Source: Arcobacter roscoffensis
GTDB taxonomy: Bacteria; Campylobacterota; Campylobacteria; Campylobacterales; Arcobacteraceae
Direction of reading: 5' to 3'
NCBI RefSeq assembly: GCF_024267655.1
Contig: NZ_CP100595.1
Location: 2,418,001 to 2,482,000 of the forward strand
DNA length: 64,000 nt
Shown piece after piece: positions 1 through 64,000 of this stretch. The notes under the pieces are model-generated. The model did not search any database. It was not told the DNA's origin and worked only from the letters and a program-made list of their open reading frames with translations. The stretch's first letter is position 1; every line of letters starts with the position of its first letter. A program made the position numbers and the translations under genes.

Positions 1-440
1 TGGGCAAAAGCTTCTTCATGTTTTTCCACATGTTTAAAAAATGGTGAACCCCAAGGTGAAATTGCAACAGGGTCAATAAGAACAATTTTTTTATAATTTA
101 TTTTATCAAGAATATGACTTCTTAAAACTGTAGTTCCACCAAAATCATGACCAATAATATATGGATTTTCTAAACCCCAGTGACTAATTAACTCTTTTAA
201 AACTTTGTTTTGTACAGCTAGTGATACATCAGCATCTTTTTTATTAGATTGTCCATAACCTAGTAAATCAAAATAGTAAACCTTGAAGGAGGAAGATAGT
301 TTATTTATTAAGTGTCTTAAATTAAAAGATGACCAAGGTGTTCCATGAACTAATATCAAAGCTTCACCTTTACCTTTTATAGCATATTTTATCTCTTTAT
401 TATCATAACTATAAGAATAAGGAAGTTTCCAGTTTTTCAT
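1..440 (-). CDS. alpha/beta hydrolase, C-terminus cut off by window edge
   Basis: Reading leftward from an ATG at 440, the frame stays open to the window edge, giving about 146 residues of an alpha/beta hydrolase. Visible are the oxyanion-hole segment HGTPWSSF and the nucleophile elbow GHDFGG. The elbow has Asp at the nucleophile position, as in haloalkane dehalogenases and epoxide hydrolases, rather than the Ser of esterases. The catalytic acid and His lie beyond the edge. The substrate cannot be named. It lies downstream of purH on the same strand but is separated from it by a strong hairpin at 556-584, so it is probably transcribed separately. Confidence 0.85.
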   Translation of the reverse strand, partial: MKNWKLPYSYSYDNKEIKYAIKGKGEALILVHGTPWSSFNLRHLINKLSSSFKVYYFDLLGYGQSNKKDADVSLAVQNKVLKELISHWGLENPYIIGHDFGGTTVLRSHILDKINYKKIVLIDPVAISPWGSPFFKHVEKHEEAFA

Positions 441-555
441 TATCTCTCTTTTTTAATATTTAAGGTATTGTACTTTATTTTTCTGATAAAAAGTAGAAAT
501 ATTACATAATGAAATGAAAATATTTTAATGAATTAATGAAGAATGTAAAAGAGTA

Positions 556-584
556 AGAAAAACTGAATTAAATTCAGTTTTTCT
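556..584 (-). terminator. hairpin terminator after purH
   Basis: A near-perfect palindrome with arms of about 13 bases (AGAAAAACTGAAT and its complement) lies just past the purH stop. Reading on the minus strand it ends the purH transcript. Confidence 0.75.
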
Positions 585-592
585 AAAACTAA

Positions 593-2125
593 TTAATGTA
601 AGAAGTGTCTTTTATTTGAAAAATAAAGTGCCATACCAAATTCATTAGCAGCTTCTATAATTTCTTCATCTCTAATACTTCCACCTGGTTCTATTACACA
701 CTTAACACCAGCTTCTTGTGCAGCGTCAATTGAGTCTCTAAATGGGAAGAATGCTTCAGATGCTAAAGCAGCACCAGTTACATCAATACCTAAATCTTCT
801 GCTTTTCTTAAAGCAGCTTTTGCAGCATCAACTCTTGAAGTCATACCCATACCAACAGCAACCATAGCAGAATCTTTTACATATACCACACAGTTTGATT
901 TAGTTAATGAAGCTACTTTATAAGCAATCTCCATATCTTTTTTCTCTTGTGCAGATGCTTCTCTAGTTGATTTTAATTCAGAGTTTGCAACTTCATCATC
1001 TTCAACTTTATCAGCATCTTGGAATACAAAACCACCATCAACAATTTTGAAGTTAATATCATCATTTGCCATTTCTAACTTAGTAGTACCTTGTTTAAAT
1101 AGTTTAATTCTTTTCTTTTTGTTTAACTCTTCTTCTGCTTCAGGAGTGAAATCAGCAGCAAATACTACTTCTAAAAAGATTTCATTCATTTTAACAGCTA
1201 AGGGTAAATCTACAATACCATTTACAGCAACTACTCCACCAAATGCAGAGATTGGGTCACATCTTAAAGCACTCTCATAAGACTCTAATAATGTATCTTT
1301 AATAGCAAATCCACATGGGTTTCCATGTTTTACAATACATACAGCGTTTTCATCACCAAAAGCAGATGCAATTTTTGCAGCTCCTGAAATATCACCCATA
1401 TTATTAAATGATGCTTCACCTTTTAAAGTGATAAATTTATTTGATAAGTGATTATCAAACTCATATAATGCACCTTTTTGATGAGGGTTTTCTCCATATC
1501 TAGTATCAAATACTTTAACACCCGTGATAAATTGTTTATCACCCATACCATTGTTAAATCTTTTATTCATATAATTAGCAATCATAGAATCATAAGCAGC
1601 TGTATGCTCATATGCTTTAATCATCATATTTCTTCTGAACTCAGCAGTATTTGTGTCATTTTTTAAGTTGTTAAGTACTAAATCATAATCAACAACATCA
1701 GTTACAATAATTACAGAATCATGGTTTTTAGCTGCACTTCTAACCATAGCAGGTCCACCAATATCAATATTCTCAATAATTTCTTCAAAATCATCAGTTT
1801 TTTCAATAGTAGCTTTAAATGGATATAAATTAACACATACTAAATCAATACCTTCAACACCTAATTCTTTTGCTTGATCTAAGTGTGATTGTTTATCTCT
1901 TCTATGTAAGATACCACCATGAATATATGGATTTAAAGTTTTAACTCTACCTTCAAAACACTCTGGAAATTTAGTAACTTCATTTGCTTCAATTACTGCA
2001 ATTCCAGCTTCTTTTAATTTATTATAAGTACCACCTGTTGAAATAATCTCATAACCTAAAGATACTAGCTCTTTTGCAAAGTTTTCAACACCACTTTTAT
2101 CACTTACAGATATTAATGCTCTCAT
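593..2125 (-). CDS. purH: bifunctional AICAR formyltransferase / IMP cyclohydrolase
   Basis: This 510-residue protein carries out the last two steps of de novo purine synthesis: formylation of AICAR with 10-formyl-THF, then ring closure to IMP. The N-terminal MGS-like cyclohydrolase domain begins [11 protein letters not shown] and contains [11 protein letters not shown] and VNLYPF. The C-terminal formyltransferase domain contains the KHGNPCGFA motif and ends with [10 protein letters not shown] and the usual C-terminal [10 protein letters not shown]. Length and ends match the family. AAGGA precedes the ATG. It lies downstream of purL on the same strand, with a hairpin at 2167-2196 between them, so the two are neighbours in one pathway but probably only partly co-transcribed. 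Confidence 0.97.
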
Positions 2126-2166
2126 TTAAATTTTTCCTTGTTAACTTGTAAATATTAATAAAATAA

Positions 2167-2196
2167 AAAAGCCAGACTCTAAATAGAGTCTGGCTT
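2167..2196. terminator. terminator between purL and purH
   Basis: GCCAGACTCT, loop AAAT, AGAGTCTGGC forms a perfect 10-bp stem flanked by A and T runs. On the minus strand it is followed by a T-rich tract, so it would end or attenuate the purL transcript before purH. Confidence 0.85.
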
Positions 2197-2209
2197 TAGG
2201 CTTGTTTGA

Positions 2210-4423
2210 CTATAAGTCTTGCTCGATTACTTGCTTAAACTTATTGAAATAAACATCAGACATATCATCTAACTCTTTAGAAATGTCATTGATTGAGAAC
2301 TTATCAGTACCAACAGTACCAATTTTATTACACTCAATACCTTGTGCAGATGCTACAGCTTCAAATGCAGCTGCATTTTCAGGAGAAACTTCTACTATAG
2401 CTCTTGATAAAGACTCAGCAAAAATATCTTTTGAATCATTTAAAGAGATATTTGCTTCAAGTCCTTTTTTACCAACTACAGCCATTTTAGCTAAAGCAAT
2501 AGCAATACCACCAACATTAACATCTTTAGCAGCTTTTACTAAACCATCTTTGTTAGCTTCAATTACAGTATTCCATAAAGAAAGTTCTTTTTTGAAATCA
2601 ACTTCAGGGTGAGCACCAGCTACTTGCCCATACATTTTTTTCATATATAAAGATCCACCAAATTCAGCTTTAGTTTCACCTAGTAAATAAACTATATTTC
2701 CTTCTTTTTGGAAAGAAGATGGAACTACTTTATTTGCATCATCATTTACACCAACCATTGCAATTGCAGGAGTTGGGAATACACCAACACCATTTGTTTC
2801 GTTATATAATGATACATTTCCACCAATTACAGGTGTATTAAGTTCAGCACAAGCTTTTTTAATACCTTCACAAGCTTGAGCAAATTGCCACATAACCTCT
2901 GGGTTTTGTGGGTTTCCAAAGTTAAGACAATCAGTAATAGCTTTTGGAGTAGCACCACTCATAGCTACATTTCTTCCTGATTCCATAACAGCTGCAGCAG
3001 CACCTAGTTCAGGATTGATGTAACACTGTCTAGTATTACAATCAGCAGACATAGCTAAGGCTTTTCCATTTTCTTTTACTCTAATTACAGAACCGTCATT
3101 TTGACCTGGACCTTTAACAGTGTTTGTTTGAACCATTGAATCATATTGGTTATAAACCCATGATTTATCAACAACTTCCATATCTGAGAACAACTCTTCA
3201 AATACTTCTTGGTTTGATAACTCTTTATCTAAAGCAATATCTTCAATACCATCTAGGTATGCAGGCTTTTGTACAGGTCTATCTAATACAGGAGATTGTT
3301 CAGATACTGGTTGAACAGGAACTTCTGCACATTTTTCACCATGCCAGAATAATTCCATATTTCCAGTATCAGTTACTTCACCTACAACAGCAACATCTAA
3401 TTCCCATTTTTCAAAAATGTCGATAATTGCTTGCTCACTACCTTTTTTAGCACAAATAAGCATTCTTTCTTGTGATTCTGAAAGCATGAAGTCATAAGGA
3501 GTCATTCCTTCTTCTCTTGCAGGAATTTTATCTAAGTGCATAATCATACCTGAGTCAGATCTTCCTGCCATTTCAAATGAAGATGAAGTAAGACCAGCAG
3601 CACCCATATCTTGAATACCGATAATTAAATCTTCTTTAAATAACTCTAAACAAGCTTCTAGTAATAGTTTTTCAGTAAATGGATCACCAACTTGAACAGT
3701 TGGTCTTTTAGATTCATTATCTTCTGTAAATGAAGCTGATGACATAACTGCACCACCAAGTCCATCTCTACCAGTTTTAGAACCAACATACATAACTGGA
3801 TTTCCAATACCTTCTGCTTTACCATAGAAGATTTCATCAGCTTTTGCGATACCTAAGTTAAATGCATTTACAAGATTGTTTCCTGCATAACACTCTTCGA
3901 AGTTAGTTTGTCCACCAATAGTTGGAACTCCCATACAGTTACCGTATCCACCAATACCAGCAACAACACCTCTTAAAAGGTATCTGTGTTTTTTAGCAGT
4001 TTCACTATCACCTTCAATTCCAGCAAATTGAATTAAGTTCATAGATGCAACAGGTCTAGCACCCATTGTAAATACATCTCTCATAATTCCACCAACACCA
4101 GTAGCAGCACCTTGGTATGGTTCAATAAATGATGGGTGATTGTGTGATTCCATTTTAAATACAGCAGCATATCCATCACCGATGTCAATAACACCAGCAT
4201 TTTCCCCTGGACCTTGGATAACCCATGGAGCTTTAGTTGGGAATCCTCTTAAGTATTTTGTACTAGATTTGTATGAACAATGTTCAGACCACATCGCAGA
4301 AAAGATACCAATTTCAACATGATTTGGTTCTCTTCCTAAGATTTCTTTTATATTCTCTAATTCTTCAAGTGTCAAAGAGTGAGCAAGTGCCATCTCTTCT
4401 AGGTTCATCTCTTTATTTTGCAT
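2210..4423 (-). CDS. purL: phosphoribosylformylglycinamidine synthase, large synthetase subunit PurL
   Basis: At 737 residues this is the small (Bacillus-type) PurL, which works with separate PurS and PurQ subunits in the fourth step of purine synthesis. Features include the early [13 protein letters not shown] segment with the catalytic His, the ATP-binding [21 protein letters not shown] region, [15 protein letters not shown], and a duplicated second half with [14 protein letters not shown] and [16 protein letters not shown] lies just upstream of the ATG. purS and purQ are not in this window. Its terminator at 2167-2196 separates it from purH. Confidence 0.97.
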
Positions 4424-4488
4424 TTTTCGCCTTAAAATATGGTTATTAAGTAAGCGTGATTATATCCAAAAAAGAGTTAAACTATGTT

Positions 4489-5454
4489 TTAGTCTTCAAA
4501 TAAAATTTTCATTTTCCCATCAACTAACTCAATGATTAGTTCTTTATTACCTATAAACTTCAAAGTGTCACTTTTATAATATTGATTCATAAAAACTTTA
4601 AATAGTCTTTTATTTAAAGAGTTTGGATAAACATAAATATTTATATTAGAAAATCTAATAATTTTATCTTCATCTTTTGAGAAAACCCTTTTTTTGTATT
4701 TTGAAAACTCTTCTATTTGCATTCCATTATATCTTTTAAATTCATTTGAATAAAAAGATAAATAGTCATTTATCTGTGAATACTTCCAAGTTAATTTCCA
4801 CTTATTAATTGAAGATAAAATAGTTGCAAGTTCATCTTTTGAAGCTTCAATAAAATCTTCTTCACTTGTAATCAAAACTGCATCTTCTAAATCTATTTTA
4901 CTTTCTAAATCAAGAAGGTTTTCATTATTTAGTGCAATACAACCTCTTGTATATTCTTCTCTATCACCATTTAAGGGCATTCCATGTATCCAAATACCAT
5001 GACCTTTTTTATTTTGACTTTTATCAAAATTATTTGGATAAGAAGTTACAAGAGCAAAAGGCCCATAAAACTGATCTAGATTACTTCTTTTTTTAGTTAA
5101 ATCATACACACCAATGGGAGTTTTTTTATCACCTTCAAGATATTTATCTCCCTCAATCTCACCTATAATAACATCATCTTCAAAAAGTTTTGAAAGTTTC
5201 ATATTTTTATTCTCATATAAAAATAACTTTTTTTCTTTTTTATTTGAATGTAAAATATATTTTTTACTTTCTAAATAACCAAATTTTGTATCATAATTTT
5301 TTAATGTTTCTTGCCAATAATCTTTTTTGGAAAGTTGTTTTTCAAGTTCTAACTCCACAGCAGTAATACCTTCTAATCGGTATAAATCAATTAATTTATT
5401 CGCAAAAATATTTGTAGTAAATAAAAAAGAAATTAAAAATAATAATCTAAACAA
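4489..5454 (-). CDS. periplasmic LD-carboxypeptidase, YkuD fold (Csd6/Pgp2-like)
   Basis: A signal peptide or anchor (FRLLFLISFLFTTNIFA) is followed by a YkuD domain carrying the catalytic pair in HGIWIHGMP and TRGCIAL. A C-terminal segment of about 110 residues looks like the NTF2-like domain found in Csd6 of Helicobacter and Pgp2 of Campylobacter. Those proteins trim tetrapeptide side chains of peptidoglycan to tripeptides and set helical cell shape. The start chosen is TTG at 5454, because GGAG sits six bases before it and it opens directly onto the signal peptide. The frame also extends upstream to a TTG at 5490, which would put extra residues before the signal sequence. The gene is divergent from an M23 peptidase of the same pathway. 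Confidence 0.82.
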   Translation of the reverse strand: MFRLLFLISFLFTTNIFANKLIDLYRLEGITAVELELEKQLSKKDYWQETLKNYDTKFGYLESKKYILHSNKKEKKLFLYENKNMKLSKLFEDDVIIGEIEGDKYLEGDKKTPIGVYDLTKKRSNLDQFYGPFALVTSYPNNFDKSQNKKGHGIWIHGMPLNGDREEYTRGCIALNNENLLDLESKIDLEDAVLITSEEDFIEASKDELATILSSINKWKLTWKYSQINDYLSFYSNEFKRYNGMQIEEFSKYKKRVFSKDEDKIIRFSNINIYVYPNSLNKRLFKVFMNQYYKSDTLKFIGNKELIIELVDGKMKILFED

Positions 5455-5523
5455 AAATAACTCCGTAATATAAATTTTTAAGTTGCGCAATTGTATAATG
5501 ATACCCCTAATTTTTAAATAAAA

Positions 5524-6717
5524 GTGAATATATCCGTGAAAAAAATCATTATTAGTTTCTTATTTCTTATAAATTTTGTATTTGGTGCAGAAGTAAAAGA
5601 GTTGCCTTGGCCTAAAGGTGAAACATTCCTAACTTTCCTAGAAAAGTATTCAATTCCGCAAAAACTCTATTTTGATTTAGAAAAAGAAGATAAAGAGTTG
5701 TGTTCAGAAATAAGAGCTGAAAATAGATATTATTTATATGAAAATGAAAATGGAACATTAAATCAAGTTTTAATTCCAGTATCAGAAGAGATACAACTTC
5801 ATATTTATAAAGATATAGATGATACATATAAATTTCAAACTTTACCAATAAATTATACTGAGTTTACAGAAACTATTATTGTTCCTATTACAAACTCTGT
5901 ATCATATGATTTACAAAAAGCAACTGGAAACGCAGCAGTTTCAGCACAAATAAAAGCACTATTTAATGATGTTAACTTTAGAGGTATGCAAAAAGGTGAC
6001 AATGTAGCTGTTAAATATTCTCAAAAAGTATTATTAGGAAGAGCTCATGGTCTACCTGATATAAAATCTGCTATGGTAGAAGTAGCAGGGAAAAAACACT
6101 ATAGATTTAAAAATGAAAAAGATGAAAAATACTACAATGAAAAAGGTGTTGGTTTTACAAAAACTTACTTCTTTAGAATTCCTCTTACATATAAAAGAAT
6201 TTCAAGTCATTTTACAAAAAAAAGATGGCATCCAGTTCTTAAAAGATATAGAGCTCACTTAGGAACAGATTTCGCAGCACCAACAGGAAGAAAAATCTAT
6301 GCAGCAGGTGATGGAAGAATTGAGTTTGTAGGAAGACGTGGTGGATATGGTAAGACAATTATAATTAACCATAGAAATGGATATAAAACTCTTTATGCTC
6401 ACCAAAATAGATTTAACAAAAGTATGAGAAGAGGAAAAAATGTAAAAAAAGGTCAACATATTGGTTATGTTGGAAGTACAGGACTTAGTTCTGGACCACA
6501 TCTACACCTTGGACTATATAAAAATGGAAGAGCTGTTAATCCTTTGAAAGTTATCAGAAAACCTGATACTAAAGGATTAAAAGGAAAATCAAAACAAACA
6601 TTTATTGCTAATGCAAAACTAAAAATTGATGAAATTAATGCAAGAATTGAAAATAAAGATACAATAGAAGCAACAAGATTAGATAGAGTATCATATAAAA
6701 GTGACCTAAAAATTTAA
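5524..6717 (+). CDS. M23 peptidoglycan endopeptidase/carboxypeptidase (Csd3/HdpA/Pgp3-like)
   Basis: This 397-residue protein has an N-terminal signal peptide (KKIIISFLFLINFVFGA) and a helical, beta-rich inhibitory region. Its C-terminal LytM domain has zinc ligands in HLGTDFAAPTG and in HLHLGLYKNG, with HQNRF between. Length and layout match Csd3/HdpA of Helicobacter (403 residues) and Pgp3 of Campylobacter, which cut D-Ala bonds in peptidoglycan and affect cell curvature. The start is uncertain: GTG at 5524 or GTG at 5536, neither with a strong ribosome site. It is followed by mgtE after a short gap. Confidence 0.85.
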   Translation: MNISVKKIIISFLFLINFVFGAEVKELPWPKGETFLTFLEKYSIPQKLYFDLEKEDKELCSEIRAENRYYLYENENGTLNQVLIPVSEEIQLHIYKDIDDTYKFQTLPINYTEFTETIIVPITNSVSYDLQKATGNAAVSAQIKALFNDVNFRGMQKGDNVAVKYSQKVLLGRAHGLPDIKSAMVEVAGKKHYRFKNEKDEKYYNEKGVGFTKTYFFRIPLTYKRISSHFTKKRWHPVLKRYRAHLGTDFAAPTGRKIYAAGDGRIEFVGRRGGYGKTIIINHRNGYKTLYAHQNRFNKSMRRGKNVKKGQHIGYVGSTGLSSGPHLHLGLYKNGRAVNPLKVIRKPDTKGLKGKSKQTFIANAKLKIDEINARIENKDTIEATRLDRVSYKSDLKI

Positions 6718-6739
6718 ATAAACTAAAATAGGAGTCATC

Positions 6740-8095
6740 ATGCCTCAACATGAAGAAGTTATAATAACACAACCACAAAAGTTAATAGAAAACTTTGACT
6801 CCTTGCACCCCACAGATATTGCAAACTCTTTAAGAAAAATAGAAAAAGATAGTATAGATGATTTCTTTTTTGTTCTAAAAAAAGTACCAGACGAATTATT
6901 AGGTGAAGTTTTACTTGAACTTCCAGATAATTTAAGAGAATTAGCGTATGAAGAACTTTCTATTAAAAAACTTACAGATGCAGTTGAAGAACTTGAATCA
7001 GATGACCAAACAGACTTAATCTTAGAGCTTGAAGAAATAGATGAAGAAAAAGCAAAAGAGATTTATGATGGACTTGAAGAAGAAGATCAAAAAGATATCG
7101 ATTGGCTTAAAAAATACGAAGAAGATGAAGCTGGTGCATACATGCAAACGGAGCTTTTTTCTGCGAGTCTTGATGAAACAATCGGGGATTCAGTAAAAAG
7201 GTTAAAAGAAGCTAAAGAATCTGATGAATTAGAAAATATCCATCAAGTTTTTGTAATAGATGAAAATAGAATCTTGATAGCATCAATACTTTTAGAAGAT
7301 TTAATTATCTTTGATTTTAATAAAACATATGATGAGATTTTAAGAACAGATGAAAATAAGTTTAAACCCTTTAAAGTTGATGATCATGAAGATATTGATA
7401 ATGTAGCAAAACAATTTGAACAATATGACTTATCAGTTGTTGCTGTTACTAGTTATCAAGGTATCTTAATGGGTAGAATTACATCAGATGATATTTTAGA
7501 TGTAATTGAAGAGAATGCAACAGAACAAATGTACCAATTAGCTGGGGTAAATGATGATTTTGAACATGAAGATAAACTATCAACAACAGCTAAAAAAAGA
7601 GCACTTTGGTTATTTTTAAACCTAGGAACTGCTATTTTAGCCTCACTAGTAATTGGGATTTTTGATGAAACAATTCAAGCTTATGTTGCACTTGCTATTT
7701 TAATGCCAATAGTAGCATCAATGGGTGGAAATGCTGGTACTCAAACATTAGCCGTAATGGTTAGACAGTTAGCCCTAGGTGATATTGAACTTGAAAATGC
7801 AAAAGATGCTGTAAAAAAAGAAGTGGTCATATCTTTAATAAATGGTTTTTTATTTGCAGTAATTATGGGAATAATCGCATGGCTTTGGTTTGATACAAAA
7901 CTTCTTGGATTAGTAATTGCTATGTCAATGGTAATAAATCTATTTAGTGCTGGTTTTTTTGGTGCAGCTATACCACTTGTATTAAAAAGATTTGATATAG
8001 ACCCAGCTATTGGAAGTACAGTTTTACTTACAACAGTAACTGATATTGTAGGATTCTTTAGTTTCTTAATGCTTGCAAAAGTGATACTACTATAA
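6740..8095 (+). CDS. mgtE: magnesium transporter MgtE
   Basis: The protein has the full MgtE layout in 451 residues. An acidic helical N domain (about 1-130) is followed by a pair of CBS domains (about 135-260) that sense cytosolic Mg2+. A five-helix membrane channel (about 285-451) contains the signature PIVASMGGNAGTQTLAVMVR. It is an inner-membrane Mg2+ channel closed by high internal Mg2+. AGGAG precedes the ATG. It follows the M23 peptidase by 22 bases and converges on folE, with which it shares a terminator. Confidence 0.96.
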   Translation: MPQHEEVIITQPQKLIENFDSLHPTDIANSLRKIEKDSIDDFFFVLKKVPDELLGEVLLELPDNLRELAYEELSIKKLTDAVEELESDDQTDLILELEEIDEEKAKEIYDGLEEEDQKDIDWLKKYEEDEAGAYMQTELFSASLDETIGDSVKRLKEAKESDELENIHQVFVIDENRILIASILLEDLIIFDFNKTYDEILRTDENKFKPFKVDDHEDIDNVAKQFEQYDLSVVAVTSYQGILMGRITSDDILDVIEENATEQMYQLAGVNDDFEHEDKLSTTAKKRALWLFLNLGTAILASLVIGIFDETIQAYVALAILMPIVASMGGNAGTQTLAVMVRQLALGDIELENAKDAVKKEVVISLINGFLFAVIMGIIAWLWFDTKLLGLVIAMSMVINLFSAGFFGAAIPLVLKRFDIDPAIGSTVLLTTVTDIVGFFSFLMLAKVILL

Positions 8096-8115
8096 AAGGT
8101 TCCCCTTTTATAGTA
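8088..8115. terminator. bidirectional terminator between mgtE and folE
   Basis: TACTATAAAAGG, loop TTCC, CCTTTTATAGTA is a perfect 12-bp stem. It overlaps the mgtE stop codon and lies four bases from the folE stop. Confidence 0.85.
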
Positions 8116-8118
8116 ATC

Positions 8119-8691
8119 TTATTTATGAAAAGAGTTTTTAACTATTGATAAAAACTCATCTTTAGTTGTTTTATTTGTTTTAAATAATCCTCTTAGAGCA
8201 GATGTTACAGTAGTAGAGTTGATTTTTTGAACCCCTCTCATTTCCATACACATATGTCTTGCATCAATAATAACAGCAACACCTTTTGGTTTTAAATGAT
8301 CATTTAAAGCATCACAGATTTGCTCTGTTAACTGCTCTTGAATTTGTAATCTTCTAGCAAATACATCTACAACTCTTGGAATTTTTGAAAGTCCAACAAC
8401 TTTTCCATCTGGGATATAAGCTACATGAGCTTTTCCAATAATAGGAAGCATATGATGTTCACACTGAGAGTAAAATTCTATATCTTTTACCACTACCATT
8501 TCATCATTTGTTGATGTAAATAATGCTTTTTGAAGAATCTCTTTTGGATCTTGATTATAACCACCACACATAAATTCATATGCTTTTCTAACTCTACTTG
8601 GTGTATCTATTAAACCTTCTCTTGAAGAGTCTTCTCCTACATACTCTAATACTTTTTTTATTGATTCTTCAAATTCTTCTTTTGTAACCAT
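8119..8691 (-). CDS. folE: GTP cyclohydrolase I
   Basis: This 190-residue enzyme converts GTP to dihydroneopterin triphosphate, the entry to folate (and possibly queuosine) synthesis. Zinc ligands are visible in [20 protein letters not shown] and [13 protein letters not shown], and the family's [12 protein letters not shown] helix is present. The start ATG at 8691 follows the stop of the GspF-like gene by 12 bases on the same strand, so folE may be the last gene of that operon. Confidence 0.96.
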
Positions 8692-8703
8692 AATAATATT
8701 CCT

Positions 8704-9897
8704 TTAGTTCTTCATCATACTTCCCATATCCCATATTGGTATAAAAATTGCTAATATTATCCATAAGACTAAACTTACTATGATTATTAAGAATATAGGT
8801 TCTATATATGATATAAACTTTTTCATTTTTTCATCAAATCTATTTTTGTAAATATCTTTTATTTCTTTAGATATTAAAGTTAAACTATTTGAAGCTTCGG
8901 CTGTATTAATCAAGTTTAATACTAGTGAATCAAATATATTTGCTCTTTTAAATGATAGATTGATACTCTTACCATTTTTTAATAGATTTTCAATGAGCGA
9001 TATTTTATCTAAAAGGTATTTATTTCTTATTAAAGTTTTTGAGGAATTTAAAGCTTTTATAAATTCATAGTTTGATTCAAGCATTATATTTATTACTAAA
9101 AACATACGATATAACTCCATTGAAGAGTATAAATCTCTTAAAAAAAATACATCTTTAAAAATCACTTTTGACACTAAATATTCAAACTCTTTATTTTTAA
9201 AATAAATATATATTATTGAAAAAACCATACATATAAATATCAAAATCAAGTAAATAAAATAAGACATATAAATAGTATGGATATTAAATAAAATTTTAGT
9301 TGCTAAAGGTAAAGAATCATAGTTATTTATAAATATGATTTTAAATTTCGGAACAACAAAATAAAAAATAATATTTATTGATAAAAATAAAGAAATCAAA
9401 AGTATAAAAGGATACCGAATAGCTTTTGAAAACTCCTTTTTTATTTTCATTTCTTCTTTCAAAAGTATAGACATGGCATTTATATTTACTTTTACATTTC
9501 CGTTTTTTTGACATAATTTTAAAAAGGAAACAATATAAATATCTAAACGATAATCTTTAAAAATATTATCAATACTATCTAAAACTAAAAGTGCTTTTTT
9601 CAAATCATCTATAAATTTATTTAATTTTTCTTCTTTATAATTTTGAGATAATATAGACAAAGCATCATTTAACATCAAATTTGCTTGTAGCATAATGTTT
9701 AGTTCATAGAATATTGAAATCAAAAGTTTTTTATCAATTTTTATTTTAGACTTAAAAATATTAAAATCTTTTTTTTCACTTAAAGGTTTTATTGTAAGTA
9801 TTTTACTAGGTAACTTTTCTTCTTTTAAATTTGAACTTTCAATAATTTTTGTTTTTACCCTATTCTCATCTTGATAAGTTATTTTATACTTTTTCAT
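8704..9897 (-). CDS. type II secretion / competence inner-membrane protein, GspF/CtsF-like
   Basis: This 397-residue polytopic protein has the GspF/PilC pattern. A cytoplasmic helical region is followed by membrane segments near residues 164-185, 210-232 and 370-392, and there are two repeats of the F domain. The last part, FISYIEPIFLIIIVSLVLWIILAIFIPIWDM, is typical of GspF C-termini. The start overlaps the stop of the upstream ATPase gene by one base (TAATG), indicating translational coupling. By family it forms the membrane platform that the ATPase turns to assemble a pseudopilus. In Campylobacter jejuni the equivalent pair ctsE-ctsF is needed for DNA uptake. Confidence 0.85.
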   Translation of the reverse strand: MKKYKITYQDENRVKTKIIESSNLKEEKLPSKILTIKPLSEKKDFNIFKSKIKIDKKLLISIFYELNIMLQANLMLNDALSILSQNYKEEKLNKFIDDLKKALLVLDSIDNIFKDYRLDIYIVSFLKLCQKNGNVKVNINAMSILLKEEMKIKKEFSKAIRYPFILLISLFLSINIIFYFVVPKFKIIFINNYDSLPLATKILFNIHTIYMSYFIYLILIFICMVFSIIYIYFKNKEFEYLVSKVIFKDVFFLRDLYSSMELYRMFLVINIMLESNYEFIKALNSSKTLIRNKYLLDKISLIENLLKNGKSINLSFKRANIFDSLVLNLINTAEASNSLTLISKEIKDIYKNRFDEKMKKFISYIEPIFLIIIVSLVLWIILAIFIPIWDMGSMMKN

Positions 9898-11267
9898 TAT
9901 AAACCAATCACTTTGAGTAATTCTTCCATTGAAGTAATGTTCTCTTTAACTTTTAGTTTTCCATCGTCGTATAAACTTCTATGTTTTATTTTTCTTAAGT
10001 ATTCATTGAAAGTATTAATACTTTGTTTTTTAAAAATCATTGAAGATAAACTTTCATCTATTTTTAAAGCCTCTGATATAATTGTTCTTCCTTTATATTT
10101 TGTAAAGTTACATTTACTACAACCTTTTGCCTGGCAATACTTACAATAAGACAAAACCAATCTTTGAGATAAAACAAGCTTTAGAGTAGTTGATATCAAA
10201 AATGGGTCAGCTTTTAAATCATACAACCTCGTAATTGTTTCACTACTATTATTTGCATGAATACTTGCAAGTACTAAATGCCCTGTCAAAGAAGCCTGTA
10301 ATGCAATCTGCAAAGACAATTCATCTCTTATCTCACCTATGAAAATAATATCAGGATCTTGTCTTAAGATATTTCTTAATACTAAATCAAAATTCAAGCC
10401 TATTTTATTATTAACTTGAACTTGTGTGATATTTTCAAGCTTATACTCAATTGGGTCTTCTATAGTTATAATCTTTTTTTCATTTGAATTTAATATATTT
10501 AACATTGAATATAAAGTAGTTGTTTTACCACTACCTGTAGGACCTGTAACTAAAATCAAACCTTGCGTTAATTTCAAGGCATTTTGAATATCAAGTAAAA
10601 TATGAGAAGAAAAGCCTATTTTATTTATATCTATATTGATATTTTTACTATCTAATACTCTAATTACAATTGATTCAGCTTCTAAAGTAGGCATAGTAGA
10701 TAATCTAAAATCAAATTTCTTAGCATCAATAAGAAAAGAAAATCTACTATCTAAAGGAAGTCTATTTTGAGTAATATCTAGATTGGAAATTAGCTTTAAA
10801 TATGAAGATACAAGCTTTATAAAATTCTTTTCTAAAACTAAAAAAGTCTTTAAATTTCCATCAATTCTAAATCTAAAAAGAGTTAAGTTATTACAACTTT
10901 CAATATGTATATCACTACTATTTTTTTCAATAGAATAGCTTAAAAGTTTTTCTAAGAAATCTTGCATAAAAGAACTGTTTAGACTATCAAACTCCTTACT
11001 TTTTCCAGCTAATGAAAAAAGCCTAAGCTTTGTGCTAATATCACTTAATAAAAATAGTATTTCTTCTTTTTCACAAGATAAAAATTTTAAGTTTTTATTA
11101 TTGAAAAATTCTTGACAGGTATTTAAATTTGAATCTTCACTTACATATAAATATAAAGTTAAACCATCATCAAAGAAAGGTAAAATAGTATATTCTCTTA
11201 AATAAGACACATCATAACTAGTAATTAAATCATAGTTAATTTTTTCATTTAAAACTGTTTTCATCAT
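9897..11267 (-). CDS. type II secretion / type IV pilus assembly ATPase, GspE/CtsE-like
   Basis: The protein has a Walker A GPTGSGKTTTLYSML, an Asp box ITIEDPIEY, a Walker B IIFIGEIRDELSLQIALQASLTGHLVLASIHAN with its His box, and a tetracysteine zinc motif (CKYCQAKGCSKCNF). At 456 residues it is shorter than standard GspE because the N-terminal domain is reduced. It powers pseudopilus assembly together with the adjacent GspF-like protein. Two Met codons open the frame, and the start overlaps the upstream gene by about 20 bases. The best match for its role is CtsE of the Campylobacter transformation system. Confidence 0.92.
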   Translation of the reverse strand: MMKTVLNEKINYDLITSYDVSYLREYTILPFFDDGLTLYLYVSEDSNLNTCQEFFNNKNLKFLSCEKEEILFLLSDISTKLRLFSLAGKSKEFDSLNSSFMQDFLEKLLSYSIEKNSSDIHIESCNNLTLFRFRIDGNLKTFLVLEKNFIKLVSSYLKLISNLDITQNRLPLDSRFSFLIDAKKFDFRLSTMPTLEAESIVIRVLDSKNINIDINKIGFSSHILLDIQNALKLTQGLILVTGPTGSGKTTTLYSMLNILNSNEKKIITIEDPIEYKLENITQVQVNNKIGLNFDLVLRNILRQDPDIIFIGEIRDELSLQIALQASLTGHLVLASIHANNSSETITRLYDLKADPFLISTTLKLVLSQRLVLSYCKYCQAKGCSKCNFTKYKGRTIISEALKIDESLSSMIFKKQSINTFNEYLRKIKHRSLYDDGKLKVKENITSMEELLKVIGL

Positions 11268-11895
11268 AAACCTTTAACTCTAATTTCTTAGCACCTTTTT
11301 CTAAAATAACACTATTTTTATCTATTTTTATTATCTTATAAGATGAAAATTTTTCACCCTTTACTCTCCACTTATCATCTAAGAATGCATAATTATAAAT
11401 TATTGCTTTTAGCTTAGGTTTAGTATTTTTTGAAGGAATCAAAGAAGAGCTTTTTTTGAGGTTTTTTATGTAAGATTTTTTAAAATCTATTTTTACTTTT
11501 GAACTTATATTATCTATTTTAGTTTTATTAAGTTTTGATGTTTCAAAAAAGGTAATATTTGAATTACTATCTATATTTTCTAAGAAAAAAAGAAATTCTT
11601 TTACTTCTTTAGGTTTTGCATTTAAAGCTATATTAATAACTCTATTTTTTATATCAATATTTGAGATATCTATACTTTTTTGATTTGCATAGTTTTGTAT
11701 CTTTGATATCAAATCTATTGATGAAAACTTGTAATTCATTGTTTTTATTTTCAAAAGTTTATAATCTATTTTTTCATTGCCTTTATATGTTATAAAAAAA
11801 AGAAATACTACTAAAACAGGTAATAAATATAATTGTATTCTTGTCTTAAAGCTTAAGTTTTTAAACTTATTATTTAATTGATTTAAAGCTTCCAT
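11245..11895 (-). CDS. single-pass membrane protein of the secretion/competence platform (GspC/PilP-like tail)
   Basis: A short cytoplasmic start is followed by one membrane helix (about 20-36), then a periplasmic region with a PilO-like weak pattern. The C-terminal 50 residues (AIIYNYAFLDDKWRVKGEK...VILEKGAKKLELKV) look like the HR domain of GspC/PilP/MshK proteins, which dock onto the secretin. I chose ATG at 11895 because AAAGG lies ten bases before it. The frame also extends to a TTG at 11919. It overlaps both neighbours, so it belongs to the same operon. The assignment to GspC/PilP is inference from pattern and position. Confidence 0.6.
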   Translation of the reverse strand: MEALNQLNNKFKNLSFKTRIQLYLLPVLVVFLFFITYKGNEKIDYKLLKIKTMNYKFSSIDLISKIQNYANQKSIDISNIDIKNRVINIALNAKPKEVKEFLFFLENIDSNSNITFFETSKLNKTKIDNISSKVKIDFKKSYIKNLKKSSSLIPSKNTKPKLKAIIYNYAFLDDKWRVKGEKFSSYKIIKIDKNSVILEKGAKKLELKVYDENSFK

Positions 11896-12745
11896 GAAAA
11901 ACATACCTTTTATTATCAAAGTGAATACTACTTGAAGTGATTTTATTTTTGTAAATATCTAAAAATTCAAAAATCTTAGTTTTATTATTAGAAGAGATTA
12001 AAAACTCAAATTTACTATTTGTATACTTGAAGTTTTCAAGTTTTAAATTATATTTATTTATGTTTTTATAAAATGCAATAAACTTATCATGAAAAGATAT
12101 AAAGTTCATTTCAGTCTTGGTCTTTTCCAAGTTTTGTAAATATTTTTCTTTTTGCAGTTGCGCTATTTTTTTATTTTGCATTTCTGTATAGTTTAAGTAT
12201 GCAATAGAAATAAGTGTTAATAAACTCAAATATAAGATAAAAAATATTAAGCCATACTCTTTAGTTTTATTTATATCAACTAATGTAGATTCAAATTTAT
12301 TTTCTTTAAATGATATAAGCAGTTCATCTAATTTATCATCTGACAAATGAATAACTTCATCAATATTAATACTTAAATTTGAAAAAGCGAACTCAATTAA
12401 TTTTTCATCACTAAGTTTATAGTCTAAGTCCTTATAGTAGTAAAATTTTCCATTTACATAAATACAAAAAAATGATTCATTTATTACTAATGAACATTTA
12501 GACTTATTACAAAGATTAAAGAATAATTCAAAAATAAAATATTTAGTATTTGGGTGAGCTATAAATATTTGATATTTATTTGATAGAAATAGATAGTTTA
12601 CATAAATAGCTTTATTATCATAAGAGTCTTGTTCATTTATATATAAGGATGTAAGAATAAAATCTTTTAGTTTTTTTCTTTTTATTTTTTCAGTAGATTC
12701 TATTTCTAGAGTTTTGAAGTCATTTTTTAATGCAATACTATTCAT
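11870..12745 (-). CDS. single-pass membrane protein of the secretion/competence platform (GspL/PilN-like position)
   Basis: This 291-residue protein has a cytoplasmic N-terminal half (about 1-165), one membrane helix (LIFFILYLSLLTLISIAYL, about 168-187), a coiled-coil stretch and a small periplasmic domain ending FKSIK. That layout resembles GspL/PilN or MshI, with a degenerate PilM-like N-terminus, but no motif proves it. It is the first gene of the operon that continues into the GspC-like, E, F and folE genes. The Campylobacter cts operon has two membrane proteins, CtsX and CtsP, next to ctsE and ctsF, and this gene may be the counterpart of one of them. Confidence 0.55.
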   Translation of the reverse strand: MNSIALKNDFKTLEIESTEKIKRKKLKDFILTSLYINEQDSYDNKAIYVNYLFLSNKYQIFIAHPNTKYFIFELFFNLCNKSKCSLVINESFFCIYVNGKFYYYKDLDYKLSDEKLIEFAFSNLSINIDEVIHLSDDKLDELLISFKENKFESTLVDINKTKEYGLIFFILYLSLLTLISIAYLNYTEMQNKKIAQLQKEKYLQNLEKTKTEMNFISFHDKFIAFYKNINKYNLKLENFKYTNSKFEFLISSNNKTKIFEFLDIYKNKITSSSIHFDNKRYVFHGSFKSIK

Positions 12746-12819
12746 AATAACTCACTTTTATAATATAGTAAGTTATTATGACAGTAAAAGGTTTTAATTT
12801 AACTTAAATTATAATTTTT

Positions 12820-13704
12820 TTAGTTATCTACATCATAACCTAATTCTTTTAGTCCTTTTTTATTTTTAGTCCAACCTTTTTTAATTGAAACAAAAAGTTC
12901 TAAATAACATTTTCTTCCAGTTAATTTTTCTATTTTAAGTCTAGCATCTTTTCCTATTCTTTTAATAGCAGTTGCACCTTTTCCAATAATCATACCCTTT
13001 TGAGTACCTTTTTGTACAATAATAGTAGCTTTTATAACATCTAAGTTCTCTTTTTCTTCAACCTTTTCAATTAAAACATCTGTTTCATAAGGAATTTCAT
13101 CTGAAATATTCTCAAAAATTGATTCTCTAATAAACTCTTTAAAAATATCTCTTAAATGTTCAGTTGTCATAATCTCTGGGTCAAAAAGATATGGATGTTC
13201 TGGAAGGTATGTAACTACATCATCTAAAATATCACTATGAGTTGTTTGTTTTTTAATAGATACAGGAATAACAGACTCATATCTATCCGAGTATTTTTCA
13301 TACTCTTTCATTTTTTCTAAAACCTCTGTATTTGATACATTATCAATTTTAGTTAAAAGAAGTACATGCTTTACATTTTTTTTATTTTTTTCTAAAAAGT
13401 TTTCATAATGTGTAAGCTTATCTGTAACAGGAGCTAAAAATAAAATCAAATCACAATCACCCATAGCTTTTAAGGCTTCATCTAACATAAACTGATTTAA
13501 AAGTTTTTCAGTTTCATGAATACCTGGAGTATCTACAAATATAATTTGATTATCTTCATGCATTACAATAATATTTGATCTTCTTCTTGTTGCATTTGCT
13601 TTATGTGATACCATTGCAATTTTTTCACCAACTAGCCAATTTAAAAGTGAACTTTTACCAGCGTTGGGTCTTCCAACTACAGATACATAACCACATCTTG
13701 TCAT
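12820..13704 (-). CDS. era: GTPase Era, ribosome small-subunit assembly
   Basis: This is a 294-residue Era. G1 is GRPNAGKSSLLN, G3 is DTPGIHE, G4 is TKID, and the C-terminal KH domain contains IVQKGTQKGMIIGKGATAIKRIGKDARLKIE. Era binds the 3' end of 16S rRNA and is needed for 30S maturation. The ATG at 13704 has a ribosome site (AAGGAGA). It lies between the competence-like operon and the ComM gene on the same strand, with about 75-85 bases on each side. Confidence 0.96.
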   Translation of the reverse strand: MTRCGYVSVVGRPNAGKSSLLNWLVGEKIAMVSHKANATRRRSNIIVMHEDNQIIFVDTPGIHETEKLLNQFMLDEALKAMGDCDLILFLAPVTDKLTHYENFLEKNKKNVKHVLLLTKIDNVSNTEVLEKMKEYEKYSDRYESVIPVSIKKQTTHSDILDDVVTYLPEHPYLFDPEIMTTEHLRDIFKEFIRESIFENISDEIPYETDVLIEKVEEKENLDVIKATIIVQKGTQKGMIIGKGATAIKRIGKDARLKIEKLTGRKCYLELFVSIKKGWTKNKKGLKELGYDVDN

Positions 13705-13789
13705 TAATATTCTCCTTAGGCTTATTTGCCCATTTTATTTAAATGTATTTTAGCATCAAAGTGTTTACAAAGTGGTAAACATAAAGAAA

Positions 13790-15298
13790 CTATCTTTTTC
13801 TAAAGTTTAAACTCTTAAGTAAATCAGACTTTTCTATTTTCTCATTATCATTTAAATCTGCAATAGTTCTAGCTACTTTTAAGACTTTATTGATACTTCT
13901 ATACGAAAGCTGATAATTTATAATTGCTTTATCTAGAATCTCTTGAGATTCAGTATCTAAAATACAATATTTTTTTATATCTTTATCATTTAACTTACCA
14001 TTTAGATTTTTTTGACCTCTTTTTATTTGTTTGTAAAATACTTCAATTACATTTTCATGTAATTCTTTTGAACTTACTATATTCTTATTATCACTTAGAT
14101 TATCATTCATTGTTACAAACATATCAATTCTATCTAAGAAAGGTTCTGATAATCTGTTTTTATATCTTTGTATTTCAAGATCACTACACCTACACTCTTT
14201 TATACTTGACAAAAGATTTCCACAAGGACAGGGATTCATTGCAGATATAAATGTAAATTTTGTTTCATATTCAACCTTTGTATTTACCCTTGATATTAGA
14301 ATCTTATTATCTTCTAAGGGCTCTCTTAAAGCTTCTAAGATTGATTTTGAAAAATGAGGAAGTTCATCAAAGAACAATATACCATTATTACTTAAAGCAA
14401 TTTCTCCAATTTTTGCATTTTGACTACCACCACCAAAAATTGATGATTTAGTACTACTATTATGGGGGCTTCTAAAACTTCTAGTAGGTGAAAAATCAAC
14501 ATCTTTAAAATCTAATGCCATTAATTTTGCCTTTTCTAGAATCTCTTCTAAATTCATAGGTGGCATTATATATTTTATTCTTTTGGCTATCATAGATTTC
14601 CCACAACCAGGGCTGCCTTCCATTAAAAGATTATGATTACCAGCTGCACTAATAAGTGCAGCATATTTAGCCATATCTTGACCTATAACATCTAAAAAAT
14701 CTAAGTCATACTCTTGCTTATAATAATACTTTTCTTCTTTGTGCTTTAAAAATTTATAATCCAAAGAACTATTTTTAAAAAAGTTTTTGTTCTCTTTTGA
14801 AGAAAAAAACTCTATTGCTTCACTTAAAGTATTTACAACATGTATTTCTAGTCCAGGAATTTTTGATATCTTCACTGCTGTTTGATCACAAACTAAAACC
14901 TTCTTTATATTTTTCTGTTTAGATAAAGATAAAACTATAGGAAAAATAGAGTTTGTATCTTTTATTTTTCCATCTAAACCTAGCTCACCAAAAATATAAA
15001 AATCATCAAATAAAGAGCTTTTATTATCATAAAAGCATATTTGTAGAGCAATTGCTAAATCAAAGTGAGAACCTTTTTTCTTAATCTCACTTGGAGCTAA
15101 ATTTACAGTGATTTTTAAAGGAGGAAATTTGAAGTCATTAGTTAAAAGTGCAGACTTCACTCTATCCTTTGATTCTTGAATACTTGTAGAAATTAATCCA
15201 ACTATTGTAAAAGATGGAAGTCCTTTTGTAAAAGTGGCTTCTACTATTACAGAATGAGCTTCTATTGTTTCTAAGGATGCAGATTTTATTATTTTCAT
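13790..15298 (-). CDS. comM: YifB/ComM family AAA+ ATPase
   Basis: The 502-residue protein has an N-terminal Lon-like ChlI domain (IVEATFTKGLPSFTIVGL), a Walker A GSPGCGKSMIAKRI, a Walker B GILFFDELPHF, the zinc-binding CPCGN...CRCS segment, and the C-terminal Mg-chelatase-type region RSINKVLKVARTIADL. ComM is a ring helicase that extends branch migration of incoming DNA during natural transformation. Its position upstream of a CtsE/CtsF-like operon on the same strand suits that role, though Era lies between them. Confidence 0.92.
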   Translation of the reverse strand: MKIIKSASLETIEAHSVIVEATFTKGLPSFTIVGLISTSIQESKDRVKSALLTNDFKFPPLKITVNLAPSEIKKKGSHFDLAIALQICFYDNKSSLFDDFYIFGELGLDGKIKDTNSIFPIVLSLSKQKNIKKVLVCDQTAVKISKIPGLEIHVVNTLSEAIEFFSSKENKNFFKNSSLDYKFLKHKEEKYYYKQEYDLDFLDVIGQDMAKYAALISAAGNHNLLMEGSPGCGKSMIAKRIKYIMPPMNLEEILEKAKLMALDFKDVDFSPTRSFRSPHNSSTKSSIFGGGSQNAKIGEIALSNNGILFFDELPHFSKSILEALREPLEDNKILISRVNTKVEYETKFTFISAMNPCPCGNLLSSIKECRCSDLEIQRYKNRLSEPFLDRIDMFVTMNDNLSDNKNIVSSKELHENVIEVFYKQIKRGQKNLNGKLNDKDIKKYCILDTESQEILDKAIINYQLSYRSINKVLKVARTIADLNDNEKIEKSDLLKSLNFRKR

Positions 15299-15538
15299 AT
15301 TTTAACTCTTTTTTTAATAACTAAATATATTATAACAAAACTCTAATAAATATAACACTTTAATCAATAATAATATAGCAAAGAGATAGCATTTTTTGCT
15401 AAAAATATTTTATAAAGCTATTAGACAATATTTATTTTGTATTATTGATAAACTTTTAATATAACTAATAATATAATATAACAAATTTTCATAGTAATTA
15501 ATATACATTTTTTTCATATTAAAAACACATGATTTAGT

Positions 15539-15544
15539 TATAAT
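15539..15544 (+). promoter_or_regulatory. putative -10 element for the chemoreceptor gene
   Basis: TATAAT stands 21 bases before the start codon at 15566, in a 267-base very AT-rich gap that shows no gene. No clear -35 is seen, as is usual for Campylobacterota promoters. Confidence 0.4.
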
Positions 15545-15565
15545 CAGAAAAAAGGAAAAGTCATC

Positions 15566-16798
15566 ATGTTTGGAGCAGTATCAAGTACACAACTTGAAGT
15601 AATAGATAGTTACTTTAAACAGTTTGTTGAATTAGTTCAATATAAAAGAAATAAATTTGAATATATAGAATCAACAGGAAATGCAAAAGTTGATAAAATG
15701 TTCAAAGAGTGGAATGAACTTATAAAAAGTACAGAAAAAAACAATCAAGCTGATATGAAAGTATTAGGTGAAATTGTTTTAAACTTAGATAAATTAGAAC
15801 AGGGTACTTATAAATGTAGAGTAAAATCTGACACAAAGAACCCTATGATTCATACTTTAAAAGAAGGTATTAATCTTATGCTTGATACTGTTGAAAAAGA
15901 TATGACTAGACTTGGTGATACGATGAACTCGTATGCGAAGAATGACTATACAGCAAAAGTTAGAATAAGCCCAAGAGTAAAAGATAAAATGAGAGCAGTG
16001 ATGGAAAGTGCAAACTCACTTGGTGAAACACTTGCAAACCAAGCGCAAACAAACCTAGAAAACGGACAAAAGTTAGAGCAAAACTCATCAATCATGAGAA
16101 ACTCAATGCATAACCTTTCTACTAAAGCAAATGAACAAGCAGCATCACTAGAGCAAACTTCTGCTTCTTTAGAAGAAATTACTTCTATTACTAGAAATAA
16201 TGCTAACAATGCTTCTAAAATGGCTGATTTAGGTAATACTGTTAGAGGTGCTGTTTCTAATGGTAGAACTTTAGCTTCTCAAACTGCTTCTTCTATGGAG
16301 GAAATTAATACTAAGGTATCTTCTATTAACGAAGCTATTACTATTATTGACCAAATTGCTTTCCAAACAAATATCCTTTCACTAAATGCTGCTGTTGAAG
16401 CTGCTACTGCTGGTGAAGCTGGTAAAGGTTTTGCTGTTGTTGCTCAAGAAGTTAGAAATCTTGCAGCTAGATCAGCTGAGGCTGCTAAGGATATTAAAGT
16501 TTTAGTTGAAGATGCAAATGAAAAAGCAAATTCAGGTAAAAAGATTTCAGATGAGATGATTAATGGATATGAAACATTAAACAATCATATTAATGAAACT
16601 ATTTCTATTATTGAAGATGTTAGTAATTCTTCAAAAGAGCAAATGAGTGGAATTGAGCAGATTAATGATGCAGTAACAATGCTTGATAGAGTTACACAAG
16701 AGAATGCAAACGAAGCAAATCAAACAACAAGTATTTCAAACGAAGTGTCACAGATGGCTAATTTATTAGTTGAAGATGCTAAGAGCAAAAAGTTTTAG
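15566..16798 (+). CDS. soluble methyl-accepting chemotaxis protein (CetA-like)
   Basis: This 410-residue receptor has no membrane helix. The C-terminal half is a complete MCP signalling coiled coil, with hairpin tip [37 protein letters not shown] around residues 265-305. The N-terminal part has HAMP-like or poly-HAMP character, with segments at about 75-90 and 125-150. It lacks a sensor domain of its own. Nine bases after its stop a separate gene encodes a PAS domain like that of Aer. This matches the split receptor CetA/CetB of Campylobacter jejuni, except that CetA there is membrane-bound. AAAGGA precedes the ATG. Confidence 0.88.
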
Positions 16799-16807
16799 GG
16801 GTAAGAT

Positions 16808-17215
16808 ATGGCAGCAGGACAAGAAACAGTATTAGATGATTATGCGTTTTTAGTAAGTGAGACGGATGCAAAGGGAATAATAAGATTTGCCAATAGTGAT
16901 TTTTGTAGTATAGCAGAGTATTCAATAGAAGAGCTATTAGGAAAACCTCATAGTATGGTAAGACATAAGGATATGCCAAGTAAGGCATTTAAGTCATTAT
17001 GGGACACAGTACAAAGAGGTGAAATTTGGACAGGGTATGTAAAGAACGCTACAAAATCAGGTGGGTATTATTGGGTATATGCAACAGTATATCCATTTGA
17101 GTCATGTGATGGTTCTAAAGGGTACATGTCTTGTAGAAGAAAAGCCTCTCCTAAAGAAATCTCAGCAGCTGAGGAGCTTTATGCTACTTGGAACAAAGAG
17201 GAAGGAAGGAGATAA
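16808..17215 (+). CDS. Aer-type PAS sensor protein (CetB-like)
   Basis: The 135-residue protein is a single PAS domain close to the FAD-binding PAS of E. coli Aer. It shares the ELLGKPHSMVRHKDMP block, the LWDTVQRGEIWTGYVKN block, YYWVYATVYP, and the closing KGYMSCRRKASPKEI. The Arg-His-x-Asp, Trp and Lys-Asn residues that hold FAD in Aer are kept. It most likely senses redox state or oxygen and passes the signal to the chemoreceptor encoded nine bases upstream. The small size leaves no room for an output domain, so a partner is required. Confidence 0.88.
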   Translation: MAAGQETVLDDYAFLVSETDAKGIIRFANSDFCSIAEYSIEELLGKPHSMVRHKDMPSKAFKSLWDTVQRGEIWTGYVKNATKSGGYYWVYATVYPFESCDGSKGYMSCRRKASPKEISAAEELYATWNKEEGRR

Positions 17216-17225
17216 TCCTTCTTTC
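17204..17225 (+). terminator. weak hairpin after the PAS gene
   Basis: GAAGGA, loop GATAA, TCCTTC then TTTC. The stem is short and overlaps the stop codon, so it is only a possible terminator. Confidence 0.4.
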
Positions 17226-17340
17226 ATAAACGCTTCAAAACTAAACTATTAATCAAAAAAAAACTTCAAAAAACTAACATAAATATTTGATTTATCTATT
17301 ATAGGTATAATAAGAAAAATTTTATTATGGAGTAATTTTT

Positions 17341-17709
17341 ATGGACTTAATAGACTGTCCTGTATGTGAACATCAAATATTATCAAGAATTGGGACTATA
17401 TGTCCAAATTGTGGTCATACAGTAAAATATTTTGAGGGGAATAAAAAAAGAAAAGCTTATAGTAAGTACTTTGCATTATCTATTTTTATACCATTTACAT
17501 CTTTTCTAATTGTATTATTCTCAGCAGTTAATCAAATAGCTTTTTATATAGCAATTGCACTATTTATAGCTTTAGCAATATACACTATACCACTAAGGTA
17601 TAAAGATTTATTTTTTACTAATTATGAAAAATATTTGTTTTGGGGAATTTGGTTATTAGGGAATGGTTTAGTTGTAACTATGATTTACAATCTATTAAAT
17701 AAGTTTTAG
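17341..17709 (+). CDS. small membrane protein with N-terminal zinc ribbon
   Basis: The first 25 residues carry two knuckles, CPVCEH and CPNCGH, a zinc-ribbon pattern. Then come three membrane helices (about 41-62, 67-86 and 98-117). There is a ribosome site (TATGGAG) before the ATG. The function is not recognised. It stands alone between the chemotaxis pair and def, which is on the other strand. Confidence 0.75.
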   Translation: MDLIDCPVCEHQILSRIGTICPNCGHTVKYFEGNKKRKAYSKYFALSIFIPFTSFLIVLFSAVNQIAFYIAIALFIALAIYTIPLRYKDLFFTNYEKYLFWGIWLLGNGLVVTMIYNLLNKF

Positions 17710-17738
17710 AAATAAAAGAAAAAAGAGTTAAAAGTTTA

Positions 17739-18260
17739 TTAACTTTTTCCTTTTTCTTTTAACTTCCTTTTCCACTCTTTTTCGAATTTCTTTCTTTTTA
17801 AAAATGATAAGTTTTCGATAAATAGATGACCTTCTAAATGCTCCATCTCATGTTGCCATGCAACTGAAAGAAAATCATCAGCTTCCATAGTTTGTTTTTG
17901 ACCATATCTATTATAATATTCAACTACAATATTTTGTGCTCTTTTTACATCCTCATGAAATCCAGGAACACTCAAACAGCCTTCTGTAAAAACTTGTTCA
18001 CCATCTTTATGAGTAATAACTGGGTTAACTGCCTCAATTAAATCCTCTTTAGCTTGAACATCATTCTCATCAGGTAGACTAATAATAAGTATGTTTAATG
18101 GAATCCCAACTTGTATTGCTGCAAGTCCAACTCCACTTTGATCAATCATTGTATCATACATATCATCTAAAAGTGTGTGAAGTTCATCGTCGAACTTCTC
18201 CACATCTTTAGACTTTGTTCGAAGTAATTTATTTGGATAAGTAATAACTTCTCTAATCAT
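17739..18260 (-). CDS. def: peptide deformylase
   Basis: The 173-residue metalloenzyme removes the formyl group from nascent proteins. All three motifs are visible: GVGLAAIQVGI (GxGLAAxQ), EGCLSVPGF (EGCLS) and QHEMEHLEGHLF (HExxH). It sits 11 bases after clpP in a tig-clpP-def operon, a grouping that joins nascent-chain folding, proteolysis and processing. Confidence 0.97.
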   Translation of the reverse strand: MIREVITYPNKLLRTKSKDVEKFDDELHTLLDDMYDTMIDQSGVGLAAIQVGIPLNILIISLPDENDVQAKEDLIEAVNPVITHKDGEQVFTEGCLSVPGFHEDVKRAQNIVVEYYNRYGQKQTMEADDFLSVAWQHEMEHLEGHLFIENLSFLKRKKFEKEWKRKLKEKGKS

Positions 18261-18271
18261 TATATAAATCT

Positions 18272-18856
18272 TTATTTATGTCTTGCTATAACTTCATCAA
18301 CTAAACCATAATCTTTTGCTTCAGTTGCACTCATAAAGTTATCTCTATCAGTATCTTTTTCAACAGTTTCAATATCTTGACCTGTTTGTTCTGCAATCAT
18401 ACCGTTTAATTCATCTTTCATTCTTTGAATCTCTTTAGCTTGAATCTGAATATCAGTAGCTTGACCTTGTGCTCCACCTAATGGTTGGTGAATCATAATT
18501 CTAGAGTGAGGAAGAGAATATCTCTTACCTTTTACCCCAGAAGATAATAAAAATGCACCCATAGATGCTGCCTGTCCTATACAAATAGTACAAACATCTG
18601 GCTTTATATAATTCATAGTATCATAAATAGACATACCACTAGTAATCACTCCACCTGGAGAGTTGATATAAAGATAGATGTCTTTATCTGGGTCTTCTGC
18701 TTCTAAAAATAAAAGCTGTGCAACAACTGTAGACGCTACTTGGTCATTTATTTCACCACTTAACATAATAATTCTATCTTTAAGAAGTCTAGAGTAAATA
18801 TCGTAACTTCTCTCACCTCTTCCACTTTTCTCAACTACGTATGGTATATAGCTCAT
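18272..18856 (-). CDS. clpP: ATP-dependent Clp protease proteolytic subunit
   Basis: This is a 194-residue serine protease. The catalytic Ser is in [12 protein letters not shown], the His in [13 protein letters not shown], and the Asp in [20 protein letters not shown]. It assembles into a tetradecamer fed by ClpX or ClpA. It lies 17 bases downstream of tig on the same strand, the common tig-clpP arrangement. Confidence 0.98.
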
Positions 18857-18873
18857 TTATCTATCCTAGTTAA

Positions 18874-20175
18874 TTATTTACCTAATTTTTCATCTAATAA
18901 TTTAGAGATAACTCTCTCTTCAATCATAGACATTTTAATAGCTGGTAGGTATCCTGCTTCTTCGTATTGTTTTAATACTTCTTGTGGGTTTTGACCCATT
19001 TGCATTGCTTCAAAGTATAATACTTGAGTAACTTCTTGGTCAGATACTTCTACTTCTTCAGCTTTTGCTAATGCATCTACAATAAACGTAGCTTTTACAG
19101 AATTTTGAGCATCTTCTTTTAACTCATCTCTTATATCTTCTACTTTAGATGCATCTTCTTGTAATGCTTTGATTTCATCTTCACTCATAGTTCTAACTTT
19201 GTTGTTTAAAGCATGGTTAACTTCTTGCTCAACTACTGTTGCAGGTAAAGCAAACTCTAAAGTCTCAACTAATTTCTCTAAGTAAGCAGGCTTTAACTCT
19301 TCTCTGTAGTATTTAGCTTTTTCTTCATTAGTGATTTGTTCTTTGATTTTTTCTTTTAAAGTTTCTAAAGTTGCACCCTCTTCTTGTGGTAACATTTTAG
19401 TTGCTAACTCATCATTTAACTCAGGAGCTGCTTTTTCTTGAATTTCATGTAAAGTTACTTTAAATGTAGCTTCTTTACCAGCTAATTCTTTTGATTGGTA
19501 CTCTTCTGGGAATGTAACAACTACATCTTTTTCTTCTTCATATTTCATACCAATGATTTGATCTTCAAATCCTGGGATAAATGAACCTGAACCAATTTCT
19601 AAAGAATATTGCTCAGCTTTACCACCATCAAATGCTACACCATCAACAAAACCTTCGAAATCGATAACAGCGAAGTCACCTTCTCTTACCATTCTTTTTC
19701 TTTTGATTTTTTCTAATGGAGCAGATTGCTTTGCCATTTCTTCTAATCTAGAAGTTACTTCTTCTTCAGATGCTTCTTTAGACTCAACTTCTGGTAATAA
19801 TGCTTTATAATCACCTAAATCTACATTTGGCTTAACAGCTACTTTTACTTCAACATCAATAGAACCATCTTCGTTTTTTTCAAATTTAGAAATTGCTGGC
19901 TCACCAACCATATCTTCATTTTTAACGTCTAATTCTTTTAATCCATCAGCTAAAACTGTTCTTAATGCATCACCTTCAGCATCTTCTCTTAACTTATCAG
20001 CATATCTTTGCTTAACTACAGCTACAGGAACCTTTCCTTTTCTAAAACCTTGGATATCCATAGTTTTTGCAGCTTGTTTAGCTAATTTATCTAAGTTTGT
20101 TTCAATAGTGTCTTTTTCAATTTTTGAAGAAATCACTACATTTGCTTCGTCAACTCTTTGTGCGTTAAATTCCAT
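18874..20175 (-). CDS. tig: trigger factor, ribosome-associated chaperone
   Basis: The protein is 433 residues. The N-terminal ribosome-binding domain contains the QGFRKGKVPVAVVKQRY signature (the GFRxGxxP loop that docks at the exit tunnel). An FKBP-type prolyl isomerase domain follows (about 150-245: REGDFAVIDFEGFVDG...EIGSGSFIPGFEDQIIG), and then a helical C-terminal domain. It is the first gene of the tig-clpP-def operon. Confidence 0.97.
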   Translation of the reverse strand: MEFNAQRVDEANVVISSKIEKDTIETNLDKLAKQAAKTMDIQGFRKGKVPVAVVKQRYADKLREDAEGDALRTVLADGLKELDVKNEDMVGEPAISKFEKNEDGSIDVEVKVAVKPNVDLGDYKALLPEVESKEASEEEVTSRLEEMAKQSAPLEKIKRKRMVREGDFAVIDFEGFVDGVAFDGGKAEQYSLEIGSGSFIPGFEDQIIGMKYEEEKDVVVTFPEEYQSKELAGKEATFKVTLHEIQEKAAPELNDELATKMLPQEEGATLETLKEKIKEQITNEEKAKYYREELKPAYLEKLVETLEFALPATVVEQEVNHALNNKVRTMSEDEIKALQEDASKVEDIRDELKEDAQNSVKATFIVDALAKAEEVEVSDQEVTQVLYFEAMQMGQNPQEVLKQYEEAGYLPAIKMSMIEERVISKLLDEKLGK

Positions 20176-20263
20176 TAAATTTACTCCGATTGTTATAATT
20201 TAAACGAGATTTTATCTAAAAATTACTAAGGCTTTTATAAAATACTTTTTCAAAGGAGTTTAG

Positions 20264-21940
20264 TTGAGTTTTTTATACCAAAATGTACTATTTTTTATGC
20301 TATTACCAAGTTTTATTTTACTGTTTTTAATTATTAAAAAAGGTGATAAGTTTTCTCAATATTTCACAAAAGATACACTAGATAAACTATCTATTTCAAA
20401 TAGGTATTTTTCTACAAAAGCTAGAAATATCACCCTTTTAATAGCTCTTATTTTTATGATAATAGCTCTTGCAAGACCTGTGATAAATGAGAAAAACATA
20501 AGTTCAAAACATAAAATAAATTCACTTGTAATTGCTATTGATGTATCAAAATCAATGTTAGCAAATGATATTTTGCCCAATAGACTAAGTTTTGCAAAAG
20601 AAAAAACCATAAACATAATAGATGTGTATGAAAATTTTGCTATTTCAGTCATAGTATTTGCAAAAGATGCGTTTATACTATCTCCACTAACGCAAGATTT
20701 AGACTCATTAAAATACTTAGTAAACAATCTTGATTATACGCTAGATTTTAACAATGGCACAAATATATACGCAACACTAGAAGCTTCAAATAAACTTCTA
20801 AAACATTATAAAAACAAGAACCTTATTTTACTAAGCGATGGAGGAGATAAAAAAGAGTTTATAGAAGAAATTGAGCTTGCCAATGAAAATAAAATAAAAG
20901 TCTATACAATAGCAACTGCAACATCAAAACCTACACCAATTAAACTTAAGAACAATACTTTTTTAACAAATAAAAACAATCAAGTAGTAACAGTCAAACT
21001 TAATGAGAATATAAAAAAATTAGCTTTACAAAGTGGTGGAGGATATATAGATTTCACACTTGATAATAACGATATAACACAAATAAAAAATGAAATAACT
21101 AGCTCATTTTCAAAAAAAGAGTTTAAATCAAAAAAGTATAAAGCATATACCGAGCTATTTTATTATCCCCTTGCTATAGGAATATTTTTATTACTTATAG
21201 CTTTTTCATCATTACCTAATCTAAAAAAATTAAACAAAAATGCCAATATCTTTTTTATATTTATTATTTTCTCTTTTTTAAATCCAAATAGTTTAAAGGC
21301 TTCAATTTTTGATTTTAAGCATATTGAAGATTCAAAAAAAGCCTATGAAGAAAAAAACTACGATAAAGCATATAATGAACTATTAAAAGTTAAAGAAAGT
21401 AAAGAAAAAGAGTATAACCTTGCAAATATACTTTATAAACAAAAAAAATATAAAGAAGCTATAAAAAGATATGAAAGTATCAAAAGTGATGATAGAAATC
21501 TAGAATTTAATAGGCTTCATAATTTAGGTAATGCTTATGCTAAAAACAAACAATATAAAAATGCAATTGAGAGCTATAAAAATGCCCTTAAAATTAAAAA
21601 TAATGAAGCAACTAAGCAGAACCTAGAAAAAGTAAAAAAACTTCTTGATAAAAATAAGAAAGATGAAAATAAATCTAAAGAAAATAAGAACAAAAATAAA
21701 AAGCAAGATGAAAATAAAGAACAAAAGAATAAACAAAAAAAAGACTCAAACTCTAAAAAATCTAAAGACACTGAAAATAAAAAAGAAGAAAACAAAAAAC
21801 AAGAAAGTATAAATGATAAGAAATATATATCAAAAAAAGAAGAAGAAAAATGGCTTAAACAATTAGAAATTAAAAAGCCTAAAGTATTTCTACAAAAAGT
21901 AAAATCTAAAACTAATCAAGAGTCTCAAACTGCTTGGTAG
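20264..21940 (+). CDS. VWA-domain membrane protein with TPR and a charged tail (BatA/BatB-like fusion)
   Basis: The start is a TTG at 20264, preceded by AAAGGAG at a good distance. The layout is two N-terminal helices (about 8-24 and 50-66), a VWA domain with MIDAS motif DVSKSM (about 83-280), and a helix at about 298-316. A second helix (about 325-342) leads to a TPR segment (about 345-445: LHNLGNAYAKNKQYKNAIESYKNALKI). The tail is an extremely Lys/Glu/Asn/Asp-rich stretch of about 80 residues. This is the arrangement of BatB followed by BatC/TPR fused in one chain, as in aerotolerance-type Bat proteins. No moxR or other bat gene is adjacent, so its role is unknown. Confidence 0.8.
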   Translation: MSFLYQNVLFFMLLPSFILLFLIIKKGDKFSQYFTKDTLDKLSISNRYFSTKARNITLLIALIFMIIALARPVINEKNISSKHKINSLVIAIDVSKSMLANDILPNRLSFAKEKTINIIDVYENFAISVIVFAKDAFILSPLTQDLDSLKYLVNNLDYTLDFNNGTNIYATLEASNKLLKHYKNKNLILLSDGGDKKEFIEEIELANENKIKVYTIATATSKPTPIKLKNNTFLTNKNNQVVTVKLNENIKKLALQSGGGYIDFTLDNNDITQIKNEITSSFSKKEFKSKKYKAYTELFYYPLAIGIFLLLIAFSSLPNLKKLNKNANIFFIFIIFSFLNPNSLKASIFDFKHIEDSKKAYEEKNYDKAYNELLKVKESKEKEYNLANILYKQKKYKEAIKRYESIKSDDRNLEFNRLHNLGNAYAKNKQYKNAIESYKNALKIKNNEATKQNLEKVKKLLDKNKKDENKSKENKNKNKKQDENKEQKNKQKKDSNSKKSKDTENKKEENKKQESINDKKYISKKEEEKWLKQLEIKKPKVFLQKVKSKTNQESQTAW

Positions 21941-21944
21941 ATTG

Positions 21945-22000
21945 AGACTCATTTTGAGAGTCTTAGAAAATCTAAAAGCTTAATAGTTTTTAGATTTTCT
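21945..22000. terminator. paired terminators between the VWA gene and PPK2
   Basis: AGACTC, loop of seven, GAGTCT at 21945-21963 lies just after the VWA gene. A 13-bp perfect stem AGAAAATCTAAAA with its complement follows at 21965-22000. The second hairpin overlaps the last codons of the PPK2 gene on the other strand. Confidence 0.75.
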
Positions 22001-23101
22001 CATTTGAAGTAATTCTCTTTGAACTGAGATATTTACTTCTTCATCAGGGTCAAAGTCTAATGAGTAATTTCTTCCATCATAATCAATAGAATTTAAAATA
22101 ACTTTCATAGCTTCAAGTCTAGCTTTATGTTTATCATCACTTCTTACGATATGCCATGGAGCAGATCTTGAAGTAGTTCTTCTTAACATTTCATATTTTT
22201 TCTCAGAGAACTCATCCCATAAATCTTGAGCTTGCATATCTACTTCTGAAAATTTCCATTGTCTTAAAGGATCATTTATTCTTCTGTCAAATCTTCTTTT
22301 TTGCTCTTCTTTTGATACAGAAAAATAAAGTTTGATTAAAATCATTCCTTGTCTTACTAAATCTTGTTCAAAGTTAACAACATCTTCCATAAAGATTTCA
22401 TGTTCTTCATTTGTACAAAATCCAAAAATTGGTTCAACCATAGCTCTGTTATACCATGATCTATCAAATAAAACCATCTCACCACCTGTTGGGAAATGTT
22501 CGATATATCTTTGGAAGAACCATTGGTTTCTTTGTGTTTCTGTTGGTTTACCAAGTGCTACAACTCTATAGTGTTTATTGTTCATATATCTAGTGATTCG
22601 TCTAATAGCACCACCTTTACCAGAAGCATCTCTTCCTTCAAAAAGAATAATCATTCTTTTATTCTCTTTTTCAAGATAGTTTTGAAGCTTGATAAGTTCA
22701 ATTTGGTATCTCTTAAGCTCTTCTAAATCATATATTTTTTGTATTCCATATGATAGAGTTTCAGGGTGAAGTTTTTTATAATCCCCTAATATATCTATTA
22801 ACTCTTGATTTTCTTTAATTAGTTTTTCTAATTCATCATTTACTTGCGTGTTTGTTTGAGAAGTCACTTGTTTTTTATTTTCCTTTGCTTTTTTAGACAC
22901 GATTGATTCTTTGAAACTTTTCATAAGTTCTAAAGCAGTTTTTTTTGTAAGGTCATCTTTTTTTGTATAACCTAATACTTTAACATATCTTTTTCTTTCA
23001 AATTGAAACCTAGCGATATATTTTTTTCCAAAAACAGGATGTGTTGCTTTTGAAATATATAAACCACTATAGTTAGTTTTCTCAAAGTCACTCAAATTCA
23101 T
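21980..23101 (-). CDS. polyphosphate kinase 2 family protein with an extra N-terminal domain
   Basis: Residues 110-373 are a PPK2 domain: Walker A FEGRDASGKGGAIRRI, then RNQWFFQRYIEHFP and the lid/Walker B region EMVLFDRSWYNRAMVEP. PPK2 enzymes move phosphate between polyphosphate and nucleotides. The first 65 residues (GLYISKATHPVFGKKYIARF...YVKVLGYTKKD) are not part of PPK2. They resemble the arm-type DNA-binding domain at the N-terminus of tyrosine recombinases. A linker of about 45 charged residues joins the two. The ATG directly abuts the stop of the upstream PPK2 gene, so the two paralogues are co-translated. Confidence 0.92.
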   Translation of the reverse strand: MNLSDFEKTNYSGLYISKATHPVFGKKYIARFQFERKRYVKVLGYTKKDDLTKKTALELMKSFKESIVSKKAKENKKQVTSQTNTQVNDELEKLIKENQELIDILGDYKKLHPETLSYGIQKIYDLEELKRYQIELIKLQNYLEKENKRMIILFEGRDASGKGGAIRRITRYMNNKHYRVVALGKPTETQRNQWFFQRYIEHFPTGGEMVLFDRSWYNRAMVEPIFGFCTNEEHEIFMEDVVNFEQDLVRQGMILIKLYFSVSKEEQKRRFDRRINDPLRQWKFSEVDMQAQDLWDEFSEKKYEMLRRTTSRSAPWHIVRSDDKHKARLEAMKVILNSIDYDGRNYSLDFDPDEEVNISVQRELLQMRKSKNY

Positions 23102-24028
23102 TTATTGAGCCTTCGCGAACTTATTTTCTTGTTCCATAATTTCAATTTCTTTTGTACCATTAATTAGAATATTATCATCAGTATTATCAATAACTTCATG
23201 AACTTTATTTGGATACTCAATATTTGATAAAATATGTTTAATACAATTTAATCTAGCTTTTTTCTTATTATCACTTCTAACTACAGCCCATGGAGCATGA
23301 TCAGAATTTGAAGCCATAAGCATAGAAAACTTTGCAACCGTATACTTATCCCATAAGTTTTGTGACTCTTTATCAACAGGTGAAAGTTTATATTGCTTTA
23401 ATGGGTCAACTTCTCTTTTTTTGAATCTTCTAGCTTGTTCTTTTTTTGAAACAGAAAAATAAAATTTCATTAGAATAATCCCTGATTTTACAAGCATCTT
23501 TTCAAACTCTGGAACTTCTCTTAAAAACTCATGATGCTCTTCTGTAGAACAAAATCCCATTACAGGTTCAACCCCACCTCTGTTGTACCATGATCTATCA
23601 AACAGTACGATTTCACCAGCACTTGGAAGATGTTTTGTATATCTTTGGAAGTACCATTGAGTTTTTTCTATATCACTTGGTTTTTCAAGAGCAACAACTC
23701 TTGCACCCCTTGGATTTAAATGCTCAGTGATTCTTTTGATAGTACCACCTTTACCTGCAGCATCTCTTCCTTCAAAAATCATAAGAACTTTAAGTCCTTT
23801 TTCTTTTACATGATTTTGAAGTTTTAAAAGTTCAATCTGTAATGAAGTAAGTTCTCTTTCATACTCTAAAGTCTCTTTTTTCACCCAAATTTGAACTTTT
23901 TTACCCTTTTGCTTAAGTTCTTCTTTTTTTCTATTTTTGTTTTTAAAATCGTGTTTTATATCACTGTTTGTATCAATTTCATCTTGATCTTTAAACTCTT
24001 CATTTATAATATTTCTTTCTTGACCCAT
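23102..24028 (-). CDS. polyphosphate kinase 2 family protein
   Basis: This is a 308-residue PPK2 of usual length, with Walker A FEGRDAAGKGGTIKRI, then EKTQWYFQRYTKHLP and EIVLFDRSWYNRGGVEPVMGFC. A charged N-terminal segment of about 50 residues precedes the kinase core. It is followed with no spacer by the second PPK2 gene and is preceded by the decarboxylase gene, 17 bases away. The domain length is that of single-domain class I PPK2, which phosphorylates nucleoside diphosphates, but the preferred nucleotide cannot be read from sequence. Confidence 0.95.
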   Translation of the reverse strand: MGQERNIINEEFKDQDEIDTNSDIKHDFKNKNRKKEELKQKGKKVQIWVKKETLEYERELTSLQIELLKLQNHVKEKGLKVLMIFEGRDAAGKGGTIKRITEHLNPRGARVVALEKPSDIEKTQWYFQRYTKHLPSAGEIVLFDRSWYNRGGVEPVMGFCSTEEHHEFLREVPEFEKMLVKSGIILMKFYFSVSKKEQARRFKKREVDPLKQYKLSPVDKESQNLWDKYTVAKFSMLMASNSDHAPWAVVRSDNKKKARLNCIKHILSNIEYPNKVHEVIDNTDDNILINGTKEIEIMEQENKFAKAQ

Positions 24029-24045
24029 TGTCCACCTTTATTATT

Positions 24046-25194
24046 TTATGATAATCTTCTTTTATACTCATTATATCCAAATTTGTTTACAGTTTGGTAA
24101 CAATCATTGTCTTTTTTTAACACAATAGCTGGTAATTTAATACCATTGAATGTTGTAGTTTTAACCATAGTATAATGAATCATATCCTCTAGAATAATTC
24201 TATCACCTATTTTTAGCTCCTCATCAAAAGAATAATCTCCTATAACATCCCCAGCTAAACAAGTATTTCCTGCAAACCTATAAGTATATTTTTTCTCATT
24301 TGCCAAGCCACTATTTCTTATATCAGGTCGATATGGCATTGCTAGGGTATCAGGCATATGTGCTTCAGCAGAAGTATCTAAAATGGCTATTTTCATTCCA
24401 TTATCTACTATGTCTAAAACAGTTGCGCTTAGATATCCAGTTTGCCAACCTACTGCTTCACCTGGTTCTAGATATACTTCAAGATGTGGGTATCTTTTCT
24501 TGAAACTTTTTAAAACTTCAATTAATCTATTTACATCATAATCGACTCTTGTGATATGATGTCCACCTCCAAAATTTACCCATTTCATAGAAGGTAAAAA
24601 CTCACCAAAGTTTTTTTCAAAGTTTACTAAAGCACCCTCAAGTACATCTACATTTTGCTCACATAAAGCATGAAAATGTAAGCCCTCAACTTCATCAATC
24701 TCATCTTTTTGGAAGTTTACTTTTGTAATACCAAGCCTAGAAAATGGTGCGCAAGGGTTATATAAATCAACTTCAACAGATGAATATTCAGGATTCACTC
24801 TAAGACCTATAGATGTTTTACCTAAGGCTTTATGTTTTAGTCTTTTTAGTTGTGAAAAAGAGTTAAAAACTACATGATTTGATAAAGATACAATTTCATC
24901 AAACTCTTCTTCTTTAAAAGCAGGAGAGTAAGTATGAACCTCACCTCCAAACTCTTCTTTTGCAAGGATAGCTTCATGAAGTCCAGAAGCACAACATCCT
25001 TTTAAATATTTTTTACATATATCAAATGTACTAAAAAGAGCAAAGCCTTTTAAAGCAAGAAGTATATTTACTTTGGCTTCATCTTGTACTCTTTTTAAAA
25101 TCTTTAAATTTTTTATAAGTAAAGCTTCCTCACAAACAAATGCTGGACTTGGAAGCTGTTTATTTTCAACAATATTATTCTTCAAGTGGTTCAA
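24046..25194 (-). CDS. nspC: carboxynorspermidine/carboxyspermidine decarboxylase
   Basis: A PLP-dependent, alanine-racemase-fold decarboxylase of 382 residues. Features include [12 protein letters not shown] with the PLP Lys, [51 protein letters not shown], and [12 protein letters not shown] with the catalytic Cys. It makes (nor)spermidine in the last step of the carboxyspermidine route. The start is TTG at 25194, since the frame has no ATG there and AGAGG lies just upstream. The start overlaps the rubredoxin gene by 20 bases. The dehydrogenase for the previous step is two genes upstream. Confidence 0.94.
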
Positions 25195-25339
25195 AATCCT
25201 CTTTACCTACGCCACAATCAGGACATTCCCAATCTTCAGGAATGTCTTCAAAAGCAGTTCCTGGTTCGATCCCACTATCAGGATCACCTATTGCTGGGTC
25301 ATATACATAGTCACAAGTTATACATACATATTTTTGCAT
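25175..25339 (-). CDS. rubredoxin
   Basis: This 54-residue reading frame starts [15 protein letters not shown] and ends in [16 protein letters not shown]. It has the four Cys ligands (CxxC and CPxC) of a single-iron rubredoxin. AAGGA lies seven bases before the ATG. It acts as a small electron carrier, often for oxygen or peroxide reduction. Its 3' end overlaps the start of the decarboxylase gene, so the two are co-expressed, but a link to polyamine synthesis is not known. Confidence 0.95.
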
Positions 25340-25424
25340 TTTATATCCTTTGTTTTTAATATGACCTATTATACACCTAATTTAAATAATAGAACACTTA
25401 AATAAAGCACTAATTTTTATTATT

Positions 25425-26627
25425 TTATTCAGTCTCTAAATCTAATATCTTCCAAGGCAAACCTTGAGTCATTAATTCATCCATAAATGGCTTAGCATCA
25501 AATTCTTCAATATTAAATACACCCTTACCATCCCAAATACCTTTATAAAGCATCTTAGTACCAATCATAGCAGGAACTCCTGTCGTATATGATACAGCTT
25601 GTGCTCCTGTTTCTTTATAGCACTCTTGATGATCACAAGTATTATAGATGTATACTTTTTTCTTTTTACCGTCTTTGTAACCTTCAATAATACAACCAAT
25701 ATTTGTTTTACCAACAGTTCTAGGTCCAAGACTTGCAGGATCTGGTAATAGTGTAGTTAAAAACTCTATTGGAGTAATCTCAACACCCTTATGCATAACA
25801 GGCTCAATACCTAACATACCTACATTTTGTAAGCAGTTCATGTGTTGGATATATGAATCACCAAATGTCATAAAGAATCTAATTCTTTTTAAACCTTTAA
25901 TATTTTTTGATAAAGACTCTAACTCTTCATGATATAAAAGATATGAAGGTTTGACTCCAACTTCTGGATAATCATGATCAACTCTAATTTCAAGTGGCTT
26001 TGTTTCAATCCACTCTCCATTTTCCCAGTATCTACCATTTGCAGATACTTCTCTTAAGTTAATCTCTGGATTAAAGTTTGTAGCAAATGGGTATCCGTGG
26101 TCACCTGCATTACAATCCATAATATCAATATAGTTTATCTCATCAAACAAATTTTGTTGAGCATATGCACAAAATACACCTGTAACACCTGGATCAAATC
26201 CACTTCCTAATAAAGCTTTAATTCCAGCTTTCTCAAACTGCTCATGTCTTGCCCATTGTTCTTTGTATTCAAACTTAGCTTCATCTGGATGTTCATAGTT
26301 CGCAGTATCAACATAGTCAACACCACACTCAGTACATGCATCCATAATAGTTAAGTCTTGGTATGGAAGTGCTACATTTAGCACTACTTTTGGATTTACT
26401 TTTTTTATAAGCTCTACTAGCTTTGGAATATTATCAGCATCTACAGACGCAGTATCAATATCAACACCTTGATTTTTTTTGATATCAGAAGCAATAGCAT
26501 CACACTTTGAAACTGTTCTTGAGGCTAAAGTAATTTTCTCAAATGTATCAATATTCATAGCACACTTTACAGTAGCTACACGACTTACACCACCTGCACC
26601 GATGATTAAAATACCTTTTTTATCCAT
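25425..26627 (-). CDS. carboxynorspermidine/carboxyspermidine dehydrogenase (saccharopine dehydrogenase fold)
   Basis: This 400-residue NAD(P)-dependent enzyme begins with a Rossmann motif GILIIGAGGVSRV. It continues with NVALPYQDLTIMDAC, DTANYEHPDEAKF and LGSGFDPGVTGVF, all typical of the carboxy(nor)spermidine synthase branch. It condenses aspartate semialdehyde with a diamine to form the substrate of the decarboxylase encoded nearby. ATG at 26627 is chosen because GGAG is seven bases before it. A TTG at 26639 also opens the frame. Confidence 0.93.
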   Translation of the reverse strand: MDKKGILIIGAGGVSRVATVKCAMNIDTFEKITLASRTVSKCDAIASDIKKNQGVDIDTASVDADNIPKLVELIKKVNPKVVLNVALPYQDLTIMDACTECGVDYVDTANYEHPDEAKFEYKEQWARHEQFEKAGIKALLGSGFDPGVTGVFCAYAQQNLFDEINYIDIMDCNAGDHGYPFATNFNPEINLREVSANGRYWENGEWIETKPLEIRVDHDYPEVGVKPSYLLYHEELESLSKNIKGLKRIRFFMTFGDSYIQHMNCLQNVGMLGIEPVMHKGVEITPIEFLTTLLPDPASLGPRTVGKTNIGCIIEGYKDGKKKKVYIYNTCDHQECYKETGAQAVSYTTGVPAMIGTKMLYKGIWDGKGVFNIEEFDAKPFMDELMTQGLPWKILDLETE

Positions 26628-26742
26628 TTTTTTCTCCAAATTAATATGTGTGGTATTATAAGCTTTTTTTAGTAAATAACTATTGAATTTTTAATTTGAT
26701 TTTTATTTATTTGATTTATACTATTTTTTAAGAAAGTTACGA

Positions 26743-26748
26743 TATGAT
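26743..26748 (+). promoter_or_regulatory. putative -10 element of ssrA
   Basis: TATGAT lies 17 bases before the mature 5' end of tmRNA, which would leave a short leader for RNase P to remove. Confidence 0.4.
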
Positions 26749-26764
26749 TTCAAATATTTTTCAT

Positions 26765-27163
26765 GGGGATGATATGGCTTCGATTAGAGCATCGAGGCTT
26801 GATTGCATGTCGGCCTGAGCATGCCGTTACGCGGCTCATTTTTTTTAGACGCAAACAATACAAATTACGCTCCAGCTTACGCAAAAGCTGCGTAAGTTTA
26901 ACAACTTATAACGAGCTCCCTTCGGGTTGAGCTTTTGGAGGTTCGCTCTGTAGATTCTATCTATGCAGGATATAGCGGATTCACCCAGATAGATTACCAA
27001 AAAAAGATTGATCTACCTTTTTTGGGACACTCCTAGATCTTAGCTTTTTAGTTGCCTTGCGGGTTGAGCTGCTATAAAGTGAAATTTTTCAATCCTTTCT
27101 AAGCATGTAGACGTCAAGAGTAGATGTTTTAAGACTCCGGTTCGATCCCGGACATCTCCACCA
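26765..27163 (+). ncRNA. ssrA: tmRNA (ssrA)
   Basis: The 5' end GGGGATGATATGGCTTCGA can pair with the 3' end CATCTCCACCA to form a tRNA-Ala-like acceptor, and the T-arm GGTTCGATCC is present. The tag frame is at 26851-26895, with resume codon GCA, and encodes ANNTNYAPAYAKAA followed by TAA. Pseudoknot-like segments follow (GAGCTCCCTTCGGGTTGAGCT and others). It frees stalled ribosomes and marks their products for Clp proteolysis. The CCA end is encoded, and foreign-looking genes begin just past it. Confidence 0.97.
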
Positions 27164-27180
27164 GTAAATTATTTACTACT

Positions 27181-27206
27181 TTAAAGTCCTATAATATAGG
27201 CTTTAA
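27181..27206 (+). terminator. terminator of ssrA
   Basis: TTAAAG, a bulged T, CCTAT, loop AAT, ATAGG, CTTTAA forms a hairpin 17 bases past the tmRNA CCA end. Confidence 0.65.
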
Positions 27207-27235
27207 AAAGATTATTTAGATAGACTAAAAATATT

Positions 27236-27257
27236 TTAGTCACCTATTAGTCACCTA
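27236..27257. repeat. perfect tandem 11-bp repeat next to ssrA, possible integrase arm sites
   Basis: TTAGTCACCTA occurs twice head to tail (27236-27246 and 27247-27257). Short direct repeats of this kind beside the 3' end of ssrA are what tyrosine-integrase arm-binding sites look like. No integrase gene is left in the window. Confidence 0.55.
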
Positions 27258-27314
27258 ATTTCAAAATTTCTTTTATTTTTTAGGAATTATTTATAGAATT
27301 AATATTTTTAACAC

Positions 27315-28577
27315 TTAGTTTCCAAACTTTTTAAATTCTTTATTAAATCTAGACCATTTAGAATAAACTCTATGAAGGTAAGTTACTCCTTCATCAATAT
27401 CATTTTTTACTAAAAATTCAACAATCTTAGCTTTAATTTCTTCTTGTGTTAATTCATTAATTTTTTCTTGTGCTTTTGCTTGATTTTTTTTATAAAAAAT
27501 ATTTAATATTTTAGTGATTCCAACATTATATGCATAAGTTAAAACTATCATTTTCTTTTTATTATCACTTACTAGTTTTAAGTATCGATCTTTTAATAAA
27601 CTTAGATAACCTGTTCCTAACAAGATATTATTTCTTTTATTTAACATAAAATCTTTTGTAACAAATATTCCCTTTTCTTTATAAACTTTTTCAATAGTTT
27701 CTTCAGCCGAAGGTTTCCTAATTTGAAATAACCCGTAAGCTTTCGCTTTACTTATTTCATAATCTTTAAAATGACTTTCTGTTCCAACGAGAGCAAATAC
27801 ATATGCAGGATCAATACCAAACTCTAATGATTTTTTATAAATCAACATTAAATCTTCAGTATTTGCATAAACAAACTTATTCTGTACTGTTTGTATGCTA
27901 TTTAACATTTTTTGTTCTTCAATAACCTCTTGAATAGAACCTTCATAATTTGTTTTTTCATCTTCTTGTGTTCTAAATTCAACTACTTTTTTTATGTTAT
28001 CATCCACATTCCTTTCAATTATGTTAAAAAAATGATTTAAGGATACTTCCGCTTGTTCAAAATTAAAGTACTCTGTATAACTTAAATCTAAATCCTTACT
28101 ATTTGCTAAAGAAAGATACACTTCATTAAACTTTGATTTAAAATTTATTTCACTAATAAATAACTTCACATGAGGGTAAGAAAAATATATTATCCCAGAT
28201 AAAGAAATTAAAATTATAGTATCATTTATAAATAGCTTAAGCCTTTTTACAATGGGTATAAGACATCTTCTTTTTCTAGAAATAGAAGATGTATACAAAT
28301 ATTTTCTTTCTATACTAAATTCACTATTTGCTGAAGATTCAAAAGTATTTTCATTACCAAAACTATTCTCTTTTTTTACATATACATCATAAAAAGCACC
28401 ATTATATACGGTAGTACTCTCTCTATAATATATATAATCTTCGATATTTCTTATTATATATATTATCTTATATATAGAATAAAGTGCTATTACAATAATT
28501 AAGATAATTAACAAAGAATACATTGTTCTTAGCGGAGTAGAAAATGTCATAGTAAAAAAATCTAAAAAAAAATCCAT
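27315..28577 (-). CDS. membrane-anchored lytic transglycosylase (SLT domain)
   Basis: This 420-residue protein has membrane helices at about 18-40 and 113-133. After a helical middle region comes an SLT-type domain (about 265-390): the catalytic Glu in VGTESHFK, then AYGLFQIRKPS, NILLGTGYLSLL and LTYAYNVG. These are the motifs of the lysozyme-like transglycosylase fold that cleaves peptidoglycan. A ribosome site (AAAGGA) precedes the ATG. It is the first gene past ssrA and lies in the accessory region. The large N-terminal part is unlike housekeeping MltC or Slt. A role in a mobile element or phage envelope step is possible but not shown. Confidence 0.8.
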   Translation of the reverse strand: MDFFLDFFTMTFSTPLRTMYSLLIILIIVIALYSIYKIIYIIRNIEDYIYYRESTTVYNGAFYDVYVKKENSFGNENTFESSANSEFSIERKYLYTSSISRKRRCLIPIVKRLKLFINDTIILISLSGIIYFSYPHVKLFISEINFKSKFNEVYLSLANSKDLDLSYTEYFNFEQAEVSLNHFFNIIERNVDDNIKKVVEFRTQEDEKTNYEGSIQEVIEEQKMLNSIQTVQNKFVYANTEDLMLIYKKSLEFGIDPAYVFALVGTESHFKDYEISKAKAYGLFQIRKPSAEETIEKVYKEKGIFVTKDFMLNKRNNILLGTGYLSLLKDRYLKLVSDNKKKMIVLTYAYNVGITKILNIFYKKNQAKAQEKINELTQEEIKAKIVEFLVKNDIDEGVTYLHRVYSKWSRFNKEFKKFGN

Positions 28578-28655
28578 TATTTATCCTTTTATATTAAATA
28601 AAATACACTCTAAGAGTATTAACTATTAAATTTATTATATAGCTCATAGTTCTAT

Positions 28656-29441
28656 TTAATTCTTCTTTTTTTCTATGTTTGTAATTATTTTATAAGCTGG
28701 TGAAACTTCTAGTACAGGAAATACATGTGTTGCAACATCACTATTCAATATTTCAACAATAATTTCTTTCGTAAAAAAACTTTCTAATTCTTTCTTATAA
28801 AAGACAATTATCCCCCCATGATATTGATTTTTAAATACATTTTTACCAGATACCATACCGTGCATAAAACCACCAAAAATATCAGATCTATTAATATGAA
28901 AACTAATAAAATCATTATTGGTTCTAATATCTAAACAATATAATAAAATAGCATTGTTTTGAATTGCTATTGAACCTTTTTCTACTTTTGGAATGGAAGG
29001 AACAATTCTCCTATCTAACTCAAATGTTTTATTACTATTAATTTTTAAATTATAATTTCTTATTGATTCAGGATTAAGTGTTTCTTCATTTGAACTCAAT
29101 GCTGATATAACCCATTCTCCTTCAACTAATTTAAGAATCTCATCATCATTTAAACAATTATCAAAAACTGTTCCATTATTAGATTCATTAATAAGATATT
29201 TCTTTACTTCAATTTCATCACTAAATAGATCTGTAAATAAATTATCTTTTAAATTTAATTTTCTTTCATTATTAATTCCATCAATAATTTTTTTTCTATA
29301 ATAAGCACTCACCTTTCCACCTGAATTAATAATATGTCTTGATAATGTAGAACTATCAATTTTTGTTACTTCAGAAAACTTTTTACCACTATATCCATAA
29401 CATTCCATTATTATCTCAACTACTTTAGATTGGTCTACCAT
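28656..29441 (-). CDS. HTH-type protein of unknown function
   Basis: The first 55 residues (VVEIIMECYGYSGKKFSEVTKIDSSTLSRHIIN) look like a lambda-repressor-type helix-turn-helix. The remaining 200 residues have alternating beta strands and match no family I know. AAAGGA precedes the ATG. Upstream lies a 211-base region with tandem 11-bp repeats and is shared with a divergent gene, so this protein may bind there and control both genes. Confidence 0.6.
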   Translation of the reverse strand: MVDQSKVVEIIMECYGYSGKKFSEVTKIDSSTLSRHIINSGGKVSAYYRKKIIDGINNERKLNLKDNLFTDLFSDEIEVKKYLINESNNGTVFDNCLNDDEILKLVEGEWVISALSSNEETLNPESIRNYNLKINSNKTFELDRRIVPSIPKVEKGSIAIQNNAILLYCLDIRTNNDFISFHINRSDIFGGFMHGMVSGKNVFKNQYHGGIIVFYKKELESFFTKEIIVEILNSDVATHVFPVLEVSPAYKIITNIEKKKN

Positions 29442-29482
29442 TATAATTCCTTTTATAGATTATTTCAATTAATACAATTATA

Positions 29483-29571
29483 TTACAACTACAATTAAAA
29501 CAACACACTAAATGTAGGTATTATAGTTACAATTTTTACAATATTTTTACAATATTTTTACAACTACAATT
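29483..29571. promoter_or_regulatory. repeat-rich divergent regulatory region
   Basis: TTACAACTACAATT occurs at 29483-29496 and again at 29558-29571. In addition, the 11-base unit TTTTTACAATA stands at 29533 and 29544, and a variant TTTTTACAACT at 29555, three in tandem. One helical turn of spacing suggests cooperative binding of one protein, probably the adjacent HTH protein. Confidence 0.5.
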
Positions 29572-29652
29572 GCAATAATATTTAAATGAATTTGATATAC
29601 AAAATATTTGTCTTTTGCTAATATTTATCTGTAAATAATAAAAAGGTAAGAA

Positions 29653-30051
29653 ATGAACTATAAAGAAATTGACTGCTTATATTGTAAAAAATGTAATAAT
29701 GACTTTTGCTATAAATGTAATAACAAAAAAAAATTAATTATGCTGATAAAAAAAGAAAAGATAAAATTCCTACAATTACAAAATAAACAATGCACAGATT
29801 GTTCTGGGAAAAAAATAATTAAGGGAATAACATGTGTAAAATGTTGCGGAACAGGTAGTCTTCTAAAGTTTATAGAGGAACAATCATGTCCTTACTGCAA
29901 AACTAAAACAAAAAAAATTGTTTATAAAATAAATATTTATTCTTATTCTCTTTTAAACATAGAAAAAAATGAAACATGTCCTATATGTAAAGGGGAAAAA
30001 TTTATTAATTTAACGAATAAACAATTTAAAGGTAAATTTGAAGAATATTAA
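29653..30051 (+). CDS. cysteine-rich DnaJ-type zinc-finger protein
   Basis: This 132-residue protein has many CxxC knuckles: CLYCKKC, CYKC, CTDC, CVKCCGTG, CPYC and CPICKGEKF. The CxxCxGxG-like units resemble the zinc-binding region of DnaJ, but there is no J domain. AAGG precedes the ATG. It is in the accessory region, divergent from the HTH gene. A J-domain remnant lies directly downstream on the opposite strand. The function is unknown. Confidence 0.7.
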   Translation: MNYKEIDCLYCKKCNNDFCYKCNNKKKLIMLIKKEKIKFLQLQNKQCTDCSGKKIIKGITCVKCCGTGSLLKFIEEQSCPYCKTKTKKIVYKINIYSYSLLNIEKNETCPICKGEKFINLTNKQFKGKFEEY

Positions 30052-30055
30052 ACTT

Positions 30056-30185
30056 TTATTTCCCATAAATCTTTTCTAACTTTTGATAAGCATCATTAAT
30101 ATTTTGAGTTATTTCAGTATAAAGTTTAATATCATCCGGATTTAAATCTGGATGATAGATTCGAACTAATGCTGAGCTTTTTGTA
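30056..30185 (-). pseudogene. C-terminal remnant of a J-domain protein
   Basis: Reading on the minus strand, the frame gives LVRIYHPDLNPDD, continues for about 26 residues including INDAYQKLEKIYGK, and ends at TAA (30056-30058). HPD is the J-domain signature that stimulates Hsp70. The part before it runs into IS-derived sequence near 30170-30185, so the N-terminus and any start codon have been lost. Confidence 0.7.
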
Positions 30186-30423
30186 GATTCTTAATCTCGT
30201 GTTCTTTATCTGCTATTTGTGACTTATACTCACTTACTGCTTTTGCAGGCTCCATTGCTATTGCTGCATTCTCTAGAAACTGCTTTTTCCAGTTTTGAAT
30301 AGATTTTGTTGTTATTTGATATTTACTAGCAATTTGAGCTAATGTTTGCTCTTCCTTGAGCAATTCAAGTACTATTTGTACTTTTTTCTCTGCACTATAT
30401 GTTTGACCTTTTTTTCTTGCCAT
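30166..30423 (-). pseudogene. truncated IS3-type transposase orfA
   Basis: An ATG at 30423 (GGAG six bases before) opens 85 residues beginning MARKKGQTYSAEKKVQIVLELL, then the HTH QTLAQIASKYQITTKSIQNWKKQFLEN. This is the helix-turn-helix protein of IS3-family elements. The frame ends early, at the junction with the J-domain remnant. There is no orfB with a DDE domain, so the element cannot move itself. An alternative start lies at 30435. Confidence 0.8.
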
Positions 30424-30505
30424 TTCTTTCTCCATATATTCTCTTCTTATCTTAACATTTGAGAAATAAATCTTTTGAATTATTTGTCTTATTTTTTCAG
30501 GCCAT
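30166..30505 (-). mobile_element. IS3-family fragment, left end only
   Basis: The fragment covers orfA and about 80 bases upstream, which include TGGCCTGAAAAAATAAG near 30490-30505. That could be the left terminal repeat, since it starts with TG as IS3 ends do. The right end and orfB are missing. Confidence 0.5.
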
Positions 30506-30520
30506 TATATATTTTCAATA

Positions 30521-31291
30521 TCATTGAAAAACTTTTTTACTTGGCTTTACTAACATAGTTAAATTATCATTGATATATCGAACTTCAAAAATATCAAGAT
30601 ATTTGATTAATGCTCCTAATTTATTAAACCCATGATTAATAGGAGAGAAAGAACTATTTTGACTGATATATAAACCTACATCTTTTAAATCTGCCCATCC
30701 ATTATTTCCAGATACTTGATCAACTGCATCAAGAAGAGATTTTTTTAGATTCTTATCTTTTTTTGCATCATAATCATTACCTTTATAACTAATTTTAAAA
30801 TCATATTTGTATTCATTAGTATCATCAAGCACTTGTACTTTTTCTTGTAATTGAATAAATTTTTCTACATAGATAAATTGTGAACAAGCTTTTACTAAAG
30901 CATCTGGTGTTTTTTCTTCTCCATAGCCAAGTACAGTTTTTGCATCTGATAATATCCGTGCAACAAGTGGAGTAAAATCACTATCACTTGTAATTAAAGC
31001 GACAATATCAATATCTTTTGTATATATTGAGTCCATAACATCAATTACAATTGCAATATCTGAAGCATTTTTATTGCTTGTATAAGCAAATTGCTGATAA
31101 GGCTGAATACTATAATCTAATAAAACATTTTCCCAAGTATTAAGATGTCTACTTGACCAATCTCCATATGCTTTTCTAATAGTGATTTTTCCATATTGAG
31201 ATAGGTCTTTAAAAATACTATCTATATATTTTGCACTAACATTATCACAATCTATAAACATTGCAATATTTTTTTGTTGATTATTTCCCAT
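30521..31291 (-). CDS. NYN-domain protein with LOTUS/OST-HTH domain
   Basis: Residues 8-150 form a NYN (PIN-like) domain with acidic metal sites in MFIDCDNVS, NASDIAIVIDVMD and LITSDSDFTPL. Residues 175-250 look like an OST-HTH/LOTUS RNA-binding domain (LLDAVDQVSGNNGWADLKDVGLYI...GFNKLGALIKYLDIFEV). Such LabA-like proteins are thought to act on RNA. GAGG precedes the ATG. It is next to the IS fragment, but its own frame is intact. Confidence 0.88.
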   Translation of the reverse strand: MGNNQQKNIAMFIDCDNVSAKYIDSIFKDLSQYGKITIRKAYGDWSSRHLNTWENVLLDYSIQPYQQFAYTSNKNASDIAIVIDVMDSIYTKDIDIVALITSDSDFTPLVARILSDAKTVLGYGEEKTPDALVKACSQFIYVEKFIQLQEKVQVLDDTNEYKYDFKISYKGNDYDAKKDKNLKKSLLDAVDQVSGNNGWADLKDVGLYISQNSSFSPINHGFNKLGALIKYLDIFEVRYINDNLTMLVKPSKKVFQ

Positions 31292-31414
31292 TGATAAAAC
31301 ATCCTCAAATTTATATATTTTAGATTTTATCTAAAATATAACAAATTGCAATAAAATCTAAACAATCAAAAAAATTTCGTTAAAATATAAAAAACAAAAA
31401 TAAAGGTTCATTTT

Positions 31415-31747
31415 ATGGAAGGTAAGATTTTGGTTACTTACAAGATATTATGCAAGTCTGATTTTAACTTAGAAGTTACACTAGAACAGTTACTTGCAAA
31501 TGAAAAAGTTGCAAAGGTTATTAAAAGTGAGTTTGCTAAAGGTATAAGAAATATAGCTTTAAACACAAAAAGTGATAATTGTAAACTTAAAATAGAAACA
31601 CAAAAAGAGCTTTACCAGTTTGAAGCTAGAAAGGATGACTTTGCAGATTTAGTTACTCTTGCAGAAGAAGATGTAAACGCTAGAAAACTAAATAAAAAAG
31701 ATTGCATAGGTGTTGAGCTAGTTGATATTGAAACTACTAAAGAGTAA
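31415..31747 (+). CDS. hypothetical protein
   Basis: The 110-residue soluble protein is rich in Lys and Glu. It has no signal peptide, no membrane helix and no family I recognise. AAAGG is upstream of the ATG. It ends 11 bases before the next gene, so the two probably form an operon. Confidence 0.7.
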   Translation: MEGKILVTYKILCKSDFNLEVTLEQLLANEKVAKVIKSEFAKGIRNIALNTKSDNCKLKIETQKELYQFEARKDDFADLVTLAEEDVNARKLNKKDCIGVELVDIETTKE

Positions 31748-31758
31748 ATATTTAAAAT

Positions 31759-32172
31759 ATGGATTACAAAGATATATATTACAAAAACTATTATGAAATT
31801 GATGATGATTTTATATTTAATCTAAAAGATTTTGACAAATATAAAAGCAACTTTTTATTTACAAGAAACTTTGCAATTATTACAGCCTTTAATCCCCAAA
31901 ATGAACTTCTATCTTGTATAGAAAATCAAGATAGACATATGCTTCTAAGAAAAGACATAGAGAAGTTAGAACTTCAATATCTTTATGCAAGAGGCTTTTT
32001 AGATGAGCATAGTGAAGATGGTTATTTGATATATGATATAAACTTTCAAGAAGCAATAAATCTTGCTTTAAAATATGAACAGTATGCTATTTTTTACAAT
32101 AACTATAAAGATAGAAAAATTGGATATTATACATGTAATTCAAAACTACCTATTGTTGAAATATCATGTTAA
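31759..32172 (+). CDS. DUF3293-like protein
   Basis: The 137-residue protein has the DUF3293 pattern FAIITAFNPQNELLSCIENQDRHMLLRKDI, and ends with a segment around QYAIFYNN. DUF3293 is widespread in proteobacteria and has no known function. No separate ribosome site is obvious; it probably depends on the gene just upstream. Confidence 0.75.
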   Translation: MDYKDIYYKNYYEIDDDFIFNLKDFDKYKSNFLFTRNFAIITAFNPQNELLSCIENQDRHMLLRKDIEKLELQYLYARGFLDEHSEDGYLIYDINFQEAINLALKYEQYAIFYNNYKDRKIGYYTCNSKLPIVEISC

Positions 32173-32230
32173 ATTAAATTTTTTATCTACTATTTTATAT
32201 ACTTAGAAAAATACTTTAAAGGAAATAAAT

Positions 32231-32497
32231 ATGAAAAAAATACTGGTTTCTACTTTTTTACTGGCATTTTGTATCAACTTTGCCTATGCTCTTAGTTGGT
32301 CTCAACTTAAAAGTTGGACAAATAAAGATATTGAACCTGACGTAAAGTACAATATTGAAACTGAGGGTTATAATGTAAGAGTTTATGAATTTACTCCCCT
32401 TACTGACCCAGGAAGTACATGTATTATGACATTTACAAATGAAAAAATGGGAATGTTTTGTTTCAATAAATCAAAAGATGCAATCAAGAAAAAATAG
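32231..32497 (+). CDS. small secreted protein
   Basis: It has a clear signal peptide (MKKILVSTFLLAFCINFAYA) and a mature part of about 68 residues with two Cys, CIMTF and MFCF, that may form a disulfide. AAAGGA precedes the ATG. It is probably periplasmic. The function is unknown. A hairpin follows directly. Confidence 0.75.
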   Translation: MKKILVSTFLLAFCINFAYALSWSQLKSWTNKDIEPDVKYNIETEGYNVRVYEFTPLTDPGSTCIMTFTNEKMGMFCFNKSKDAIKKK

Positions 32498-32516
32498 AAG
32501 TTAAAACTTCTATTTT
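32491..32516. terminator. bidirectional terminator
   Basis: AAAATAGAAGTT, loop AA, AACTTCTATTTT is a perfect 12-bp stem. It overlaps the stop codon of the secreted protein and the end of the small membrane ORF on the other strand. Confidence 0.8.
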
Positions 32517-32611
32517 TACGATGATTTTTTACTATCAAAATAGTAGACAAATGTTAAAGCAACAAGCCCAACTACCGCAATAGAAGCTAACATCACATAT
32601 AAGTTTTCCAT
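32516..32611 (-). CDS. 31-residue single-pass membrane peptide
   Basis: A short frame starts MENLYVMLASIAVVGLVALT and ends FVYYFDSKKSS. It is one membrane helix with a Lys-Ser tail. AAAGGA lies eight bases before the ATG, and a strong hairpin follows, so it looks like a real small gene. The form recalls small subunits of membrane complexes such as CcoQ, but no partner gene is nearby. Confidence 0.65.
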   Translation of the reverse strand: MENLYVMLASIAVVGLVALTFVYYFDSKKSS

Positions 32612-32746
32612 TGAAATATTCCTTTTATGATACTTTTTAGTTATTTAATAACAATAATATCATTTAAATATTTTTATTTCAATATATTTTTAAAAACTGT
32701 ATATTTTCTATAACTTTTATAGTAACATTGTAACAAATTTATACAC

Positions 32747-35581
32747 TTATAAAATCAAACTATTTTTAATATCTTCAAAACTTTGAGGTCTTGCATAAAA
32801 ATACCCCTGACCAATATCACATCCTAAATCACTTAATACATCCTCTTGTTCTGGATATTCTATTCCCTCAGCGACTGTTCTATAACCTAAACTCTTTGAA
32901 AGTGCTATTATTGCTTTAGTAATTTGAAGGTTATTATTATTTTTAGGAATATAGTCAATAAAAGCTTTATCAATCTTAATAGTTTCAACAGGAAGCTTCG
33001 AAAGATAACTCATTGAAGAGTAGCCTGTACCAAAATCATCAATAGACATTTTAAAACCTAATAATTTAAGTTCATTAAGTAACTTTATACTATCTTCACC
33101 AAAGTCCATTATATATCGCTCAGTTAATTCAAGCTCTATTTGACTTGGCTTTATTCCTATTTCTTCAATAATTGTTTTAACATTATTTAAAAAATCTGCT
33201 GACCTGAACTGTACACTTGATATATTAATAGCTATATACTCCAGAGTAGTATCTATTTGTTTAAGCTTCATAAAATCTTCACAAGCTTTTTTGAAAATAA
33301 ACTCCCCTATTGGTACAATAAGACCAGTATCTTCAGCTATTGGTATAAAAGTAGCAGGGGATACAAAACCTAATTTGTCATTATTCCATCTAACTAAAGC
33401 TTCAAAAGATTTAGTTTTTTTAGTATTTAAATCATATTGTGCTTGATAATTTAAATAAAGTTCATTTTTCTGAACTGCTTGTTTTAAGGCTTGTTCTATT
33501 ACAAGCTGATCATGTACATCCTCAGAAAGTTTTTCATCATAATACTCAAAGGTATCCTTACCTTGCTTTTTAGCATAATACATAGCAGTATCTGCATTTT
33601 TTATAAGTGTTTGCATATCATCACCATCACTTGGAAACATAGCTACACCAATACTAGCACTTGTATTTAGTTTGAAGTTATCTATTTTTACAGGTTGTTT
33701 TACTATCTCTAAAATCTTTTCACACACAAAGCCTGCGCTACTTTTATTTTTAGCTGACTCTAGTACTATTACAAACTCATCTCCACCCATTCTAGCAAGC
33801 ATATCAGATTGTCTTAACACAGATTTAATTCGTGAAGAAACTTCAATTAAAAGCTTGTCTCCTACATTATGACCCAAAGTATCATTTATGATTTTAAACC
33901 TATCCAAATCTAAGAAAAGTAGTGCAACTGTATAGTTATTTCTTTTTGATACATCGATTACATGATTTAAATGTTCTTCAAGCATAACTCTATTAGGTAA
34001 AGATGTAAGACTATCATGATAAGCTAGGAAGTCTGCTTTTTCTTGTGTGTCAATAATCTCTTGAAGGTTTGTATGAATAGAAATATATTTAAGAATCTTG
34101 CCATCTTTATTTCTTACAGCAGTAATATTTAGCCAAGTAGGAATCAATGTCCCATCCTTAGCAATATCATTTACCTTGCCTTTAAAATAGCCATGTCTAT
34201 TTAAGTGAGTTAAAACTTTTTTATAAAACATTTTATCTTGTCTATTTGTAGTTAAAACATTTGGTTTCTTACCTATTAACTCACCAATTCTATATCCTGA
34301 AATATCCTCATAAGCTTTATTAGCACTTACAATATCACCACTTCTATCTATGATTAAAATACCCTCTTGTGTATTTTCAAATACAATAGCTGATTCTTTT
34401 AACTCTTCTTGTTGTTTAATATATTTTGTAATATCAAGTTTTATAGCAAGATAATTTACTACTTCACCATTTAAAAAGATTGGTACAATTGAAGCTTTTT
34501 CATAAAAAATAGAACCATCTTTTCTTTTATTTATAAACTCGCCTTCCCATTTTTTACCATTTTTTAAATTCTCATCTAACTGTTTGTATCTACTCTCAGG
34601 AGTAAGGCCTGATTGTAAGACTTTTGGTTTGTTGCCTAAAACTTCTTCTTTTTCATAACCAGAGTTACTTTCAAAAATCTCATTAACATATAAAATATTT
34701 TTATTTGCATCTGTTAAAACAACTGAATTATCACTATGTTGTACAGCATATTTAAAGGCTTGAAGTTCATTTTGTATTTTTAGAGTATTTAAATATAGTT
34801 TTACCATTACAGTTATTAAAATTACAGATAATATAAAAAACATTAATGCAATAATTAACTGATGAAAAAGTTCTTTATCATGATTGATTTCTAAACTATT
34901 TGAAGTTTTTATTATACTTGCATTTAAATCCACAGATAAAGACTGTTCTAAAATCTCTTTTAACTGTTTTTTTAACTCCAAGACTTTTCTTGTATGTTTA
35001 TCAAAATAATCAATCTTAATATCAAAACTTCTAAGTTTTATGTTCTGTAAGTTCTTATAAATAGTAGTTTCATTTTCATTTATATTTACATAATCTTGAA
35101 CTAAAAGAAAAGTTATCTTATTTACAATAACCTTTAACTCTTTGTCTAAACTTTTATCTTCACTAATACTATAATTTAAATCAAAAAGATAATGAATAGA
35201 ATTAAGCCTTGTGGAATGTCTTGATTTAAAATCTTCTATTAACTCAAGTTTTTGTAAGTATTTGTTTTCTATATCATTCAAGTGCTCTAAAAATTCATTT
35301 CCAAAATCTTTTTTTATATCACTTTTTATTAGTTTATTTAAATAAAATTCAAAACTATCTGTTTTTTGTACTATATCATCAAAATTAATTAACTTACTAT
35401 TTATATTAAAAAAATTTGAAAAGTCTTTATTTATAAGTCTCAACTGCATTAAACTATTTTTGTAACTATCATAGTTCTTTACACTATTTTCTATTTTAAA
35501 AAGATATAAAAAAAGTCCTGCTAATAATATAGAAGTGATAATAATAGAAGAAACAAATAAACTTTTTGCTTTTAGAAACAT
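32747..35581 (-). CDS. membrane PAS-PAS-GGDEF-EAL cyclic-di-GMP protein
   Basis: This 944-residue protein has an N-terminal helix (about 9-27), a periplasmic helical sensor of about 210 residues and a second helix (about 241-262). Two PAS domains (about 270-390 and 395-515) are followed by a GGDEF domain (ARMGGDEFVIVLE) with an intact RQSD inhibitory site. Last is an EAL domain with EALVRW, ELTERYIMD and DDFGTGYSSMSYL. Both output domains keep their catalytic motifs, so it may make or break c-di-GMP. It starts one base from the stop of the cytochrome c peroxidase gene, so the two are co-transcribed and the sensor may respond to peroxide or redox state. Confidence 0.93.
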   Translation of the reverse strand: MFLKAKSLFVSSIIITSILLAGLFLYLFKIENSVKNYDSYKNSLMQLRLINKDFSNFFNINSKLINFDDIVQKTDSFEFYLNKLIKSDIKKDFGNEFLEHLNDIENKYLQKLELIEDFKSRHSTRLNSIHYLFDLNYSISEDKSLDKELKVIVNKITFLLVQDYVNINENETTIYKNLQNIKLRSFDIKIDYFDKHTRKVLELKKQLKEILEQSLSVDLNASIIKTSNSLEINHDKELFHQLIIALMFFILSVILITVMVKLYLNTLKIQNELQAFKYAVQHSDNSVVLTDANKNILYVNEIFESNSGYEKEEVLGNKPKVLQSGLTPESRYKQLDENLKNGKKWEGEFINKRKDGSIFYEKASIVPIFLNGEVVNYLAIKLDITKYIKQQEELKESAIVFENTQEGILIIDRSGDIVSANKAYEDISGYRIGELIGKKPNVLTTNRQDKMFYKKVLTHLNRHGYFKGKVNDIAKDGTLIPTWLNITAVRNKDGKILKYISIHTNLQEIIDTQEKADFLAYHDSLTSLPNRVMLEEHLNHVIDVSKRNNYTVALLFLDLDRFKIINDTLGHNVGDKLLIEVSSRIKSVLRQSDMLARMGGDEFVIVLESAKNKSSAGFVCEKILEIVKQPVKIDNFKLNTSASIGVAMFPSDGDDMQTLIKNADTAMYYAKKQGKDTFEYYDEKLSEDVHDQLVIEQALKQAVQKNELYLNYQAQYDLNTKKTKSFEALVRWNNDKLGFVSPATFIPIAEDTGLIVPIGEFIFKKACEDFMKLKQIDTTLEYIAINISSVQFRSADFLNNVKTIIEEIGIKPSQIELELTERYIMDFGEDSIKLLNELKLLGFKMSIDDFGTGYSSMSYLSKLPVETIKIDKAFIDYIPKNNNNLQITKAIIALSKSLGYRTVAEGIEYPEQEDVLSDLGCDIGQGYFYARPQSFEDIKNSLIL

Positions 35582-36496
35582 TTATTTACTCCCTTTTTTT
35601 GCTAACTCACCTGATAAAGACTTCAAAAAGCCAACTATCAAATCCACTTCTTTTTCACTCATTGGTCTTCCTACTTGATAAAGTGCCATAATTTTAACTG
35701 CTGCGTGTAAACTATATGTTCTTCCATCATGAAAATATGGTGCTGTATGTTCTATATTTCTTAATGTAGGAACTTTAAAATAGTGTTTATCTTTTTCTTT
35801 TTTTGTAAGATTGTATCTTCCAAGATTAGTAATCTTTGCATCTTCCATAACACCAAACTTACTATATAAGTTTCCTCCTACATTAACTCCATTATGACAA
35901 GCAATACAACCTTTATTTTTAAAAAGATCATAACCTTCTTTTTGCTCTTTTGTAATAGCAGTTTCATCACCTTTTAAATATTTATCAAAAGGTGAATTAG
36001 GAGTTATCAAGGTCTTTTCATGCTCTGCTATTGCATTAGCTATATTTTTCTTTGTAATACCATCTTCAAAAACTTTTTCAAAAAGCTCTTTATATTCAGT
36101 TTCTTTTAGTTTTTTTACTAAAATATCAAAATCACTAGCCATTTCAATTGGGTTCTCAATAGGACCTAAAGCTTGTTCTTCTAAACTTTTTGCACGTCCA
36201 TCCCAAAACTGTCTAAAATTAAATACAGAGTTTAAAACAGTTGGTGTGTTAATATCTCCTTGCTTACCATCTATACCTGTTGCAACAATACTATTATCAT
36301 CTCCACCTTCATTTAATACATGACAAGAAGCACAAGATATGCTATTATCCAAAGATAATCTTTTATCATTAAAAAGTTTCTCTCCAAGTTTTGCTTTTAC
36401 CTTGTCTACATCAATTTTATTTGGTATAGGCTCAATATTTGCAGCACTTAAGACAACACTAAATATAATTATTATTAATGAAATTAGTTTAAAGAT
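35582..36496 (-). CDS. di-haem cytochrome c peroxidase, probable ATC start
   Basis: The enzyme reduces H2O2 in the periplasm. Haem sites are CASCH and CIACH, and the segments VFNFRQFWDGRAKSLEEQALGPIENPIEM and VPTLRNIEHTAPYFHDG are typical. The signal peptide FKLISLIIIIFSVVLSA is in frame, but no ATG, GTG or TTG lies between the upstream stop and codon 49. AAGG stands eight bases before ATC at 36494-36496, so I place the start there. The other choice, TTG at 36352, would remove the signal peptide and the residues before CASCH. Confidence 0.8.
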   Translation of the reverse strand: MFKLISLIIIIFSVVLSAANIEPIPNKIDVDKVKAKLGEKLFNDKRLSLDNSISCASCHVLNEGGDDNSIVATGIDGKQGDINTPTVLNSVFNFRQFWDGRAKSLEEQALGPIENPIEMASDFDILVKKLKETEYKELFEKVFEDGITKKNIANAIAEHEKTLITPNSPFDKYLKGDETAITKEQKEGYDLFKNKGCIACHNGVNVGGNLYSKFGVMEDAKITNLGRYNLTKKEKDKHYFKVPTLRNIEHTAPYFHDGRTYSLHAAVKIMALYQVGRPMSEKEVDLIVGFLKSLSGELAKKGSK

Positions 36497-36648
36497 GTTA
36501 TTTACCTTAGTTATTTTAATATAAGTATTATAGTACTATTTTACTTTATCCTTAAATAAACATATGTTTATTTCTAAAACCAGTCAAAAAAGCCTTATTT
36601 AAGTATATTATCCATAAAATATGAAACTTTTAATATAAGGAAGAGATA

Positions 36649-36942
36649 TTGGAACCACAGTACGAAAAAATCATTGTTTTGGTGATAGTTTTATCAGCAG
36701 CATTTATTACATGGAAGATGGTAAAAGACTTTTATATTACTAAATTACACAAAGTTTTTGCTCACTTAATTGCAGTAGTAACATCATCATTTATGCTATT
36801 ATCTACGATGTTTCTTTTTATGCCAAAAAATTACCAAAGAGGTGCAGGTCCAGAAGTTGAGTTAAGTATAATGTCAGTAGTAACTGTAGTTGTAATGGTT
36901 GCTGTTTTATATGTATTTTTCAAATATGCCCCTCGTAAATAA
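36649..36942 (+). CDS. small three-helix membrane protein
   Basis: The start is TTG at 36649, with AAGGAAG upstream. The 97 residues hold three hydrophobic helices (about 8-25, 35-60 and 72-92) and a short charged end. It is divergent from the cytochrome c peroxidase gene and is followed by a strong hairpin. No family is recognised. Confidence 0.7.
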   Translation: MEPQYEKIIVLVIVLSAAFITWKMVKDFYITKLHKVFAHLIAVVTSSFMLLSTMFLFMPKNYQRGAGPEVELSIMSVVTVVVMVAVLYVFFKYAPRK

Positions 36943-36966
36943 AAAATAGAGACATCTCTATTTTTT
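36941..36966 (+). terminator. terminator
   Basis: AAAAAATAGAGA, loop CA, TCTCTATTTTTT: a perfect 12-bp stem with a T run. Confidence 0.85.
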
Positions 36967-36994
36967 ATAACTTACTTTCATTTAAGCTTATTTA

Positions 36995-37012
36995 TGATAA
37001 TAATTCTCATTA
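36995..37012. promoter_or_regulatory. Fur-box-like site before the 75-residue gene
   Basis: TGATAATAATTCTCATTA matches the TGATAATnATTATCA pattern with two changes and stands 22 bases before the start at 37034. Confidence 0.6.
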
Positions 37013-37033
37013 AATTTATCATAAAGGATTTAA

Positions 37034-37261
37034 ATGGAAACATACTTTCTAATCACAAACTTTGAAGATGGCTATAGAGTCGAAGAGTTTATCTATGAAG
37101 AAGTTGCCATAGAATACTGCACACAAGCACTGGATATACCAGAAGAGAAAATCAAAGAGATCCTTTATACAAGCGAAGGTTTAGAGTTAATTTTAACAGA
37201 ACTAGATTCAGAAGATATTATAGATGACTGGTATGTGAACCTACATAAAATCACAAAATAA
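37034..37261 (+). CDS. small acidic protein, probably iron-regulated
   Basis: This 75-residue soluble protein is rich in Glu and Asp (about 20 in all), with no Cys pairs and no membrane helix beyond scattered hydrophobic residues. AAAGGA precedes the ATG and a Fur-like box lies just upstream. It is followed by the porin gene. The function is unknown. Confidence 0.65.
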   Translation: METYFLITNFEDGYRVEEFIYEEVAIEYCTQALDIPEEKIKEILYTSEGLELILTELDSEDIIDDWYVNLHKITK

Positions 37262-37264
37262 AAT

Positions 37265-37282
37265 TGATAACCATAATCATAA
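37265..37282. promoter_or_regulatory. weak Fur-box-like site before the porin
   Basis: TGATAACCATAATCATAA keeps the half-site TGATAA and the ATnATCA end. The match is weaker than the others in this region. Confidence 0.4.
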
Positions 37283-37372
37283 TTAAGTAAATATTAATTT
37301 TCTATTCACTACTATTCCACTACAAAATAGAATTTTTTCTCCTAAAAAATTCAAAAATAAAGGACATAATAA

Positions 37373-38461
37373 ATGAAAAAATTAAGTATTATTGCTAGTG
37401 CGTTAGTATTAACATCAGCAGCATATGCTGCAAATAATGTAGATGAAGCTTTTAAAAATGGAAAAGTTTCAGGAGAAGTTACAGCTCATCATCAGTCATG
37501 GGATAATGGAACTGGTGAAAAAGACTCTGGTTTTACTGCAGGAACTTTTGATTTAAACTATGAAACTGATTCATTAAATGGTTTTAAGTTAAACACTGGA
37601 TTTAGAGCAAATCACGAATTCTCTGAAAAAGAGTCAGGTAATTATGAAGGTGATTTTGAAAACAATGCTGTTATGCATACTGCAAACATTGAATTCTCAA
37701 ATGATATTCTTACTATTAAAGCTGGTAGACAAGAGATTGATTTAGAGTGGCTAGGTGATTACAATGAAGCAGTTGTAATTTCTTCGTCAAAATTAATTCC
37801 AAATACAACATTAGTTGCTGGATACACTACAAGACAAGCTGCAATTGGTGCAGATGAAAGCAAAAACTTTGCTGATGTTACAAAAGATGGTGCTTATGTT
37901 GTTGATGCAAAATATAATGGAATTGAAAATCTTGAATTAAACCCTTATTTTTATTCTGCTAAAGATGTAGCAAACTTCTATGGTTTAAAAGCAACTTATG
38001 AAACGGATATGTTTGGATTAACTGCTCATTATGCTCAAAGTTCAGAAGATGCAGCGAATACAGAAGATGGAGAAGTTTTACATTTTGAGGCAAGTACAAA
38101 AGTAGCTGGATTTGCTTTATCAGCTGGTTATATTCAAGCTGGTGATGATAATGGCTTAGGTTCAATTGCTTCTTTTGGTGATAATATTGATCCTACAGAA
38201 GAATTAGGTGATTATGTTTATGCTAAAGATGCTAGTACAGTGTATGCTACAGCAGGATATACTATCTCTGATGTGGAGTTATCTGCACTATATGCAATTG
38301 CTGATAATGATACTACAAATAAAGAAGACAAAGAGTTTACAATAGGTGCTGCCTATTCATTTACTGAAAACTTAGCTGCTGATATTATGTATACAGATTT
38401 ATCTTTAGAGTCTGACAAGGACAAATCAAAAGTAGCTCTAAACCTAGCTTATTCATTTTAA
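37373..38461 (+). CDS. outer-membrane porin (Campylobacterota Opr type)
   Basis: It has a signal peptide MKKLSIIASALVLTSAAYA and a 340-residue mature part of alternating beta strands and acidic turns, ending ALNLAYSF with the C-terminal Phe of outer-membrane barrels. LTIKAGRQEIDLEWLGDYNEAV is a typical Opr segment. It should form a general or ion-selective channel. AAAGGA precedes the ATG. The upstream box suggests iron influence. A terminator follows. Confidence 0.9.
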   Translation: MKKLSIIASALVLTSAAYAANNVDEAFKNGKVSGEVTAHHQSWDNGTGEKDSGFTAGTFDLNYETDSLNGFKLNTGFRANHEFSEKESGNYEGDFENNAVMHTANIEFSNDILTIKAGRQEIDLEWLGDYNEAVVISSSKLIPNTTLVAGYTTRQAAIGADESKNFADVTKDGAYVVDAKYNGIENLELNPYFYSAKDVANFYGLKATYETDMFGLTAHYAQSSEDAANTEDGEVLHFEASTKVAGFALSAGYIQAGDDNGLGSIASFGDNIDPTEELGDYVYAKDASTVYATAGYTISDVELSALYAIADNDTTNKEDKEFTIGAAYSFTENLAADIMYTDLSLESDKDKSKVALNLAYSF

Positions 38462-38484
38462 TTGACACAATAAAAATACACCTA

Positions 38485-38517
38485 AGGGAAGGAAGTTTTG
38501 CTTTCTTCCTTTTTTTA
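38485..38517 (+). terminator. terminator of the porin gene
   Basis: GGAAGGAAG, loop TTTTG, CTTTCTTCC then seven T. Confidence 0.8.
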
Positions 38518-38539
38518 TTTCTAAAATTTCAAAGTATAC

Positions 38540-38557
38540 TGATAACTATTCTCAATA
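38540..38557. promoter_or_regulatory. Fur-box-like site, upper
   Basis: TGATAACTATTCTCAATA lies between the porin terminator and the second box at 38593. Confidence 0.5.
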
Positions 38558-38592
38558 TTAATATATATTTAAGTTTTCTTCATGTAGTATAC

Positions 38593-38610
38593 TAATAATG
38601 ATTATCAATA
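38593..38610. promoter_or_regulatory. Fur box before the 21-residue peptide
   Basis: TAATAATGATTATCAATA has a strong half-site (ATTATCA) and stands 14 bases before the start codon at 38625. Confidence 0.7.
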
Positions 38611-38624
38611 ATAAAGGATTTATA

Positions 38625-38690
38625 ATGATTACTTGTTACGAAATAAAAAATAAAAAAGATTTAGTAGAACCAACTGGTTGTACTTGCTAA
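38625..38690 (+). CDS. 21-residue Cys-containing peptide, iron-regulated leader gene
   Basis: A very short frame begins MITCYEIK and ends PTGCTC with three of 21 residues Cys, two of them in the last three positions. AAGGA lies before the ATG and a Fur box is 14 bases upstream. The next gene starts ten bases after the stop with its own AAGGAAG. It could be a regulatory leader, a metal-binding peptide or a precursor of a modified peptide. None of these is shown, and chance cannot be excluded for such a short frame. Confidence 0.45.
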   Translation: MITCYEIKNKKDLVEPTGCTC

Positions 38691-38700
38691 AGGAAGCAAA

Positions 38701-39033
38701 ATGAGTATATTAGTTATTGGAGGAGATAAAATCTCGCCCATTGTAAATATGTTAGAAAACCTTGGTGCAAAAACTATAAATCACTGGGATGCAAGAAAAA
38801 AATCTTCAGCTCCTAAGAAAAAAGTTCCTATGGATACTGATTGCATAGTAATGCTTACTTCTTTTTTAAACCATAATACAATGCTTAAGTATAAAAATGA
38901 AGCAAAAAGAAAAAACATCCCATTTATTTGTGCAAAAAGATCACTTTCTTGCGTATATGATGAGTATGTAAAAATTATGGGCATTACAGATTGTAGTCAA
39001 TGTTACGCAAACTGTACAAAGAAAAAGGACTAA
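38701..39033 (+). CDS. DUF2325 protein
   Basis: The 110-residue protein begins with a Rossmann-like MSILVIGGDKISPIVNMLENLG. It continues with CIVMLTSFLNHNTM and ends with CSQCYANC, a Cys cluster. This is DUF2325, a family of unknown function often near iron or oxidative-stress genes. It is the first long gene of the run DUF2325 - unknown - flavodoxin, behind two Fur-like boxes. Confidence 0.82.
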   Translation: MSILVIGGDKISPIVNMLENLGAKTINHWDARKKSSAPKKKVPMDTDCIVMLTSFLNHNTMLKYKNEAKRKNIPFICAKRSLSCVYDEYVKIMGITDCSQCYANCTKKKD

Positions 39034-39034
39034 T

Positions 39035-39802
39035 ATGAGTTTTAACTATTTAAATTACTGTGATGACTTTGTTGGTTTTGATAATAATAAGGAGTTTTTA
39101 CCAAAAGGCTTTGATAGTTTTAATTCTCAATACAGATTAAGACAGCTATTTTTAAACCTTAGCAATTATGTTTTAAAACCATATTGTAATTTTACAAAAT
39201 ATGAACAAAGAAGATTAAGTATTTATTCTCTTAAAAATGCTTTTGAGTTTAAAATAAATTCTATGCTTCCTACTTCGAATATAAAAACACACAAGATTTC
39301 TAAAAGCTTTAAAATTTGTATTAATTCAACTAAAATTATAAATAACTATTTAAACAAAACTACTAACTCAACATTCGTAACAAGTAAAAGTTTAGTTCCT
39401 GCTGCAAAACTAATTTCTCATTGTTTTATAAATAATAATATGCAGTTACTTATTGATAAACATTTACTATTTCATGAATTCGTTTTAAATAAGATTAGAA
39501 AACTTCATAAAGACAAAAATGTAATAGATTTAGGTGATTCAATTTGTATTGAAGCAAAAGATATATGTAAGCTTAAAATCTATACATCATGGAAAAATAT
39601 TGAAGTTAAAAATCCAAATATAAAAGATGAACTAGAAGGTGCTATTGAGTCAATAAAAAAAGGAGATTTCAAGCAAATATATTTAGCTTATCCAAAAGAT
39701 GATGAGTTTAAAAAACAAATACCTATATATGTGGATGAATTAAAAAATAAAGAGTATCAAATCAAAGCAATACCGTACTCTTTTAGATCAATTATAAGAT
39801 AA
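39035..39802 (+). CDS. hypothetical protein of the flavodoxin operon
   Basis: The 255-residue basic protein has no signal peptide and no motif I recognise. A central LISHCFINNNMQLLIDKHLLF and a final YPKDDEFKKQIPIYVDELKNKEYQIKAIPYSFRSIIR are the most structured parts. The ATG is one base after the DUF2325 stop, and flavodoxin follows after 18 bases. In Campylobacter jejuni fldA also follows two small unknown genes, so the group may be conserved. This last point is from memory. Confidence 0.7.
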   Translation: MSFNYLNYCDDFVGFDNNKEFLPKGFDSFNSQYRLRQLFLNLSNYVLKPYCNFTKYEQRRLSIYSLKNAFEFKINSMLPTSNIKTHKISKSFKICINSTKIINNYLNKTTNSTFVTSKSLVPAAKLISHCFINNNMQLLIDKHLLFHEFVLNKIRKLHKDKNVIDLGDSICIEAKDICKLKIYTSWKNIEVKNPNIKDELEGAIESIKKGDFKQIYLAYPKDDEFKKQIPIYVDELKNKEYQIKAIPYSFRSIIR

Positions 39803-39820
39803 AAACAGGAGATTTACAAA

Positions 39821-40315
39821 ATGGCGACAGCTATATTTTATACAACTAGTACAGGAAATACAACAGAAGTAGCAAATAAAATTGCAGAAGAGTTAGGAGG
39901 ACTTGAAGTTTTTGATTTAAGTTCTAACCTTGATAAAGTTGAACAATATGATAAAGTAATTATTGGTGCTTCTACTTGGGGTGATGGTGATTTAAATGAT
40001 GATTTAGATGAAGTTTGGGATGAATTTTGTGAACTTGAATTCTCAGGAAAAAACGTAGCTTTATTTTCACTAGGTGACCAAGAAGGATATGGTGATACAT
40101 TTGTAGATGCACTAGGTACTATTTATGAACAAGTGAATTCAAAAGGTGCTAATATTGTAGGTTTTACAGAAACTAGTGATTATGAATATGATGAATCAAA
40201 AGCAGAAATTGACGGAAAATTTGTTGGATTAGTTATTGATGAAGATAATCAAGATGATTTAACAGACGATAGAATTAAAGCCTGGAGTGAAGATATAAAA
40301 GGTGATATTCTATAA
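39821..40315 (+). CDS. fldA: flavodoxin
   Basis: A 164-residue long-chain flavodoxin. The FMN phosphate loop is YTTSTGNTTEVANKI. GASTWGDGDLNDDLDEVWDEF and SLGDQEGYGDTFVDALG form the isoalloxazine loops. It replaces ferredoxin as an electron carrier, which fits an iron-limited operon; in Campylobacterota flavodoxin serves oxidoreductases such as OOR/POR. AGGAG precedes the ATG. Confidence 0.96.
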   Translation: MATAIFYTTSTGNTTEVANKIAEELGGLEVFDLSSNLDKVEQYDKVIIGASTWGDGDLNDDLDEVWDEFCELEFSGKNVALFSLGDQEGYGDTFVDALGTIYEQVNSKGANIVGFTETSDYEYDESKAEIDGKFVGLVIDEDNQDDLTDDRIKAWSEDIKGDIL

Positions 40316-40320
40316 TAAAA

Positions 40321-40350
40321 CAAAACTAAAAGTTTAAACTTTTAGTTTTG
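40321..40350. terminator. bidirectional terminator between fldA and fur
   Basis: A fully symmetric 30-base palindrome (arms CAAAACTAAAAGTTT and complement). It overlaps the last codons of fur. Confidence 0.85.
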
Positions 40351-40785
40351 AGTACAATCTTCGCAAGTTCCGTAAAGTTGCATAGAGTGACTTGTAATTT
40401 TAAATTTATTCTTTTTAGCTATTCTGTCTTGTCTTTTCTCTATTTCATCATCTAAAAACTCTACGATCTTACCACATGAAGTACAAATAAGATGATCATG
40501 ATGAGATTTTGCATTACTCTCATATTTTTTTCCATCCGTACCAAAATTAATAGATACAATTAAGTCTACTTCTTCTAAAAAACTTAGTGCTCTATAAACT
40601 GTAGCTATTCCAATATTTGTATCTGGGTATTGTTTTTTAATTTCATTGTAAACTTCTTCAGCTGTCAAATGATCTTCAGCATTAATTAAAATACTTAAAA
40701 CAATTTCTCTTTGTTCTGTGTATTTTAAACCTTTTTGTTTAACAATTTTTTTAAGTTCTTCTATTATCTCTTCGTTATCTACCAT
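40342..40785 (-). CDS. fur: ferric uptake regulator
   Basis: The 147-residue Fur has a winged helix (LTAEEVYNEI...NIGIATVYRALSFLEEV), the SHHDHLICTSCGKIVEF metal site and a final CEDC. It represses iron genes when Fe2+ is bound. Many Fur-like boxes in 36.9-50.6 kb could be its sites. A second paralogue is encoded at 49931-50383. No perfect Fur box is seen before this gene. Confidence 0.95.
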   Translation of the reverse strand: MVDNEEIIEELKKIVKQKGLKYTEQREIVLSILINAEDHLTAEEVYNEIKKQYPDTNIGIATVYRALSFLEEVDLIVSINFGTDGKKYESNAKSHHDHLICTSCGKIVEFLDDEIEKRQDRIAKKNKFKITSHSMQLYGTCEDCTQN

Positions 40786-40850
40786 AAAAATTTGCCCTTA
40801 AACTTTATAATGCTTAATAGTATAGCCAAAGTTTGCCTAAAATACAAACA

Positions 40851-41102
40851 CTAAATATTATCGTTTAATATAACTTCTTCTTTTAGTTCTTTTTTAGCAA
40901 GTTTTTTCTTTTTTTTGTTTTCAGGCTGATAAAGCATATGATGCCAAAGTGCAAAACCACAAAAAGCAGCCCCTGCAATAACATGAGTTTTTTTAGCTAC
41001 TTTGTTTTTCATAAACATTGAAGTTACAACTGTTGCACCTAAAGTTGCAGTCATTCCTATTTTTGCAACTTCTTTTTTTACCTCTAAATCAAGCTTTTGC
41101 AT
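40851..41102 (-). CDS. small membrane protein of the ferrosome-like region
   Basis: The chosen start is ATG at 41102 (an extended TTG start at 41132 is also open), which has AAGGA nine bases before it. The 83 residues hold two hydrophobic Gly/Ala-rich segments (about 15-32 and 39-56, the second ending ALWHH) and a tail of consecutive Lys. It lies downstream of another tiny membrane ORF and behind a near-perfect Fur box, so its product probably acts in iron handling, perhaps at the same membrane as the adjacent ATPase cluster. Confidence 0.65.
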   Translation of the reverse strand: MQKLDLEVKKEVAKIGMTATLGATVVTSMFMKNKVAKKTHVIAGAAFCGFALWHHMLYQPENKKKKKLAKKELKEEVILNDNI

Positions 41103-41211
41103 TCCTTTTTTTCCTTCTTGTTCTTCTGTCAATAGTTTTTTTTGTTCCCTTTAAAGTCTCATAAGTTAGTGCTGCTGTTAAAATAGTAGCAAGTGGAAGT
41201 ATAAATGGCAT
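41089..41211 (-). CDS. 40-residue membrane peptide
   Basis: ATG at 41211 opens MPFILPLATILTAALTYETL followed by a basic tail (KGTKKTIDRRTRRKKRNAKA). That is one helix with a strongly positive end. The stop overlaps the following gene by 14 bases. AAAGGAT is just upstream and a Fur box stands 12 bases before the start. Its shape matches the other N-terminal-helix proteins of this cluster. Confidence 0.55.
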   Translation of the reverse strand: MPFILPLATILTAALTYETLKGTKKTIDRRTRRKKRNAKA

Positions 41212-41222
41212 TTTAATCCTTT

Positions 41223-41237
41223 TGATAATAATTATCA
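41223..41237. promoter_or_regulatory. perfect Fur-box palindrome
   Basis: TGATAATAATTATCA is a 7-1-7 perfect palindrome. It lies in front of the two small membrane genes, which are transcribed leftward from 41211. Confidence 0.8.
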
Positions 41238-41267
41238 TAATAATAACTATTTTATCTTTAAAGTAAA

Positions 41268-41284
41268 CTGATAACTATTATCAG
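41268..41284. promoter_or_regulatory. second palindrome, Fur-like
   Basis: CTGATAACTATTATCAG is a 7-3-7 perfect palindrome just past the P-type ATPase stop. It could be a second Fur site for the small genes or part of a terminator. Confidence 0.5.
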
Positions 41285-41292
41285 GATTAAAA

Positions 41293-43407
41293 CTATTTAT
41301 TTAACTTTACGCCTCTTATTGAATTTAAAAGTAGTCCAATTGTCGTTCCATTATGTAAAAAGGCTGTCACAATAGGAGAGAATGCTCCAAAAGTAGCACC
41401 TGCTAAAATAGCTGAATTAATACCAACTGTTGCATTAAAATTTGTGTTTATCAACTTCATTGTTTTATGTGCTAACTCTTTAGCTTCAACAACAGCTGCA
41501 ATATCATCTTTTAACAAGCTAACATCAGCAGTTGCCTTAGCAATATCGGCACCTTTACTCATAGAAATTCCAACATGAGCTGAAATTAGTGCAGGTGCAT
41601 CATTAATTCCATCACCTACAAAGGCTACTTTATTACCCTCTTCCATCATCTTTTTTACAATTGAAGCTTTATCACTTGGTAGCAATTCAGAATATACCTC
41701 ATCAATACCTAACTCTTTAGCAACACTTTGTGCTTTTTTATCAACATCACCTGTTAGCATTACAAGTTTTTTTACACCAAATTCTCTTAACTTTTCTAAA
41801 GACTCTTTTGTATTATGTCTAATTTGATCAACTAAAGAAATTGTTCCTAAAAGCTCATTATTATATGCAATATAAAGTAAGGTTTTACCTTCATCAAGCT
41901 TTTTATCAATCTTTTCTTGATGAGCTGAAAAATCTATTTTTTCATCATCTTCTAAAAAATGTCTACTTCCAATAATTACAGCTTTACCATTTACTTCTGT
42001 TTTTACACCATGAGCTACAATAAACTCAACTTCTTCATGATGCATATGAACAAAGCCTCTTTTCTTTGCAGCTTTAACAACAGCTTCTGCAACTGGATGA
42101 AAATAATGTTCTTCCGTACTAGCAGAAAGATTTAAAACCTCTTCTTCAGTCCAGTTTTCATTAAAAGATTGTACATCAACAACTTCTAAATCACCTTGAG
42201 TTAAAGTTCCAGTTTTATCAAAGATAAAAGTATCAGCACTACTTAAAGCCTCGATAGATTTTGCACCTTTTATCATAATTCCTTCATGACCTGCTTTTGA
42301 AATAGTAGATTTAAAAGCGACTGGTGTTGCTAATTTTAAAGCACAAGAATAATCAGCTTGTAAAACAGATGCCACTCTTTCAAAATCTTTGCTCATCACA
42401 TAAGAAACTCCAGCAAGTCCTAGTGTAACAGGTACTAATTTATCTGCTAACTTAGTTGCTTTTAGCTGAACTAATGATTTCTCATTTAATGAGTTTTCTA
42501 TATAGTGTTTTATTCTTTGTGTTGCTGTATTAGCACCAACTTGCTCAGCCCAGATTTTTAACCTACCCTCTTCTAAAACAGTCCCAGATATAACTCTGTC
42601 ACCTCTTTGTTTTTTTACAGGTTCAGCCTCTCCTGTCATAGAAACTTGGTTTACACTCGCACTACCATTTACAATATGTCCATCAACAGGAACAGTACTT
42701 CCTGCTGAAACAACTACAATATCACCAACTTCAATAGTATCTGTATCAACTAAAGTTTCAACTAGTTTTCCATCAACTTCTTTTTCAAGCCAAGCTTCTT
42801 TTACATTTGGTTTTGCAAGCTCTTTTAGTAAATCATCACTTCGATGAACCGTTGTTTCTTCTATATACTCTCCAAGAGCTAACATTGCATTTGTAGAATT
42901 AGCAGCAAGATAATCTTTTCTAAATAAAGAAATACCCACAGCTGCACTTTCTAAAACTCTTGAAGTAAGTCCTTCTTTAAAAAGTTCTTGTGTTCCTTCT
43001 ATTAAAAGAGGTGTCGCTGCACTACTTGAAATAGCTGCATTTATAAAATCATTTTTAATAAATCTTTCACTAACTAATGCACTAGAAGCATAAATCAAAG
43101 GTTTTAGGCTTGGTTCTTCATCACTTACACAAGACACACATACAGCTGCTTCTTCATCTAATGAACTTAATAATTCATCTGCATTTACACAAGCTAATTT
43201 ATCTTCTATTACTTCACATACATCTTCATCAAAAGTAAAAATTATACTTTTAGCTTTTTTATTTATTCTAACAGAAGTTACATGCTCTATTTTTTCAAGA
43301 TAGTTTTTAAGGATATTTTCATCAAGATACTCATCACTTAAAAGTTCAAACTTATATCTTGCTCTAAAAGATGTACCGTGAACTTTTCTAAAACTATTTA
43401 TACTCAT
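41293..43407 (-). CDS. fezB: P1B-type heavy-metal ATPase of a ferrosome-like cluster
   Basis: The 704-residue pump has an N-terminal HMA-like domain without CxxC (residues 1-75, with SFRARYKF), an actuator segment (SMTGEAEPV) and the phosphorylation site DKTGTLTQGD near residue 395. GDGINDAPALISAHVGISM lies near 598. The metal-path motif, normally CPC, reads YSCALKLATP near residue 352. A missing CPC and a ferritin-like neighbour fit the P1B-6 ATPase FezB that loads iron into ferrosomes. The symbol is given on that inference, and Mn, Fe or another metal are all possible. It is the last large gene of a leftward cluster behind Fur-like boxes. Confidence 0.75.
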   Translation of the reverse strand: MSINSFRKVHGTSFRARYKFELLSDEYLDENILKNYLEKIEHVTSVRINKKAKSIIFTFDEDVCEVIEDKLACVNADELLSSLDEEAAVCVSCVSDEEPSLKPLIYASSALVSERFIKNDFINAAISSSAATPLLIEGTQELFKEGLTSRVLESAAVGISLFRKDYLAANSTNAMLALGEYIEETTVHRSDDLLKELAKPNVKEAWLEKEVDGKLVETLVDTDTIEVGDIVVVSAGSTVPVDGHIVNGSASVNQVSMTGEAEPVKKQRGDRVISGTVLEEGRLKIWAEQVGANTATQRIKHYIENSLNEKSLVQLKATKLADKLVPVTLGLAGVSYVMSKDFERVASVLQADYSCALKLATPVAFKSTISKAGHEGIMIKGAKSIEALSSADTFIFDKTGTLTQGDLEVVDVQSFNENWTEEEVLNLSASTEEHYFHPVAEAVVKAAKKRGFVHMHHEEVEFIVAHGVKTEVNGKAVIIGSRHFLEDDEKIDFSAHQEKIDKKLDEGKTLLYIAYNNELLGTISLVDQIRHNTKESLEKLREFGVKKLVMLTGDVDKKAQSVAKELGIDEVYSELLPSDKASIVKKMMEEGNKVAFVGDGINDAPALISAHVGISMSKGADIAKATADVSLLKDDIAAVVEAKELAHKTMKLINTNFNATVGINSAILAGATFGAFSPIVTAFLHNGTTIGLLLNSIRGVKLNK

Positions 43408-43415
43408 AATTAACC

Positions 43416-43820
43416 TTAATAGTTTTTAGCTTCCATTTGAGCTTTTGCATCTTCCATTCTCTCTTTTAACTCTTCCATTCCTGCTTGAACTAGTTCACTA
43501 CCCTTTGAAAAACCATTGAAAATAGCTTTTTGTGTAGTTTTGTTTGTTAAAAGAAAAGTCACACCTGCGCCAATTAATGCACCCTTTACAAAATCACCAT
43601 TAAAAAATGAATCATTTACATTATTTTGATTAGCTATTGGATTTTGTGCAGAATTATTTGTATCTTGATTTATATATGGATTAACTTGTTGAGTATTATT
43701 CATATTTTGATTTTGATTAATATATGGGTTTGATAAAAAAGCATTTTGAGTAGCTTGATTATTTGTCATATTTGCTTGTGGATTTATTTGTGTTTGTTCT
43801 TGTTGATTTATATTATTCAT
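43416..43820 (-). CDS. Asn/Gln-rich membrane protein of the ferrosome-like cluster
   Basis: Residues 1-72 are nearly all Asn, Gln, Pro, Thr and Tyr, with repeated NPYINQ units. Then comes one Gly-rich helix (GDFVKGALIGAGVTFLL, about 74-91) and an amphipathic Glu/Lys/Met tail (about 100-134). Low-complexity N/Q tails of this kind can drive clustering or phase separation. It starts eight bases into the upstream gene's end and is followed by the ATPase after eight bases. No homologue is recalled. Confidence 0.7.
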   Translation of the reverse strand: MNNINQQEQTQINPQANMTNNQATQNAFLSNPYINQNQNMNNTQQVNPYINQDTNNSAQNPIANQNNVNDSFFNGDFVKGALIGAGVTFLLTNKTTQKAIFNGFSKGSELVQAGMEELKERMEDAKAQMEAKNY

Positions 43821-44178
43821 ATTCTACTACCTCATTATTTTCAGTTGAACAAGAAACTGCTTGTACTTGCTCTTCACTATTAAACTTCTTATCAATCATT
43901 TCAACCGCATAAACCCCAGCAGCACCAACTGCTAAAGAAGCTAAGGCTTTGAACATACCATTTTTTTCATTTTTATATGAACTTGCAGCTACAACTGAAG
44001 CTGTTGCTATTGTTCCTTGAGTTGTTCTTTTTACCACATCATATGTAGCTTTTCTGATATTTGTTTCACCTTTTTTTATTCTCATAGCATTGATAGTACC
44101 TGCTGCAAGTAAAGATACAGCAGCTCCACTTACTAAATGATGTGTCATTACTTTTGGTTCTTCAAAATTACTTTTCAT
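43813..44178 (-). CDS. membrane protein with two Gly/Ala-rich helices
   Basis: The start chosen is ATG at 44178 (GAGGG is five bases upstream); a start at 44223 would overlap the previous gene by 56 bases. The 121 residues contain VSGAAVSLLAAGTINAM and ALASLAVGAAGVYAVEMI as candidate helices and a charged end. It overlaps both neighbours, so it is part of the same translationally coupled operon. The function is unknown. The form is similar to the small protein at 40851-41102. Confidence 0.65.
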   Translation of the reverse strand: MKSNFEEPKVMTHHLVSGAAVSLLAAGTINAMRIKKGETNIRKATYDVVKRTTQGTIATASVVAASSYKNEKNGMFKALASLAVGAAGVYAVEMIDKKFNSEEQVQAVSCSTENNEVVEYE

Positions 44179-44428
44179 TATTTCCCTCTTCTTTCTTCTC
44201 ACAACTGTCTTTACAATCTTCATCTTGAGTTTTGTTTTTATCTTTTTTATCTTTTATGCAATCAACCGTAGCTTCAACATTTTGTTTTACATTGTCTTTT
44301 ACATCACTTACAAGATCTTTTGACTTATCAAAAAATTCATCTGTTTTTTCTTTTATTTTTTTACTATTATTATATGCAACTACTGCCCCTGCTCCAACTG
44401 CTACACCTAATAAAAATGGAAGTGCCAT
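44168..44428 (-). CDS. YtxH-like protein, N-terminal helix plus charged coil
   Basis: This 86-residue protein has a hydrophobic start (MALPFLLGVAVGAGAVVAY), then an amphipathic, Lys/Asp/Glu-rich region of about 65 residues with three Cys. The layout recalls YtxH-type membrane anchors. It starts 11 bases past the stop of the ferritin-like gene, with AAAGGAG before the ATG. Confidence 0.7.
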   Translation of the reverse strand: MALPFLLGVAVGAGAVVAYNNSKKIKEKTDEFFDKSKDLVSDVKDNVKQNVEATVDCIKDKKDKNKTQDEDCKDSCEKKEEGNNEK

Positions 44429-44439
44429 GATATACTCCT

Positions 44440-45144
44440 TTAATTTTCAGTATTATCTTCTTTATTCATCATGCTATTAAGTGCCATACCGCCTAAAGCA
44501 CCAACTGCAAGACCACTCATCATTGACATGTTCATATTAGATAACATAGACATAATTTTATTTTGATCTATGTTTCCATTCATAGCATCATCAAGTAATT
44601 CTTGATATTGAGCCATATTATCCATCATATTTGCCCCATTTTGATTTGTACTGGGCATTTGATTATTTATTTGAGGATTTACTTGATTATAAAATGAAGC
44701 AACACAAGCTCTAAAAGCTGGTAAGTGATTGTTAAATGAAGCTGCTTGAATTCTATAAAAAAGATCTCTTACATCAGGTTCATTTACATACATAAGCAAG
44801 TCATCATATAAAGCTATATTATCAATCTCAGCAGCAACTGCGACTTCACAACACTCTTGTAATGTGTTTGGTAATTGTACTTTTACTTGCTCAACTATAG
44901 GAGCTTCTACGCCATACTTTTGCATTAAAAGTATAATCTCATTATAGTGATTTATCTCAGAGTTTATGATATTTGAAAATGGCAGTACATTTCCAAACTT
45001 TGCAATAACATTGCTATAAGTATTATAAGCTTCAAACTCGTCATTTGCAGCAATTCTTAAAGCCTGAGATAATACTGGTTGGGGGTCATTAGGATCAACT
45101 CTTTGAGCATCCAACAAGTTCTGATCTACATTTTTTTGTTGCAT
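44440..45144 (-). CDS. ferritin-like protein with C-terminal hydrophobic segment
   Basis: Residues 25-150 form a ferritin-like four-helix domain of the DUF2202 type. Candidate di-metal ligands are E36 and E38 in NDEFEAY, E63 and H66 in SEINHYNEI, E106 in AAEIDNIALY, and H140 in FNNHLPAF, where a ligand Glu expected before His seems replaced by Asn. After a Asn/Met-rich linker, residues 205-226 (SMMSGLAVGALGGMALNSMM) make a hydrophobic helix. This may anchor an iron-oxidising or iron-storing domain to a membrane. It lies one base from the HMA-like gene. Confidence 0.8.
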   Translation of the reverse strand: MQQKNVDQNLLDAQRVDPNDPQPVLSQALRIAANDEFEAYNTYSNVIAKFGNVLPFSNIINSEINHYNEIILLMQKYGVEAPIVEQVKVQLPNTLQECCEVAVAAEIDNIALYDDLLMYVNEPDVRDLFYRIQAASFNNHLPAFRACVASFYNQVNPQINNQMPSTNQNGANMMDNMAQYQELLDDAMNGNIDQNKIMSMLSNMNMSMMSGLAVGALGGMALNSMMNKEDNTEN

Positions 45145-45459
45145 TTACACTACCTCCTTTGCTAGGGTGTTTATTAGTTTTGTTACTTCATCTAAATTTT
45201 TATGTGCTATTAAATCTTCCCAAAGTCTTGGTTCAAAAACAGCTGGCTCATAAGTAATTGTAACTGAAGCAATAACTTTTTTAATCTTTATTTCTTTAAT
45301 ACCATTTATTTTTTTTGGTAAATTCTCAATATCCTCTAGTGTGATATTTCCACCTTCATTTTTTATTTTAGGATTTACTCTTACTCTTAGTCTTCCAGGA
45401 GTGTGAGCAATAATGCTAAAATAATCTGCTATTTTTATAATATCTTCTGTACTTATCAA
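45145..45459 (-). CDS. HMA-like small protein, first gene of the ferrosome-like cluster
   Basis: The 104-residue protein has a beta-alpha fold start, IIAHTPGRLRVRVNPKI, which is typical of HMA-like domains in P-type ATPases but has no CxxC. The Arg-rich strand resembles the N-terminus of the ATPase encoded 1.7 kb downstream. A Fur-like box stands about 100 bases upstream and AAAGGA precedes the ATG. In ferrosome clusters a small HMA-like protein commonly accompanies the ATPase, which is the basis for the role proposed here. Confidence 0.72.
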   Translation of the reverse strand: MISTEDIIKIADYFSIIAHTPGRLRVRVNPKIKNEGGNITLEDIENLPKKINGIKEIKIKKVIASVTITYEPAVFEPRLWEDLIAHKNLDEVTKLINTLAKEVV

Positions 45460-45558
45460 AAAAATTCCTTTTACTAGTAGATTTTTATATTATCTGCCTT
45501 AACTATATCTTAATATAAATCTAGACTCATTATCAAAAAGATTATATCAATATTGAAC

Positions 45559-45577
45559 TTAATAATAATTATCAATA
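45559..45577. promoter_or_regulatory. Fur box upstream of the ferrosome-like operon
   Basis: TTAATAATAATTATCAATA contains the ATAATTATCA core. It lies about 100 bases before the leftward HMA-like gene and 110 before feoA. Confidence 0.65.
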
Positions 45578-45650
45578 GCATATGAAATTAAATATTAGAT
45601 TCATTTATCATTTTTACTTTATATGTATAAACTATAAGCAAGGCTTATTG

Positions 45651-45670
45651 TATTATAATAATCATTATTA
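45651..45670. promoter_or_regulatory. Fur box before feoA
   Basis: TATTATAATAATCATTATTA stands 17 bases before the feoA start, where bound Fur would block transcription. Confidence 0.7.
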
Positions 45671-45686
45671 AAGACAAGGAATAAAA

Positions 45687-45914
45687 ATGACCCTCGATAA
45701 GTTAAATATCAATGAGTCTGCTATAGTAAAATCTATAAATTGTGAAGCTTCACTAAAAAATAGATTTAACTCTTTTGGAATAGTAAGAGGTTCTAAAATA
45801 TATGTAGAAGAAGTAACTTTAACAAAAAGTACTATTGAAATAAAAATAAACAATACAAAAGTTGCTCTACGATTTACAGAAGCTGCAAAAATTGAGATTG
45901 AAAAATGCAAATAA
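45687..45914 (+). CDS. feoA: ferrous iron transport protein A
   Basis: The 75-residue SH3-like protein contains LKNRFNSFGIVRGSKIYVEEV and KINNTKVALRFTEAAKIEI, the FeoA pattern. It assists the FeoB pump. AAGGA precedes the ATG. Its stop overlaps the feoB start by ten bases. Confidence 0.93.
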   Translation: MTLDKLNINESAIVKSINCEASLKNRFNSFGIVRGSKIYVEEVTLTKSTIEIKINNTKVALRFTEAAKIEIEKCK

Positions 45915-48031
45915 AAGATTTTAAAGAAGAAAAAGTAATAAAAGTAGCTTTAGTTGGTCAGCCAAATGTTGGGAAATCAATGCTTATCAACTCAATCTCA
46001 AATGCTAGACTTAAAGTAGGAAACTTCTCAGGGGTTACTGTAGCAAAAGAAGAAGTTGTATTTAAATATAAAAACTACAAAATAGAAATTACAGACCTTC
46101 CAGGGGCTTACTCTTTAAATGACTATACCTTAGAAGAAAAAGTTACTAAAGAGTATTTAGAAAACTCACCTTATGACATAATTTTAAATGTACTTGATTC
46201 AACAAATTTAGAAAGAAACTTATATCTAACATCAGAATTACTTGCACTTGACAAAAAAATGATTATTGCTTTAAATATGATTGATGAAGCAAAAAAAGAG
46301 AATATTCAAGTAGATGAAAATCAATTAAGTAAAATTCTAGGTAAACCTTGTATTAAAACAAGTGCAGCACAAAACCTAGGAATAAAAGAAGTTATAGATA
46401 ATATAGTAAAAAAATATGACTCTTCAAAACTTCCTACAAAACTTACTTTCTCTGATGTAATGGAAGAAGAAATTTCAAATTTAGTAAAAGTAATGGAAGA
46501 AAATGCCTTTAGAACTTCTCAAACATATAGGCAACTTGCAATTAAACTTTTAAAAGAAGATAAACAAACATATAAATATTTTCATGATGAGCCAATTTGG
46601 GTTAAACTTCAACCTGTACTTGCCCACGCTTTTGAACATTTATTTATTCATTATGATACAAAAAATATGGATGATATATTTAGTGATGAAAGATTTGCTT
46701 TTGCAAAAGGGGCTGTAACTGAAACAGTTAAACAAGAAAAAAGCATAGCAAAATCAACAACTGAAAAAATAGACTCTTTGCTTATTCACAAGTTTTTAGG
46801 TTTACCAATTTTCTTATTTTTAATGTGGGGATTATTTCAACTTACTTTTGAAATAGGAAATATTCCTATGGATATGATTGATGCGTTTTTTGCTTCGCTA
46901 ATTGATGGTACAAAAGAAGCATTAGGAGATAATCAATTAAGCTCAGTAATTGCTGATGGAGCACTAGCAGGAGTTGGTGCAGTTATTCTTTTTTTACCAA
47001 ATATTGTAATACTATTTTTTGGTATAGCTCTGCTTGAAACTACTGGATATATGAGTAGAGTTGCATTTTTACTTGATGGTTTTTTTCATAAATTTGGACT
47101 TCATGGAAAATCATTTATTCCTTTAGTTACAGGTTTTGGATGTTCAGTTCCTGCTTATATGGCTGCAAGAACACTTAAAAATGAAAAAGATAGACTTTTA
47201 ACTTTATTTATTATAGGGTTTATGTCATGTGGAGCTAGACTTCCTATTTATGTACTTTTTGTGGGTGCTTTTTTTAATGAAGGTAATGCAGGGAATATCT
47301 TATTTATAATATATATAAGTGGAGCAATTTTAGGATTAATTGCAGCTAAGGCTTTAAAAATTATTGTATTTAAAAGTGAAGATGAACCTTTTGTAATGGA
47401 AATGCCAAAATACAGAATGCCATCATTTAAACTAATCTGGCATACTGTTTCAAACCAAGCTTTAATGTACTTAAAAAAAGCAGGTACTTATATTTTAGCA
47501 GCTTCAATTCTTATTTGGTTTGCATCAAACTATCCTAAGTACCCTTTAATTGAAGAACAATACGCTAGTAAAATAGACCTAGCAATTTCAGAAGATAAAA
47601 AAAGTGAACTATTAAATGAGTTAGCTATGTATAAACTAGAAAACTCATATTTAGGTATTATTGGAAAAGCTAGTGAGCCTTTATTTGCTCCACTTGGTTT
47701 TGATTGGAAAATGACTATTGCCTTAGAAACAGGACTTGCTGCAAAAGAAATTGTTGTTTCAACTCTTGGTATTTTATATGGCTTAGGGGAAGATCATGAT
47801 GAGAGTTCAAAAGGTTTAATTGAGAAAATCAAAGATAATATTCCTTTTGCCTCAGCTATTTCATTTATCGTGTTTGTAATGATTTATTTACCTTGTTTAG
47901 CAGCTTCTATGGTATTTGCAAAAGAAGCAGGAGGATGGAAGTATTTAGCTTATTTATTTGTCTTTACAACTACAACAGCTTGGATTTTATCTTTTATTGC
48001 TTATAACATCACAAAAATAGTAGTAGGATAA
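45905..48031 (+). CDS. feoB: ferrous iron transporter FeoB
   Basis: The protein is 708 residues. The N-terminal G domain has GQPNVGKSMLINSIS, DLPGAYSLNDYTLEE and NMIDEA. The membrane part carries two Gate regions, including FIPLVTGFGCSVPAYMAARTL and a later TGLAAKEIVVSTLGILYG. It is the GTP-driven Fe2+ importer of the inner membrane. Together with the divergently transcribed cluster on the left, it would supply iron for storage. Confidence 0.97.
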   Translation: MQIKDFKEEKVIKVALVGQPNVGKSMLINSISNARLKVGNFSGVTVAKEEVVFKYKNYKIEITDLPGAYSLNDYTLEEKVTKEYLENSPYDIILNVLDSTNLERNLYLTSELLALDKKMIIALNMIDEAKKENIQVDENQLSKILGKPCIKTSAAQNLGIKEVIDNIVKKYDSSKLPTKLTFSDVMEEEISNLVKVMEENAFRTSQTYRQLAIKLLKEDKQTYKYFHDEPIWVKLQPVLAHAFEHLFIHYDTKNMDDIFSDERFAFAKGAVTETVKQEKSIAKSTTEKIDSLLIHKFLGLPIFLFLMWGLFQLTFEIGNIPMDMIDAFFASLIDGTKEALGDNQLSSVIADGALAGVGAVILFLPNIVILFFGIALLETTGYMSRVAFLLDGFFHKFGLHGKSFIPLVTGFGCSVPAYMAARTLKNEKDRLLTLFIIGFMSCGARLPIYVLFVGAFFNEGNAGNILFIIYISGAILGLIAAKALKIIVFKSEDEPFVMEMPKYRMPSFKLIWHTVSNQALMYLKKAGTYILAASILIWFASNYPKYPLIEEQYASKIDLAISEDKKSELLNELAMYKLENSYLGIIGKASEPLFAPLGFDWKMTIALETGLAAKEIVVSTLGILYGLGEDHDESSKGLIEKIKDNIPFASAISFIVFVMIYLPCLAASMVFAKEAGGWKYLAYLFVFTTTTAWILSFIAYNITKIVVG

Positions 48032-48045
48032 AACCTATTACTATT
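48016..48045. terminator. terminator between feoB and the GGDEF gene
   Basis: AATAGTAGTAGG pairs with CCTATTACTATT (one mismatch) over a six-base loop. Both stop codons are at its edge. Confidence 0.7.
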
Positions 48046-49852
48046 TAAGTATAACCTTATTTCTTCCACTATTCTTTGCTTTATATAAAGCCTCATCTGC
48101 AATATTGAAATAGTCATCAAAATCTTTTTCTTTTGTACAATAAGTACATCCAAAACTAGCTGTTATTCTCAAATTATATTTTTCATAAAAAAACTCTTTT
48201 TGTTCAATTAGAACTCTTAATCTATTAGCAATCCTCTTTAAGTTTTTATATTCAGTATTTACAGCTATAATAAATTCTTCACCGCCGAATCTTCCTATTA
48301 AATCATCACTATGCAAGTGCTGTTTTAAAAGTAGTGCAACATCTCTTAAAATACAATCTCCAATAAAATGTCCATAATTATCATTTATACTTTTAAACCT
48401 ATCAATATCAACAATAATCAAAGCAAAATCTTTAATATTAAGCCAATACTTACAATAATCTATAATAGTATTTTTGTTATAACAAGAAGTTAGCTCATCA
48501 ACTGAGGCTTTATTTTCTAACTCTTTAATTTTTTTATTATACATAGAAACATCATTCATACAAACAATATATTTTTTAATTTCTACTTTTGATATATCAA
48601 AAACAAAATATTTTTCTTCACTATTATTTATAGTAAACTTTGCAGGCTTATCAATAGAAGAGTGAGTTTTAGCCACATTTAATAAACTCATTTTAGTTTT
48701 ATTATCTAGTATTGCTATATTATTCATAAAGCTATTACTATTTTTAAAAAGATCTAAAAACTTTTTATTAGCACTTTGTATTTGTGTTCCATCTGTAATA
48801 AATATAATATGTTGTTGTGAATCTAAAACTGATTGCAAAAAATCTCTTTCTTTTTTGATATTCTCATTTTGAGATTCATAAATAGTTTTAAACATTTCAT
48901 TCATTTTTCTGCTAAGATAAGTTATCTCATCATCATAAATTAATTCGATATTTTTTACTAAATCTTTTTCTTTAGAAACACTTTTTACAGTGTTTGAGAT
49001 TTTTTCAATTCTACTTGTAAATATTTTATTTATAAATACAAATATAATAAAAATAAAGATGATAAAAGATGCAAAAAATAGTTCTAAAAGAAGCTTATTA
49101 CTTTGCCTAATCTCATTGTAAATATTTCTCTTCATCTTTAAAAATAAATAAAAATTATCATTTAAATAGTCATTTACTTCAATATTTATATAGATATTTT
49201 CTTTTTCTTCTCTATTTATATCATATTTAAAACCGTAGCTTTCTTTATGAGTATTTTCTAAAGTGTAACTTGGTAATAAAGATACATAAGTGTTTAAAAT
49301 ATCTGATAATTCATTTAAGAAGTCTGCATTTATTGCTTTTGCAACAAAAATATAACCTAAATTTTCAATTTTTACCATGGAAAACATTAGTTTTTCATAC
49401 TCAAAAGTAGTAAACTTCAACTTTCTACTTTTACTCAAATATTTTTCAATATCACCATCTTCAAAAAAATACCTTATATTATTTGAAATGCTCATATACT
49501 CTTTAGAACTTGTATCAAAAACCTCGCTATAGACTATATTTTTTTTATTATCAAGTAATATAAAATAAGATATATCTAAATTTGAAGCTATTTCATGAAA
49601 TTTATAGTTTTTGTTTTTTTGTTTTAAAGTCTTTATAATAGCTTGATTTTTGGAATACTCATAAGCTATATTATCAAGAAGCAATTTTTTTGTATCTAAA
49701 ATTTTGCCTAAACTATTCACTCTATTCTTAACTATTTCATCTTCTAAAACTAAAGTCTTTAACTCTCTATCTTTTAAAATAAAATAGATTAATATCAAAA
49801 GTAATATAAATAAAGATGTAAAAAGTAAAAAGATTTTATTGTTTATTTTCAT
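48041..49852 (-). CDS. membrane PAS-GGDEF diguanylate cyclase
   Basis: The protein is 603 residues. Helices at about 7-26 and 256-277 enclose a periplasmic sensor, followed by a HAMP-like segment, a PAS domain (about 335-430) and a GGDEF domain with GRFGGEEFIIAV. The inhibitory site RxxD is replaced by HSDD, so product inhibition is probably lost. It should make c-di-GMP. A perfect 8-1-8 Fur palindrome lies 59 bases before the start, tying its expression to iron. Confidence 0.9.
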   Translation of the reverse strand: MKINNKIFLLFTSLFILLLILIYFILKDRELKTLVLEDEIVKNRVNSLGKILDTKKLLLDNIAYEYSKNQAIIKTLKQKNKNYKFHEIASNLDISYFILLDNKKNIVYSEVFDTSSKEYMSISNNIRYFFEDGDIEKYLSKSRKLKFTTFEYEKLMFSMVKIENLGYIFVAKAINADFLNELSDILNTYVSLLPSYTLENTHKESYGFKYDINREEKENIYINIEVNDYLNDNFYLFLKMKRNIYNEIRQSNKLLLELFFASFIIFIFIIFVFINKIFTSRIEKISNTVKSVSKEKDLVKNIELIYDDEITYLSRKMNEMFKTIYESQNENIKKERDFLQSVLDSQQHIIFITDGTQIQSANKKFLDLFKNSNSFMNNIAILDNKTKMSLLNVAKTHSSIDKPAKFTINNSEEKYFVFDISKVEIKKYIVCMNDVSMYNKKIKELENKASVDELTSCYNKNTIIDYCKYWLNIKDFALIIVDIDRFKSINDNYGHFIGDCILRDVALLLKQHLHSDDLIGRFGGEEFIIAVNTEYKNLKRIANRLRVLIEQKEFFYEKYNLRITASFGCTYCTKEKDFDDYFNIADEALYKAKNSGRNKVILK

Positions 49853-49910
49853 TATAATCCTCTTATATAAAATATAAATAGGATTATAGTAATTTTTAGT
49901 TTAAATTATA

Positions 49911-49927
49911 TTGATAATGATTATCAA
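49911..49927. promoter_or_regulatory. perfect Fur palindrome before the GGDEF gene
   Basis: TTGATAATGATTATCAA has two eight-base arms around one G. It is the best match to the Fur consensus in the window and sits between the GGDEF start and the stop of the second fur gene. Confidence 0.85.
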
Positions 49928-49930
49928 TAG

Positions 49931-50383
49931 TTATTTATTTTGACAATCTTCACAAATTCCATATATTGTCATAATATGATCTTTTAATTTAAAATTATGC
50001 TTTTTTGCTACTAACTCCTGCTGATCTTCTATCAAATCATCAGTAAATTCAATAATTTTACCACAGTTTGTACATATCATATGATCATGATGGATTGATA
50101 TATTCAACTCATATCTTTTTGTGCCATCGCCAATATCTAAAGATTTTACTATATTCATTGACTCAAAAAACTTTACAGTTCTATAAACAGTTGCGATTCC
50201 TAAATCAATTTTATATAAACTTTTTGCAATATTCACTATTTGTTCAGCACTCAAATGTTCATCACTAAAATAGAGTATTTTTAATATATAATCTTTTTGA
50301 ATTGAATTTTTATATCCTGATTTAGAAACAGATTTTTTAAAGTTTGACAAAAATGACTCAAAACTAATCTCATATCTTTTCAC
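49931..50383 (-). CDS. Fur-family regulator, second paralogue
   Basis: This 150-residue protein has DNA-binding helix LSAEQIVNIAKSLYKIDLGIATVYRTVKFFE, the metal site HHDHMICTNCGKIIEF and a C-terminal CEDC. It is as complete as the other Fur at 40342-40785, so the cell has at least two. The start is GTG at 50383, which overlaps the stop of a small membrane gene by one base (TAGTG), so the two are coupled. It could be Fur-like or PerR-like. Confidence 0.92.
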   Translation of the reverse strand: MKRYEISFESFLSNFKKSVSKSGYKNSIQKDYILKILYFSDEHLSAEQIVNIAKSLYKIDLGIATVYRTVKFFESMNIVKSLDIGDGTKRYELNISIHHDHMICTNCGKIIEFTDDLIEDQQELVAKKHNFKLKDHIMTIYGICEDCQNK

Positions 50384-50508
50384 TACATAAACCCTTTGTA
50401 AACTACAATAATAGTTCCAAGTATTAATGCTAAAGCATATACTCTAAATAAATTATTTTGAAGTTTTATATTTTTTTTATATAAATTTGTTTCATTTATA
50501 TTTTTCAT
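50383..50508 (-). CDS. 41-residue membrane peptide coupled to the second fur gene
   Basis: ATG at 50508 opens 41 residues: a basic N-terminal part with KNIKLQNNLFRV, then one helix (YALALILGTIIVVYKGF). The stop TAG shares its last base with the GTG of the fur paralogue. A Fur-like palindrome is nine bases upstream. No ribosome site is obvious. Coupling makes it a likely real gene. Confidence 0.55.
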   Translation of the reverse strand: MKNINETNLYKKNIKLQNNLFRVYALALILGTIIVVYKGFM

Positions 50509-50517
50509 TTTATACCT

Positions 50518-50532
50518 TGATAATTAGTATCA
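50518..50532. promoter_or_regulatory. Fur-like palindrome before the small membrane/fur-paralogue operon
   Basis: TGATAATTAGTATCA deviates from a 7-1-7 palindrome by one base pair. Its position suits autoregulation. Confidence 0.6.
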
Positions 50533-50573
50533 TTTTTAATATGATACAAAACACTATCTTAATAAAACATTAA

Positions 50574-50588
50574 TGATAATAATTATCG
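50574..50588. promoter_or_regulatory. Fur box before the 140-residue gene
   Basis: TGATAATAATTATCG is one base away from the perfect box at 41223 and stands 56 bases before the start at 50645. Confidence 0.75.
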
Positions 50589-50644
50589 TTTTAATAAGAT
50601 ATTAAGTATTTTAGTTTTAAAATTTTATTTATAAAGGATTTAAA

Positions 50645-51067
50645 ATGCTAAATGTAGGAATTAATATCTTAGGACAAGTTGCAAAAACAGCTCTATTTAG
50701 TGCTGTATCTACAAAGGTTATTGATAGTATTATAACTTCAAAAATTAATAAAAAAAATGATCATAACAAATGGATGAGAGAAACTAAACTTAACTTATTT
50801 AGTAAAATCTCAAATGAAATTTTATCTTTTGATATTAAAAATTCATCATCACAAGATGAAAAAAGATTAAAAGAAATATGTAATAAAACAGTTTTACTTT
50901 TAGATGAAAAGAAACTTATTATTGAGATACAAGAGTATTTAAAAGATTTAGCTCAAACTCAAAGAGCCTTAGTTTTTGATGAAAAAAATGAAAGTTTAAT
51001 AAATAGTTTCAATAAAAAATCTATGAATTTAGTGATTAGCTTAAACAATAATTTGAAAAGAAGTTAA
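50645..51067 (+). CDS. iron-regulated protein of unknown function
   Basis: The 140-residue protein has one weakly hydrophobic Ala-rich segment (GQVAKTALFSAVSTKVIDSII, about 10-30) and otherwise long Lys/Glu-rich helices. AAAGGA precedes the ATG and a Fur-like box lies upstream. It is similar in style to the small helical proteins of the 40.9-45.5 kb cluster and may belong to the same function, but no family is recognised. Confidence 0.65.
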   Translation: MLNVGINILGQVAKTALFSAVSTKVIDSIITSKINKKNDHNKWMRETKLNLFSKISNEILSFDIKNSSSQDEKRLKEICNKTVLLLDEKKLIIEIQEYLKDLAQTQRALVFDEKNESLINSFNKKSMNLVISLNNNLKRS

Positions 51068-51068
51068 T

Positions 51069-51425
51069 TTACTTCAATTCAAATTGTGTAGTATATTCTT
51101 GATTGTCAAGAATTATCTTAAAAGTCCAAGTACCATCTACTCTACCTTTTATATATCTATAATCATAAATAGAACCATGTCCAGCAGGAACTATCATTTC
51201 TCTACTTCTTGAAACCTCACCCGTAGGGTCAATCCACTGAGCTATAATAGTTTGGTCTTCAACACTTCTTTGTGTTTCAAATTTACATATAATTGAATTT
51301 TCATCTTTTAAAATAAGACAATCAACTGAAGACTCTTTCTCTTCTTCTATAAAGTTTTCATTTTCTTGCATTTGAGCAAAAGAAAATGTCACTAGAAATA
51401 AAAAAGGAATTAAAAATCTAGTCAT
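51069..51425 (-). CDS. small secreted protein
   Basis: ATG at 51425 opens the signal peptide TRFLIPFLFLVTFSFAQ; a GTG at 51437 would add four residues. The mature part is about 100 residues of beta strands with two Cys and the segment VEDQTIIAQWIDPTGEV, ending in a beta pattern with TWTFKIILDNQEYTTQFELK. It could be an immunoglobulin-like periplasmic domain. The function is unknown. It is the last gene of a leftward group trpA-bpt-two small genes. Confidence 0.65.
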   Translation of the reverse strand: MTRFLIPFLFLVTFSFAQMQENENFIEEEKESSVDCLILKDENSIICKFETQRSVEDQTIIAQWIDPTGEVSRSREMIVPAGHGSIYDYRYIKGRVDGTWTFKIILDNQEYTTQFELK

Positions 51426-51648
51426 TTTTATTCTCACTTTCTTCTATATCTATATCCATATATTTTAACAATAAATGTTTGATTGGTGCATAAAAAGTTG
51501 TCATAGATGCTACAGCTATAGCTAATTGAGCTATTTTAAATAGTGAGCTATTTTCATCTAATATTAACAATACGCCATAGTAGCTTAGTAACAAAGAAAT
51601 TATAGCACAAATTACAGCCGAAACAATTACAACTATATTATAGTTCAT
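51418..51648 (-). CDS. small two-helix membrane protein
   Basis: Start ATG at 51648 is chosen so that the gene overlaps bpt by 11 bases (a start at 51672 would overlap by 35). The 76 residues contain helices at about 5-22 and 35-55 and an acidic tail. It overlaps the secreted-protein gene downstream. The function is unknown. Confidence 0.65.
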   Translation of the reverse strand: MNYNIVVIVSAVICAIISLLLSYYGVLLILDENSSLFKIAQLAIAVASMTTFYAPIKHLLLKYMDIDIEESENKND

Positions 51649-52375
51649 ATTTTTCCCATACAGTTTCTTCATTTATTGTAGGTCTATTTTTAAGAACTTC
51701 AAATGGCTGATATGCTTCTTTATATCCCATAGAAAAATGATCTTTTATCCAATAACCTAAATATATATAAGGAATATTCATCTCTTTTGCTATTTTAATT
51801 TGAGCTAAAATAGAAAATTTTCCAATTGATAAATCTGCATATTCATGATCATAATAACAATAAATAGCAGAGATAGATTTAGGTAATATATCTACTAAAG
51901 CAACACCTATTAATTTGTCATCTTTCATATACAAAAACTCTTTTGCATATGAAGATTTACCTTCAACATAAGATTTTGCATATTCATTTGGCTCTATTTT
52001 TGTGAAAGGCCAATCTTTTTTTTGGTTCATAAGCTCATGGTATTTGTTGTATAAATCTAAATGTTCAACTGTCATAGATGGAGGTCTAATATAAAGTTTT
52101 GTATCTTTATTTTTAGAAATTACTCTTTTTTCTGATTTTGAAAATTTATAATTTTTAACATCAATCCTCATAGATATACATTTATTACAAGCTCTACACT
52201 CAGGAACAAAGTGCATTTTACCAAACCTTCTCCAGCCTCGCTCAAGCATTTGTTGGTACTGTTCAGTAGAACAGTCAAACATATATCTATATCTTATATC
52301 AGATATTTCATTATCAAAATAAGAACACTCTCTTTGTTCTTCTATAAACTCAATATCTTTATTTAAAATATGCAT
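51638..52375 (-). CDS. bpt: aspartate/glutamate leucyltransferase (Bpt)
   Basis: This 245-residue enzyme adds Leu from Leu-tRNA to proteins with N-terminal Asp or Glu, marking them for ClpS-ClpAP. Features are the N-terminal Cys cluster ECRACNKCISMRIDV, the conserved KSEKRV...NKD segment, and in the C-terminal domain SISAIYCYYDHEYADLSIGKFSILAQI and YIYLGYWI. The start lies two bases after trpA on the same strand. Confidence 0.92.
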   Translation of the reverse strand: MHILNKDIEFIEEQRECSYFDNEISDIRYRYMFDCSTEQYQQMLERGWRRFGKMHFVPECRACNKCISMRIDVKNYKFSKSEKRVISKNKDTKLYIRPPSMTVEHLDLYNKYHELMNQKKDWPFTKIEPNEYAKSYVEGKSSYAKEFLYMKDDKLIGVALVDILPKSISAIYCYYDHEYADLSIGKFSILAQIKIAKEMNIPYIYLGYWIKDHFSMGYKEAYQPFEVLKNRPTINEETVWEKYEL

Positions 52376-52376
52376 T

Positions 52377-53132
52377 TTATTGGTTTATTTTTTCTTTAAT
52401 CTCTTTTGCAATTGAAGAGATTTTATTTATTTTTTCACTATTTGATAAGCTATCATCAATTAAGTGCTTTACAAAAGCACTTCCTACAATAACACCATCA
52501 ACACCTTTTACTTTTTCTTCACAAGTTTTTTCATCAACACCAAACCCAATATATAAAGGAGTTGTAGTATGTTTTCTTACATTCTCAATTACTTTTGATA
52601 AATCTTCACTTTGACCACTACCTGTAATACCTGCGTAAGCAACCATATAGATAAACTTTTGTGAATTTTCAACTACTTGCTTAATTCTGTCTTCATTATG
52701 AGTTGGAGCTACAAATGAAATATTTGCTTTATTGTATTTAGTATATAAATCTTTTAAATTTTCTGCCATTTCAAAAGGTACATCTGGAATAATTGTTCCA
52801 TTTACACCAAATTCATCTGCTTTTTTTAAAAAGTTCTCAACTCCATAACTAAAGAAAGGATTCATATATCCCATCCATAAAGTATCAATATCTTTTGCTA
52901 TTTTTGAAGATACTTCAAATAAATCGTCAAGTTTAAAGTTATTTGCTAAAGCTATCTGATTTGCCTTTTCAATTACAGGTCCATCAGCAACAGGATCAGA
53001 GAAAGGAATACCTAACTCCAAAATATCAACTCCTGCTTCTTTCATACTAAAAGCTAAATCTATACTAAAACTATTATCAGGAACTGATGAAGTTATATAA
53101 CCAACTAATTTTTTCTGTGTGTTCTCACCCAT
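52377..53132 (-). CDS. trpA: tryptophan synthase alpha subunit
   Basis: The 251-residue TIM barrel releases indole from indole-3-glycerol phosphate. The catalytic Glu is in ILELGIPFSDP and the Asp in SDPVADGPVIEKA. YAGITGSG and GFGVDEKTCEE bind phosphate. No trpB is next to it in this window. It precedes bpt in one operon. The ATG at 53132 lies in a weak ribosome context. Confidence 0.95.
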   Translation of the reverse strand: MGENTQKKLVGYITSSVPDNSFSIDLAFSMKEAGVDILELGIPFSDPVADGPVIEKANQIALANNFKLDDLFEVSSKIAKDIDTLWMGYMNPFFSYGVENFLKKADEFGVNGTIIPDVPFEMAENLKDLYTKYNKANISFVAPTHNEDRIKQVVENSQKFIYMVAYAGITGSGQSEDLSKVIENVRKHTTTPLYIGFGVDEKTCEEKVKGVDGVIVGSAFVKHLIDDSLSNSEKINKISSIAKEIKEKINQ

Positions 53133-53198
53133 TTAAAATAATCCTATTAAATATTTATAAAATATTACATTCTATCAAAAATCATCTTTTTTTTATAT

Positions 53199-56100
53199 TT
53201 AATCTTCCTTCTTTAGTTTCTTTGGAAGATGTATTATGATTTTTGCTCCTAGATAAACTTCATTATTTACTTTTAACTCTTCATTTATAATTTTTATATC
53301 GCCATTTAAACTTTCATTTATTATCTTATAACACATATAAAGTCCAAGACCTGTTCCTTGTGATTCATGTTTTGTAGTAAAATATGGTTCAAACACTTTC
53401 TTTAAAATATTATCAGGTATTCCTCCTGCATTATCATGAATAGTAATAACAACACCCTCCTCAAACTCTTCAAGAAAAACTCTTACTACTCTATTTTCTT
53501 CATCTACATCTTTAAGAGCATCTTTTGCGTTATTTAGAATATTTGAAAGACATTGAATTAATTCATTCTCATAACTTTCAATTCTTAGATTTCCTTTCAT
53601 TTTAGTTTGAATATTTATGTAGTTATTTGCCATAGCAGTACCTACAATATTTAAAGCTTTATTGATACTACTACTTACATTAAACTCATCTTTGAATTTG
53701 TCACCTTTTATAAAATTCCTAAAATCATCAATTGTTTGAGATAGATACTTTGAAGTATCAGTTATTTTAGTCATATCCTTTACTAAATCTTCATGATTTA
53801 TTTCTAAATTCATGTCATATTTAAGTTTATAAGAACTTGATATTGAAGATATTATAGTCAAAGGCTGTCTCCATTGATGTGCAATATTTCCAATCATTTC
53901 ACCTAGGGCTACCATTTTAGATTGTTCTGTGATGATTCTATTTTTATTTTCAATCTCTTGACTTTGTAAAATCTCTAAAGTGATATTTATAAGTTCTATT
54001 AAATAGTAATCACTATTATCTAGTTTTACCAAACTTACATGAATTAAAAAGTGTTCATCTTTTCCATCTTTTGATAAAATCACTTTTAAATTTTTTTCAG
54101 GCTTATTATACAAGTCTTCAACCCAAGTATTTGCATCAGTATTTAAAGAAGATATATAGCTTTGAGCATCTACTTTCTTAAATAAATTAAACATACACAC
54201 ATAATCTTTTTTAAAATCTTCCACATTTTCATATGAATCAAAAAAGTTCAAAAAGGCTTTATTCACCTTTGTCATTTCACTTCCTGAATGAAGAACTAAC
54301 ATAGTTGAAGAGCCATTTAAAATAGAATCATATTCATCTTTTTGCTTTTGAATACTTAATCTTTTTTCCACTTCTTTATTAATTTTCATCTTCAAAATAA
54401 ATATTAAAATAGCTAAAGTTAAAATAACTAATAAAGCACCAATTAAATACTTCCATAAAAAAGTATAAGTTTCATTTTGTTGATACTCAACCTTTAACCA
54501 TTTATCAATAATTTCATCCCTTTTTTGAATATCAATTTGATTTATACCTTTATTTAATATTGATAATAAAACTGGATTATTATTGTTAACACCAATTTTT
54601 TGATGTCCAATAGTTTCATTAAAATGAATTACATTTACTTTTAGGTCTGATATTAGATATTTCTTAATATTATGAAGTATTATAGGTAAAGGAGCAAAAA
54701 TACCATCAACTTTTTCTTCACTTATTAAACTAAGAGCATCCTTGTAATTGTTTACAATCATTACTTTTATATCAGGAAAGTTTTTAGATAAATACTCTAC
54801 TTCAACAGTCTGTTTTTTTACTACTAAAATTTTATTTTTAAAGCCTTTTAAATTTGAATGTTTTTGAAAATCATTTTTTGTGATAACACCCATTGGAATA
54901 GTAATATAAGGTTTTGTAAAAAGAAGCTTTTCTTTTCTTGTTTCGCTTTCATTGATATTTACAATTCCATCTATTTCATGATTCATTGCTTTATTTAAAG
55001 CTTTTGGCCAAGTATCTATATGGAAATTTATTTTTTTACCTATTTGTTTTTCTAAAGCTTCGATAAAATCTACAGAAAGACCTTTTAACTCTTTATTTTC
55101 ATCAAGAAAATTCATTGGAGCATAGTCATTATCTACTCCTAAAACAATCTCATTTTTACTAAGCCAAATTCTTTCTTCACTTGTTAGTTCAAAAGATGGG
55201 TTTTTATGTTCATTTGTTATAAACCATTTTTTCTTTATTTCATTTAACTGTGAAATAGATAAAGACTCTTCAACTTTATTTATCAAAGATATAAGGATTT
55301 CATTATTCTTATTTGATGCAATATATAAACTATTTACAGATTCATTTTCTTTTATATACTTTAAATTTGTAATATAATTTTCTAGCATCACATGTTGTAG
55401 TGAACCCAATGTTCCATGACCTATATCTGCAAAACCATCAGATACAGCCCTTACAACCTCTGTACTATTTTTAAGCGCTAAAACTTCAATATTTGGGTAT
55501 TTTGCTTGTATTAATTCATCAACAAAATAGTCTTTTACAATAGCTAATTTCTTACCATCTAAATCCTCAAAACTATCTACTATTTGATTATCTCTTCTTA
55601 AAACAAAGCCATTAGTTATTTTAAGAAAACTATTTTTTGTATACAAGAAATCATTTTCTCGTTTTTTTGTTTTTGCTATATTTAAAACCAAATCAAGCTC
55701 ATTTGCTTTTAATTTATCTAAAGCACTACTCCAAGAAATATCCCTAACAAACTCTAATTCCAAACCTAATTCATCTGCTATTTTTTTAATATAATCAATT
55801 GAATATCCCATGGGTTTATCATTTAAAATATAGTTATATGGAGCCCAATCTTTTTCATTATAAACTTTTAAAACTTTTTTATTTTCTATCCAAGCCAATT
55901 CTTCTTTTGTAAAAGTCTTTAAGACTTTATTTTTCTTTTTCTCAAATGCTAATTTCCATTTTTCTTTTAAATATAACTCTTCTTCATATTTAACTTGTGA
56001 TATTGCAATATCAAGTATTTCTTGAAATATTTGCCAGTCTTTTCGAACTCCAATTCTTTCAAAATATTTAGAAATACCTTCTATCTTTGCTTCTGCACTT

Positions 56101-56723
56101 ATTGCTACATTTGTTATAAAATGTTCATTTATTAAGTGTTCAAAAGTAGAAGCCATACCAACAGTAGCATCAGCCTGACCAGTTGATACAGCTTTTAAAG
56201 CTTCTAAATTATCTTTTGAAAATAATAACTTTACCTCTGGATAATATTTTGTAAAAAGTGATTCAAAATAATAACCTTTTGGAATAGCTAAGGTTTTACC
56301 TTTTAACTCTTCAATTGAGTTAATTGCTTTATCTTTTTTTGAATATATAAAAGGATAGGATTTTAAATAAGGTTTTGTAAAACTCAAATACTCTTGTCTT
56401 TCATCTGTCTTCACAACATTTAAAACTATATCAATTTCTTTCTTTTTTGCCATTTCAAGATATTCATCCCAAGAACGACCTTGAGTGTACTGTACTTTTA
56501 TTCCAAGTTTTGAAGCAAGTAGATCCATAAAATCTATGGAATATCCCTGAGCAATACTATTTTTGCTAAAATTTATAGGAATATAATCAGCTTCATTTTG
56601 AGCAACAATAACAGGATGTTCTTTAAGCCATAAAGTTTGCTTTTCGCTAAGTCCTGAAACACTAATATTTGCATAGAGATTTATAACAAGTATTGTAAAG
56701 AATAAAATTAATTTTTTAATCAT
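53199..56723 (-). CDS. hybrid sensor: three solute-binding domains, PAS, histidine kinase (BvgS-like)
   Basis: The 1174-residue membrane kinase has a signal peptide (1-17) and three periplasmic SBP_bac_3 domains (about 25-255, 270-500 and 515-745), each with the DIVLNV / [13 protein letters not shown]-type strand. One helix follows (about 755-777), then a PAS domain (about 800-900) and a kinase with H box [16 protein letters not shown] and ATP boxes [17 protein letters not shown] and GTGLGLYM. There is no receiver domain and no response regulator next to it. Three domains suggest several ligands, such as amino acids. Confidence 0.93.
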
Positions 56724-56865
56724 ATGTATAATAACCTTTTTTCGTTACTTTAATGTAGCTTTATATTTATTAATTTTTTCTAAAACAGCGCCTACTTTAC
56801 GATAATGTTGGAATAATTTAGATACAATATTTAGAAATTTATATACACTATTAGGAAAACTTAAA

Positions 56866-57675
56866 ATGAGTATTATCAAAAATGATTTTGAAAAAATGAA
56901 TGTAACAAAAATAAAAAAAGCTAAAAATAATAAAAAACTTACAATGATTACAGCTTATGATGCACTTTTTGCGAAACTATTTGAAGAGATTGCTGATATG
57001 ATTTTAGTAGGTGATAGTTTAAACATGAGCTTCGCTGGAAAGCCAGATACTTTATCTGCAACACTTGATCAAATGATTTATCACACAAATGCAGTTTGTA
57101 CAGGAGCACCTAAAGCCTTTGTAATTTTAGATATGCCTTTTGGAACTTACAACAATGAAAATGACGCTTTAAACAATGCAGTAAAAGTTTACCAAGAAAC
57201 AAGTGCAGCAGCAGTAAAAATTGAAGGTGGAGAAGATAGAGCACATATTATCAAACATCTAACATCAAATTCTATTGCTGTTATGGGACATATTGGACTT
57301 ATGCCTCAGTATGTGAGAAGTGAAGGTGGATACAAAGTAAGAGGAAAAACACCAGAAGATACAGAACAACTAATCAAAGATGCAATTGCAGTTGAAAAAG
57401 CAGGAGCTTTTGCTGTTGTTATTGAAGGTGTCATGAGTGATGCTGCTAAAAAAATTAGTGAAGCTGTATCTATTCCTACTATTGGTATTGGTGCTGGAAA
57501 CGTGACTGATGGACAAGTTTTAGTTTGGTCTGATATGCTTGGTTTCTTTGAAGAGTTTAAACCAAAATTTGTAAGACACTACATGAATGGTGCAGAAACT
57601 GTAAAAGAAGCAGTAAATCAATATAGAAGTGATGTTCAAGACTCGTCATTTCCTGCAAAAGAGGAAGAGTACTAA
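56866..57675 (+). CDS. panB: 3-methyl-2-oxobutanoate hydroxymethyltransferase
   Basis: The 269-residue enzyme makes ketopantoate, the first committed step to pantothenate and CoA. Motifs are [16 protein letters not shown] with the metal Asp, [44 protein letters not shown] and IGIGAG. It starts a rightward run panB-ruvB-permease. Confidence 0.96.
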
Positions 57676-57677
57676 GA

Positions 57678-58709
57678 ATGGAAAGAGTTGTAGAAGTTGA
57701 GCAAGTCTCTTTTGAAGAGGATAATGCAGAAGTTAGTTTACGTCCTTCTTCATGGGATGATTATATAGGTCAAGAAAAAATCAAGAAAAACTTAAAAGTT
57801 TTTATCGAAGCTTCAAAAAAAAGAGCTGAAGCTTTAGATCATATACTTTTTTATGGACCTCCAGGACTTGGTAAAACTACTATTTCATATCTTATTTCAA
57901 ATGAAATGAACACAAACATCAAAATTACAGCAGGTCCTATGATAGAAAAATCAGGGGATTTAGCTGCAATTTTAACTAACCTTGAAGAAGGTGATATTCT
58001 TTTTATTGATGAGATTCACAGACTTAGTCCTGCTGTTGAAGAGATACTTTATCCTGCAATGGAAGATTATAGACTAGATATTATTATAGGTTCAGGACCT
58101 GCTGCTCAAACTGTAAAAATTGACTTACCAAGATTTACTTTAATTGGTGCAACAACAAGAGCTGGAATGCTTTCAAATCCTTTAAGAGAGAGATTTGGTA
58201 TGCACTTTAGAATGCAATTTTATACTCATGCTGAACTTGCAAAAATCATTCAAAAAGCTTCTGTTAAGCTTGAAAAAAACTGTGAAGACGATGCCGCACA
58301 TGAAATTTCAAGAAGAAGTAGAGGAACACCAAGAGTTGCATTAAGACTACTTAGAAGAGTAAGAGATTTTGCTGAAGTTGAAAATGAAAACTCAATTCAT
58401 TTAAAAAGAGCTCAATATGCACTTGATGAACTTGGAGTTAATGAAACAGGTTTTGATGAGATGGACATAAACCTACTTGAACTTCTAGTTTCAAATAAAG
58501 GTAAGCCAATGGGACTTTCTACAATGGCGGCTGCACTTAGTGAAGACGAGGGAACTATTGAAGATGCAATTGAGCCTTATCTTTTAGCAAATGGATATAT
58601 AGAAAGAACGGCAAGAGGAAGAATAGCTTCTGTGAAAACATATGAAATGTTTAGATTATCTTATCCAGGAAGTGAAAAACTTCATGAAAATCAAGGACAG
58701 CTTCTTTGA
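57678..58709 (+). CDS. ruvB: Holliday junction branch migration helicase RuvB
   Basis: The protein is 343 residues. It has [15 protein letters not shown], Walker [16 protein letters not shown], Walker [15 protein letters not shown], the sensor [18 protein letters not shown], and a winged helix with TARGRIAS. It drives branch migration with RuvA. It starts two bases after panB; the stop overlaps the next start. Confidence 0.98.
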
Positions 58710-59752
58710 AACCAGTCTACTTTTTAATTGCTATTGCTATAGTTACAATCTTTTTTATGGTGGAATTATTCTCTCCATTTTTAAAAGCTATGTTTGTAGC
58801 CTTACTTTTAGCAGTAGCAACAAACTCTTTGACTTTTTTCTTAGAGAATAGATTAAAAAGTAGAATAGCCTCGACATCTTTTATGACTCTTGGCTTAGCT
58901 GGAATATTTTTTATTCCCGTTATGTATTGTATTTTTTCCTTTGCAAATGCCTTTAAAGGAATTGATCAAAAACTGCTTATAAATAGTTTTGAGAAACTAA
59001 AACTTTGGGTTGAAAACATATCAGAAGACTTTCACTTTTTAAAAGACCTTTTAAATCAAATCTTAGAAAAAATCGATGTGGGACAACTAGCTCAAAACAT
59101 CATATCTACAGGAGCATATCTAGGGAAAAACTCCGCATCTTTTATGATGGATATGGTTATGATACTTATATTTTTCTTCTTTTTTACATTATATGCACAA
59201 AGTCTTTCTACATATGTAAAAGGCTTATTACCTATAAAAAAAGATGATTCAATTATTCTTTTCTCAGAATCATCAAATGTAATGACAGTAGTTTTATACT
59301 CTATTTTAGTTACTGCTGTATTTGAAGGGTTTTTATTTGGTTTCTTCCTAACATTTTATAGATATGATGGCTTACTTTTTGGGGTTTTATATGGTTTTGC
59401 ATCACTAATACCTGTAATTGGAGGAGCTATTATGTGGGTTCCAATAGCTATTTATGAAGCAGTGACAGGAAGCATAACAAACGCTATTGTAATAGCTGCT
59501 TATTCTATTTTAATGATTTCTATTTTTGCAGATACCTTTGCTAAACCTATAATCATAAAATATATAAACCAAAAAATAGTTAGAAGTCCTACTAAAATAA
59601 ATGAAATTTTAATCTTCTTCTCTATTGTAGCTGGACTATCAACTTTTGGCTTTTGGGGTATGATTATAGGTCCTGCTACAGTGACATTTTTTATCTCAAT
59701 AATGCACTTAGTTAAGAAGTATTCTGATGAATTTAAAGAGAATATACCCTAA
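58706..59752 (+). CDS. AI-2E family transporter (TqsA/PerM-like)
   Basis: A TTG start at 58706 overlaps the ruvB stop (TTGA). AAGGACAG is upstream. The 348 residues contain about seven to eight membrane helices: two near the N-terminus, a long extracytoplasmic part, then [20 protein letters not shown] and the conserved [23 protein letters not shown]. This family includes permeases and antiporters with varied substrates, so autoinducer export is not implied. Confidence 0.9.
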
Positions 59753-59768
59753 GGTATCATTTCTCTTT
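59735..59768. terminator. bidirectional terminator between permease and lipA
   Basis: AAAGAGAATATACC, loop CTAA, GGTATCATTTCTCTTT. The stem is long with small mismatches and overlaps the permease stop. Confidence 0.75.
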
Positions 59769-59781
59769 AATTCTTAAATTT

Positions 59782-60696
59782 TTAGATTTCAAGCTCTTTA
59801 TTTGCACTTTCATGACCTAAATACTCATGGGCTAAATAAGAACTTCTAGCATATGGACTTGAATGAACAAACTTAAACCCCATATCTAAAGCAAGTTGTT
59901 TATATCTTTCAAATTGCTCAGGTCTAACAAACTCTTTTACCTTAGCATAATCGCCACTTGGAGCTAAATATTGACCTATACTTAAAAACTCACAACCAAC
60001 ATCAAGTAAGTCTTTAAAAACTTGAATCATCTCTTCTTCTGTTTCCCCTAGTCCTACCATAAGTGCTGTTTTTGTTTTTATTTTATTTTGACCTAACTCT
60101 TTTAATCTTTTTAAAACTTGAAGTGATCTTTCATAAGAAGCATTTCTTCTTATTTTGTACATACTAGGTACTGTTTCGATATTATGACCTATGATAACAG
60201 CTCCTGAATCTATTACCTTTTGAAGAGACTCTTCTTTTGCTTTAAAATCTGGTATTAAAACTTCTACTTGTGTTCCAGGTGATTTTTCTAAAATATCACG
60301 AGTAACCCTATAAAATTGACTAGCTCCTCCATCTGGTAAATCATCCCTAGCTGGACTTGTAATTACTACAAATTTTAAACCAAGTTGTATTACTGATTTT
60401 GTAACCTGTTCTATTTCTTCTAAATTAACCTCTGTTGGAAGTCCTGTTTTTACATTACAATAAGTACATCTTCTTGTACAAATATTTCCTAGGATTAAAA
60501 AAGTTGCATTTTTCTTAGAAAAACACTCACTAATATTTGGACACTTTGCTTCTTGACAAATAGTATGCAATCCACCTACTTCTTTTAAAAGCGATTCCAT
60601 CTCTTTTTGAGCACTTGGATTAATCTTTTTTCTAAGCCACTCAGGTTTCCTAAATTTTACTTCTTTTTTTGGAGCACTACTAGTAAACGAAGTCAT
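59782..60696 (-). CDS. lipA: lipoyl synthase
   Basis: This radical-SAM enzyme of 304 residues inserts two sulfurs into octanoyl groups. Both iron-sulfur motifs are present: CQEAKCPNISEC for the auxiliary cluster and CTRRCTYCNV for the SAM cluster. The C-terminal SSPYARSSYLA region carries the extra Ser. The start overlaps the acyltransferase gene by 17 bases, so both act in the same operon on lipoylated enzymes such as the pyruvate dehydrogenase that follows. Confidence 0.97.
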   Translation of the reverse strand: MTSFTSSAPKKEVKFRKPEWLRKKINPSAQKEMESLLKEVGGLHTICQEAKCPNISECFSKKNATFLILGNICTRRCTYCNVKTGLPTEVNLEEIEQVTKSVIQLGLKFVVITSPARDDLPDGGASQFYRVTRDILEKSPGTQVEVLIPDFKAKEESLQKVIDSGAVIIGHNIETVPSMYKIRRNASYERSLQVLKRLKELGQNKIKTKTALMVGLGETEEEMIQVFKDLLDVGCEFLSIGQYLAPSGDYAKVKEFVRPEQFERYKQLALDMGFKFVHSSPYARSSYLAHEYLGHESANKELEI

Positions 60697-61423
60697 ATTT
60701 TTCCTTTAGTAATTTTTTTTCTTCTTCTTTTTCTTTATCATTTAATTCTGAATTTATTAAATCCACATTAAAAGTCTCTTGAAATGACTCAATTAAAAGC
60801 TTTGTAGCTTCATCATATGTTAAGTCAATTCCTAAATCCTCTAGTGTAAGTCCTATTCTATTATCAAGAACTTTTTTATCATTTACAGAATATAAAGGAA
60901 TTGAACCATGCTGAAACACAAGTCGTTTTGTTCTTCTTTGTGCATTTCCACCTATTTTATCTTTATCTATTAAAATATCATAAGCTTCAAATCCAACTTG
61001 ACAAAACTCATTTTTACTTAAATTTACATCTTCTATATCTTTAGCATAATTAGCATCAAGTCCAAGTTTTTTATAAAAATTAATTAGAAAGTAACAAATC
61101 TTTTCATATGATTCTTTAATCTTATAATCTTTAAAATAGCTACTTGGTAAGACCAAAGAGTATGATAAATCATGTCCATGAAAAAGTACTCCTCCACCTG
61201 TAACTCTTTTGGCAATATCTTCACTAAAATCATTTAAATAAGAATAATCTTTAATATCCTGAGAAATACCAATAGTTATGGATTTACTCCAGTGGTAAAT
61301 TCTTAAAATAGGAGAAGAACTTTCATTAAAATTCTTAATTAAAGCCTCATCTTTACACATATTTACTTTTGCTAAATTTTGGCTATTTATTATTACTCTA
61401 AATGATGATTTTTCATCAATCAA
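60680..61423 (-). CDS. lipoate-protein ligase / octanoyltransferase of the LplA-LipM family
   Basis: The 247-residue biotin/lipoate-ligase fold shows VTGGGVLFHGHDLSYSLVLP and KIGGNAQRRTKRLVFQHGSIPL. In the segment FCQVGFEAYDILID the Cys lies seven positions before Tyr, as the acyl-accepting Cys of LipM does, so it may transfer octanoyl groups from ACP to lipoyl domains. An LplA-type lipoate ligase is the other option. It is followed by lipA in one operon and is divergent from aceE. Confidence 0.82.
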   Translation of the reverse strand: MIDEKSSFRVIINSQNLAKVNMCKDEALIKNFNESSSPILRIYHWSKSITIGISQDIKDYSYLNDFSEDIAKRVTGGGVLFHGHDLSYSLVLPSSYFKDYKIKESYEKICYFLINFYKKLGLDANYAKDIEDVNLSKNEFCQVGFEAYDILIDKDKIGGNAQRRTKRLVFQHGSIPLYSVNDKKVLDNRIGLTLEDLGIDLTYDEATKLLIESFQETFNVDLINSELNDKEKEEEKKLLKEKYDFVY

Positions 61424-61657
61424 TATAAAACCTTTTTTTAATATTTTTCTATTATATTTGATATTCTTTCTATTTTCACTTAAATTTTTAAATAAATCTT
61501 ATTTTAAGTCTACATTAACTAAAAATATGTACCATACTATCACAATACAATATAAGGCTACTGTTATTACATTATTCCTTCATATTATTACAATATGTTA
61601 ATAAGAAATACTTGTTTTAACTTAAATTTTTTATAAAAAATCTATAAGGAAAAAGAA

Positions 61658-64000
61658 ATGTCAGTTGAAAACTTAAACACGGTTTTAAAAGATATCGATC
61701 CTCTTGAAACTCAAGAGTGGATTGAAGCATTAGAAGCAGTATTAGAAGAAGAAGGTCCAAGAAGAGCCCACTTCTTATTAGAACAGCTTATAGACAAGGC
61801 TAGAAGAAATGGTACATATTTACCATTTAGAGCTACTACTGCATATATAAATAGTATTGATGTGGCAAATGAGCCGAAAATGCCAGGTGATAGAGATATA
61901 GAAAGAAAAATTAGGTCTGCTATTAGATGGAATGCTGCTATGATGGTACAAAGAGCTTCAAGAAAGAAATTGGAGCTAGGAGGTCATATTGCTTCATTTC
62001 AATCTTCTGCCACATTATATGATGTAGGATTCAATCACTTTTTTAGAGCTCCAAATGAAAAAGATGGTGGAGATTTAGTTTTTTATCAAGGACATATTGC
62101 TCCTGGTATTTATGCAAGAAGTTTTGTTGAGGGAAGACTAAGTGAAGAACAGATGGATAACTTTAGACAAGAAGCCTTAAGCGAAGGACTATCATCTTAT
62201 CCCCATCCTAAACTTATGCCTGAATACTGGCAATTTCCAACGGTTTCTATGGGTCTTGGCCCAATACAAGCAATTTATCAAGCTAGATTTTTAAAGTATT
62301 TAACTGACAGAGGTATAAAAGATTGTAGTGAACAAAAAGTATATTGTTATATGGGTGATGGTGAATGTGATGAACCAGAATCATTAGGTGCAATAGGACT
62401 TGCAGGACGTGAAGGTTTAGATAACTTAGTATTTGTTATTAACTGTAACCTACAAAGACTAGATGGTCCAGTAAGAGGAAATGGTAAAATCATTCAAGAG
62501 CTTGAAGGTAACTTTAGAGGTAATGGCTGGAGAGTTGTAAAAGTTATTTGGGGAAAACAATGGGATGAGTTATTAAGAAAAGACACATCAGGAAAACTTC
62601 TTCAACTTATGGAAGAAACGGTTGATGGTGAGTACCAAAACTTCAAACAAAAAGGTGGAGCTTACACAAGAGAAAACTTCTTTAATAAGTACCCTGAAAC
62701 TGCAAAATTAGTTGAGAATATGTCAGATGATGAGATTTTTGCTTTAAACAGAGGTGGACATGACCCACTAAAAGTTTATGCAGCTTATAAAGCAGCACAA
62801 ATAACTAAAGATAGACCAACTGTAATCTTAGCTAAAACTGTAAAAGGTTATGGATTAGGTGAAGCTGCTGAGGGTAAAAATATTGCTCACCAAGTTAAAA
62901 AAGTTGATATTGATTCTTTAAGACAATTTAGAGATAGATTTAGAATTCCTGTAACAGATGAAGAGTTAGAACAATTCCCTTACTATAAGTTCCCAGAAGA
63001 TTCTGCTGAAATGAAATATATGAAAGAAAGAAGAGAAGAGTTACATGGTTATCTTCCACAAAGAAAAAGTAAATTTTCACAAAAGCTTGAGCTACCTGAA
63101 TTAAGTGCTTATGATGCTGTATTAAAAGGTAGTGGAGATAGAGAAATTTCTACAACTATGGCCTTTGTTAGAATCTTAAATGTATTAGTTAAAAATAAAA
63201 AGATTGGTAAAAGAATTGTTCCTATTGTTCCTGATGAAGCAAGAACATTTGGTATGGAAGGTATGTTTAGACAAATTGGTATTTACTCAAATGAAGGTCA
63301 AAAATATATACCTCAAGATAGAGATCAAGTTGCATATTATAAAGAAGATAAAAAAGGACAAGTACTTCAAGAAGGTATTAATGAATTAGGAGCTATGGGT
63401 TCTTGGATTGCAGCTGCAACTTCATACTCAGTTAATGATTGTCCAATGATTCCATTTTATATTTTCTATTCAATGTTTGGATTCCAAAGAACTGGTGACA
63501 TTTGTTGGGCAGCAGGAGATCAAATGGCAAGAGGTTTCCTAATTGGTGGAACATCAGGTAGAACTACACTTAATGGTGAAGGTCTACAGCATGAAGATGG
63601 ACATTCACATATTATTGCAAATACTATTCCAAATTGTATTTCTTATGACCCTACTTTTGGTTATGAGCTTGCAGTTATTGTTCAAGATGGTATGGAGAGA
63701 ATGTATGGGGAAAAACAAGAAGATATTTATTACTACATTACAACACTAAATGAAAACTATAAACAACCTGCAATAATTGAAGGTGCTGAAGAGGGTATTA
63801 TCAAAGGTATTTATAAGTTAAAAACTGTTGAAGCAAAAGAGAATTTCAAAGTTAAACTATTAGGTTCAGGTTCAATTTTTCAACAAGTATTAAGTGCTGC
63901 TGATGTACTAGCAAATGAGTATGGAATTTCATCAGAGATTTACTCAGTTACTTCTTATAATGAACTAACAAGAGAAGCTCAAAATATTGAAAGAGATAAT
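61658..64000 (+). CDS. aceE: pyruvate dehydrogenase E1 component, homodimeric type, C-terminus beyond window
   Basis: The frame opens at ATG 61658 (TAAGGAAAAAGAA before it) and stays open to the edge: 781 residues. The thiamine-diphosphate motif is YCYMGDGECDEPESLGAIGLAGREGLDNLVFVINCNLQ, and the start resembles AceE (TQEWIEALEAVLEEEGPRRAHFLLEQLI). HGYLPQRK and MGSWIAAATSYS are present too. It decarboxylates pyruvate and acetylates the lipoyl domain of E2. The lipoyl-synthesis pair lies divergently upstream, across a 234-base AT-rich gap that shows no gene. Confidence 0.96.
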   Translation, partial: MSVENLNTVLKDIDPLETQEWIEALEAVLEEEGPRRAHFLLEQLIDKARRNGTYLPFRATTAYINSIDVANEPKMPGDRDIERKIRSAIRWNAAMMVQRASRKKLELGGHIASFQSSATLYDVGFNHFFRAPNEKDGGDLVFYQGHIAPGIYARSFVEGRLSEEQMDNFRQEALSEGLSSYPHPKLMPEYWQFPTVSMGLGPIQAIYQARFLKYLTDRGIKDCSEQKVYCYMGDGECDEPESLGAIGLAGREGLDNLVFVINCNLQRLDGPVRGNGKIIQELEGNFRGNGWRVVKVIWGKQWDELLRKDTSGKLLQLMEETVDGEYQNFKQKGGAYTRENFFNKYPETAKLVENMSDDEIFALNRGGHDPLKVYAAYKAAQITKDRPTVILAKTVKGYGLGEAAEGKNIAHQVKKVDIDSLRQFRDRFRIPVTDEELEQFPYYKFPEDSAEMKYMKERREELHGYLPQRKSKFSQKLELPELSAYDAVLKGSGDREISTTMAFVRILNVLVKNKKIGKRIVPIVPDEARTFGMEGMFRQIGIYSNEGQKYIPQDRDQVAYYKEDKKGQVLQEGINELGAMGSWIAAATSYSVNDCPMIPFYIFYSMFGFQRTGDICWAAGDQMARGFLIGGTSGRTTLNGEGLQHEDGHSHIIANTIPNCISYDPTFGYELAVIVQDGMERMYGEKQEDIYYYITTLNENYKQPAIIEGAEEGIIKGIYKLKTVEAKENFKVKLLGSGSIFQQVLSAADVLANEYGISSEIYSVTSYNELTREAQNIERDN

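Follow-up and report, generated by a model that had tools for sequence, protein, structure and literature searches.

Ferrosomes have so far been shown in only a few bacteria. The leftward gene cluster at positions 40851-45459 of the window (the whole stretch of 64,000 nucleotides of Arcobacter roscoffensis DNA analyzed here) raises the question of whether the Campylobacterota also carry the genes for such a compartment. Judged by its sequence, the cluster is likely, with a probability of roughly 0.75, to represent a Campylobacterota branch of the ferrosome (fez) gene clusters. This fez reading had already been put forward in the initial annotation and is supported by the clade to which the pump belongs, by a conserved gene order and by small proteins that are common to other such clusters. 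The cluster is a compact eight-gene system that is open to testing. It would provide a concrete link between two known bacterial iron stores, namely protein cages and membrane organelles.

Organization of the cluster

All eight genes are located on the minus strand, and each is preceded by a purine-rich stretch. Along that strand, from 45459 to 40851, the order is A, B, C, D, E, the P1B ATPase, G and H. The cluster and its surroundings contain the following genes:

45145-45459, minus strand: gene A, 104 aa, HMA_2-type (heavy-metal-associated domain 2), HTPGRLRVRV motif, no CxxC, TTG start
44440-45144, minus strand: gene B, 234 aa, DUF2202 ferritin-like four-helix bundle (about 20-157) and hydrophobic GxxxG tail (about 168-229)
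44168-44428, minus strand: gene C, 86 aa, hydrophobic GxxxG helix at the N-terminus, charged C-terminal part
43813-44178, minus strand: gene D, 121 aa, Gly/Ala-rich, two hydrophobic segments
43416-43820, minus strand: gene E, 134 aa, Asn/Gln-rich head, conserved hydrophobic helix, C-terminal EELKERxEDAKAE, YtxH-like
41293-43407, minus strand: FezB-type P1B ATPase, 704 aa, HMA_2 N-terminus, motifs DYSCALKLATP, DKTGT, GDGINDAP and LHNGTT
41089-41211, minus strand: gene G, 40 aa, one hydrophobic segment, basic tail
40851-41102, minus strand: gene H, 83 aa, invariant His-X13-His and a pair of hydrophobic helices; candidate b-type cytochrome resembling FezC/DUF4405
40342-40785, minus strand: Fur-family regulator directly downstream of the cluster
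45687-48031, plus strand: feoA and feoB, for the uptake of ferrous iron, in divergent orientation to the cluster
49931-50383: second Fur-family gene nearby, with its own Fur-like boxes

The tight packing described in the initial annotation was borne out, as six of the seven junctions overlap or measure at most 12 bp. A and B abut (0 bp), B and C are separated by 11 bp and E and the ATPase by 8 bp, while C-D, D-E and G-H overlap by 11, 8 and 14 bp, respectively. The exception is the gap of 81 bp between the ATPase and G, in which two Fur-like boxes are found. The start of H was set at the ATG at 41102, in preference to the TTG at 41132. A flavodoxin gene is also present among the neighbors.

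Most of the earlier descriptions of the small proteins held. The HMA-like protein is gene A, which matches HMA_2 in Pfam (E 2.2e-6, below the gathering score) and whose homologues occupy the first or an early position in clusters of relatives and of Desulfovibrionaceae. The Gly/Ala-rich two-helix protein corresponds to D. The YtxH likeness ascribed to the third gene had to be dropped: C matches nothing notable in Pfam, and YtxH is matched, weakly, by E only. The low-complexity Asn/Gln-rich membrane protein is indeed present as E. It had been regarded as an extension of the cluster but is a standard component of such clusters. Its low-complexity head is variable, and the membrane helix and the C-terminal EELKERxEDAKAE are common to 14 sequences. 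In Desulfovibrionaceae and in alpha- and gammaproteobacteria, this conserved part likewise adjoins a FezB-type pump, which rules out E as a lineage-specific extra.

The ATPase

The catalytic motifs of the ATPase are intact, and the domain search identifies it as a heavy-metal P1B pump. A tree of 134 P1B ATPases (a quick method, no bootstrap) puts it within a clade of 62 members (SH-aLRT 99) that leaves all CPC-type copper pumps outside. We take this clade to be the class named P1B-6 in the literature. The motif D[YF][SA]C occurs in 61 of its members and HN-x-[ST] near the C-terminus in 55, whereas an N-terminal CxxC was found in none of the 62 by the pattern applied. The motif group is imperfectly monophyletic, with two IDYSCG sequences just outside the clade and one VDYSCS sequence inside. 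The clade also holds pumps of Peptostreptococcaceae (taken as Clostridioides), Lachnospiraceae, methanogens, Desulfovibrionaceae and alpha- and gammaproteobacteria. The window pump is 39% identical to the Clostridioides-type pump over 564 aa and 45% identical to a Desulfovibrionaceae pump over 692 columns. Clade and motifs thus support the proposed FezB-type ATPase, distinct from copper and zinc pumps. A grouping with copper or zinc exporters, named at the outset as the result that would speak against a ferrosome, did not occur in the tree.

Fur-like boxes

The pattern TGATAATNATTATCA, with at most two mismatches accepted, was used for consensus matching of Fur-like boxes. The window has 12 such matches where 2.2 would be expected, and none of 100 shuffles attained 12. 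The palindromes noticed earlier before the first gene and before the last two were recovered:

45656-45670: weaker box with two mismatches in the divergent gap between A and feoA, closer to feoA
45560-45574: box upstream of A, one mismatch
41269-41283: second box ahead of G and H, one mismatch
41223-41237: perfect palindrome ahead of G and H, in the gap between the ATPase and G

When both regions were scanned in 13 loci (the window and twelve relatives), 20 sites were found against 0.32 expected. All of them fall in nine loci, and none was found in L032-L035, four of the more distant loci. The boxes 3' of the ATPase gene are also present in Arcobacteraceae relatives. The operon is probably iron-regulated; the boxes are consensus matches that do not give the direction of control.

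Comparison with known fez systems

In C. difficile the fezAB pair (published as CD630_05910-05920, PMC11651100) is under the control of Fur (PMC12574912). The Peptostreptococcaceae loci L159-L161, taken as Clostridioides, contain a pair of a 131-aa DUF6110 membrane protein and an ATPase, and its position at about 0.71 Mb in one of these genomes is compatible with that of fezAB. This locus resembles the window in the same-clade FezB-type pump, the adjoining small membrane protein and the reported Fur control. However, there are two core genes there instead of eight, the FezA candidate is the DUF6110 protein, and neither a ferritin-like protein nor a FezC-like H was seen at the inferred Clostridioides locus.

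The fez cluster of D. magneticus was compared by way of similar clusters in Desulfovibrionaceae. Homologues of A (the HMA_2 protein), D, E and H surround a FezB-type pump in L167, L168 and L170, and partly in L172 and L177; the matches of H reach E values of 1e-17 to 1e-20. FeoA-like proteins are present as well, as are a Fur-family gene (in L168) and a protein with the tail of B. The Desulfovibrionaceae clusters differ in the B-position protein, which has a low-complexity head, and in an extra CPC-type pump, with a second FezB-type pump in some of them.

Homologues of A, D and E were also found in clusters of Vibrio, Hahella and Azospirillum. The ferrosomes of R. palustris are made from six fez genes (PMC12016538). 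As a stand-in for its proteins, the Azospirillum cluster likewise has six genes (HMA_2/HMA-like/-/-/YtxH/ATPase). Its pump is 48.6% identical, and the HMA_2, D-like and YtxH-like E genes follow a similar order, whereas neither the ferritin-like B nor H was seen in this cluster. No report on DUF2202 or on Campylobacterota ferrosomes was found in the open literature (two primary ferrosome papers lay outside this scope), and the main text of an A. butzleri transcriptome paper does not mention the P-type ATPase, DUF2202 or YtxH.

H as a candidate cytochrome

FezC of D. magneticus is a DUF4405-related heme protein, and FezC of D. indicum bound heme b (PMC11334425). Weak Pfam matches in the H family most often point to DUF4405 (13 of 14 members), with the gathering score reached by none of them (E 0.019 for the window protein, 0.0027 at best among the 14). 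H is therefore named FezC-like rather than FezC. Two histidines, His37 and His51 (alignment numbering, first row), are invariant in the 14 members and form the His-X13-His of the second helix, as in the DUF4405/FezC cytochromes. H differs from these in its small size (83 aa, two helices) and its score below the Pfam cut-off, and its heme binding is putative.

Protein B

The distinctive part of the cluster is B, in which a ferritin-like DUF2202 domain is joined to a shared membrane tail. The ferritin-like protein with a hydrophobic tail expected from the initial annotation was confirmed by a Pfam match to DUF2202 (E 1.5e-7, 31.8 bits, cut-off 22), the predicted fold and the GxxxG tail. An AlphaFold2 model, built from three sequences only, gives confident helices at 24-50, 56-76, 95-117 and 123-154 (pLDDT of the block mostly 87-96), while the tail is modeled poorly. 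Residues 20-157 (approximately) are thus predicted to adopt a four-helix ferritin-like fold. They superimpose on bacterioferritins and Dps-like proteins with Z 16-17 and an rmsd of about 2.1-3.2 Å over some 130-140 residues.

The tail (about 175-224) aligns with the C-terminal part of the low-complexity proteins that take the comparable place in clusters of Desulfovibrionaceae, Cereibacter, Vibrio and Hahella (hhalign: E 2.5e-7, probability 93%; single-sequence matches E 2e-6 to 6e-3). Since this tail is common to them, the Campylobacterota carry a ferritin-like domain where others carry a low-complexity head. A ferritin-like B was not found outside the Campylobacterota among the sampled ferrosome-type clusters. 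The conserved machinery (the pump, the HMA_2 protein, D, E, the FezC-like H and the B tail) can in this way be set apart from a lineage-specific ferritin-like head.

Most of the diiron ligand set is present in the window protein (E36, E63, H66, E106 and H140). This corresponds to the conserved E, ExxH, E and H of bacterioferritin and DUF2202 proteins. B differs from these proteins in that the canonical second ExxH, with its carboxylate on helix 4, is absent, and also in the fusion to a membrane tail, the fez-type operon and the loss of ligands in the family f10. The five residues are kept in all sampled members of the families f5, f16 and f19, in all but one of f1 and in some of f13. In all sampled f10 members, E63 and H140 are replaced (for example E63 by R/K/Q and H140 by Y/F/N), and H66 nearly always; the gene nevertheless stays in place in these genomes. 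The families f10 and f13 probably correspond to Campylobacteraceae and Helicobacteraceae. As the ligands are lost in most sampled f10 proteins, B need not be an enzyme everywhere, and a universal diiron enzyme is weakened as an explanation. The earlier notion of a ferritin-like enzyme that extends the cluster stands for the ferritin-like domain, and enzyme activity is putative. A plain ferritin was also considered and set aside: a separate gene of the ferritin family stands at 1080217 in the genome, and in Campylobacterota that lack the pump, B is matched weakly and only outside the tail.

Proposed mechanism and alternative explanations

We infer that the Campylobacterota hosts of the cluster form ferrosomes, with iron as the presumed substrate of the pump. 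As the Fur-like boxes suggest, iron limitation would cause Fur to leave two promoters, upon which the membrane proteins would be produced. An intracytoplasmic vesicle would then be set up by C, D, E and G, all of them small membrane proteins with GxxxG, and by the tail of B. Subsequently, the P1B ATPase would move Fe(II) from the cytosol to the vesicle lumen, while the HMA_2 domains (of the ATPase N-terminus and of protein A) would work from the cytosolic face. H may serve as a b-type cytochrome of the FezC kind that passes electrons through the vesicle membrane, so that the stored iron would be re-reduced and released. On the surface of the vesicle, B may bind or oxidize Fe(II) while the iron is being loaded or beforehand. 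Given its C-terminal membrane tail, the ferritin-like domain would face the cytosol.

For the pump itself, two other functions have to be weighed. Generic family models label it heavy-metal or cadmium-type, as would befit an exporter of copper, zinc or cadmium. Such a role is extremely improbable given the separate clade, the absence of two copper-pump features (the CPC motif and an N-terminal HMA CxxC), and the Fur-like boxes and FeoAB neighbors; for copper and zinc, tree position and motifs rule it out. Export of iron deserves more attention. P1B-4 pumps are Fe(II) exporters, and a P1B pump would handle Fe(II) by identical chemistry if its target were the periplasm or a vesicle. The cluster could accordingly serve P1B-4-like Fe(II) export and detoxification at the plasma membrane, with no organelle and with the small proteins as accessory subunits or stabilizers of the pump. 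The HEG-type motifs of other pumps are found at a C-terminal position comparable to that of HNGTT. The pump, however, belongs to the FezB-type clade, apart from the HEG/SPC pumps, and its association with many small GxxxG membrane proteins, a FezC-like H and FeoAB has been kept. Moreover, a Fur-repressed exporter would be made under iron scarcity, which makes little sense. Plasma-membrane export is thus an improbable account of the cluster.

The ferrosome reading itself leaves room for different roles of B. It is quite conceivable, at somewhat below even odds, that B is non-catalytic in a fez-type operon and that its ferritin-like domain serves the vesicle surface as a scaffold, either structural or iron-sensing. 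This is a variant of the fez explanation and compatible with it. The replacement of the helix-2 Glu, the helix-4 His and nearly always H66 in f10, where the gene keeps its place, would fit a scaffold, as would a helix 4 without the canonical ExxH even in the window protein. The five ligand positions kept throughout the sampled f5, f16 and f19 proteins, and in f1 with one exception, argue against it. A bolder and rather unlikely proposal is that of ferrosomes with a tail-anchored ferritin-like coat, where diiron B proteins, as a layer or patch on the cytosolic face, would capture or oxidize Fe(II) and couple it to the FezB-type pump. If so, the ferritin and ferrosome strategies would be merged in one organelle.

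Conservation and spread

The order A-B-C-D-E-ATPase-(G)-H recurs in 16 relatives with few exceptions. Most of it is kept in L034 and L035, which belong to other families, while in L036 B is missing and the pump is without its N-terminal domain. Counterparts of feoA-feoB lie beside the cluster in L021 and L022. The pump (threshold E<=1e-120) was found in 135 of 397 Campylobacterota genomes of at least 90% completeness and in 28 of 68 genera. Ferrosomes would thus be predicted for about one-third of the sampled genomes, apparently including small-genome, host-associated families. Matches to the model of B (17 rows) were obtained in 140 genomes, and the pump is present in 127 of them. At E<=1e-15, B is present in 123 of the 135 pump genomes and in none of the 262 pump-less ones (Fisher p about 2e-89, which overstates independence since the genomes are related). 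In all 64 pairs with coordinates compared, B and the pump share a strand, with B lying upstream by 0.65-1.8 kb. A lack of co-conservation in relatives would have counted against the proposed locus; instead, the genes are strongly co-conserved and their order is kept.

The cluster is also found on the Arcobacter plasmid CP134847 and the pump on a second plasmid, CP129951. In L047, the cluster stands beside FeoAB on a contig assigned to a gammaproteobacterium. From these plasmid copies and the gammaproteobacterial contig, it appears that the cluster probably moves horizontally.

A separate ATPase of the copper-type (CPC) class, with the motif MxCPCxT, adjoins the fez-type clusters of Desulfovibrionaceae and of two Arcobacteraceae. 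In the P1B ATPase tree (134 sequences) these neighboring ATPases form a clade of their own, and they may be a second metal pump of the fez-type system.

Positions of the CPC-type ATPases (locus: position)
L030: 3705
L032: 5812
L167: 11139
L168: 3465
L170: 2692
L172: 9344
L177: 2382

The FezB-type pump is encoded on two plasmids of chicken-meat Arcobacter, CP134847.1 (L042) and CP129951.1. The former, the one examined, carries the cluster and, close to it, also encodes TonB-dependent receptors and a lipoprotein of the ChaN family. An A-B-C-D-E-ATPase-H-H cluster with FeoAB is found on a contig of a gammaproteobacterial MAG (L047), which likely reflects horizontal transfer or else a binning error.

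In the Campylobacterota family f10 (loci L188-L198 and L034), homologues of the ferritin-like B keep their place and lack key metal ligands. These homologues form a natural series of ferritin-like proteins poor in metal ligands.

The window also contains:
49931-50383 (-), second Fur-family regulator
49912, 50518, 50574, Fur-like boxes of this gene (consensus match)
50645-51067 (+), conserved protein of ~140 aa beginning MLNVGINILGQVAKTALFSAVSTKVIDS, with two Fur-like boxes upstream

In several relatives, Fur-family genes adjoin FeoB or directly precede A. Proteins resembling the ~140-aa protein by look are encoded close to the cluster in L021, L022, L023 and L024.
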